The notes under the pieces are model-generated. The model was not told the DNA's origin. It searched no databases and worked only from the letters and a program-made list of their open reading frames with translations. Of a DNA stretch of 41,534 nucleotides, positions 1-41,534 are shown piece by piece. The position numbers and the translations under genes were made by a program. Source of the DNA: Methylophaga sp. UBA2689 (GTDB taxonomy: Bacteria > Pseudomonadota > Gammaproteobacteria > Nitrosococcales > Methylophagaceae); NCBI GenBank assembly GCA_002354555.1, contig DELT01000008.1, positions 48,433-89,966 on the forward strand. The letters are read 5' to 3'. Each line of letters begins with the position of its first letter. Positions within the stretch are counted from its first letter, which is position 1.

Positions 1-59
1 GCTGTACCCAGATCGATAGACAGATCGTTAGAGAAGATCCCACGTAAACGTTCAAACAT
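1..59 (-). CDS. mreB: Rod shape-determining protein MreB, N-terminal part (runs off the window)
   Basis: Only the first 19 codons are present, read on the minus strand from an ATG at 59-57. They give MFERLRGIFSNDLSIDLGT, which matches the amino terminus of MreB, including the start of the actin-fold phosphate-1 loop (DLGT). MreB is the bacterial actin homologue that directs lateral wall synthesis from the inner face of the cytoplasmic membrane. Its divergent position beside gatC is a common arrangement in gammaproteobacteria and supports the call. The rest of the gene lies outside the window, so intactness cannot be judged. Confidence 0.85.
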   Translation of the reverse strand, partial: MFERLRGIFSNDLSIDLGT

Positions 60-87
60 TGAAGAAACCACATCCGGAAGAGGTAAA

Positions 88-183
88 ATGGATACTTTAG
101 CAATGCTCAGGTCTGTTGGGCAAGCAACTAATGATTTAAACTTCAACTTTGTGAAATCAATTAACTTACGGGACGACTCATGA
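88..183 (+). CDS. Possible 31-codon upstream ORF overlapping gatC by ATGA
   Basis: An ATG at 88 opens a frame of 31 codons that ends in TGA at 181-183. That stop shares bases with the gatC ATG at 180 in an ATGA overlap, typical of translationally coupled genes. A purine-rich GGAAGAGG lies at 76-83, four bases ahead of the ATG, whereas gatC itself has only a weak GGGA upstream. The deduced peptide begins MDTLAMLRSVGQ and has no motif I recognise. It could be a leader or coupling peptide, or a chance frame in the mreB-gatC divergent region. It is real only if transcription starts upstream of 88. Confidence 0.25.
   Translation: MDTLAMLRSVGQATNDLNFNFVKSINLRDDS
94..123 (-). promoter_or_regulatory. 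Possible sigma70 promoter for mreB
   Basis: On the minus strand TTGCCC (123-118) and TAAAGT (99-94) are separated by 18 bp and lie about 35 bp before the mreB start codon. Each box matches the consensus only partly. The call comes from reading the sequence and has no experimental support. Confidence 0.3.
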
Positions 184-467
184 GTTTAGATAAATCCGAT
201 GTAGAAAAAATCGCGCATCTTGCGCGGCTTGCCATTGATGAAAGCACCATTCCTGATTACGCCCGCGATTTGAATAACATTCTCACCCTGGTCGAACAGA
301 TGAGCGCTGTGAATACCGATGCTGTCACTCCCATGGCGCACCCTCTGGATGCACACCAAAGATTGCGTGAGGATGTGGTATCCGAAACGGATCAACGTGA
401 ATTATTCCAGTCTATTGCCCCTAAAACCGACGCTGGCGTCTACCTGGTTCCACAGGTCATCGAATAA
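180..467 (+). CDS. gatC: Aspartyl/glutamyl-tRNA(Asn/Gln) amidotransferase subunit C
   Basis: This 95-residue protein has the usual GatC length and pattern: an N-terminal helix with [12 protein letters not shown], a middle [10 protein letters not shown] segment, the TPMAHPL motif, and the C-terminal VYLVPQVIE. GatC wraps around GatA and GatB in the cytosolic GatCAB complex, which converts Glu-tRNA(Gln) or Asp-tRNA(Asn) to the amidated form. The ATG at 180 overlaps the stop of a possible small upstream ORF, and its own ribosome-binding site is weak. gatA follows after 20 bp, so the two are almost certainly co-transcribed. Confidence 0.95.
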
Positions 468-487
468 AATCCAATACAGGCAAGTAC

Positions 488-1942
488 ATGCATAACAAAA
501 CTCTTTCTGAACTTTCGGCTTTGCTGCACAACGGTGACATCACCAGTGTGGAACTGACTCAACACTTTCTGAACCGTATCAAAACGCATAATGGCAACTT
601 GAATGCTTTTATCAGTGTGACTGAAGAAAGCGCGCTGGCGCAGGCTGCGGCTGCTGATAAGCAGTTTGCAGACAAAACTGCCGGTAAACTGACCGGTATC
701 CCAATGGCACATAAAGACATTTTCTGCACCAAGGGCGTTCGTACCAGCTGTGCATCGAAAATGCTCGATAAATTTATTGCGCCTTATGACGCAACTGTCG
801 TTGAAAAAATTGCCGCAAGTGGCATGGTGATGCTGGGTAAAACCAATATGGACGAATTTGCCATGGGTTCATCCAATGAAACCAGCTTCTATGGTCCAGT
901 CAAAAACCCTTGGGATACTGATCGGGTTCCGGGTGGTTCTTCCGGCGGTTCTGCAGCAGCAATCGCTGCTCGACTGGCACCGGCGGCAACTGGTACAGAT
1001 ACGGGGGGGTCAATTCGTCAGCCTTCATCTTTATGCAATTTAACCGGTTTGAAACCAACTTATGGTCGTGTTTCCCGTTACGGCATGATTGCTTTTGCCT
1101 CCAGTCTGGATCAGGCGGGCCCGATGGCGGCCAATGCCGAAGATGCGGCATTATTGTTAAATGTCATGTCGGGTTTTGATGAACGCGATTCCACCAGCGT
1201 GGAACGTGATGTTCCAGATTACACCGCAAATCTGAATGATTCTCTGCAAGGTCTGCGCATTGGTCTGCCAAAAGAATACTTTGGTGAAGGCCTGGCACCG
1301 GAAGTGGCAGAAATAATTGATGTCGCCATTAAGGAATTCGAAAAGCTCGGGGCAACCGTCAAAGAAATCAGCCTGCCAAACACCTCTCTGGCGATACCAA
1401 CTTATTATGTTGTTGCCCCAGCAGAATGCTCATCCAATCTGTCCCGTATGGACGGCGTGCGCTTTGGCCATCGCTGTGACGATCCAAAAGATTTACTGGA
1501 TCTCTACCAACGTTCACGCGGTGAAGGCTTCGGTGATGAAGTTAAACGTCGCATCATGATTGGGACCTATGCACTGTCTGCCGGTTATTACGATGCCTAC
1601 TATCTTAAAGCTCAGAAATGCCGCCGTTTGATAAGCGATGACTTCCAGCAGGCATTTGAAGAAGTTGATGTGATTATGGGACCTACCGCGCCAACCACTG
1701 CCTTTAAACTGGGTGATAAAACCGATGATCCAGTGGCCATGTATTTAGCGGATATCTATACCATTAACACTAATCTTGCTGGTTTGCCCGGTATGTCGAT
1801 TCCGGCAGGTTTTGCCAATGGCTTACCTGCTGGTTTACAGATCATTGGTAATTATTTCGATGAAGCACGTTTACTTAATGTTGCTCATCAGTACCAACAG
1901 GTCACCGATTGGCATAAACAAATTCCCACAGCATTTCAGTGA
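488..1942 (+). CDS. gatA: Aspartyl/glutamyl-tRNA(Asn/Gln) amidotransferase subunit A
   Basis: This is a 484-residue amidase-signature enzyme. It frees ammonia from glutamine and passes it to GatB for tRNA-dependent amidation. The Ser-cisSer-Lys triad is visible: Lys76 in MAHKDIF, Ser151 in the glycine/serine-rich [11 protein letters not shown] stretch, and Ser175 in [10 protein letters not shown]. The length is normal for the family and the frame is intact. It follows gatC by 20 bp. What normally comes next, gatB, is absent; instead a palindromic MITE-like element starts two bases after the stop codon and is followed by an intrinsic terminator. Confidence 0.97.
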
Positions 1943-1944
1943 AA

Positions 1945-2114
1945 CCTAGGGTCTATTGATCTTTCAGTCACAACCCGAAGGGCTGGGACTATTTTTCCGC
2001 CCTACGGTGTTGAAAATGACTTATGTAGAATAACTACATCGCATCATTTCCGCCTTGTAGGACGAAAAAATAGCCTCCAGCAGTGGTGGCTCTGAAAGAT
2101 CAACAGACCCTAGG
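1945..2114. mobile_element. MITE-like palindromic element with 23-bp terminal inverted repeats
   Basis: The outer 23 bases (1945-1967) and the last 23 (2092-2114) are inverted copies with a single mismatch; both begin CCTAGGGTCT when read inward. The interior is also an imperfect palindrome: CTATTTTTCCG near 1989 pairs with the segment ending near 2073, and ATGTAG/CTACAT (2023-2028, 2034-2039) closes the apical loop. The whole 170 bp can fold into one long hairpin and encodes no protein. CTAG occurs at both outer ends, which would fit a TA or CTAG target duplication of the kind made by IS630- and IS5-related transposases. That family assignment is inference, because no transposase is present here. 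The element sits between the gatA stop and its terminator. Confidence 0.6.
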
Positions 2115-2132
2115 GGCGAAAGCCCCTTTTTT
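2113..2132 (+). terminator. Intrinsic terminator downstream of gatA
   Basis: A perfect five-pair stem GGGGC/GCCCC (2113-2117, 2122-2126) with a GAAA tetraloop is followed directly by six T residues (2127-2132). This is a textbook rho-independent terminator on the plus strand. Its first two G residues are also the last two bases of the adjacent palindromic element. It lies only 26 bp before the next start codon, so it may also act as an attenuator for that gene. Confidence 0.8.
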
Positions 2133-2158
2133 AAAGCCATTCATCGCGGAGCAAAAAA

Positions 2159-3796
2159 ATGAAAGCAGCAGAGCTATTTGTCCGTACTCTGGAAAATGAA
2201 GGTGTGGAATATGTTTTTGGTATTCCCGGTGAGGAGAATCTGGATGTCATGGACGCCTTGCTCGATTCATCCATTCAGTTTATTACCACCCGGCATGAAC
2301 AAGGCGCGGCCTTTATGGCAGATGTCTATGGTCGACTCACTGGTCGTGCAGGCGTCTGTATGGCGACACTGGGTCCGGGTGCGACCAATCTGATTACTGG
2401 TGTGGCTGATGCCAATATGGATCATGCGCCCCTGGTAGCCATTGCCGGTCAGGCTTCGACCAATCGCTTGCATAAAGAATCGCATCAGGTCCTTAATCTG
2501 GAAGCAATGTTTTTACCCATCACCAAATATTCCACGCGTATTGTCAGCCCTGAAGTGATTCCGGAAATTGTTCGCAAAGCCTTTAAAGTGGCGCAGACCG
2601 AGAAAACCGGTGCCTGTTTTATTGAGTTTCCTGAAAACATTGCCGAGATGGAAATTGACGATGCTCCACTACGGGTCAAACACGCCACGCCACCTGAACC
2701 CGCTGCTGAATATATTGAACGAGCAGCAGAATTAATTTCCAATGCCGAAAATCCGATTATTCTGGCGGGCAATGGTGTCATTCGGGCGAATGCCGCTAAA
2801 GCGCTGACTGAATTTGCTGAAAAGCTGGGAATTCCAGTAGCCAACACCTTTATGGCCAAAGGTGTTATTCCGTTTGGTCATCCAATGTCACTGGGCAGTG
2901 TAGGTTTACAATCCAATGATTACGTTAATACCGGATTTGCCAATGCTGACGTAATTATTTGCATCGGTTACGACATGGTCGAATACCATCCTTATCTTTG
3001 GCATCCCTCACGCGATCGTACCTTGATTCATATTGATACCACTCATGCCGAGGTTGATGGATATTACAGTGTGGTATTGGGAGTTGTGGGCAATATTACC
3101 CACAGCCTGAACCGAATTGCAGCCCTCACTTCACCACATGAAGGTAAGGCCATGCGCACATTACGCGACAGTCTGATTACAGAAATGAATCAGCATCGTC
3201 GTGATACCGAATTCCCGGTTAAACCACAGAAAATCATCTGGGATCTGCGTACCGCCATGCATCTGGAAGATATTGTGATTTGTGATGTGGGTGCTCATAA
3301 AATGTGGATGTCACGGATGTTCCGCTGTGAATACCCGAACACCTGTATTATTTCCAATGGCTTTGCCAGCATGGGCATAGCGGTTCCGGGTGCAATTGCA
3401 GCCAAACTGGCGCATCCTGAACGTAAAGTCGTTGCTGTAACCGGTGACGCTGGTTTTCTGATGAATTCTCAGGAAATTGAAACAGCCATGCGGTTGAATA
3501 TCGCTATTGTCATTCTGATTTGGAACGATGCAAGCTACGGGCTGATTGAATGGAAACAGCAAAATCAGTTTGGCCGAACCAGTAATGTAAAATTCGGTAA
3601 CCCGGATTTTGTACAATATGCGCAATCATTTGGCGCGACCGGTGTCAGAGTCAACAAGACTGAAGATCTGATAACCGTTTTAAAAGAAGCATTGGATAGT
3701 AATACCGTTACGGTCATCGATTGCCCGGTTGATTATCGTGAAAATCTGAAACTGACAGAATCTCTGGGTCAATTAACCCAGCAAACTGAGAGATAA
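2159..3796 (+). CDS. Acetolactate synthase-type thiamine diphosphate enzyme (large-subunit family)
   Basis: This 545-residue protein has the three-domain plan of the acetolactate synthase family. An N-terminal TPP PYR domain carries FGIPGEENLDVMDAL and the catalytic glutamate Glu47 in TRHEQGAAFMADVYGR. A central domain follows, then a C-terminal domain with the Mg-TPP motif starting GDAGF and continuing to NDASYG. The family condenses two pyruvates to 2-acetolactate; relatives act on other 2-oxoacids. No regulatory small subunit gene (ilvN or ilvH) is adjacent, and the length and layout resemble the stand-alone catabolic AlsS type more than an IlvBN pair. A GGAG ribosome-binding site precedes the ATG. 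The TlpA-like gene follows after one base. The exact substrate is not certain from sequence. Confidence 0.8.
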   Translation: MKAAELFVRTLENEGVEYVFGIPGEENLDVMDALLDSSIQFITTRHEQGAAFMADVYGRLTGRAGVCMATLGPGATNLITGVADANMDHAPLVAIAGQASTNRLHKESHQVLNLEAMFLPITKYSTRIVSPEVIPEIVRKAFKVAQTEKTGACFIEFPENIAEMEIDDAPLRVKHATPPEPAAEYIERAAELISNAENPIILAGNGVIRANAAKALTEFAEKLGIPVANTFMAKGVIPFGHPMSLGSVGLQSNDYVNTGFANADVIICIGYDMVEYHPYLWHPSRDRTLIHIDTTHAEVDGYYSVVLGVVGNITHSLNRIAALTSPHEGKAMRTLRDSLITEMNQHRRDTEFPVKPQKIIWDLRTAMHLEDIVICDVGAHKMWMSRMFRCEYPNTCIISNGFASMGIAVPGAIAAKLAHPERKVVAVTGDAGFLMNSQEIETAMRLNIAIVILIWNDASYGLIEWKQQNQFGRTSNVKFGNPDFVQYAQSFGATGVRVNKTEDLITVLKEALDSNTVTVIDCPVDYRENLKLTESLGQLTQQTER

Positions 3797-3797
3797 A

Positions 3798-4301
3798 ATG
3801 AAGTCTGGAAAACGTTTTGCACTTTTTATAGCCGCCCTGTTTGCATTACTGTTTGTCGTCTTTATGTACAAGAATGCTACTGCTCCGGCCTACACCGAAC
3901 TTACGTTTGAGGATGTAGATGGGAAGATGCATGATTTCACCGACTATGCTGGTAAACCAATATTGATGATTTTCTGGGCGACTGATTGTCCAGCGTGCAT
4001 TCAGGAATTGCCTGAACTCATTGCTTTGCATGAAGAATACGCAAAAAAAGGCTTGGTCATGCTGGGCGTTTCACTGCCTCACGACACACCCTCACATATC
4101 AAGGCAATGCGTGAAGACCGTGGCCTTCCCTACACGCTTATCTGGGACAGTGATGGCGAAATTTCCACCGCGTTTAATAATGTTCGGGTGACACCAACTC
4201 ATTATCTGATTTCGCCCGAAGGCAAAATTGTGATGCGCAAAATTGGCGTACTCGATAAAAAGAGCGTTTCAGCACAGCTCGACAAAATGGGCCTCAGCTA
4301 A
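3798..4301 (+). CDS. Membrane-anchored TlpA/ResA-like thioredoxin-fold protein
   Basis: This 167-residue protein has a basic start (MKSGKR), one hydrophobic segment at about residues 7-24 that should serve as a signal anchor, and a periplasmic thioredoxin domain. The redox motif is CPAC at Cys64-Cys67 in FWATDCPAC, and a cis-proline sits in VTPTHY. TlpA/ResA/DsbE-type proteins reduce disulfides in periplasmic targets such as apocytochromes. Which target applies here cannot be told. It starts one base after the TPP-enzyme stop codon, so it is co-transcribed with it. I see no obvious functional link between the two. Confidence 0.85.
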   Translation: MKSGKRFALFIAALFALLFVVFMYKNATAPAYTELTFEDVDGKMHDFTDYAGKPILMIFWATDCPACIQELPELIALHEEYAKKGLVMLGVSLPHDTPSHIKAMREDRGLPYTLIWDSDGEISTAFNNVRVTPTHYLISPEGKIVMRKIGVLDKKSVSAQLDKMGLS

Positions 4302-4342
4302 TTTATAGCGCAAAACTGCTACACATCAGATAGCACATATGG

Positions 4343-4348
4343 TATAAA
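4343..4348 (+). promoter_or_regulatory. Possible -10 box of the rpmB-rpmG promoter
   Basis: TATAAA at 4343-4348 lies in the 124-bp gap before rpmB, at a suitable distance from the start codon. No good -35 hexamer is evident about 17 bp upstream, so only the -10 is reported. Confidence 0.3.
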
Positions 4349-4425
4349 GTCCGGCTTAGTTTATTCAGAATGATGCGTTGGCAGGACGCGTCAGTCACTA
4401 AAAATGCATCAGGAGCAGGATTAAC

Positions 4426-4662
4426 ATGTCCAGAGTATGTCAGGTAACGGGCAAACGCCCTATGAGCGGAAACAATGTTTCACACGCTCACAACAAAACA
4501 AAACGCCGTTTCCTACCTAATCTTCACTCACACCGTTTTTGGGTTGAGTCTGAAAACCGTTGGGTAAAATTGCGTGTCAGCAATCATGGTCTGCGTATCA
4601 TTGATAAAAGAGGTATTGATACTGTTTTATCTGATCTCCGTGGCCGCGGCGAAAAAATCTAA
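4426..4662 (+). CDS. rpmB: 50S ribosomal protein L28
   Basis: This 78-residue basic protein matches bacterial L28 over its full length. It starts [24 protein letters not shown] and includes the [14 protein letters not shown] segment and the terminal LRGRGEKI. It is part of the large ribosomal subunit. A strong AGGAG site precedes the ATG. rpmG follows 11 bp downstream, which is the usual rpmBG operon. Only one N-terminal cysteine is present, so this is the zinc-independent type. Confidence 0.97.
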
Positions 4663-4673
4663 GGAGTCAGGAC

Positions 4674-4829
4674 ATGCGCGATAAAATCAAATTAGTTTCA
4701 TCAGCAGGTACAGGTCACTACTACACTACTGATAAAAACAAACGTACTATGCCGGAAAAAATGGAAATCAAAAAGTTTGATCCTGTTATCCGTCAACACG
4801 TTATGTACAAAGAAGCAAAAATCAAGTAA
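4674..4829 (+). CDS. rpmG: 50S ribosomal protein L33
   Basis: This short gene of 51 codons encodes [20 protein letters not shown] and ends [11 protein letters not shown], a close match to enterobacterial L33. It lacks the first four or so residues of the E. coli protein. There is no cysteine, so it is the zinc-free (C-minus) form. AAGGAG at about 4661-4666 lies seven bases before the ATG and fixes the start. It follows rpmB by 11 bp and is closed by a strong terminator at 4851-4883. Confidence 0.96.
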
Positions 4830-4850
4830 CCGTATTGTTAACTGCTTCCT

Positions 4851-4883
4851 AAAAAACCCGCATTCTTAAGCGGGTTTTTTTTT
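4851..4883 (+). terminator. Intrinsic terminator after rpmG
   Basis: The stem AAAACCCGC / GCGGGTTTT (4853-4861 and 4870-4878) with an eight-base loop runs into a tract of nine T residues ending at 4883. It starts about 20 bp after the rpmG stop codon. A-rich sequence on the left arm means it may also work on the minus strand. Confidence 0.9.
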
Positions 4884-4934
4884 GCATCAGGTAAAATAGA
4901 CAGGAATTATTCCTTCAATCTTCAGGAAACCGAT

Positions 4935-6149
4935 ATGAGCACTACCGCGCCGAGCGTAATTATTGGCCGCCAACCAATTTATGATCGCGATATGAATGTT
5001 TATGCTTATGAACTTTTATTTCGTGCCGGTGGCGAAAACGCTTCAGGTGTCACTGCTGAAAATGCCGATATGGCGACCAGTCGAGTCATCAATCATGCCT
5101 TTATGGAACTTGGTATCGAGCGTGTTATTGGTGAACATATCGGTTTCATCAATCTCACTCGCAGTTTTTTACTTAGTGACGATCCCATTCCGTTTACTCA
5201 GGAAAAAATAGTTCTCGAAGTCCTTGAGGATATTGAAATCGATCAGCCATTACTGGACGCTGTAAAAAAACTGGTTTACCAGGGCTATGTACTGGCGTTG
5301 GATGATTTTATCTATAACGAAAAACTGGCGCCGCTGGTCAAGATGGCCAAAATTATTAAAGTCGATATCCTGGATGTCGATGCAGAGGAATTGACCAAAC
5401 ACGTCAATGAGCTGAAACGATATCCTGTTCGTCTGCTGGCCGAAAAAATCGAAACTCGTGAACAATTCAATTTGTGCATGCAGCTGGGTTTTGAGCTGTT
5501 CCAGGGATATTACTTCTGCCGCCCGTCTATTATTAGAGATAAACCAGTTCCGGAAAATCATCTTAAATTATTTAAGATCATTGAAAAACTGCAGGATCCG
5601 GATGTTGAATTTTCAGAAATAGAACGGTTAATCATGCAGGAGGTTGGGCTCAGTTATAAACTGCTGCGCCTGTTAAATTCTGCTGCAATGGGCTTACGCA
5701 GAAAAGTCGATTCTATTCAGCAAGGCTTGATAATCCTTGGCCTTAAAGCCATCCGAACCTGGACTACATTAATTGCATTGAATGCCATTGAGTCAGTTCC
5801 ACCAGAACTGATGACCAATGCATTGATTCGCGCCAAAATGTGCGAAAGACTTGCGCCTAATTATGGCTTTTCAGAACAGACGGGCTTTCTGACGGGCATG
5901 TTTTCCAATATTGACGTGATGATAGGCATTCCAATGGATAAGCTGATGAACTCGTTGCCGCTAAATGGTGAATTAAAACTGGCATTAACTCAACGGGGGG
6001 GTCCATTAGGCCAGCTGCTGGATATCGTTATAGCCTACGATCAAGGTCAGTGGGATAACATCAATACTCAGGAAATTTCATTAGAAACGTTAAGCGATAT
6101 TTATGTTGAAGCAACGGAGTGGACGATTCAGACCAAAACCGTATTATAG
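4935..6149 (+). CDS. EAL and HDOD domain signalling protein (YuxH-like)
   Basis: This protein of 404 residues has an EAL-type domain at about 1-200 and an HDOD domain at about 200-390. In the EAL part the signature reads ELL (Glu26-Leu28) rather than EAL. Asp123-Asp124 appear in LDDFI, Glu170 in LLAEKIE, and QGYYF at 190-194. Most metal- and c-di-GMP-binding positions of EAL phosphodiesterases are therefore present but in altered motifs, so hydrolytic activity is uncertain. HDOD domains resemble HD hydrolases without the catalytic dyad and usually serve signalling. An AGGAAA site precedes the ATG. The gene stands between the rpmG terminator and the ABC cassette, six bases before the ATPase gene, so it may lead that operon. 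Confidence 0.88.
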   Translation: MSTTAPSVIIGRQPIYDRDMNVYAYELLFRAGGENASGVTAENADMATSRVINHAFMELGIERVIGEHIGFINLTRSFLLSDDPIPFTQEKIVLEVLEDIEIDQPLLDAVKKLVYQGYVLALDDFIYNEKLAPLVKMAKIIKVDILDVDAEELTKHVNELKRYPVRLLAEKIETREQFNLCMQLGFELFQGYYFCRPSIIRDKPVPENHLKLFKIIEKLQDPDVEFSEIERLIMQEVGLSYKLLRLLNSAAMGLRRKVDSIQQGLIILGLKAIRTWTTLIALNAIESVPPELMTNALIRAKMCERLAPNYGFSEQTGFLTGMFSNIDVMIGIPMDKLMNSLPLNGELKLALTQRGGPLGQLLDIVIAYDQGQWDNINTQEISLETLSDIYVEATEWTIQTKTVL

Positions 6150-6155
6150 TGCGCT

Positions 6156-7100
6156 ATGACTATATTGCTGGAAGCACAAAATCTGTCGCGTTATTTTGGC
6201 CCCAATGTTGCGGTTCAGAATATTGATATCACGGTAAAACGCGGAGAAATACTGGGTTTTCTCGGTCCCAATGGTGCAGGTAAAAGCACCACGATGAAAA
6301 TGCTTAGCGGAAATCTGGCGCCGGATAAAGGCGAGATCCATATCAATGGCTTTGATTTGTTGTCGCAGCCAAAACAGGCCAAAGCCCAACTGGGTTATCT
6401 GCCGGAAAACCCACCGTTATATCGTGAACTGACGGTCATCGAATATTTACAGCATTGCGCCAGACTCAACCAACTCAGAGGTAAGCAACTGAAATCTGCA
6501 GTTGCGACGGTAATTGAACGTTGTGGGCTGGGGGATGTTCAGCGGCGTTTGATCGGTCAATTATCCAAAGGCTACCAACAACGCACCGGCATCGCCCAGG
6601 CGATCGTGCACAATCCGGCGGTGGTTATTTTTGATGAACCGACTTCCGGTCTGGATCCGCTGCAAATTCGGCAGATCCGCGAACTCATCCGAGAACTTGC
6701 CAATGAACATAGCGTGATACTGTCGACGCATATTCTGCCAGAAGTGGAAATGCTCTGCGATCGGGTGCAGATCATCAGTAAAGGCCAGGTGATGTTTGCC
6801 GATAGCCTGAAAGCGTTGCATCAGCAAAGACTGAACAGCAGCCTGAAGATCACTTTAGCTGCCCCACCAGAGCTTAACGAGCTACAGACGCTAATGAATG
6901 TATCCACGGTGGAGGCCATTTCAGCAAATCAATTTCGAATAATTTATCACCCGGAACAGGATCCTACAGAAAATCTGATAGCGAGTGCCGTCTCTAAACA
7001 CTGGCAACTGCAGGAACTGGTACGTGAACAGGACTCGCTGGAAGATATTTTTATGCATCTGATAAAAGATGACTCACCGCTAGCTGAGGTTAAAAACTGA
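6156..7100 (+). CDS. ABC transporter ATPase, GldA/CcmA-like
   Basis: This 314-residue nucleotide-binding subunit has Walker A GPNGAGKST (37-45), the signature LSKGY (136-140), Walker B VVIFDEP (156-162) and the D-loop SGLDP. A C-terminal extension of about 90 residues is typical of GldA and CcmA-type ATPases. It would power the membrane protein encoded next. No clear ribosome-binding site precedes the ATG, and the upstream EAL/HDOD stop is only six bases away, so translation may be coupled. Its stop overlaps the permease start by one base. The substrate is unknown; Gld-type complexes are best studied in gliding Bacteroidetes, but homologues are widespread in bacteria that do not glide. Confidence 0.9.
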   Translation: MTILLEAQNLSRYFGPNVAVQNIDITVKRGEILGFLGPNGAGKSTTMKMLSGNLAPDKGEIHINGFDLLSQPKQAKAQLGYLPENPPLYRELTVIEYLQHCARLNQLRGKQLKSAVATVIERCGLGDVQRRLIGQLSKGYQQRTGIAQAIVHNPAVVIFDEPTSGLDPLQIRQIRELIRELANEHSVILSTHILPEVEMLCDRVQIISKGQVMFADSLKALHQQRLNSSLKITLAAPPELNELQTLMNVSTVEAISANQFRIIYHPEQDPTENLIASAVSKHWQLQELVREQDSLEDIFMHLIKDDSPLAEVKN

Positions 7101-7852
7101 TGTGGTGTGTGGCAAGACTTGAAATTTCACGCCTGTTTTTGTCTCCTTTTGCCTGGATAATGCTGGCATTGGTACAGTTTTTACTGGCGTATATGTTTCT
7201 CAGTCATATTGAGTATTTTGCCCAGATTCAGGGCCAGATTTCAGCTATTCCTGGTGCTCCCGGTGTAACTGAAATGATTATTGCGCCATTATTAAGTAAT
7301 GCGGCTCTGGTGTTGTTACTGATTGCCCCATTTATCACCATGCGGGCTTTTGCTGATGAACATCGTAACCACAGTCTGCCTCTTTTGATCTCTGCACCAC
7401 TTTCAGCCAGTCAGATTGTGTTAGGTAAATACCTCGGTTATCTCGGTTTTTTTCTGCTGCAATTAGTATTGATTGCTTTAATGCCGTTATCACTGCTTGC
7501 CGGATCGGCAATCGATCTTTACCAGTTTGGTGTCAGCATGTTCGGGCTGTTTTTGCTGGTAGCCAGTTTTTTGGCCGCCGGAATATTTTTATCATCACTC
7601 ACCACCCAACCGATTATTGCAGCGGTGATGACATTCTGTTTACTGTTTTTATTATGGATAATTGATTTTGCTGCAGCCAGTGCTGTTTCAGGACAAATAA
7701 ACTGGCTGGCCTGGTTATCCCTGTTGGGACATTTTCAACCTATGCTTTCAGGACAGATTAATAGCGTTGATCTGAGCTTTTTTGCCCTGTTCTGTATGGT
7801 ATTTATTCTGATGACTATTCGGCGTCTTGATGCAGCGAGGCTGAGTTTATGA
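7100..7852 (+). CDS. ABC transporter permease, GldF-like (ABC-2 type)
   Basis: This 250-residue membrane protein has about six hydrophobic segments (beginning near residues 13, 59, 101, 139, 172 and 222). An ITMRAFADEH motif lies between the second and third; the form MRxFAEE/DE is characteristic of GldF and related ABC-2 permeases. It would pair with the ATPase encoded immediately upstream. The start overlaps the previous stop by one base (TGATG), and the end overlaps the following gene by four bases (ATGA). The assignment as a Gld-type permease rests on this motif and on the context. Confidence 0.85.
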   Translation: MWCVARLEISRLFLSPFAWIMLALVQFLLAYMFLSHIEYFAQIQGQISAIPGAPGVTEMIIAPLLSNAALVLLLIAPFITMRAFADEHRNHSLPLLISAPLSASQIVLGKYLGYLGFFLLQLVLIALMPLSLLAGSAIDLYQFGVSMFGLFLLVASFLAAGIFLSSLTTQPIIAAVMTFCLLFLLWIIDFAAASAVSGQINWLAWLSLLGHFQPMLSGQINSVDLSFFALFCMVFILMTIRRLDAARLSL

Positions 7853-9216
7853 AGATGTCAAAACAATTTAAATATCAACATCGCCTGCAACAGATCATCT
7901 TTTACATTTTATTGCTGGTAGTGATTATCGCAGTAGCTGTTCTTTCACACCGTTACAGCTTTGAGTCAGACTGGACAGCTAACCAGCGACATACCCTCTC
8001 CTCTGCTACTACCGAATTATTACAGACGCTTGAAACTCCGGTCACGATAGAAGTATTTATCAGTCCTGGACATCAGTATCAATCAGCAGCTGAAAGTTTA
8101 TTAAAGCGTTATCAACAACATAGTCAGCAACTTACGGTGTCGTTTATTGATCCAGTCAGCCAGCCACAGCGGGTTCGTGAACTTGCCATTCAGCAGCAGG
8201 CTGAAATGGTAGTTTCAGGTCAACAGGGACAGCAACATGTATATGATTTATCTGAGCAATCGCTAAGCAATGCCATTATAAAAGTCAGTCGCAGTAACTT
8301 GCCTGAATTAATCTTTATTACCGGTCACGGGGAACGGGATATTGCTGGTGATGGTGCATTTGATATGTCGCAATGGGGACAGCAACTGATAAGCACCGGC
8401 TTTGAAGTAAAATCTCTGTCGATGGCAGAAGCGATGCAACTTGACAGTCAGGATAAAAAAATCGTTTTGGTCATCGCCAGTTCACAAACAACCTGGCCGC
8501 AAAGCGATATTGTTCAGTTACAATCATGGTTGCAGCAAGGCGGTAATCTGCTCTGGCTCAGCGAACCTGACACAGATACTGGTTTGTCGGCCATCAGTGA
8601 ACAGCTTAATCTGAGCTTTGTACCGGGTACGATGGTAGATCCTAATGCCAGTAAATTAGGTCTGGAAGATCCACGTTTTGTGATTGTGACAGATTATGCC
8701 AATCACCCTGTTACGGCAGCCACTTCCAGCGTCACCTTGATGCCAGAAGCGCATGCTATCCAGTTATCTGAGGCTGAATCCACTTGGCAAGTTACTGAGC
8801 TGATGCAATCACAAAGTGATAGCTGGTCTGAATTAGGGGATATGACTAGCACCAGTCTCGACGATTTACGTTTTGATGCAGAAATAGATATTCCTGGGCC
8901 GTTAATGCTCAGCGTATTAATGGAAAAACCTGTTTCTTCAACACAAAAACAGCGTGTTGCCATATTTGGTGATGGCGATTTTGTCTCCGACCTGTACCTC
9001 GGCACCGCGGCCAATCTTGAACTGGCGATGGCTCTGGCAAACTGGCTGGTTGCTGAGGATGATTCAATCGATATTCCGGTGATAAAAACCCGAGATAACC
9101 AATTGGTATTATCCGAACACCAATCATTATTTATTGGTATTGGTTTTTTACTAGGATTACCACTTAGTCTGCTTGTGATTGGCATCAGTATCTGGTGGAT
9201 TAGAAGACGCCGATGA
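7849..9216 (+). CDS. GldG-like ABC-associated protein with large periplasmic domain
   Basis: This 455-residue protein has a hydrophobic segment at about 15-37, a long soluble region, and a final membrane segment near 430-450 followed by the basic tail IRRRR. It resembles the GldG/IflA-type auxiliary family: the early RHTLSSATTELLQTLETPVTIEVFIS stretch, the FITGHGERDI motif and the LQQGGNLLWLSEP motif are typical. No enzymatic site is apparent. The soluble part is expected on the periplasmic side. It overlaps both neighbours by ATGA, so the ATPase, permease, this gene and the DUF4340 gene form one translationally coupled unit. Confidence 0.82.
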   Translation: MKMSKQFKYQHRLQQIIFYILLLVVIIAVAVLSHRYSFESDWTANQRHTLSSATTELLQTLETPVTIEVFISPGHQYQSAAESLLKRYQQHSQQLTVSFIDPVSQPQRVRELAIQQQAEMVVSGQQGQQHVYDLSEQSLSNAIIKVSRSNLPELIFITGHGERDIAGDGAFDMSQWGQQLISTGFEVKSLSMAEAMQLDSQDKKIVLVIASSQTTWPQSDIVQLQSWLQQGGNLLWLSEPDTDTGLSAISEQLNLSFVPGTMVDPNASKLGLEDPRFVIVTDYANHPVTAATSSVTLMPEAHAIQLSEAESTWQVTELMQSQSDSWSELGDMTSTSLDDLRFDAEIDIPGPLMLSVLMEKPVSSTQKQRVAIFGDGDFVSDLYLGTAANLELAMALANWLVAEDDSIDIPVIKTRDNQLVLSEHQSLFIGIGFLLGLPLSLLVIGISIWWIRRRR

Positions 9217-10085
9217 AAAGTACATATCTGACCAATCTGTTGTTATTGGTGGTTGCGGTTCTTTTAGTTTGGCTAATGACCGAATCGAAAGTAGCGGATT
9301 CAGCTTATATCACTGATAAAGTTCAGGCGGCGCAGGTCAATCAAATTACAATTGTTCGTCTTGAACAGCAAAGCATTCACTTGCAACGTGATCAGCAATG
9401 GCGGTTAAGCCAGCCAGTAAATGTACGAGCCAATCAAATCCGAATCAATCTGTTACTAAGTCTGTTACAACAACCTGTTCATCAACAGATCCCGGTGACA
9501 CAAACAACTGACCTGGCAGAATTTGGACTGCAGGAGCCTGAGTTATCATTAGTTTTCAATGAATACCATTTTGCTTTTGGTGATACTGAACCGCTCAGCG
9601 GGTATCGTTATATTTTGCACAATGAGCAGATTTATTTAGTTAACGATGATATTTCACCATTACTCGGTGCCAGTGCCAGCAGCTTTGTCGATAACCGTTT
9701 ATTGGATCCGGCCAGCAATATTGCGGCACTGCATTTGCCTGAGCTGCAAAACCAAAAGGTTCAGCAACAATACGCGGCACTCTCCATCGTTCAGCAAAAT
9801 GACAGTTGGCACTCCAAACCGCAAAATTATCCTCAGGATAAACTCCTGGCACTTCTGCAAAACTGGCAACAGGCCTATGCCATGCAGGTAGTTATCCTGT
9901 CTGATGCTGCAACGATTACACCGGATGCACAGCCAGCAGTAACAATTGAATTAACCGACAATACACAGCGTAACTTTGTCGTGTCATATAGCGAGGAAGG
10001 TCTTACGCTGACTGATCATCAACAACAATTACAATATCTGTTTCCAGCCACCATTATTCCTGCCCTCTTTTCAATAAACGAGTGA
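9213..10085 (+). CDS. DUF4340 domain protein
   Basis: This 290-residue protein has one N-terminal membrane segment (about residues 5-22) and a soluble domain. The fold family is recognisable from ITIVRLEQQSIHLQRD and WRLSQPVNVRANQIRINLLLSLLQ, with the later FGLQEPELSLVF. DUF4340 proteins commonly close GldA/F/G-type operons, as here, but their role is not established. The start overlaps the GldG-like stop by ATGA, and mutM starts one base after this stop, so DNA repair and the ABC cassette share a transcript. Confidence 0.8.
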   Translation: MKSTYLTNLLLLVVAVLLVWLMTESKVADSAYITDKVQAAQVNQITIVRLEQQSIHLQRDQQWRLSQPVNVRANQIRINLLLSLLQQPVHQQIPVTQTTDLAEFGLQEPELSLVFNEYHFAFGDTEPLSGYRYILHNEQIYLVNDDISPLLGASASSFVDNRLLDPASNIAALHLPELQNQKVQQQYAALSIVQQNDSWHSKPQNYPQDKLLALLQNWQQAYAMQVVILSDAATITPDAQPAVTIELTDNTQRNFVVSYSEEGLTLTDHQQQLQYLFPATIIPALFSINE

Positions 10086-10086
10086 T

Positions 10087-10905
10087 ATGCCTGAATTACC
10101 TGAAGTCGAAACCACCCGCAGTGGCATTGCGCCATATATAGAAAATCAGCAGGTTAAGCAGGTTGTCATTCGTGACTCGCGACTGCGCTGGCCCATCACT
10201 GACAACTTGGAAGAAAAACTCTGTGGGAAAATCATTCAGTCGGTCAGCCGCCGCGCCAAATATTTACTGCTCCATACCGATGAAGGCACCCTGTTTATCC
10301 ATCTGGGTATGTCCGGACGGTTACGTATTCTGACCACGTTTCAGCCAGCTGAAAAACACGACCATGTAGATATTGTGTTTGCCAATAATATTATTCTGCG
10401 CTTTACCGATCCTCGTCGCTTTGGGGCTGTATTGTGGACCACTGAACCGCCACTGCAACATCCATTATTACACCATCTGGGGCCTGAGCCACTGGAGGCG
10501 GATTTTGACGCCGAATACCTGTTCCAGCGTAGCCGTAAACGTCAGGTGAGTATTAAAACATTTATTATGAATGCGGAAATCGTTGTCGGTGTAGGGAATA
10601 TCTATGCCAGTGAATCACTGTTTCTCTCCGCCATTCACCCTCAGCTGATAGCAGCAAAACTAACAAAAAAACAGGCAGAAAAACTGGTCGCCGCGATCAA
10701 ACTGACATTGGAAAAAGCTATTGCAGCGGGCGGAACAACTTTGCGGGACTTTCGGGATAGCGAAGGCAAACCCGGATATTTTGCTCAGGAATTATGGGTT
10801 TATGCACGGCAGAATCAAGACTGTAAACAATGTGGTCATCCGATAGAGTTGATTCGCCAATCACAGCGGGCGACCTATTTCTGCCCCTATTGCCAAAAGA
10901 TTTGA
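10087..10905 (+). CDS. mutM: Formamidopyrimidine-DNA glycosylase (Fpg/MutM)
   Basis: This 272-residue base-excision repair enzyme removes 8-oxoguanine and formamidopyrimidines and cleaves the abasic site. The catalytic N terminus PELPEVE is intact (Pro2 nucleophile, Glu3), Lys58 lies in RRAKYLLLH, and the helix-two-turns-helix carries VGVGNIYASE. The C-terminal zinc finger has four cysteines in CKQCG and CPYC. The length is normal. It starts one base after the DUF4340 gene and ends six bases from the convergent cytochrome gene. Confidence 0.97.
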   Translation: MPELPEVETTRSGIAPYIENQQVKQVVIRDSRLRWPITDNLEEKLCGKIIQSVSRRAKYLLLHTDEGTLFIHLGMSGRLRILTTFQPAEKHDHVDIVFANNIILRFTDPRRFGAVLWTTEPPLQHPLLHHLGPEPLEADFDAEYLFQRSRKRQVSIKTFIMNAEIVVGVGNIYASESLFLSAIHPQLIAAKLTKKQAEKLVAAIKLTLEKAIAAGGTTLRDFRDSEGKPGYFAQELWVYARQNQDCKQCGHPIELIRQSQRATYFCPYCQKI

Positions 10906-10911
10906 AGACAA

Positions 10912-11196
10912 TTATTGTTTAGAGAAATACTCTGCCAGTAGGCGAATTTCGGCTTCGCTATAGGCCGCAGCATGATGTCGCATGACTGTAGACTCTCTTG
11001 CCCCACTGGCAAAATCCTGCATCTGCTGAATAAAATAATCTTGCTGCAAACCTGCAAGTTTGGGCATTTCGCCTTTGCTGTGGCCATTGGTACCATGACA
11101 AGCCGCGCAGGATGAAGCCAGTAAAGCCATATTTGGCTCAGCCTGAATCCAGGTCGAAGTCAGTAGTAATGCAAGACATATCAGCAGTCGTTTCAT
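10912..11196 (-). CDS. Small periplasmic c-type cytochrome (class I, monohaem)
   Basis: This 94-residue precursor has a signal peptide at about 1-19 (MKRLLICLALLL, likely cleavage after WIQA) and one haem site, CAACH. A probable axial methionine lies in STVMRHHA, and the C-terminal helix is SEAEIRLLAEYFSKQ. The mature protein of about 75 residues resembles half of a cytochrome c4 or the c553-type subunit of flavocytochrome c. It would be a periplasmic electron carrier; the partner is unknown. An AAAGGGG site supports the start. It is convergent with mutM and divergent from rluD. Confidence 0.88.
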   Translation of the reverse strand: MKRLLICLALLLTSTWIQAEPNMALLASSCAACHGTNGHSKGEMPKLAGLQQDYFIQQMQDFASGARESTVMRHHAAAYSEAEIRLLAEYFSKQ

Positions 11197-11239
11197 AATT
11201 CCCCTTTCGCCCGTTTAACGGCGATGTATCAAGCTACGT

Positions 11240-11245
11240 TATAAT
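11240..11245 (+). promoter_or_regulatory. Consensus -10 box in the cytochrome c / rluD divergent region
   Basis: A perfect TATAAT at 11240-11245 lies 28 bp before the rluD ATG. The best upstream match, TTAACG, is at an unfavourable 19-bp spacing. The reverse complement of the region also contains TATTAT, so it could serve the cytochrome gene. Only the -10 is well supported. Confidence 0.45.
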
Positions 11246-11273
11246 ACGCAACCCATTTTATGCAAAGCCATTC

Positions 11274-12239
11274 ATGACCGAGATTATTAAACTAGATGCC
11301 ACCATCCCCGAGTCATTAAGTGGCTTGCGTGTAGATCAGGCCTTGGCCCAGCTGTTCTCAGAATACTCCCGCGGCCAGCTCACAAAATGGATTAAAGCCG
11401 GCGATGTATTGGTCAATCAGAAAGTCTGTCGTCCTAAAGATGCGGTACGCACCGGTGACCAGATTGAAATTGCCGCACAACAAATTATTCATGATGATAA
11501 CTGGCAGGCAGAATCTATCGCTCTGGATATCATTTATGAAGATGACGATGTATTAATCATCAATAAAGCGGCAGGCATGGTGGTGCATCCCGGTGCTGGC
11601 AACCAGAATGGCACAATGGTCAATGCGCTATTGGCACATGCGCCACAACTTACCCATATTCCACGCGCCGGGATTGTGCATCGCATTGATAAAGACACTA
11701 CCGGACTATTAATGGTCGCCAAAAGCCTGCAGGCACATCATTCATTGATCAGCCAACTGCAGCAGCGCACCGTAATTCGTGAATATCAGGCTATTGCCTG
11801 CGGGGTGTTTACCGCCGGGGGCACGGTTGATGCGCCAGTTGGTCGGCATCATATTGATCGCAAACGCATGGCAGTGACACAAAACGGTAAACCTGCCGTG
11901 ACACACTATCGGATTGAAGAGCGCTTTCGAGCGCATACCCATTTGCGTTGCAAACTGGAAACCGGGCGCACTCACCAGATCCGCGTGCATATGGCGCATA
12001 TTCGCCATCCTTTATTGGGTGATCCTTTATATGGCGGCCGGTTTAAAACACCAAAAGGGATGACGGATAGCTGTCTGGCTGCCTTGCAGAATACGCGTCG
12101 TCAGGCTTTGCATGCCGGTTTATTGGGGTTTGATCATCCGACTACCGGGGAAGCGGTGAGCTGGCAGATTCCCTTACCGGATGATATGCAACGATTATTG
12201 GAACTGTTAAGGATGGATGCAGCCAGCCATACTGATTAA
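11274..12239 (+). CDS. rluD: 23S rRNA pseudouridine synthase RluD
   Basis: This 321-residue enzyme has an N-terminal S4-like RNA-binding domain (about 15-75, with YSRGQLTKWIKAGDVLVN) and an RluA-family catalytic domain. The motif HRIDKDTTG places the catalytic aspartate at Asp139, the same position as in E. coli RluD. It forms pseudouridines in helix 69 of 23S rRNA. The start has only a weak ribosome-binding site but gives the standard N terminus. In many gammaproteobacteria the next gene is yfiH; here it is a chromate-transporter gene 15 bp downstream. Confidence 0.93.
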   Translation: MTEIIKLDATIPESLSGLRVDQALAQLFSEYSRGQLTKWIKAGDVLVNQKVCRPKDAVRTGDQIEIAAQQIIHDDNWQAESIALDIIYEDDDVLIINKAAGMVVHPGAGNQNGTMVNALLAHAPQLTHIPRAGIVHRIDKDTTGLLMVAKSLQAHHSLISQLQQRTVIREYQAIACGVFTAGGTVDAPVGRHHIDRKRMAVTQNGKPAVTHYRIEERFRAHTHLRCKLETGRTHQIRVHMAHIRHPLLGDPLYGGRFKTPKGMTDSCLAALQNTRRQALHAGLLGFDHPTTGEAVSWQIPLPDDMQRLLELLRMDAASHTD

Positions 12240-12254
12240 CCAGAGGAAATAACT

Positions 12255-13448
12255 GTGAAAGCACCAAACAATCTGCATAACATCGTTGACGTTTTTTTAG
12301 CCTTTCTCAAACTGGGTCTAACGGCGTTTGGCGGACCGATTGCTCACATTGGTTATTTCCGCACTGAATTTATCAGTAAACGCCAATGGCTTTCTGAACA
12401 GCAGTTTTCTCAGTTACTTGCTGTAACCCAGTTCTTGCCTGGCCCGGCCAGCAGCCAGATGGGATTTTCAATTGGCTTGTTTCGCGGCGGCTGGCTTGGC
12501 GCCATTGCTGCTTTTATTGCCTTCACCCTGCCTTCTGCATTACTGCTGTTTGCTTTTGCCGCCATTGCTCATCAGCTGGACAATGCTATCGGTATGGCCA
12601 TTATTGATGGTCTAAAACTGGTGGCGGTTGCAGTGGTAGCTCATGCTGTTATCAGTATGACTCAGAAACTGACGCCGGACTGGCAACGTATCTTGATAGC
12701 ACTGTTCAGTTTTGCCTTACTGTTGATTTTCAATCTCGCCATTATGCAAATTGCCGTGATTATCCTGGGTGGTCTGGCAGGCTGGTTTTTATGTCGCCAG
12801 CAACAACTTTCAGCGGATTTCAGATTCCCGGTCAATTACGGCAAACAAACCGCATGGATATTGTTCAGTTTGTTTATGTTGCTGCTTATTCTCAGCCTGT
12901 TTGCAGGTAGTCAGCTTAATACCACTAATATGCTGGCCGGCTTTTATCAGGCCGGTGCATTGGTATTTGGTGGTGGCCATGTTGTGTTGCCGCTACTCGA
13001 ACAGCAGACGGTTGCTACAGGTTGGCTCACCACCGATCAGTTTTTAACCGGTTATGGTGCCGCTCAGGCCGTTCCAGGCCCGATGTTTACACTGGCAACC
13101 TACCTTGGTGCCGAAATCCCCACCCAGTTACCCGCTGGCTGGAATGCCTTGCTGGCTACCCTTGCCATCTTTGTTCCGGGTTTTTTATTATTGCTGGCGA
13201 TATTACCGCTGTGGCAACAACTTGCTCATCTGCCCAATGCAGGTGCCGTTGTTGCCGGCATTAACGCAGCTGTCGTCGGTTTATTAGCCGCTGCTTTATA
13301 CGATCCGATTTTCACTGAAGGCGTAAATCACTGGCTGGATTTACTGATTGCGCTCGGCGGTTTTTTAATTATTTACGTGCTGAATCGTTCGGCATTATGG
13401 ACTGTATTGTTCTGTGTCAGTGCATCAATCGTTGTTGCTTTGGTCTAA
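12255..13448 (+). CDS. chrA: Chromate transporter family protein (CHR, two-domain)
   Basis: This 397-residue integral membrane protein is made of two homologous halves. The first carries FGGPIAHIGYFRTEFI and the VTQFLPGPASSQ signature at about 56-68; the second carries FGGGHVVLPLLEQ and AAQAVPGPMFTLATYLG. Both halves are typical of long-chain ChrA proteins, which extrude chromate or, in some members, transport sulfate or other anions. The start is GTG with AGAGGA upstream (about 12243), so it is well supported. Transport of chromate as such is not provable from sequence. The 3' end overlaps the convergent oxidoreductase gene by 24 bp. Confidence 0.88.
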   Translation: MKAPNNLHNIVDVFLAFLKLGLTAFGGPIAHIGYFRTEFISKRQWLSEQQFSQLLAVTQFLPGPASSQMGFSIGLFRGGWLGAIAAFIAFTLPSALLLFAFAAIAHQLDNAIGMAIIDGLKLVAVAVVAHAVISMTQKLTPDWQRILIALFSFALLLIFNLAIMQIAVIILGGLAGWFLCRQQQLSADFRFPVNYGKQTAWILFSLFMLLLILSLFAGSQLNTTNMLAGFYQAGALVFGGGHVVLPLLEQQTVATGWLTTDQFLTGYGAAQAVPGPMFTLATYLGAEIPTQLPAGWNALLATLAIFVPGFLLLLAILPLWQQLAHLPNAGAVVAGINAAVVGLLAAALYDPIFTEGVNHWLDLLIALGGFLIIYVLNRSALWTVLFCVSASIVVALV

Positions 13449-14669
13449 TCTGGAGAAAGAAAACAGCTCAGCTAGCGGATGCTCGCGTTGTTCTATATTT
13501 GCTCTTAACAATCCAGCACCAATCATGCTGTAGGTAATACCGTTTCCGCCATAGGCCATGGCAAACTGCACACGTTCACCATATTGGGGATGTGCACCAA
13601 AAAATGGTAATCCATCTTCTGTTTCAGCAAAGGTACCCGCCCAGGAAAATGTCGGGTTCATTGGTAGTTTGGGAAACAACTTTTCGACTTTCTTGGACAG
13701 AGTATGGGCTTTTTTATCTACCCGTTTATCCCGTTTTGCCGGGATATCAATAGCATCATCTTCGCCACCGACCAGTAAACGTCCATCACCGGTAGTTCGC
13801 ATATACAGATAAGGCCTGGCGGATTCCCACATCATGGTTCTATTTAATTCGGCCAGTAACTCAGGGGCTATCGGATCAGTGATAAAGGCATAACTACTGC
13901 GATTTGAAGCTACATTTTGTTTCAGTAATTTCTGACTGGCATACCCCGTGGCTATAACCACATGTTGACAGCTAATCTTAAATCCAGATGTCGTTGTTAA
14001 ATCAACCTGTTTATCGGAAGGCATCAAATCTTTTATTTCGGTTCGGTCATAGACGTGATGCCCACTATTCTGCAGTCTATCCAGAAGTTTATGCGCCAGC
14101 CGATAAGGGTCAATTCGAGCAGCCAGTTTGCTAAGAATAGCCCCAGGTGATTTAAACCCATAACGTTTTTTTATTGCATCCGATTCCAACCATTCAACAT
14201 CAAATCCATGTTTTTGTCGTAGCAAAAATTCGTCTTTAAGCGATTTTTTATCACTATTGCGACTGGCGTAATACAGACTTTCCTGCATTTCAAAATCGAC
14301 ATCACTTACTGTTTCAGCAATTTTTTGAAGATCGGTGATGGCTTCTGCACAAGCCCGATAGGCTTTTAATGCATCAACCTCGCCATATAAAGCGGCAAGC
14401 TCGGTCAGATGAGTATCTATTTCATATTGCAATAATGCCGTACTGGCAGCAGTACTACCCCAGCCAATATCCCGCTGTTCTATAACCGCCACTGCATAAC
14501 CATTTGAGCTTAGCTCATCAGCAACCAATGCTCCGGTTATTCCACCGCCAATAATGGCCACATCACAGACAATATCCTGATCCAGCGCCGGAAAGGTTCG
14601 CATCAATCCATTTCTAACCGCCCAGTAGGGATAACCGCTTTTCAGATCCATTTTTTCAGCCTTGACCAT
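13425..14669 (-). CDS. FAD-dependent oxidoreductase (DAO family)
   Basis: This 414-residue flavoprotein has a dinucleotide-binding motif near the N terminus (IIGGGITGALVADELSSNGY, about 39-58) and the acidic end of strand two in VIEQRD. A DAO-family substrate domain follows, with a C-terminal FAD-contacting stretch (AMAYGGNGITYSMIG). Relatives oxidise amines or amino acids; the substrate is not evident. There is no Rieske domain. Two starts are possible: the ATG at 14669 with no clear ribosome-binding site, or the ATG at 14651, which has AAGG upstream. The gene is convergent with chrA and their ends overlap by 24 bp. Confidence 0.85.
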   Translation of the reverse strand: MVKAEKMDLKSGYPYWAVRNGLMRTFPALDQDIVCDVAIIGGGITGALVADELSSNGYAVAVIEQRDIGWGSTAASTALLQYEIDTHLTELAALYGEVDALKAYRACAEAITDLQKIAETVSDVDFEMQESLYYASRNSDKKSLKDEFLLRQKHGFDVEWLESDAIKKRYGFKSPGAILSKLAARIDPYRLAHKLLDRLQNSGHHVYDRTEIKDLMPSDKQVDLTTTSGFKISCQHVVIATGYASQKLLKQNVASNRSSYAFITDPIAPELLAELNRTMMWESARPYLYMRTTGDGRLLVGGEDDAIDIPAKRDKRVDKKAHTLSKKVEKLFPKLPMNPTFSWAGTFAETEDGLPFFGAHPQYGERVQFAMAYGGNGITYSMIGAGLLRANIEQREHPLAELFSFSRLDQSNND

Positions 14670-14740
14670 TGTAAGTAAATCTCAGCATATCCTACTTATT
14701 TCAACACAGGGCTAACCTGAGTTAAGGTCAAAATTTGGCC

Positions 14741-14768
14741 AAAAAAAAGGGGCGATAAACGCCCCTTT
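14741..14768 (-). terminator. Intrinsic terminator after the EF-G gene
   Basis: Read on the minus strand, GGGGCG and CGCCCC form a six-pair stem around a short TTTAT loop, followed by eight T residues. It lies about 25 bp after the EF-G stop codon. Confidence 0.85.
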
Positions 14769-14793
14769 CTCAATCGAACTTTTAGCAAACTGC

Positions 14794-16890
14794 TTATTTT
14801 TTCGCAGCAGCTTCACGCTCTTTAACTTCTTTAATAACTTCTTCTGCCACATTTCGTGGGCATGGCAGGTAGTGCAGGAACTCCATAGAGAACTGACCAC
14901 GACCAGAAGTCATAGTACGCAGAGTGCCGATGTAACCGAACATTTCGCTCAGTGGTACTTCAGCTTTGATACGTACGCCAGTTGCACCCGCATCCTGTGA
15001 TTTAATCATGCCACGACGACGGTTCAAGTCACCGATAACATCACCGACGTTATCATCTGGGCAGAACACATCTACTTTCATGATCGGTTCCAACAATTGT
15101 GGTCCCGCTTTTGGAATGGTTTGACGGAAAGCACCCATTGCAGCAATTTCAAAGGCCATTGCTGATGAATCCACGGCATGGAATGCACCATCAAACAGGT
15201 TTATTTTCACATCAAGTAATGGGAAGCCGGCTAAAACACCACGGTCCATCATTTTCTTGAAGCCTGCTTCTACGGCTGGCCAGTATTCACGCGGAACGCT
15301 ACCACCGGTTACGGTAGATTCAAAGTTGAAACCGCTGCCTGGTTCACCTGGTTCAATGATGTAGTCGATACGACCGAATTGACCAGAACCACCCGATTGT
15401 TTCTTATGGGTGTAACTGTCTTCGATTTTTTGTGTGATTGTTTCACGATAAGCAACCTGCGGCTCACCAACTATTACATCAACGTTATGAGTACGCTTCA
15501 GGATATCGACTTTGATATCCAAATGCAGTTCGCCCATACCTTTCATGATCGTTTCACCGCTATCGTCATCGGTTTCAACACGGAAAGAAGGATCTTCTTT
15601 AATCATTTTACCCAGTGCAACACCGAGTTTTTCAGCGGCAGCTTTATCTTTTGGCGCAATCGCGATTGAGATAACAGGATCTGGGAATACCATTGGTTCC
15701 AATGTCGCTGGGTTTTTCGGGTCACATAAGGTGTGGCCGGTCTGAACATCTTTCATACCGACGATGGCGATGATATCACCAGCATGTGCGTAATCCAGTT
15801 CGTTACGATCATTGGCATGCATTTCCACCATACGGCCAACACGCTCTGTTTTGCCGGTGAAGGTATTTAGGATGGTATCGCCTTTTTTCAATTCGCCTGA
15901 GTAGACACGAACGAAGGTCAATGCGCCAAAACGGTCATCCATGATTTTGAATGCCAATGCGCGCAGTGGGCCTTTGATATCAACGATAGCGTGTTTACCG
16001 GTTTCGTTACCTTCCAAATCAACTTCTGGTTGTGGATCAACTTCAGTTGGATCAGGCAGGTAATCAACAACGGCATCCAGGATTAACTGCATACCTTTGT
16101 TTTTGAATGCAGAACCACAGTATGTAGGGAAGAAATCCAATTGCAATGTACCTTTACGGATACATCTTTTCAGATCTTCGATGGAAGGCTCTTCACCTTC
16201 CAGATATTTTTCCATCAGATCATCATCCTGCTCTACAGCAGTTTCGATCAGTTTTTCACGCCATTCTTCAATTTGGTCAGCCATATCAGCTGGTGGCTCT
16301 TCGATGCTGTAATCTTCAGCATTTTTCTCATCTTTCCAGATCCATGCTTTACGGGTCAGCAAATCGACAACACCGGTAAATTCATCTTCAATACCGATTG
16401 GCAGAACCATTACCAATGGAGTTGCTGCCAGTACATCTTCTACCTGTTTTACAACACGGTAGAAATCAGCACCGATACGATCCAGCTTATTAACAAAGAT
16501 AAGACGGGAAACTTCTGAGTCATTCGCATAACGCCAGTTGGTTTCTGATTGTGGCTCAACACCACCACTACCACAGAAAACACCAATACCGCCGTCCAAT
16601 ACTTTCAGTGAACGATATACTTCAATCGTGAAGTCAACGTGACCCGGGGTATCGATAACGTTCAGACGATGGCCTTTCCATTCACAGGTTGTGGCTGCTG
16701 ACTGGATAGTAATACCGCGTTCGGCTTCCTGATCCATAAAGTCCATGGTGGATTCACCATCATGAACCTCACCGGATTTATGAATTTTACCGGTCAGTTT
16801 AAGAATACGTTCGGTGGAGGTGGTTTTGCCCGCATCAACGTGGGCGAAAATACCAATATTTCTGTACTTGGATAAATCGGAAGAAGCCAT
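14794..16890 (-). CDS. fusA2: Elongation factor G, second (EF-G2/FusB-like) type
   Basis: This complete 698-residue translational GTPase has the G1 motif AHVDAGKTT (16-24), RGITI (G2), DTPGH (G3), NKLD (G4), then domains II to V. Translocation of tRNA and mRNA on the ribosome is the classical role. Several stretches mark it as the paralogue found in Vibrio and other gammaproteobacteria rather than the str-operon Fus[36 protein letters not shown], and the single-gene setting without rpsL, rpsG or tuf. The paralogue assignment is from memory of the family. It has its own promoter region with a perfect palindrome, and its own terminator. Confidence 0.93.
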
Positions 16891-16953
16891 AATCCTGTCT
16901 CTTTTGTGTGAAAAACCGATGTTGTTTACATCATCAGGGAGTTAAACCCGCAA

Positions 16954-16988
16954 ATTCTAAACTACTATGCTTCGGGATGCATCCCGAA
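16954..16988 (-). promoter_or_regulatory. Putative EF-G2 promoter overlapped by an 18-bp perfect palindrome
   Basis: Positions 16971-16988 read TTCGGGATGCATCCCGAA, a perfect 18-base palindrome. On the minus strand TAGAAT (16959-16954) is a good -10 candidate, and the expected -35 position falls inside the palindrome, where no consensus -35 is seen. The arrangement is that of an operator or activator site at a promoter. The same bases could form a short hairpin in RNA. No regulator is identified. Confidence 0.4.
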
Positions 16989-17050
16989 TTGATATCAAAG
17001 CCTGTAAGTGCCCTGATAGCAGTCTTTTGAAATTTCGGATTGAATTGCTA

Positions 17051-17065
17051 CGCCCATTAGGGGCG
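17051..17065. other. Short hairpin after the nuo operon
   Basis: CGCCC (17051-17055) and GGGCG (17061-17065) pair around a five-base loop, 15 bp after the stop of the last nuo-operon gene. On the minus strand no T tract follows, so it is at best a weak or factor-dependent terminator or an RNA 3'-end stabiliser. Confidence 0.35.
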
Positions 17066-17079
17066 CATTTTTGCGATTT

Positions 17080-17385
17080 TTAACGTAGCTTTTTCTGTAA
17101 TGGCAACCATTGATGGCGATACACCACGCCCGGTGTGGCAAACACCAGAAACAAACTCAGGGTAGTGACAAAAAACTCCCACTGCTGAGGATAAATATTG
17201 CCTGCATACTGCTGCTCAAAAGCGATGGAGACCAGTAGAGCTACAAAATAATATACCACTACCTCAAACAGTCTCAACCAGGCATTTTTACCATTTTTTA
17301 ACGGGATAAACAGAAATAATCGTGAATTTACCCAAGGTAAATTTGCCAGCACAAACATAATCAAAAGCAGTAACCAAATCGACAT
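17080..17385 (-). CDS. DUF2818 family membrane protein at the end of the nuo operon
   Basis: This 101-residue protein has three or four hydrophobic segments. It begins MSIWLLLLIMFVLANLPWVNSRLF and contains WLRLFEVVVYYFVALLVS and the conserved QQWEFFVTT. The family is uncharacterised but is repeatedly found directly downstream of nuoN in beta- and some gammaproteobacteria, as here (8 bp after nuoN). That placement suggests an accessory or assembly role for complex I; this is inference from context only. Confidence 0.82.
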   Translation of the reverse strand: MSIWLLLLIMFVLANLPWVNSRLFLFIPLKNGKNAWLRLFEVVVYYFVALLVSIAFEQQYAGNIYPQQWEFFVTTLSLFLVFATPGVVYRHQWLPLQKKLR

Positions 17386-17393
17386 TTTTAAAC

Positions 17394-18827
17394 CTAACTA
17401 AATATTCTGGAGCAAAGCGCAAATAAACTTCCCGGAAACAAACCGAGTAACAGTACTGCTAATACGTTGCCACTCAGCAGGTACTGCATTGAGGTTGTGG
17501 CTGCGATATGGGGCTTGTCGGTGGCCGTGTCGAAAAACATCACCTTGACCACCCGCAAATAATAATACGCACCAATAACCGACATCACGACAGCAACAAT
17601 AGCAACGGCCAGTAAATTAACATCGACGACTGATTTAATCACGCCTAATTTCGCATAGAAACCGGCCAGTGGTGGAATACCCGCCATGGAAAACATCAGT
17701 AACAGCATCATCAACGCATGCCATGGATGGCGTTGACCCAAACCTTTAAAGTCTTCTATCTCTTCAGCTTCAAAGCCCTCACGACTCAACAGCAGAATCA
17801 TACCGAAACTGCCTAATGTCATCAGTGCGTAGACCAGGGTGTAAAACAATGCTGCAGCATATCCAGCCTGGGTTCCGGCTAAAACACCCAATAACAAAAA
17901 GCCAACATGAGAGATGGTGGAATAGGCCAGCATCCTCTTTAAGTTGCTCTGTGCAATTGCCAGTAAATTACCCAGGATGATCGATAATACCGCCAGCATG
18001 ATCAGCATATCGCGCCACACACTGAGCATATCGCCCATACCCTCCGTCAATATGCGTATCAACAACGCAAAGGCCGCTATTTTGGGTGCACTGGCCACAA
18101 ATAAAGTAATGGCTGTGGGCGCCCCCTGATAGACATCCGGTAACCACATATGAAACGGTACAGCACCAAATTTAAACCCGATACCAATCACCAGAAACAC
18201 AATGCCCAGACTCAGCACCGTTTGATTCAATTCTTCGGTGTCTAATGCGACAGCAATGGCCTGTATACCTAATTCACCAGTGACCCCGTAGATAATCGAC
18301 ATGCCGTATAACAACATGCCTGAAGCCAAGGCGCCCAGAATAAAATACTTCATCCCGGCTTCGGTAGCGGCAAAAGAATCACGTTGCATTGCTACCATGG
18401 CGTACAGACAAAGCGACATCAGCTCCAACCCTAAATACAGCGTCAAAAAGTGATGAGCCGAGACCATTACCAGCATGCCCAGGGTGGCAAACAAAGCCAG
18501 TACATAAAACTCACCTTGCAACAGTTTTCGGGCCTGCAAATAACTGTAGGAATAACTCAACACCAGCATATTTACCAGACAGATCGCCAGTTTAAGGATA
18601 TCGCTGAGCGGGTCTTTGATATAAGTTTCAGAAAAGGTCAGTCCACCCTCCCCCATCATCCAGAAAACTGTCAAAAAGGTTATTAACAGGCTCAGTTGGC
18701 TTAATGCATGCACCAGATTGATTTGACGATTACCGGTAAACGCCACCACCAATAGCACGATGCAGCACATAGCCAGCATCAGCATCTCTGGCAAAGCAAA
18801 CAGCATATTTGGAACCTCAAACGCCAT
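17394..18827 (-). CDS. nuoN: NADH-quinone oxidoreductase subunit N
   Basis: This 477-residue polytopic protein is one of the three antiporter-like proton channels of complex I. The proton-channel glutamate is in YLGLELMSLCLYAM, the loop-helix motif is in VPFHMWLPDVYQGAPT, and lysines sit in the SNLKRMLAYSTISH segment. The length is normal and no frame problem is seen. It starts 12 bp after the nuoM stop. Confidence 0.97.
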   Translation of the reverse strand: MAFEVPNMLFALPEMLMLAMCCIVLLVVAFTGNRQINLVHALSQLSLLITFLTVFWMMGEGGLTFSETYIKDPLSDILKLAICLVNMLVLSYSYSYLQARKLLQGEFYVLALFATLGMLVMVSAHHFLTLYLGLELMSLCLYAMVAMQRDSFAATEAGMKYFILGALASGMLLYGMSIIYGVTGELGIQAIAVALDTEELNQTVLSLGIVFLVIGIGFKFGAVPFHMWLPDVYQGAPTAITLFVASAPKIAAFALLIRILTEGMGDMLSVWRDMLIMLAVLSIILGNLLAIAQSNLKRMLAYSTISHVGFLLLGVLAGTQAGYAAALFYTLVYALMTLGSFGMILLLSREGFEAEEIEDFKGLGQRHPWHALMMLLLMFSMAGIPPLAGFYAKLGVIKSVVDVNLLAVAIVAVVMSVIGAYYYLRVVKVMFFDTATDKPHIAATTSMQYLLSGNVLAVLLLGLFPGSLFALCSRIFS

Positions 18828-18839
18828 CTGGTGTGTCCT

Positions 18840-20360
18840 TTAAAGCTTTGACTGAGTGATTTGCAGCAGCAGATTATCTACCGAAGCATGCATCACATTA
18901 AGTAACGGATCGGGCCAAATACCAATCACTAATACTATTACTGCCAGACTTGCCAACAGCAGCATTTCCCGTGAATTAATATCCTGTAATTTGGCAACTT
19001 CATCATTGGCAATCTCTCCAAAAAACACCCGTTTGACCATCCACAAGGTATAAGCCGCGCCAAGAATTAAGGTGGTAGCCGCTAAAAAGGCATACCAGAA
19101 GTTGGCCTGGAACGCCGCCAGGATCACCATAAACTCGCCGACAAATCCGGAGGTGCCGGGTAACCCAGCATTGGCCATCGCAAAGAATACGGCCAGTGCA
19201 GTAAATTTCGGCATGCTGTTGCCAACACCGCCATAAGCACTGATTTCACGGGTATGCATCCGGTCGTATAACACACCGACGCTGAGGAACATCGCTGCGG
19301 CAATAAAGCCATGCGAAATCATCTGCACCATTGCGCCTTCAATAGCTAACACTTCGCCATTACCGACACCAAGTGTAATCGCATCATTGGCGACGATGCG
19401 AAACACAATAAACAGTCCCAGGGTCACAAAGCCCATATGGGCAATACTTGAATAAGCAATCAGTTTTTTTAAATCGGATTGCGCCAACGCAACAAAGCCA
19501 ATGTAAACAATGGCGATCAATGATAAGCCAATCACCAGCCAGTCCAGCGTCATACTGGCATCCGGGGTAATTGGCAGAGCAAAACGTAGTAGACCATAAC
19601 CACCGATTTTCAGCGTGATCGCCGCAAGAATTACCGAGCCACCGGTAGGCGCTTCAACGTGAGCATCGGGTAACCAGGTATGTACCGGCCACATTGGAAT
19701 TTTTACTGCAAAGGCAATTAAAAATGCCAGGAAAATCCATATCTGTTGGGTCAGGGTCAAGCTGACATCATGAAAGTCCAGAATGGAGAAACTGCCCGCC
19801 TGAAATTGTAGATATAACAGTGCAATCAGCAAAAACACTGACCCGAAAAAGGTATAAAGGAAAAACTTAATGGTGGCATAAACCCGATTCGGTCCACCCC
19901 AGATGCCGATCACTAGAAACAGCGGAATCAGCATTGCTTCAAAAAACAGATAGAACAGAATGGCATCGAGTGCTGCGAACACGCCCAGCATCAAGCCTTC
20001 CATAATCAAAAAAGCAGCCATATATTGAGCTGCTCGATCCTGAATCACCTGCCAGCCGGCAATTACTACCAACACCGTGGAAATTGTGGTCAGGATCATC
20101 AACGGCATCGAAAAACCGTCAATGCCCAGGTAATACTCGATATTAAATGTGGCAATCCATGACAGACGTTCAACAAACTGCATTTGATGACTGGTGACAT
20201 CAAAGCCGATATACAGCAAAACCGACAGCAGCATGGTCGTTACACTGAGAACTAAAGCCAGTTGGCGGGCCAAAACATGATTCTGTTTACAGAGCAACAG
20301 TAAACCGCCGCCGATAATCGGCAGCAAAATCAATACACTGAGGAGCGGGAAGTCCATCAT
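18840..20360 (-). CDS. nuoM: NADH-quinone oxidoreductase subunit M
   Basis: This 506-residue antiporter-like membrane subunit of complex I has the channel glutamate in FFEAMLIPLFLVIGIWGG, the VHTWLPDAHVEAPT motif on the discontinuous helix, and SDLKKLIAYSSIAHMGF. It provides the second proton path of the membrane arm, between NuoL and NuoN. The frame starts with two consecutive ATG codons, and it follows nuoL by 15 bp. Confidence 0.97.
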   Translation of the reverse strand: MMDFPLLSVLILLPIIGGGLLLLCKQNHVLARQLALVLSVTTMLLSVLLYIGFDVTSHQMQFVERLSWIATFNIEYYLGIDGFSMPLMILTTISTVLVVIAGWQVIQDRAAQYMAAFLIMEGLMLGVFAALDAILFYLFFEAMLIPLFLVIGIWGGPNRVYATIKFFLYTFFGSVFLLIALLYLQFQAGSFSILDFHDVSLTLTQQIWIFLAFLIAFAVKIPMWPVHTWLPDAHVEAPTGGSVILAAITLKIGGYGLLRFALPITPDASMTLDWLVIGLSLIAIVYIGFVALAQSDLKKLIAYSSIAHMGFVTLGLFIVFRIVANDAITLGVGNGEVLAIEGAMVQMISHGFIAAAMFLSVGVLYDRMHTREISAYGGVGNSMPKFTALAVFFAMANAGLPGTSGFVGEFMVILAAFQANFWYAFLAATTLILGAAYTLWMVKRVFFGEIANDEVAKLQDINSREMLLLASLAVIVLVIGIWPDPLLNVMHASVDNLLLQITQSKL

Positions 20361-20375
20361 CTAATCAGCTTGCTC

Positions 20376-22313
20376 CTAAACCACAAACCAGGTGAGCAAC
20401 AGCCACACCCCAATAATCATTACAAAGGCGTAATGGTACAAATAACCGCTCTGCATTTTGCGCCCTACTCTCGAGATTAAGCCTACTGTTCGTGCTGTAC
20501 CGTTAACCACTAAACCATCAATTAACATTCGGTCACCAACGCGAGAGAACAGCCAACCCAGACCTCGTGAACCACCGGCAAAAACTCTGTCGTTAAATGC
20601 ATCAAAACCGTATTTGTTATCAAGAATTTGCCATAGCCACATCAGTCGATGCTGAATTTTGGCCGGCAGATCCGGACGTTTGAGATAGAGATACCAGGCG
20701 GTTACCAAACCAGCCATTGCCAGCCAGAACGGTGCAGTCATCAATCCATGGCTGATAAATCCGATTAACCCATGATAGTGGGCAGCCGCCAGCACATCAT
20801 GCTGAGGCATGACAGTTATCGCATCACTGAAAAAATTGTCATACACCAGACTACCGATCAAATAGCCTGCCAAGACCGATGGAATCGCTAACAGAATTAA
20901 CGGCCAGGTAACCACACCAGGGGATTCATGCGGCGGGTGACCATGTGCATCAAAACGTTCCTTGCCATGGAACACCAGAAACAAAAGCCGAAAGCTGTAC
21001 AGACTGGTGACAAATACCCCTATCATCACTGCCCATAAGGCAAAGCTACTGCCTGGGATAGTCGATTCATGCACCGCCATGATAATGGCATCCTTGGAGA
21101 AAAAGCCGGCAAGTCCAGGAAAACCAATTAATGCCAGCGTACCAATCAGACTGGTCCAATAGGTGATTGGCAGATATTTTTTCAGGCCGCCCATCTGCCG
21201 AATATCCTGCTGATGATGCAGAGCTAAAATCACTGAACCCGCAGCCAGAAATAGCAAAGCCTTAAAGAAAGCATGGGTGAATAAATGGAAAATCGCGGCA
21301 GAATAAGCCGACACACCCAGAGCTACAGTCATATAGCCAAGCTGTGACAAGGTCGAATAGGCAATTACCCGTTTAATATCGTTCTGAATTAAGCCTAAAA
21401 AGCCCATAAATAAAGCGGTAATCGCACCAATCACCAAGATAAATGACAATGCGGTTTCAGAATATTCATATAAAGGTGACATTCTTGCCACCATAAAGAT
21501 ACCTGCGGTGACCATTGTGGCCGCATGAATCAACGCGGATATCGGCGTTGGGCCCTCCATTGAATCCGGTAACCAGACATGCAGTGGCACCTGCGCGGAT
21601 TTACCCATTGCACCGATAAATAACAGAATGCCAATCACCGTCATTAACGACCAGACATGATTGCCAAACAAGGTAATCGTCTGACTGGCCATAACCGGTG
21701 CCTGATTAAATACTTCCAGATAATCCAGACTGCCGGAATACATTAATACGGCAGCAATGCCCAGCAGAAAGCCAAAGTCCCCTACACGATTGACCAGGAA
21801 TGCCTTGAGATTGGCATAAATAGCCGTGGGCTTTTTGTACCAGAAGCCAATCAACAGATAAGACACCACGCCAACCGCTTCCCAGCCAAAAAACAACTGC
21901 ATAAAGTTATTGGCCATAACCAGCATCAGCATCGAGAAGGTAAACAGCGATATGTAACTGAAAAAGCGGCTGTAGCCGTCATCGTCATGCATATAACCAA
22001 TGGTATAAATATGCACCATCAGCGATACAAAGGTCACAACCGCCATCATCACGGCGGTTAATGAATCCACCATAAAGCCAACTTCAATACTCAGGCTGCC
22101 AACCTGCAACCATTGATATACCTCCTGGTTATAGGTCGCGCCATCCATAACCACCAGCTTCAACACCCAAAGCGATAAAAAGAACGCAATACTGACACCG
22201 GCAATTGCCGCTCGATGTGACCAGTTACGGCCAATCCTACGACCAAAAAAGCCAGCAATGATACTGCCCAGTAAGGGAGCTAAAACGATGGTCAGTAACA
22301 GCGTTTGGGTCAT
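20376..22313 (-). CDS. nuoL: NADH-quinone oxidoreductase subunit L
   Basis: This 645-residue protein is the distal proton-channel subunit of the complex I membrane arm. Diagnostic segments are FFGWEAVGVVSYLLIGFWY with the channel glutamate, VPLHVWLPDSMEGPTPISALIHAATM, and NDIKRVIAYSTLSQLGYM. The extra C-terminal region includes the long lateral helix and a final membrane segment (VMIIGVWLLLTWFVV). It starts four bases after the nuoK stop. Confidence 0.97.
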   Translation of the reverse strand: MTQTLLLTIVLAPLLGSIIAGFFGRRIGRNWSHRAAIAGVSIAFFLSLWVLKLVVMDGATYNQEVYQWLQVGSLSIEVGFMVDSLTAVMMAVVTFVSLMVHIYTIGYMHDDDGYSRFFSYISLFTFSMLMLVMANNFMQLFFGWEAVGVVSYLLIGFWYKKPTAIYANLKAFLVNRVGDFGFLLGIAAVLMYSGSLDYLEVFNQAPVMASQTITLFGNHVWSLMTVIGILLFIGAMGKSAQVPLHVWLPDSMEGPTPISALIHAATMVTAGIFMVARMSPLYEYSETALSFILVIGAITALFMGFLGLIQNDIKRVIAYSTLSQLGYMTVALGVSAYSAAIFHLFTHAFFKALLFLAAGSVILALHHQQDIRQMGGLKKYLPITYWTSLIGTLALIGFPGLAGFFSKDAIIMAVHESTIPGSSFALWAVMIGVFVTSLYSFRLLFLVFHGKERFDAHGHPPHESPGVVTWPLILLAIPSVLAGYLIGSLVYDNFFSDAITVMPQHDVLAAAHYHGLIGFISHGLMTAPFWLAMAGLVTAWYLYLKRPDLPAKIQHRLMWLWQILDNKYGFDAFNDRVFAGGSRGLGWLFSRVGDRMLIDGLVVNGTARTVGLISRVGRKMQSGYLYHYAFVMIIGVWLLLTWFVV

Positions 22314-22317
22314 GCCA

Positions 22318-22623
22318 TTAACCCTTTAACCGGTTGAGATCATCAACATTGATGGTGCTGAGGTTACGGAATAACACCACCAGAATGGCCAAGCCAATCG
22401 CTGCTTCAGCCGCGGCGACGGTCAGAATAAAAAATACAAATACCTGACCAGCAGCATCCCCGGCGTAATAGGAAAAGGCAATGAAGTTGAGATTTACAGC
22501 CAGCAACATCAATTCAATACACATCAGCAGGATAATGATGTTTTTACGATTAAGAAAAATACCGGCAACAGACAGGCTGAATAAAATAGCGGCAACAATC
22601 AGAAAGTCAGATAAAGCAATCAT
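22318..22623 (-). CDS. nuoK: NADH-quinone oxidoreductase subunit K
   Basis: This 101-residue protein has three membrane helices. The two buried glutamates essential for proton pumping in this subunit are at Glu37 (LLMCIELML) and Glu73 ([13 protein letters not shown]), matching E. coli Glu36 and Glu72 with a one-residue offset. It overlaps the nuoJ stop by four bases (ATGA). Confidence 0.97.
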
Positions 22624-23228
22624 GGTTTTCCTTTCCCATCCTGGCGTTTTTCCGAGGCCATTTTGACCAGGCGTACGCGGTCTTTACTACGAACTTTAAC
22701 CTGCTCAGCTGGATCCTGAGTTTTACGTTTATTGGGTCTTAAGGTCAGCGTAATGGCTGCCACGATAGCCACTGTTAGAATCACCGAAGCGATTTCGAAC
22801 GGATAAACATAAACCGTATACAACAGTCGACCCAGTGTTTTGGTATTACTTTCATCAGAACCTTCAGGAACTGGCACCTGATCCAAACCAAAATTCGCTG
22901 CCCCCAAGACTGCAATTAATTCCAGCACGATCAACACGGCAACTAACAAGCCCAACGGCAGATAACGGGTAAAGCCTTCCTTAAGTGCGCTGGTATCTAT
23001 ATCCAGCATCATTACCACAAACAGGAACAGCACCAGCACCGCACCGACATATACCAATACCAGACTGATCGCCAGAAACTCGGCTTCCAGCATCAACCAG
23101 ATGGCTGCACTGGTAAAAAAGGCCAGCACCAGAAATAATGCTGCACGCACCGGATTTCTCACGGTAATCACCATGGTGGCCGCAAACAGTAATATGCCAG
23201 CAAAAAAATAAAACAGTAGTTTTTCCAT
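22620..23228 (-). CDS. nuoJ: NADH-quinone oxidoreductase subunit J
   Basis: This 202-residue membrane subunit of complex I has five predicted helices. It includes [29 protein letters not shown] and the [18 protein letters not shown] helix that carries the flexible pi-bulge in this family. A hydrophilic C-terminal tail of about 35 residues, rich in Lys and Arg, follows the last helix. It starts 11 bp after the nuoI stop and its end overlaps nuoK. Confidence 0.96.
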
Positions 23229-23239
23229 AAATATCCGGC

Positions 23240-23731
23240 CTATCGATAAGGCGCATCGGCCTCCCGGTCAGCAGCGATTTCTCCCTCGTATTTATCGCCA
23301 ATCGCCAGTAACTGCTGTTTGTCCATAATATTTTCACCACGATTTTCAAAGTGATAGGCAAATACCCGGGTTTCCACTATTGAATCAACGGGACAGGATT
23401 CTTCACAAAAACCGCAGTAAATACATTTGAATAAATCAATGTCATAGCGCGTAGTTCGGCGGGTGCCGTCTTCACGGGGTTCGGTATCGATGGTAATTGC
23501 CAATGCCGGGCAAACCGCTTCACACAACTTGCAGCCGATGCAGCGCTCTTCACCATTGGGATAACGGCGCAATGCATGCAAACCGCGGAAACGTGGTGAT
23601 TGCGGCGTTTGCTCTTCGGGATATTGCACCGTGACCTTGCGGGAAAACAAATGTCGCCCGGTCAGACGTAATCCCTGCACTAGCTCCCACAGCAGAAAAC
23701 TCTTAAAAAAGTGACGAATTGACTCATTCAT
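23240..23731 (-). CDS. nuoI: NADH-quinone oxidoreductase subunit I (two 4Fe-4S clusters)
   Basis: This 163-residue ferredoxin-like subunit links the electron chain of the peripheral arm toward the N2 cluster. Two four-cysteine motifs are clear: Cys64, 67, 70 and 74 in [12 protein letters not shown], and Cys103, 106, 109 and 113 in [12 protein letters not shown]. The N-terminal amphipathic helix anchors it to the membrane arm. It overlaps the nuoH stop by four bases. Confidence 0.97.
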
Positions 23732-24780
23732 GGACTTGTCACCTCGACGATGTTGTTAAACCAGGGCCCGATATCGAACACCTGCATGGTCGAAATAATC
23801 ACCAGCCAAACTAATGTGACTGGAATAAACACTTTCCAGCCGAGGCGCATCACCTGATCATAACGATAACGAGGAAAGGTGGCGCGAATCCATAAATAGA
23901 TAAACAGAAACATACTGGTTTTCAGTAATAGCCAGACCAGTCCCGGTACCCAGGCAAACATCGACTCTAAAACTGGAATACCTTCAAAAGGTGATAACCA
24001 TCCCCCCATAAACAAGGTGGCGGCCAGGATCGAAATCAAAATCATATCGGCGTATTCAGCGAGGAAAAATATCGCAAATGCCATACCGGAATATTCGACA
24101 TGGAAGCCGGCAACAATTTCGGATTCACCTTCGGCAATATCAAACGGTGCACGATTGGTCTCTGCCACACCGGAGACAAAATACACCACAAACAATGGTA
24201 ACAACGGTAACCAGTACCAGTAAAAGATACCGCCTTGCTGCGCCATCACAATCTCACTCAGGTTCAAGCTGCCGGCAGCGATCAATACGCCTACCAGAGC
24301 AAAACCCATAGCGATTTCATACGACACCACTTGTGCGGCACTGCGCATCGCGCCTAAAAAAGCATAACGTGAATTGGAGGCCCAACCGGCAATCACAATG
24401 CCGTAAACGCCCATTGAGGTGATAGCCAGTACATATAACAAACCGGCATTAATATCTGCCAACACCATGCCAGCATCAAACGGGATAACGGCCCAGGCCG
24501 CCAAAGCGGGACCAATTGCCAATACCGGCGCCAAAACAAACAAATAAAGATTGGATCGGGTTGGCAAGATGATTTCTTTGAGTAATAACTTCAGACCATC
24601 AGCAATCGGTTGCAGTAAGCCGCGCGGCCCAACACGATTGGGACCAATACGCATCTGGATATAGCCAATTACTTTACGCTCGGCCAATGTCAGATAGGCT
24701 ACCGCCAGCATCAAAATTGCCACAATCAGCAAAATTTTGCCTATATTGGGTAGCAAATGCTGGGTAAGCAGATCAAGCAT
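23728..24780 (-). CDS. nuoH: NADH-quinone oxidoreductase subunit H
   Basis: This 350-residue membrane subunit, with about eight helices, forms much of the quinone chamber at the joint of complex I. Diagnostic stretches are [21 protein letters not shown] near residues 34-54, [24 protein letters not shown] in the middle, and [21 protein letters not shown] toward the end. The glutamate-rich loop for proton and quinone coupling is intact. It overlaps the nuoG stop by eight bases. Confidence 0.97.
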
Positions 24781-27136
24781 CAGCTGTCTCCAGCATGGCT
24801 GATAATTCTACTTCGCCAAAGGCTGAGGTTAATTCGCCACTTAATGGTGAGGCTGCAGCAAGATAAACCATCCCCTCAGCAACCTGTTCATCTATCAAAA
24901 CTGTGGTCGATACAGAGATTTCGCCTTGCTGAATCTGCACCTGATCCCCCTGGTGTAAACCCAACTGCTCAGCCTGTATCGGATGAATCCGCAAGGTATC
25001 CAGAAACTGATTTTCCGGTGTTAATTGCAAGGCTTTACTATGTCTGACCAGGCTGTCTGTTCGATATATCGGTACCTCTGAAATCAGCTGCAAACCGTCA
25101 GACTGAGAAATTTCAGCTGGAATATACAAACTGTTCTTAACCGGAGTATGCCGATTCAATTGATCCTGCAACTCCTGGCGTACCCCTTCTGACGAAACAT
25201 AATCAAACCCGTTGAATTTCGAAATATTGCCCAGTACCCGGAGAATTTTCCAGCCCGGCCGACTTTCTCCGGGTGGTGCAACTGCGCCTGTAAAAGACTG
25301 CCATTGATGATCCAGGCCGACAAAAGTACCGGACGTTTCCGCAAATGCCGCCAAAGGCAGCAACACATCGGCATACTCATGCAGACTGTTACAATTAAAA
25401 CTGTTTATTGCGACCACAAAACCGGCTCGTTGCAAGGCAAGTTGAGCAGCAGAAGGATTGGAACAATCAAATTCCGGTTCAATATCCATTAACACATATG
25501 CACGTAACTGCTCTTCCCAGACGGCTTTAGCATCCAGACCTGGTTTTACGTCTTTAGCCATTTCGTTATGCGGTAAGGCGCCGGCCAAATGCAGAGCCTG
25601 ACTATTAGCTTCCGGGAGAATTAACAGCCGTGCGCCGGTCAGTTTACCGATAAGCGCCGCCATTGAACGAATGACTGCTGCCTGAGGGTGCTGATTGGCT
25701 AATGCACCAACAACAATTAATGGGTGATTGCCATTAGCCAGCTGCATCGCAATATTCTGCTCGGTTGCTGAGGCCGCTTTTTCAGGAATCAGATGTTGCC
25801 AGGCTGCAGCAGCCTCCTTATCCAAATGTAATAACGCTTTGGTAATGCCGCTGAGCAAGGCGAATAATTGTGCCGTATTCACCACCACCTGACGGTCTGT
25901 CGGCATCAGCAAATCGGTTTTGAAAAAATTAATATCACTGACCAGCCCGCCGGCATAAGCCGACTGACGAATCCGATGGGCTAACAGGGGGGCTTCACTG
26001 CGAACATTACACCCCAATAATACAATCGCATCACAGTCTTCAACTTCTGCCAGGCAGATTGGACTGAATTGCTCATGCCCTGCGTCACTGAAATCCTGCT
26101 GCCGCAAGCGATGATCAATATTCTGACTACCAAAATTGCGCAGCCATTTCTGGAACAGATAGGCTTCTTCCAATGTGGCTGTGGGGGATATCAAACCGGC
26201 AATCTGATCGGCACCATTTTTGGTTTTAACGTGTTTGAGTCCTTCTACTGCAAACTCAAGTGCCGTCTGCCAATCGGTAGTCTGCCATTCACCATTTTGT
26301 TTAATCATGGGATGCAGCAAACGATCAGGATGTTTCAAACCTAGATAACTGAAACGGTCCCGGTCTGAAATCCAGCTTTGATTGACTGACTCATTATCTC
26401 TGGCAACCACGCGCATAACATCATTCTGTCGGGTATGAATCTCGACACTGGACCCCACGGCATCATGCATCGCAATTGATGGGTGGGATGTCATCTCCCA
26501 GGCCCGGGCTTTATAACGGAAAGGTTTCGAGGTCAGTGCACCTACCGGACAGATATCAATGATATTGCCTGATAACTCAGACGCCAGACTGTGTTCAACA
26601 TAGGTGCCGATTTCCATATGTTCACCACGTCCTGTCGCACCCAACTCCTTGATTCCGGCAATTTCCTGACCAAAGCGCACACAGCGGGTGCAGTGAATGC
26701 AGCGGGTCATATCAGTTTGCACCAGCGGACCGATATCTTTGTCTTTGACAACCCGTTTTTTCTCACTGAAACGGCTTATGCCGCTGCCATAGCCCAGCGA
26801 TAAATCCTGTAATTCACACTCACCGCCCTGATCACAAATCGGGCAATCCAAAGGGTGATTGATGAGCAGAAATTCCATAACACCGCGTTGTGCTGCCAGC
26901 GCTGTTTCTGACTGAGTAAATACTTTCATTCCCTCTGCAACTGGCGTGGCACAAGCTGGTAAGGCTTTACGAGCCTTATCGACTTCAACCAGACACATAC
27001 GGCAGTTGGCCACTATCGACAGGTTTTTGTGATAACAAAAACGCGGAATATCAATACCCGCCTCATCAGCAGCCTGAATAATCATTTTGGCTGAATCCAC
27101 TTTAAGTGGAATGCCATCAATTTCGATATTAACCAT
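24773..27136 (-). CDS. nuoG: NADH-quinone oxidoreductase subunit G (iron-sulfur, molybdopterin-like fold)
   Basis: This 787-residue largest peripheral subunit has an N-terminal 2Fe-2S domain with Cys34, 45, 48 and 62. The His94-Cys98-Cys101-Cys107 set follows, then the 4Fe-4S set starting at Cys146, 149 and 152 and completed in DICPVGAL. The remainder is a molybdopterin-oxidoreductase-like domain that carries no cofactor in complex I. Electrons pass from NuoF/E through it to NuoI and NuoB. It overlaps nuoF and nuoH by eight bases each. Its later half is less conserved than the cysteine domains, as usual. Confidence 0.96.
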
Positions 27137-28430
27137 AGTTCAACTTCAATTCTGGTTCATCAACCAGGCAGCGTTGGTGATCGATGTGGTACTGAAATTC
27201 ATCGCGGAAATGTTTAATGAAGCTGATAACCGGCGCGGCTGCGGCATCGCCCAGAGCACAGATCGTATTACCGTTAATGTTATTCGCAACATCCACCAGA
27301 CGATCCAGATCTTCCTGACGGCCTTCGCCGTTTTCAATGCGTTTAATAACGCGATACAACCAGCCGGTGCCTTCACGGCAAGGGGTGCACTGACCGCAGG
27401 ACTCCTCGTAATAAAAATAGGCGATGCGCTCCAGCGCTTTGACCATGCAGGTGGTTTCGTCCATCACAATCACTGAACCTGCCCCCAGCATCGAACCTGC
27501 TTTGCCGATACCGTCATAACTCATTGCGGTTTGCATCATGACATCTGCCGGTACTACTGGTGTCGAACTGCCTCCGGGGATAACGGCTTTAAGTTTATTG
27601 CCATTGCGAACTCCACCAGCGAGTTCCAGTAATTCGGCAAAAGGCATCCCCAACGGCACTTCGTAATTTCCCGGTTTATTCACATGGCCGGTCATGCAGA
27701 AGATTTTCTGACCGCCATTATTTGGTGTTCCCAGCTCATGAAACCAGTCCGCACCATGTTGCAGTATGACTGGCACCGAGGCTAAGGTTTCAGTATTGTT
27801 TATCGTGGTCGGTCGGCCGTATAAGCCATAGCCTGCCGGGAAGGGTGGTTTGTAACGCGGCTGGCCTTTTTTGCCTTCCAGGGATTCGAGTAAGGCCGTT
27901 TCTTCACCGCAGATATATGCACCGGCCCCAGGATGGGTGTGTAGTTCAAAATTAAATCCACTACCAAGAATATCCTTGCCTAAATAACCCGCTTCACGTG
28001 CTTCAATTAATGCTTGCTCAAACCGTTCAATTGGCTCAAAAAATTCACCACGAATATAGTTGTAGCCACGTTGGGCACCAATGGTATAACCAGCGATAAT
28101 CATGCCTTCAATCAACTGGTGCGGGTTGTAACGCATAATGTCACGATCTTTACAGGTGCCAGGTTCACCTTCATCCGAGTTGCAGACAATATATTTATCA
28201 CCCGGCATACGCCTTGGCATAAAGCTCCATTTCAGGCCGGTCGGAAAGCCGGCACCGCCGCGTCCACGTAATGCCGAATTTTTGATGGTCTCAATAATGC
28301 TTTCCTGACGGGTCTTTTCACGGAGAATTTTCTCCAGTACTTCGTAACCGCCAACGCTGCGATAAGCTTCCATTGACCAGGGTTGGTCAAGGTGCATGGT
28401 GCGAAAACAAACCTGGTTTTGTTGCATCAT
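27129..28430 (-). CDS. nuoF: NADH-quinone oxidoreductase subunit F (NADH- and FMN-binding)
   Basis: This 433-residue subunit is where NADH is oxidised by [13 protein letters not shown] at 56-65 is the NADH-binding glycine-rich segment, and [19 protein letters not shown] is the FMN region. The N3 4Fe-4S cluster is bound by Cys345, 348, 351 and Cys391 (CGQCTPC and TICALGD). The start is the first of two consecutive ATG codons and overlaps the nuoE stop by four bases. Confidence 0.97.
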
Positions 28431-28939
28431 TTCACCCCGTCTAAAAGCGTATCGATTTTTTCCACGGTCAGATGCTCATGGTATTCACGATCCAGCAATA
28501 ACATGGGGGCACCGACACAAGCTCCCAGGCACTCTACTTCTTTTAATGTGAATTTGCCGTCAGCAGTGGTTTGCCCAAAACCAACCCCCAGCTTTTTCTG
28601 AATATGATTAGCGATGTCTTCCGAACCACAGAGCTGACAGGAAATATTGGTACAAAGGCTGATTTTATGCTGGCCCACCGGTTTAAGTTCAAACATCGTA
28701 TAAAACGTAGCAACTTCAAACACACTGATAACCGGAATATCCAGATACTCAGCCAACGCACGCATCACCCCCTCACTGACCCATCCTTCATGCGCATCCT
28801 GCAGAATATGCAAAGCCGGTATTACCGCTGATTGAGCCTGGCCCGGTGGATATTTACTGATCCAGCTATCCAACTGTTGGCGGATGACTTCACTGAACAG
28901 CTGATCCCGGTGGCCTGTGAGTTGCAACTCTGCTGTCAT
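28427..28939 (-). CDS. nuoE: NADH-quinone oxidoreductase subunit E (2Fe-2S)
   Basis: This 170-residue thioredoxin-like subunit binds the N1a cluster with Cys96, Cys101, Cys137 and Cys141 (CTNISC and CLGAC). It pairs with NuoF in the NADH dehydrogenase module. The N-terminal helical part includes [20 protein letters not shown]. It overlaps nuoD by four bases at the start and nuoF by four at the end. Confidence 0.97.
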
Positions 28940-30189
28940 CGGTCAATCTCCCCGAAAACAATATCCATAGTGCCTATAATCGCCACCACATCAGCCAGCA
29001 AATGTCCCTTGGCCATTTCGTTCATTGCGGCAAGATGAGGAAAGCCTGGCGCACGTATTTTGACGCGATACGGTTTATTGGCACCATCTGAAACCATATA
29101 AATACCAAACTCACCCTTAGGGTGTTCTACGGCGCTATATACTTCACCTTCTGGCACACAATAACCTTCAGTAAACAGCTTGAAATGATGAATTAACGCT
29201 TCCATATCATCTTTCATATCCGCCCGACTGGGCGGAGCAATTTTGACATTATCAACAATCACTGGGCCGGGATTGTCCCGCAGCCAGTCAATACATTGCT
29301 GCATGATTTTGTTGGACTGACGCATCTCTTCAATGCGTACCAGATATCGATCGTAACAATCGCCCTCTTTACCTACTGGAATATCAAAATCCAGTTGGTC
29401 ATAGACTTCATAGGGCTGTTTGCGTCGCAGATCCCATTCCACACCGCTGCCACGTAACATTGGGCCGGTAAACCCCAGTTGTAATGCACGTTCTGGTGAC
29501 ACCACTCCGATACCCACAGTACGTTGCTTCCAGATACGGTTATCAGTCAACAGCGTTTCATACTCATCAACACATTTGGGAAAGCGTTGACAAAAGTCCT
29601 CAATAAAATCCAGCAGGCTGCCTTCGCGGCTTTGATTTAACTTTTTAACTTCGGCGTCAGAATGCCATTTGGATTTTTGATATTGCGGCATGCTGTTGGG
29701 TAAATCACGATACACCCCACCTGGCCGGTAATACGTTGCATGTAACCTTGCACCGGATACAGCTTCATAACAGTCCATTAAATCTTCACGCTCACGGAAG
29801 CAGTAAAGAAAAACAGTCATGGCACCTATATCCAGACCATGTGCACCAAGCCACATCAGGTGATTCAAAACCCGGGTCATTTCATCAAACAATACCCGGA
29901 TGTATTGTGCCCGGACCGGAGGTTCAATGCCCAACAGCTTTTCAATCGCCATCACATAGGCATGTTCGTTACACATCATCGACACATAATCCAGCCGATC
30001 CATATAACCAATACTCTGGTTATACGGTTTGGACTCGGCCAACTTTTCGGTACCTCGATGTAACAGACCAATATGCGGATCAGCGTGCACAATAACCTCG
30101 CCATCCATTTCCAGAATCAGCCGTAATACACCATGTGCAGCTGGATGCTGTGGGCCAAAATTCAACGTGTAATTTTTTATTTCAGCCAT
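28936..30189 (-). CDS. nuoD: NADH-quinone oxidoreductase subunit D
   Basis: This 417-residue subunit descends from the NiFe-hydrogenase large subunit and forms the quinone-binding cavity with NuoB. Diagnostic parts are [22 protein letters not shown] with the quinone-contacting histidine loop, [14 protein letters not shown], and the C-terminal DIVFGEIDR. It is separate from nuoC, unlike the fused nuoCD of E. coli. The start shares one base with the nuoC stop. Confidence 0.97.
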
Positions 30190-30857
30190 TATTTCTTGGC
30201 CTCACCATGCGGTTGCAGGTAACGGTTATCATCACGAATTACCCGCGGTACAAGCGTTCTTGGTTCAATACTGACAGGCTGATAAATCACTCGCTTCTGT
30301 TCGGGGTCATAAAGCATTTCCACATTGCCAATCAATGGGAAATCCTTGCGAAATGGATGGCCGACAAAACCATAATCCGTCAGAATACGTCGTAAATCTG
30401 CGTGACCTTTGAACAGAATGCCAAATAAATCAAAGGCTTCACGTTCGTACCAGTCCGCCGAATGCCAGATGCCGGTGACTGAATCAATAATGGGCGTTTC
30501 AGCAATCAGATCTACCTTCAGACGAAGTCGATTATTGTGTTGCACTGATAGCAGATGATAAACCACGGCATAGCGAAAGCCTTCGTCCATTTCGTCGATT
30601 TGCGAAAATGATTCACGCGCCCGACTAAAACCATGTTCGGTGGCCTGTTTGGTTTCCCAGCCACTGTTGCCATAGACAGAATAATCTACACCGCATAAAT
30701 CAATTAACTGAGTAAACCCAAATTCATCACGTAATGCTTTGCATACTGGGATAATCTGTTCCGCTTCAATGCGGATGGTTAATTCGCCACGATTAAACTC
30801 ACACTCCACCAGCTGATTGGCAAAATGCTGTTCCAGTTTATGTTTAAGCGATTCCAT
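30189..30857 (-). CDS. nuoC: NADH-quinone oxidoreductase subunit C
   Basis: This 222-residue peripheral subunit is recognised by [11 protein letters not shown] at 136-146 followed by [24 protein letters not shown]. It carries no cofactor and stabilises NuoD. The unfused C subunit is the ancestral arrangement kept in many proteobacteria. It starts nine bases after the nuoB stop. Confidence 0.96.
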
Positions 30858-30866
30858 GCAACAACC

Positions 30867-31355
30867 TTATGCTTGTGAGCTTTTAGCGATGGTATTGGTG
30901 CGCTGAATTTTTTTCTGTAACTGAATAATGCCGTAAAGCAGGGCTTCAGCCGTTGGCGGACAACCCGGCACATAAATATCCACCGGTACTATTCGATCAC
31001 AGCCCCGCACGACTGAATAGGAATAGTGATAGTAGCCTCCACCATTGGCACAGGATCCCATCGAAATCACCCAGCGAGGTTCTGACATCTGGTCATAAAC
31101 TTTGCGTAATGCCGGTGCCATTTTGTTGACCAGAGTTCCAGCCACGATCATCACATCCGACTGACGGGGGCTGGGCCGAAACACTACCCCGAAACGATCC
31201 AGATCATAACGTGAAGCTCCGGCATGCATCATTTCAACTGCACAACAAGCCAGACCAAAGGTCATCGGCCATAAAGAACCGGTACGGGCCCAGTTGATTA
31301 ATTTATCTGCTGAAGTGGTGACTATACCTTCGTGGAGAACGCCCTCTATTCCCAT
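30867..31355 (-). CDS. nuoB: NADH-quinone oxidoreductase subunit B (N2 cluster)
   Basis: This subunit is 162 residues from the ATG at 31355 and carries the terminal N2 4Fe-4S cluster. Its four cysteines are at 37, 38, 102 and 132 ([26 protein letters not shown]). A longer frame opens at 31376, but AAGGAG (31368-31363) lies seven bases before the 31355 ATG and the protein then starts MGIEGVL, as is usual, so the shorter form is preferred. It overlaps the nuoA stop by ten bases. Confidence 0.95.
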
Positions 31356-31702
31356 TCCAGGGCTCCTTTTTTCCATTCATAGATAAAGCCCACTACCAGA
31401 ATTCCCAGAAACAGGAACATAGCCAGCAAACCAAACACCCCGATTTCATCGAGCACGATGGCCCAGGGGAATAAAAAGGCGATTTCCAGATCGAAAATGA
31501 TAAACAGGATGGCAACCAGGTAATAACGCACATCAAATCTGCCATGCGTGTCTTCAAAAGGTTCAAAGCCACACTCATAGCTGGAGCGTTTTTCGGCATC
31601 GGGGCGCTGTGGCCCGATAATAAAGCCTGCAATTAAAGGCATTACACCGAAGCCAATGCCAATAATGATAAACAACAAAATGGGGAGGTATCCCTCTAAC
31701 AT
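31346..31702 (-). CDS. nuoA: NADH-quinone oxidoreductase subunit A
   Basis: This 118-residue protein has three membrane helices and begins the nuo operon. [11 protein letters not shown] at 41-51 is the conserved loop near the quinone site, and [11 protein letters not shown] at 70-80 is the conserved second helix. The last codons overlap nuoB. It is the first gene of a 15-gene minus-strand unit that ends at 17080. Confidence 0.96.
31363..31368 (-). promoter_or_regulatory. Ribosome-binding site that fixes the nuoB start
   Basis: AAGGAG on the minus strand lies inside the last codons of nuoA, seven bases before the ATG at 31355. It decides between that start and the in-frame ATG seven codons upstream. 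Confidence 0.75.
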
Positions 31703-31842
31703 GCCGCCCTTCCACTCTTACGAGATGTAGTGTCTTTGTGACACCTGATAGTTATTATTGTTTTTAAGAAATCAAAATTATTTGATCAACACCCGATAGT
31801 ACACATTAACGGGCTGTATTTGAAGCGCGCATTTAGATGCAT
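31703..31842 (-). promoter_or_regulatory. Leader and probable promoter region of the nuo operon
   Basis: The 140 bp before nuoA hold no gene. On the minus strand two TTGATY hexamers occur in an AT-rich stretch around 31765-31793. TTGATC is followed 17 bp later by TAAAAA, and TTGATT is followed by TAACTA at 15 bp. Neither is a strong promoter, and the exact start is undetermined. A small inverted repeat GTGTC-TTTGT-GACAC lies at 31730-31744, between these boxes and nuoA, and would be in the mRNA leader. Confidence 0.35.
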
Positions 31843-32115
31843 TTATTCATGAACATAATTCTCCAGCTTTAAGACTAATTCTTCAGGAGTAATCGGCTTG
31901 CTGAAATAATATCCCTGCACATAATCGCAATTCATTAATTTCAGGGATTTCTCCTGCTCTTCAGTCTCCACGCTTTCAAAAACGAGCCTTCTGCTGTTTG
32001 CGTATTGTGATGTCTGAAATAATGTCATTAACTCCTGATAAATTACCCAGCTCGAGTCCCAGCTATATTCCAGAACTATCTGCTGACCGTTCAGTTTAAG
32101 ATTGGTGGTAGATTT
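31843..32115 (-). pseudogene. C-terminal remnant of an EAL-domain protein
   Basis: An open frame of about 90 codons is bounded upstream by TGA at 32118-32116 and ends at TAA 31845-31843. Its last 50 residues match the end of EAL phosphodiesterase domains: ESVETEEQEKSLKLMNCDYVQGYYFSKPITPEEL, here split as ESVETEEQEKSL and NCDYVQGYYFSKP. In normal EAL proteins the first motif is AEGVETEEQ; here it is FESVETEEQ. The upstream 40 residues do not look like an EAL domain, and no EAL, DDFG or KxD motif is present. I infer a decayed fragment left by deletion, not a working enzyme. An in-frame ATG at 32028 could start a 61-residue peptide, but no function is apparent. Confidence 0.65.
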
Positions 32116-32239
32116 TCATTCACAACGGCGGCGGGAATAAGAGATCAACAAGCTCCAGCTTACCCATTTCGTTACTATGTTAAACCTCAAGCCTTTTTGC
32201 CAAGGTCATCTTTAATATTAGCTTTAAGCGATTTACTTT
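32116..32239. other. Intergenic region before the RarD-like gene
   Basis: This completes the 537-bp stretch between nuoA and the RarD-like gene. Apart from the EAL remnant next to it, no gene is seen. An AT-rich segment (about 32196-32222) with TTGCCA could contain a weak promoter for the permease gene, but box spacing is poor. There is no strong ribosome-binding site before the ATG at 32240. Confidence 0.4.
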
Positions 32240-33118
32240 ATGTATGGACTGATTTTCGCCATTGCCGCATACGTTATATGGGGCAGCTTCCCACTTTATT
32301 TCAGTTATCTCAATAGCGTATCAGCCGTTGAAGTTTTGTCGCACCGGATCCTCTGGTCTTTACTTGCCACTACGGTGGTAGGTCTTTTATTGGGCCGCGG
32401 CCGAAAGTTGATTAAGACTTTTGCTGATAAAAAATTATTATTGTGGCTGGCGTTATCCTCGTTACTGATTGCGCTAAATTGGTTGATATTTATCTGGGCG
32501 GTTTCACAACATCGTGTGCTGGAAGCCAGTCTGGGGTATTTCATTACCCCGGTAATGAGTCTGCTACTGGCAAGATGGTTGCTCAAGGAACAGTTGCATC
32601 CGTTACAGGCATGGGCTGGCATTCTGGCCACGATTGCTGTTTTGTGGGAATGGCTCAGCCTGGGGAGTATTCCATGGGTCGGCTTATCGTTGGCCCTGGC
32701 ATTTGCGCTTTATGGACTTATACGAAAAAAACATCCTGTCGATGGCGTAAATGGATTGACCATTGAAACCTTATGGTTGGCCCCTGTGGCGCTGGTGTGG
32801 ATCCTCTGGCAAGCAACAAATGTTGATTACAATCTCGCATTTGGTGAGAGTTCACAATTGACGCTGTTACTCATTGGCTCAGGTTTTCTGACCGCATTGC
32901 CTTTGGTTCTCTTTGCTATGGCGGCCAGTCGGGTCGATTTATCTGTGGTGGGATTTATCATGTACATCAACCCAACCATTCAGTTTGTGATTGGAGTTTT
33001 TGTTCTTAAAGAGTCCTATCCTCCCGAACGGCTGATTACCTTTGCAATAATCTGGATAGCATTAATATTTTTTATTGCAGGCATGTGGAAAAAACATCAT
33101 CAGCGTCGGCAGATTTAG
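32240..33118 (+). CDS. rarD: EamA-family permease, RarD type
   Basis: This 292-residue protein has about ten membrane helices in two repeats of the DMT/EamA fold. The N terminus (AAYVIWGSFPLYFSYL, then EVLSHRILWSLL) is the RarD signature, and the second half contains AASRVDLSVVGFIMYINPT. RarD was named for a chloramphenicol-sensitivity phenotype, but its transport substrate is not established. It lies alone on the plus strand, and its stop codon overlaps the end of the convergent DUF72 gene by four bases. Confidence 0.88.
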   Translation: MYGLIFAIAAYVIWGSFPLYFSYLNSVSAVEVLSHRILWSLLATTVVGLLLGRGRKLIKTFADKKLLLWLALSSLLIALNWLIFIWAVSQHRVLEASLGYFITPVMSLLLARWLLKEQLHPLQAWAGILATIAVLWEWLSLGSIPWVGLSLALAFALYGLIRKKHPVDGVNGLTIETLWLAPVALVWILWQATNVDYNLAFGESSQLTLLLIGSGFLTALPLVLFAMAASRVDLSVVGFIMYINPTIQFVIGVFVLKESYPPERLITFAIIWIALIFFIAGMWKKHHQRRQI

Positions 33119-33843
33119 TTGTTTAACGTGGTTAATAACTGGCGTGCATCTTCAGGTGCACAGCCTTTTTGATCATTATCAAAGAAGCAATACACATCCC
33201 TGCCCTCCTGTTGCCATTGTCTGAATTTATCGGCATAACTATTTAAACGATTTCCATGATACGAACCTTCATAGGCTTTTTCAGGACCATGCAGCCTGAC
33301 GTAAATAAAATCTGCAGTGATCACTTCCGGGGATTGAAAGCCTTTAAAATCGTAAAAACATAACGCTGCATTGTATTGTTTCAATAGCTGATAAACTTCA
33401 TCGTTAAGCCAATCTTTATCACGAAATTCGAATGTATAGCGATATTCGCCTGGTAAGGTCTGGAGAAATTCTTTCAGACGCTCAGGATTAGCATGCCAGT
33501 TTGGCGGCAGCTGAAACAGAATGGGACCGGATTTTTTCTGGATGGGTTTTATTGCTGTAAAAAAATTATCAATGCTTTCTTCTGGATCCTTGAGTTTTTT
33601 GTTGTGGGTTATATATCGGCTGGCCTTTATCGCGAAGCTGAAATCGGATGGGGTAACCTCCATCCATTTTTTCAGGCTTTTCTCACTTGGCAGATGATAG
33701 AAACTATTATTGATTTCTGTGGCATCAAACACACTGGAATAATACTTCAGATAGTCATCACTCTTTATCCCTGCCGGATAAAAATTGTCTTTCCATTGTG
33801 AATAACTCCATCCGGATGTTCCGATATGGACTTTAGCCATCAT
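33115..33843 (-). CDS. DUF72 (YecE-like) protein
   Basis: This 242-residue soluble protein has a TIM-barrel-like DUF72 fold. The family pattern is seen in HIGTSGWSYSQWKDNFYP at the N terminus, EINNSFYHLPS, the GPILFQLPPNW segment, the FEFRDKDWL motif and YVRLHGP. No biochemical role is firmly established for DUF72. Two ATG codons (33843, 33840) are possible starts. The 5' end overlaps the last 11 bases of the ligD frame, so it is probably translated with the ku-ligD operon. Confidence 0.85.
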   Translation of the reverse strand: MMAKVHIGTSGWSYSQWKDNFYPAGIKSDDYLKYYSSVFDATEINNSFYHLPSEKSLKKWMEVTPSDFSFAIKASRYITHNKKLKDPEESIDNFFTAIKPIQKKSGPILFQLPPNWHANPERLKEFLQTLPGEYRYTFEFRDKDWLNDEVYQLLKQYNAALCFYDFKGFQSPEVITADFIYVRLHGPEKAYEGSYHGNRLNSYADKFRQWQQEGRDVYCFFDNDQKGCAPEDARQLLTTLNN

Positions 33844-36310
33844 CCACCTCCGTTACCATTTGCTGTGTAAGACTTTGTCGAATCGATGGATAAACAAACA
33901 GCTTATTTGCCGCCTGACGTTGCAGAACATCTTCTATTGAAAACTGGCTGGCAGAAGAAAGCGAATCCAACTCGTCCCAGTGCAGGGGTAACGCAACCGG
34001 AGCCCCTGGTCGTGCACGCACTCAATAATCCATTACTGCAGTTGAAGCAAAATCATTGCGTAAATAATCAATAAAGATTTTTCCCTTACGCTGTTTTTTG
34101 GCCATATTAATCGTATAGGCCTGGGGTACCGCCTTAACCATCTGCTGTGCGAAATTCCGGGCAAACGTCTTAACCATATCCCAGTCCTGTCGACGTTGGA
34201 TGGGAACAGTAACATGCAGACCTTTACCTCCAGTACATTTGACGAAGGATTCAAGTCCCAAATCATCCAGGCGATGTCGCACATCCTGGGCAGCAAGTTT
34301 TACTGCTTCGAATGGAATACCTTCATCCGGATCCAGATCAAACACAATCTTATCCGGCTTTTCGATGTTGTCGATTTTAGCGCCCCACGGATGCATCTCA
34401 ATGCTGCCCATCTGCACCAGTTCAATCAAACCCATAAGTTGTTTCAAATAAATATACTTGTGCGATTTGTTGTTATGGCTGATAGCTATGGTATGGATAT
34501 GTTTGGGCATGCCTTTTCCTTTGGAACGCTGGAAAAAGCATTGATGATCAATACCACCGGGGCACCGAACAACGCTTAGAGGCCGGTTTTTCAACGTCGG
34601 CATAATGTGCTCACTGAGCGCCTCATAATATGAGGCTAATTCACCTTTAGTGATTTGAGCTTGAGGAAATATCTGTCTGTCAGCATTGCTGATGACGATG
34701 CCGGCAACTTCATAAGTCTCTGCTTTTCGAGATCGTTTAGCAGTGGCGACTGGTTGCTCTTTAACAATTTGCCGGGGTTTCTTATCTGCACGTAATCCCT
34801 GGAATGACGCATGGCGAACTTTGCCGCTCCTGGTCCAAGTGGCAAATTCTACTTCACATAATAATTCTGGTTTTACCCAATTTGTGGTTTTGAAGCTGCC
34901 TTTTATTTTCTGATCAAACGCCGGTTTATTTATTTGTAATGGTTGCAATTTTTGATACAAATCAAACGCTATTTGATGACTGAAGCCGGTTCCCACTTTC
35001 CCGGCATAAAGCAGTTCATTTTGCTGATAAAAACCCAGGTGAAGGGAGCCAATCGCCTTATCGCTGGCGCTGGTAGGTTCAAAGCCGCAGATAATAAACT
35101 CCTGTCGTTGCTGACATTTACTTTTCAGCCAGTGTTTATTTCGCGTTTGACTGTATTTGGCATCAGACTTTTTAGAAATAATGCCTTCCAGATTCAAATC
35201 ACAGGCTTTGCTGATAATTTCTTTCGCATCGCCCTCTACAATCTCACTCAGATACAAAGGCTCTGTTGGTAATTCCTTAAACAGCTGTTCCAGAGCCTGA
35301 CGACGCTGGGTTAATTTTTTATTGCTGTAATCCTCGCCATTCCAATAGAGCAAATCAAAAAAATACCCCTGCATGGGCACATCTTGGCGTGTCAGCGCTT
35401 CCTGTAATGCTTTGAAATCACTGACACCTTTATCATTAATAACCACCACTTCACCGTCCAGAACAAATGTGCCGGTCTCCAGTTTTTGAAAAGCCTGCGC
35501 GATAAGTGGAAACTTATCTGTCCAGTCATGACCATTGCGGGTTCTGATTTGCACCTCGCCGTTTCTGAAAAACACCAGAATACGGTAGCCGTCGTATTTC
35601 ACTTCGTGAACCCAGTTTTCTCCTGTTGGCGGATGGTCGACCAATGTGGCTAATTGAGGTGAGTGGTATTTTTTTTGTAAGGTTGTTAACTCGTCCGCAA
35701 CGTTTACCGGATCAGAAACAGCAGTGGAAATATTGGCCGCAATTTCTGCAAAAACGCGACCTGTTTTAACGCTGTAATCTGTGGTTGTTAAAAATTTCGT
35801 ATCTGGTTTAGCTATCGCGGTGTCATCATTACGCTTGATAAGTAACCAGTTTTCCCGGCCTTTCTGTTTGTCATTCATCCGTGCCAGCGTCCATTCACCG
35901 GTTAATTTCTTACCTGATAAACGAAAGCTGATTTTTCCCTGTGCCAAGGCTTTTTCAGGATCCTTATCCAGTGGTTCCCACACACCTGTATCCCAGAGCA
36001 TGACAGGACCAGCCCCATATTGCTTGGCGGGTATTATGCCCTCAAAATCGTGATATGAAAGTGGATGGTCTTCAGTTCGAACGGCAAGTCTTTTATCTTT
36101 TGGGCAATAACTGGGACCTTTGGGAACCGCCCAACTGAGCAGAACGCCCTGCCATTCAAGCCGAAAATCATAATGCTGACGAGTAGCATCATGTTTTTGA
36201 ACGGTAAAGAGCAGTCCGGTTTTACGTTTTTTACTAAGCTTTCCGGGTGGTTCTTGAGTGAGTTCAAAATTTCGTTTGTCGTTATATTTTTTTAACGCAT
36301 TGTCGGCCAT
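33833..36310 (-). pseudogene. ligD: ATP-dependent DNA ligase LigD, interrupted by an in-frame TGA
   Basis: The full frame of about 825 codons has the LigD order. The 3'-phosphoesterase domain is near residues 30-150 (HDATRQHYDFRLEW). The ligase domain is near 215-510, with nucleotidyl lysine Lys238 in HEVKYDGYR. The primase-polymerase domain begins near 535 (KIVFDLDPDEG metal motif, GGKGLHV). A single TGA at 34024-34022 stops translation at VMDY. The next codons, in the same frame, read VRARPGAPVALPLHWDELDSL, the conserved end of the polymerase domain, for 62 residues to 33833. Relatives have Ser at the stop position (YSVRARPG), one base away from TGA. A polymerase lacking its final 60 residues is likely impaired; the other two domains could still work. 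The start is the ATG at 36310 with AAAGGAA upstream, not the TTG at 36334. The gene could be a true nonsense allele, a read-through case or a sequence error. Confidence 0.88.
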
Positions 36311-36320
36311 AAAAAGACGC

Positions 36321-36327
36321 TTCCTTT
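36321..36327 (-). promoter_or_regulatory. Ribosome-binding site selecting the ligD start
   Basis: AAAGGAA on the minus strand lies ten bases before the ATG at 36310 and supports it over the in-frame TTG at 36334, which overlaps this site. Confidence 0.55.
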
Positions 36328-36340
36328 GCCTCAAATAACA

Positions 36341-37171
36341 TTACGAGGCTTTAGATTTTGAAGTCGATTTCTTTCTGGTTTTTTTGCTTTTCTGACTTTG
36401 TTCAAGGCTTTTTTTCAAGGCATCTACAATATTCACGACATTATCAGCTTGTGGTTTTTTGCCTGAAGTGGTGACTTTTTTATCCTTTAATTTGGCTTCA
36501 ATAATATCCAGTAAGCCTTGCTGATAATTATCTTTAAACGCTTTGGGATCAAAAGGGCTGGTTTTCTGTTCAATTAATTGCTTGGCGAGTTCAAGCTGCT
36601 CTTTATTAATCTTGGCTTTTTTAGGGATATCTTCAAAATAGCGCTCAGATTCACGCACTTCATAGTCGTATCTCAGCGTATCCATAATCATGCCATTACA
36701 ACAGGGACGCAAACAGACAATGCGTTCTTTCTTGTTCAGGACTACCTGGCCGATTGCTGCTTTTTTTGAAGATTTAAGGGCTTCCCGAACGGTAAGAAAA
36801 GCCTCTTCAGCTATCTCCCCTTCTGGTACCACATAATAGGATTTTTCAAAATATATCGGATCAACATCATCAATATCAGTGAACTGCACCAGTTCAATAG
36901 TATGCTTACTTTCCAGCTTAAGTTTTTCCAAATCCTCATCTTCGATTGGAACATAACTGCCCTTCTCATATTCATACCCTCTGACAATATCTTCGGCAAC
37001 CACTTCATCGCCACTTTCATCAACTTTCTGATAATGGATACGTTCACCCGTTTCTTTATCATATTGATGCAGTGAAATTTTTTCGCTTCTGGTAATCGCC
37101 GCGTGCAGCCTGACCTGAAACGAAACCAGTGAGAGACGGATATGTCCTTTCCAATATGCGCGTATTGCCAT
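36341..37171 (-). CDS. ku: Bacterial Ku protein (non-homologous end joining)
   Basis: This 276-residue homodimeric Ku binds double-strand DNA ends and recruits LigD. It starts MAIRAYWKGHIRLSLVSFQVRL, as is typical, and includes YEYEKGSYVPIEDEDLEKL and the LRYDYEVRESERYF segment of the core ring. A lysine-rich C-terminal tail (KKTRKKSTSKSKAS) is of the kind that binds DNA in proteobacterial Ku proteins. ligD follows 30 bp downstream, giving a complete ku-ligD operon. Confidence 0.95.
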   Translation of the reverse strand: MAIRAYWKGHIRLSLVSFQVRLHAAITRSEKISLHQYDKETGERIHYQKVDESGDEVVAEDIVRGYEYEKGSYVPIEDEDLEKLKLESKHTIELVQFTDIDDVDPIYFEKSYYVVPEGEIAEEAFLTVREALKSSKKAAIGQVVLNKKERIVCLRPCCNGMIMDTLRYDYEVRESERYFEDIPKKAKINKEQLELAKQLIEQKTSPFDPKAFKDNYQQGLLDIIEAKLKDKKVTTSGKKPQADNVVNIVDALKKSLEQSQKSKKTRKKSTSKSKAS

Positions 37172-37202
37172 AAAGATAGACCTTTTTGAACATGAAAATC
37201 GG

Positions 37203-37231
37203 AATTAAAGGCTTAACTGACAGAACGTCAA
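37203..37231 (-). promoter_or_regulatory. Putative sigma70 promoter of the ku-ligD operon
   Basis: TTGACG (37231-37226) and TTAATT (37208-37203) are separated by exactly 17 bp on the minus strand and lie just over 30 bp before the ku ATG. The -35 matches five of six consensus bases, the -10 four of six. Confidence 0.5.
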
Positions 37232-37290
37232 GATAAATAAAGCCTATTTAAATCTTAGAGATATGAACAAAAATAGCAAGATCAGAAAGT

Positions 37291-37328
37291 AAAAAACCCG
37301 CTCAGCGATGTTATTCACTGGCGGGTAT
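37291..37328 (-). terminator. Intrinsic terminator after the secG-tRNA-Leu transcript
   Basis: On the minus strand ACCCGC and GCGGGT pair across a 19-base loop (with inner CAG/CTG pairing) and run into six T residues at 37296-37291. It lies nine bases after the tRNA CCA end and separates this unit from ku. Confidence 0.8.
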
Positions 37329-37336
37329 TTATATAT

Positions 37337-37421
37337 TGGTGCCGTCGGCCGGAGTCGAACCGGCACACCCTAAGGCACTACCCCCTCAAGATAGCGTGTC
37401 TACCAATTTCACCACGACGGC
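37337..37421 (-). tRNA. tRNA-Leu (anticodon GAG)
   Basis: This 85-base gene folds as a class II tRNA. The acceptor arms GCCGTCG and CGACGGC pair perfectly, and the D-loop contains GAAATTGGTAGA. The anticodon stem CTATC/GGTAG encloses TTGAGGG with anticodon GAG. A long variable arm and a T-arm with GGTTCGA follow. CCA is encoded. It reads CUC and CUU leucine codons. It lies 19 bp after secG, as leuU does in E. coli. Confidence 0.95.
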
Positions 37422-37440
37422 AATTAACTGTGAGGGATTT

Positions 37441-37773
37441 TTATGGAAAGTCTGGGAGATCCGCAGGACTTTCTTCTGCAGGCTGTTCAATCACCACTGA
37501 GTCAGTAACACTCTGAACACGATCAGCGTTACCAGCAAGATAAGCCAATGTCAGACTGGTAATAAAAAATACTGTGGCCAGAATGGCGCTGCTACGACTC
37601 AGGAAAGATGCAGAGCCCTGACTCCCAAACAGGCTTGAAGAAGCCCCACCGCCGCCACTGCCACCGCCGCCAAATGCAGCACCGGCATCAGCACCTTTAC
37701 CGTGCTGGATTAAGATCAAACCAACTAACAATAGTGAGATCACAATGTGAACCACCAGAATCAACGCATCCAT
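37441..37773 (-). CDS. secG: Protein translocase subunit SecG
   Basis: This 110-residue protein has two membrane segments (about 2-21 and 60-82) around a glycine- and serine-rich cytoplasmic loop ([17 protein letters not shown]). The start [20 protein letters not shown] and the following [15 protein letters not shown] are diagnostic. SecG assists SecYE and SecA in protein export across the inner membrane. It starts eight bases after tpiA and is followed by a tRNA-Leu gene. Confidence 0.96.
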
Positions 37774-37781
37774 TTAACTTC

Positions 37782-38567
37782 CTAATTTTGAACTGCAGCC
37801 TGACAGATTTTTACAAATTCATCGGCATCTCTTGAGCCGCCGCCGATTAATCCACCATCAATATCGGGCTTGGCAAATAATGGAGCAGCATTATTACCTT
37901 TTACGCTGCCGCCGTAAAGTATTCTGAGTGATGCGGCAATATTCGCATCATGTTTTGCCACCCGCTGACGCATGAACGAATGTACATCCTGCGCCCATTC
38001 CGGGCTGGCTGTCTTACCTGTTCCGATTGCCCAGACAGGTTCATATGCCAATACCACTTTTGACAGCGCTTTGACCCCTTGTTGCGCAATCACTATATCC
38101 ATCAAGCGTGCCACCATTTCTTCGGTGCGGCCCATGGAGTGTTCTTCCGGGCTTTCACCAATACAGATAATGGGGGTAATGCCATGCTTGACGGACATTT
38201 CATATTTTTCTGCGATGATATGATCAAGAAAAACCTGATCCAGATTTAGCTCTGCATACAGGCAACGTCGTTCGGAATGACCAATCAACACATACTGACA
38301 ACTAAAGTCATGCAACATTGCCGCTGAAATTTCACCGGTATAAGCACCAGAATCAAATTGCGACACATTTTGCGTCCCCCAATACATTCCTGTACCGGAT
38401 AAAGCAGACTGAACCTGTTGTATATATAGTGCAGGAGGGAATAAAGCGACATCAACTGAAGCAAAGGAGTCTCTTTGCGCCAGTATCGCATCAAGCAACA
38501 ATTTGTTGCTTGCGCTAGAGCCGTTCATTTTCCAGTTACCAGCGACCAGCGGTTTGCGCACAGACAC
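37782..38567 (-). CDS. tpiA: Triosephosphate isomerase
   Basis: This 261-residue TIM-barrel enzyme interconverts dihydroxyacetone phosphate and glyceraldehyde 3-phosphate. The catalytic residues are Asn11 and Lys13 (GNWKMNG), His97 (IGHSERR) and Glu176 (AYEPVWAIGTG), with an intact loop 6. The start codon is GTG at 38567, with GAGAG upstream. It lies between glmM and secG, a conserved gammaproteobacterial order. Confidence 0.97.
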   Translation of the reverse strand: MSVRKPLVAGNWKMNGSSASNKLLLDAILAQRDSFASVDVALFPPALYIQQVQSALSGTGMYWGTQNVSQFDSGAYTGEISAAMLHDFSCQYVLIGHSERRCLYAELNLDQVFLDHIIAEKYEMSVKHGITPIICIGESPEEHSMGRTEEMVARLMDIVIAQQGVKALSKVVLAYEPVWAIGTGKTASPEWAQDVHSFMRQRVAKHDANIAASLRILYGGSVKGNNAAPLFAKPDIDGGLIGGGSRDADEFVKICQAAVQN

Positions 38568-38586
38568 CTACTCTCAATAAGAATTA

Positions 38587-38592
38587 ATTATA
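38587..38592 (-). promoter_or_regulatory. Consensus -10 box before tpiA
   Basis: TATAAT on the minus strand (38592-38587) lies about 20 bp before the GTG start of tpiA, in the 94-bp gap after glmM. No strong -35 is visible at the usual spacing, so it may be weak or chance. Confidence 0.35.
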
Positions 38593-38661
38593 AAGGGTAC
38601 CGACAGACCGAAGATAAAGCAATGTCCTCTCCGCTCACTCTGTTGGCATAGAATTACTTAT

Positions 38662-40011
38662 CTAACGTTGTAATATTATCTCAATTTGTTCGGCCAGAGA
38701 CTTGGCTAACTGGTTCGTGCGGGTTGCATCGTGCCCCTCAACCATTACTCTTATAACCGGTTCTGTTCCGGAAGCTCTCAGCAGCACTCGCCCTTCCTGA
38801 CCAAGTGTTTTCTCCACTTCTTCTACAGCCGTTTGAATTTCCGGATAATCCCGTAAATTAACCAGCTTATCAATACGTACATTAACAAGACGTTGTGGAT
38901 ATTTTATGACAGCAGAGCACAGTTCATGCAGGCTGCTACCCGTTTGCTGGATTTCAGCCAGTACCTGCAATGCTGCAACAATACCATCCCCCGTGCTGGT
39001 TTTATCCAGACAGATAATATGTCCTGAGGCCTCGCCACCAATCAGTCCTTCAACCTGTTGCAGCTTCTCCATCACATAACGATCACCGACATTTGCCCGA
39101 TGCAGAATGATGTCGTGTTTTTCCAAGGCATGTTGCAATCCCAGATTCGACATCTGTGTACCGACCACATGGCCTCTATCCAGACCAACACGTTGTCTTC
39201 CACGGGCAATGATAAACAGAATATCATCACCATCCACCAGCTCGCCCTGATGATCCACCATGATAAGGCGGTCACCATCGCCATCCAGAGCAATACCCAA
39301 ATCAGCTTTATGCTCGAGAACGCTGGCTTGCAGTAATCGCGGTTCAGTCGAACCACAATTCTGATTGATATTCAGACCATCCGGCTCGGCGCCCATCAAA
39401 ATGACTTCGGCACCCAGTTCACGGAATACGTTTGGTGCGATGTGATAAGTGGCACCATGAGCGCAATCCACCACAATTTTCAGATTGGATAAATCAACCC
39501 CAGTCGAAATGGTGCTTTTACAAAACTCAATATAACGTCCTGCAGCATCAGCAATACGGTGGGCCTTGCCTAAATAGGCAGAATCAACCGTTCTAATCGG
39601 CTGGTCAAGCATTGCCTCAATCGCCAGTTCAACTGAATCCGGTAACTTGGTTCCCTTATCAGAGAAGAATTTAATGCCATTATCATGATAGGGATTATGC
39701 GAGGCACTGATTACAATGCCTGCCTGGGCATGAAATGTGCGGGTTAGATAAGCTACTGCGGGGGTTGGCATTGGCCCCATTAAATATACATCTACACCAG
39801 CGGCTGAAAGGCCTGCCTGTAATGCGGATTCAAACATATAACCGGATATTCGGGTGTCTTTACCGATCAAAACCTTGCTGTTACGTTCCTTCGCCAACAC
39901 ACGTCCAATCGCCCAGCCGAGTTTTAATACAAAGTCAGGTGTAATGGCGCCATCGCCTACTCTTCCTCTGATGCCATCAGTACCAAAATAACGTCGTTTC
40001 TGTTCAGTCAA
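38662..40011 (-). CDS. glmM: Phosphoglucosamine mutase
   Basis: This 449-residue alpha-D-phosphohexomutase converts glucosamine 6-phosphate to glucosamine 1-phosphate for peptidoglycan and lipopolysaccharide precursors. The phosphorylated serine is Ser104 in [16 protein letters not shown], the magnesium loop is DGDGDR, and the sugar-binding motif is GGEASGH. The terminal phosphate-binding loop is [15 protein letters not shown]. It overlaps folP by eight bases. Confidence 0.97.
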
Positions 40012-40843
40012 AATCGTTAACCTGCATTACATGTTCACACAATCGGACTGCCTGTACGGTTTCCCGGACATCATGACTGCGTATGATCTTTGCGCCTTGC
40101 CATATCGCTATCGATGCCAGAGCCAGGCTTCCCGCCAATCGTTCTTCAACCGATATATTGAGCATCGCACCGATAATGGATTTTCGTGAAACGCCGACCA
40201 GCACAGGCAGATCCGATTCCGTTATCACCGATAGATGCTTCATTAATCGCAGATTATGACGGGCATTTTTACCAAAGCCAAATCCCGGGTCCAGAATAAT
40301 CTTTGAACGCGAGATTCCCGCTGCTTCACAGGCAGCAACCCGCTCAGACAGAAATTCATTTACTTCACTGACCACATCGGAATAGTGGGGCTGTTGTTGC
40401 ATGGTTTGAGGTGAGCCCTGCATATGCATCAGGCACACCGGCACGCCCAGTTCTGCAGCTGCCTGTAATGCCCCATCACCACGCAATGCATTTACATCGT
40501 TTATCAGGCTCGCTCCAGCAGTGACTGCAGCACGCATCACCTCAGCCTTCATGGTATCAATTGAAATAACCACATCAAGCTCAGCATGAATGGCTTCTAT
40601 TGCAGGCACCACTCGGCGAATTTCTTCTTCAACACCAACAGGTTCAGAGCCGGGACGAGTCGATTCGCCACCAATATCAATAATAGTAGCGCCATCAGCA
40701 ACCAGTTTTCGAGCTTGTTCGAGGGCTTTATCAGCCGAAAAAAAACGCCCGCCATCCGAAAAGGAGTCGGGCGTTACATTGACGATGCCCATAACGTGCG
40801 GAGCGGACAAATCCAGAGATTTGCCCGCAAAATCCATCATCAT
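40004..40843 (-). CDS. folP: Dihydropteroate synthase
   Basis: This 279-residue TIM-barrel enzyme joins p-aminobenzoate to the pterin diphosphate in folate synthesis and is the sulfonamide target. Motifs present are [37 protein letters not shown] and GVSRKSIIG. Three consecutive ATG codons occur at the start, and the first (40843) is used here. It follows ftsH by 13 bp and overlaps glmM. Confidence 0.97.
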
Positions 40844-40856
40844 GATTTAACTTTTC

Positions 40857-41534
40857 TCAGTTTAATTGATCAGCAGGTTTGCCTGTAGGTTCCGGGCCAT
40901 CTTCATCTGCTTTAGCGGATGGTGGTGGAGTCGATGATTTATCATCCCAACCCTTAGGTGCACCTGGTTCACGTCCTTCCATGATCGCATCTATCTGATC
41001 GCTATCAATCGTTTCGTATTTGATCAGAAGTTTTGCCATGGTGTGCAATTTATCAGCATTTTCAGTCAGAATATTTTTGGCACGATCATAATTCCTGGTA
41101 ATCAATGCACGAACATCTTCATCAATCTGTTTAGCTGTCAAATCAGATACTGACTTGTGCTGGGTAACACTGCGACCCAGAAAAACTTCGCCTTCTTCTT
41201 CACCATAAGATAAAGGCCCCATATTGTCCGATAGTCCCCATTTGGTGACCATATTGTGTGCCAGTTCTGTTGCCCGCTGAATATCATTTGAGGCACCAGT
41301 AGTCACTGCTTCAGCACCAAAAATCATTTCTTCAGCCAGTCGACCGCCATACAGGCTTGAAATCTGACTTTCCAATTGTTGTTTGGTGTAACTGTATCTG
41401 TCTTCGATCGGTAAAAACATCGTTACACCCAGCGCACGACCACGAGGGATGATACTCACTTTATACACTGGATCGTGGCCCGGTACACTGCGCCCAACAA
41501 TGGCGTGACCGGCTTCATGATAGGCCGTCAGTTC
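40857..41534 (-). CDS. ftsH: ATP-dependent zinc metalloprotease FtsH, C-terminal part (runs off the window)
   Basis: The frame is open to the window edge and gives the last 225 residues. The zinc-binding HEAGH motif is at 41519-41505, and the third ligand aspartate is in TTGASNDIQRAT. The protease domain includes LESQISSLYGGRLAEE. A variable proline-rich tail (STPPPSAKADEDGPEPTG) ends the protein. FtsH is a membrane-bound hexameric AAA protease that removes misfolded and regulatory proteins. The GTG at 41468 is internal, not the start. Confidence 0.97.
   Translation of the reverse strand, partial: ELTAYHEAGHAIVGRSVPGHDPVYKVSIIPRGRALGVTMFLPIEDRYSYTKQQLESQISSLYGGRLAEEMIFGAEAVTTGASNDIQRATELAHNMVTKWGLSDNMGPLSYGEEEGEVFLGRSVTQHKSVSDLTAKQIDEDVRALITRNYDRAKNILTENADKLHTMAKLLIKYETIDSDQIDAIMEGREPGAPKGWDDKSSTPPPSAKADEDGPEPTGKPADQLN

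Follow-up and report, generated by a model that had tools for sequence, protein, structure and literature searches.

We consider it probable, at about two chances in three, that the ligD gene in the window (the whole 41,534-nucleotide stretch of Methylophaga DNA analysed here) has suffered a recent nonsense mutation that inactivates the polymerase domain (POL) of its product, and that this took place within an accessory, dispensable and probably horizontally acquired ku-ligD block. Methylophaga is a methylotroph and is not pathogenic. The gene order and the parts of ligD that are referred to below are as follows.

32240-33118, plus strand: RarD-like transporter gene, which flanks the block and which we take to be rarD (open reading frame, conserved in relatives)
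33102-37285, no strand assigned: ku-ligD-DUF72 block; the closest relative lacks it here and has 79 bp between matching flanks
33115-33843, minus strand: DUF72 gene (PF01904), overlapping at its start with the final part of the orphaned ligD tail
33833-34021, minus strand: orphaned POL end, 62 codons and TAA (PF21686 model positions 212-249, matches to 5dmu and 2fao, arginine conservation)
34022-34024, minus strand: in-frame TGA, at a site that is Ser, Ala, Gly or Thr in 83 related loci
34022-36310, minus strand: ligD body, 762 amino acids and TGA, with the phosphoesterase domain (PE), the ligase domain (LIG) and most of POL (open reading frame and profile matches)
34025-34699, minus strand: part of POL before the stop, residues 538-762 (TIGR02778 at 538-762, model positions 1-224 of 245; PF21686 model positions 1-210 of 254)
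34763-35659, minus strand: ATP-dependent LIG domain, residues 218-516 (TIGR02779 at 218-516)
35816-36310, minus strand: PE domain, residues 1-165 (TIGR02777 at 6-162; PF13298 at 38-144)
36341-37171, minus strand: ku, 276 amino acids, intact and directly upstream of ligD (PF02735, TIGR02772)
37337-37421, minus strand: tRNA-Leu(gag), on the other side of the block

The interrupted reading frame

On the minus strand ligD begins with an ATG at 36310 and continues for 762 codons to a TGA at 34024-34022. Past this stop the same frame is open from a GTG at 34021 for 62 codons, to a TAA at 33835-33833; body and tail are joined without a frameshift and the TGA is the sole stop before the TAA. An earlier note on this DNA had described an in-frame TGA followed by 62 intact codons of the POL end, and the frame bears out both the interruption and the absence of any further stop. 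The body alone exceeds the cut-offs of the curated models TIGR02777, TIGR02779 and TIGR02778, which assign PE, LIG and POL respectively, and the metal-binding aspartate motifs of POL are retained before the stop. In its PE-LIG-POL order (presumably like that of Pseudomonas aeruginosa LigD) and its pairing with ku, with PE, LIG and most of POL intact, the protein resembles other bacterial LigDs of this type, from which it differs in that a stop cuts off the final 63 residues of POL, an RxR motif among them. With regard to conventional non-homologous end joining (NHEJ) by Ku and a three-domain LigD, Ku is present beside LigD and a complete POL within one protein is absent, the stop falling at position 763.

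The Pfam model LigD_Prim-Pol (PF21686) is matched by the body over positions 1-210 of 254 and resumes at 212-249 in the tail (E 6.7e-9), and in a scan of the window's genome it gives a single continuous match with '1 TGA' inside. The tail by itself also matches solved POL domains (5dmu, E 3.5e-6; 2fao, E 0.0024). Because the same model continues across the stop and solved POL domains match beyond it, the tail is genuine LigD sequence; a chance open frame would not match in this way.

The earlier note had also proposed a comparison of this codon with the ligD of relatives, and this was made at 83 related loci (L002-L084), made up of the best 80 of 110 LigD matches and three loci from genomes of the genus; L002 and L082 are one gene, and a single genome (G013) supplies both L083 and L084. 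Among the 81 that could be aligned the residue at the TGA site is Ser in 74, Ala in four, Gly in two and Thr in one, and the two outside this alignment (L051 and L070) have Ser, so that a stop occurs there in none of the 83. LigD does not naturally end at this point, since in all 81 aligned relatives the protein runs on for 52-79 residues and in none does it terminate at the site. As in a nonsense pseudogene, the stop removes conserved sequence and the relatives are intact.

The nearest relative among these loci, L002, is 72% identical and comes from a Methylophaga sp. metagenome-assembled genome; its sequence includes the LigD locus of G017, one of the genomes of the genus to which the window belongs. 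Both glycines at the TGA site belong to this single gene (L002/L082), and in the alignment the solved polymerase 5dmu has glycine there too. The suggestion that the stop arose by one base change from a serine codon (TCA) agrees with the usual residue in the family but is not established, and the residue that preceded the mutation is not certain, because the nearest relative and 5dmu carry glycine.

What the truncation removes

If translation ends at the TGA, the product would be a 762-residue protein with PE and LIG complete and POL short by its final 63 residues. The missing part includes both arginines of the RxR motif, at codons 765 (34018-34016) and 767 (34012-34010). Counted over 78 relatives, with L002, L082 and L084 left out, Arg occurs at position 765 in all 78, and position 767 has Arg in 75 of them and Lys in three. 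Residue R765 aligns with Arg244 of Mycobacterium tuberculosis LigD, after an offset of three residues had been set manually by means of the Asp227 motif. In an excerpt of PMC8656161, Arg244 is described as acting with Ser172 and His178 to form hydrogen bonds to the phosphates of the incoming nucleotide. The catalytic set of POL is thus incomplete in the body, with the phosphate-contact arginine behind the stop, and since the cut removes the invariant arginine that matches Arg244, POL should be inactive in the 762-residue protein. The probable loss of polymerase activity put forward in the earlier note is in this way supported by residue conservation.

A structure prediction for POL of the nearest relative (18 sequences, with 50 of the 60 post-site residues included) has a mean pLDDT of 89.6. 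Its post-site part, for which averages over ten residues lie at 87-97, is ordered and comprises one strand and two helices; the prediction places the tail inside the domain, packed as an ordered part of it. In the shortened protein POL would be inactive and might be misfolded. The contact between Ku and LigD is reportedly mediated by POL (excerpt of PMC7719229), so the effect may reach beyond fill-in and the whole pathway may be impaired: recruitment by Ku through POL could be weakened or lost, and end joining would be lost or limited to POL-independent sealing. The DUF72 gene, moreover, could be deprived of the ribosomes that would otherwise reach its overlapping start. A second polymerase standing in for POL was considered and rejected, as the PF21686 scan found no other Prim-Pol in this 91% complete genome.

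Age of the event

Divergence was compared over the columns with conservation of 90% or more across 78 relatives. The window differs from the consensus at 2 of 59 in PE, 2 of 63 in LIG, 4 of 50 in the POL body and 2 of 7 in the tail, and the nearest relative at 1, 2, 3 and 2 of the same columns. Uncorrected nonsynonymous differences between the two are 0.142 for PE, 0.197 for LIG, 0.116 for the POL body and 0.284 for the tail; among stretches of 57 codons in the body, 16% reach the tail value. The identity of the tail to that of the nearest relative is 57%, and it is as low or lower in 3 of 69 homologue pairs of similar POL divergence. The tail is in this respect somewhat more diverged than is usual, which at most hints, not decisively, that it is slightly relaxed. 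A single reasonably close homologue was found, at 72% identity, against which synonymous sites are saturated, and statements on timing and selection therefore rest on thin data. The truncation looks recent because no clear decay is seen; the signs that had led the earlier note to propose a recent event are borne out, and the window's departures from conserved columns are close to those of its nearest relative.

The ku-ligD-DUF72 block as an accessory element

The block is about 4.2 kb long (4.18 kb) and lies beside tRNA-Leu(gag). In G009, which is the closest genome of the genus by nuoB (100% identical), 79 bp are found in its place (locus L178), between flanks that are 98.9% identical over 4.2 kb to the right of the block and 90% identical on the rarD side. 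Two other genomes, G008 and G007, have other DNA in this position, about 5 kb and about 8 kb long, in which no match to ku, ligD or DUF72 was found. The G+C content of the block is 42%, compared with 46-47% in the flanks. Within the genus LigD and Ku occur together in the same 3 of 24 genomes, that of the window included, and POL was found in 3 of 63 genomes of the order. As the block is absent from G009, the contents of the site vary and the block is poorer in G+C, these comparisons fit a gain, probably by horizontal transfer, at a variable site beside tRNA-Leu(gag), with loss in the relatives as the alternative. Direct repeats of the integrase type were looked for at the block ends, where only two 9-base matches, likely due to chance, were found; nor did a search of 72,556 plasmid records find closer homologues, all 1515 matching records being less than 60% identical and the best-ranked 44%. 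That NHEJ has been gained and lost sporadically among bacteria, and that versions without POL or PE exist, has already been described (PMC7719229, in part). An interrupted ligD in this setting resembles a single-nonsense pseudogene of an accessory gene, with one in-frame stop, a frame otherwise intact and a gene absent from most genomes of the genus that were searched; if the base is real, nothing clear would set it apart from such a pseudogene.

Several observations concern the region and its relatives in their own right. Across Methylophaga the interval from the rarD-like gene to tRNA-Leu(gag) is a variable spot, filled by ku-ligD-DUF72 in the window and by 79 bp, about 5 kb or about 8 kb in other genomes (L178, L179 and L180), and in two further relatives this tRNA gene is close to the nuo operon. 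When positions 29710-41534 of the window are set against L178, identity changes sharply from 98.9% right of the block to 90-93.5% left of it; because of this shift across the block, recent homologous recombination on one side of it is suggested. L178 also has, at 2137-4095 between nuoA and the rarD-like gene, an open reading frame of 652 amino acids which by eye is a signalling protein of the PAS/GGDEF/EAL type, and the window is without it. In G006 the rarD-like gene (L181, 2321-3186) is matched in two frames with a break near a run of A, and is probably frameshifted or mis-sequenced. G013 has two distant LigD matches (L083 and L084) and four Ku-like matches (L174-L177), compared with the single pair in the window. 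In G001, G002 and G011 the nuoB locus (L158, L161 and L169) shows an in-frame TGA just upstream of a later start; an internal stop was rejected, since the TGA precedes that start codon, and members of the genus probably differ in where nuoB begins. Elsewhere in the window's genome a prophage is indicated by phage portal, tail tube and minor tail genes (L146 and L147; G000:C108, about 38600-49100).

Real allele or sequence error

It is possible, though we regard it as unlikely, that the TGA is an error of sequencing or assembly, or is carried by a minority within a mixed population, and that the true majority gene is intact. The genome amounts to 2.9 Mb in 111 contigs (the window lies in contig C76) and is 90.85% complete; so fragmented an assembly, a ligD that is otherwise intact and conserved, and the fact that one substitution would suffice all speak for an error. 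Against it, the change is a substitution and not a homopolymer indel, and it lies inside a contig of 89,966 bases. A control on 430 kb of the genome points the same way: 74 genes have a frame that stays open for at least 40 codons past the stop, 52 of them, ligD included, not covered by another gene, and of ten stop-separated pairs hand-picked from the 51 apart from ligD none shows one Pfam family on both sides. This control is weak, a point in favour of the error, as only four pairs were informative (different families on each side), six had an unmatched side, and frameshifts are invisible to it. At the strength that such a control allows, there is no sign that the assembly is full of interruptions of this kind. 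A screen for interrupted genes by codon usage was of low power and did not flag ligD itself. The odds given here between a real allele and an error are a matter of judgement and not of computation.

Residual function of the truncated enzyme

If the allele is real, a further reading, which we hold to be rather improbable, is that truncated LigD and Ku are still used for POL-independent sealing with template-dependent fill-in switched off, making this a natural separation-of-function allele that arose just after the pathway was acquired. Forms of NHEJ in which LigD lacks POL and/or PE have been described (PMC7719229, in part), and an excerpt of PMC8656161 describes a Bacillus subtilis LigD without PE. 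The likeness to the nonconventional systems of PMC7719229, as far as they are set out in the excerpt, is that Ku and a ligase-phosphoesterase would remain here; the difference is that POL is cut in mid-domain and broken, with its missing end still present downstream. The earlier note was right that the strain would keep PE and LIG, but a broken POL remains with them and the product is not a clean two-domain protein. To call this an unusual form of the end-joining pathway was also an overstatement, given the systems already described.

Read-through and reinitiation

UGA is the leakiest of the stop codons in bacteria, and the frame of the tail is uninterrupted and its sequence still follows the pattern of the family. 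Some full-length LigD might then still be made by reading through the TGA at some level. We think this very unlikely. None of the 83 related loci shares the stop, which a gene programmed for read-through would be expected to have in common with its relatives. TGA is an ordinary stop in this genome: it ends 14 of 33 hand-picked genes of the window (ligD left out), among which it is the commonest stop, and 143 of 392 script-called genes in the 430 kb (ligD included). A suppressor tRNA with anticodon TCA was not seen among the tRNAs recovered, a set that is incomplete in that it has no tRNA-Trp, Lys or Ile, and the folding of the RNA past the stop is no stronger than that of shuffled sequence (z of +1.1 and +1.4). 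A change of code or suppression was set aside on the wide use of TGA as a stop and on the lack of a TCA anticodon among the tRNAs recovered, and a structured recoding element on the folding. A selenoprotein was likewise rejected, as neither selB nor tRNA-Sec gave a match over the cut-offs in the 91% complete genome and the site is Ser, Ala, Gly or Thr in relatives, not Cys. Read-through as a function, which the earlier note had entertained, is thus not supported: the stop is a normal one, and no special signal was found around the codon.

Reinitiation at the GTG, with the separate 62-residue piece completing POL in trans, is scarcely credible. The GTG does follow the TGA directly, as had been noted, and a weak GGA lies about seven bases upstream; however, at this codon the nearest relative has valine, and its tail is predicted to pack within the domain. 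A strong ribosome-binding site cannot be made out, and a split of this kind is absent from all 81 aligned relatives. No sign was seen that this GTG evolved as a start.

Implications

A search for literature linking LigD, non-homologous end joining and Methylophaga found none among the papers covered, and no LigD pseudogene was noticed among the titles and abstract openings listed. The truncation of ligD changes no general view. If the nonsense mutation is real, it would be a further case of a sporadically acquired end-joining pathway that was lost soon after its gain, and the natural truncation could be used to ask whether a LigD without a working POL is able to seal ends with Ku.
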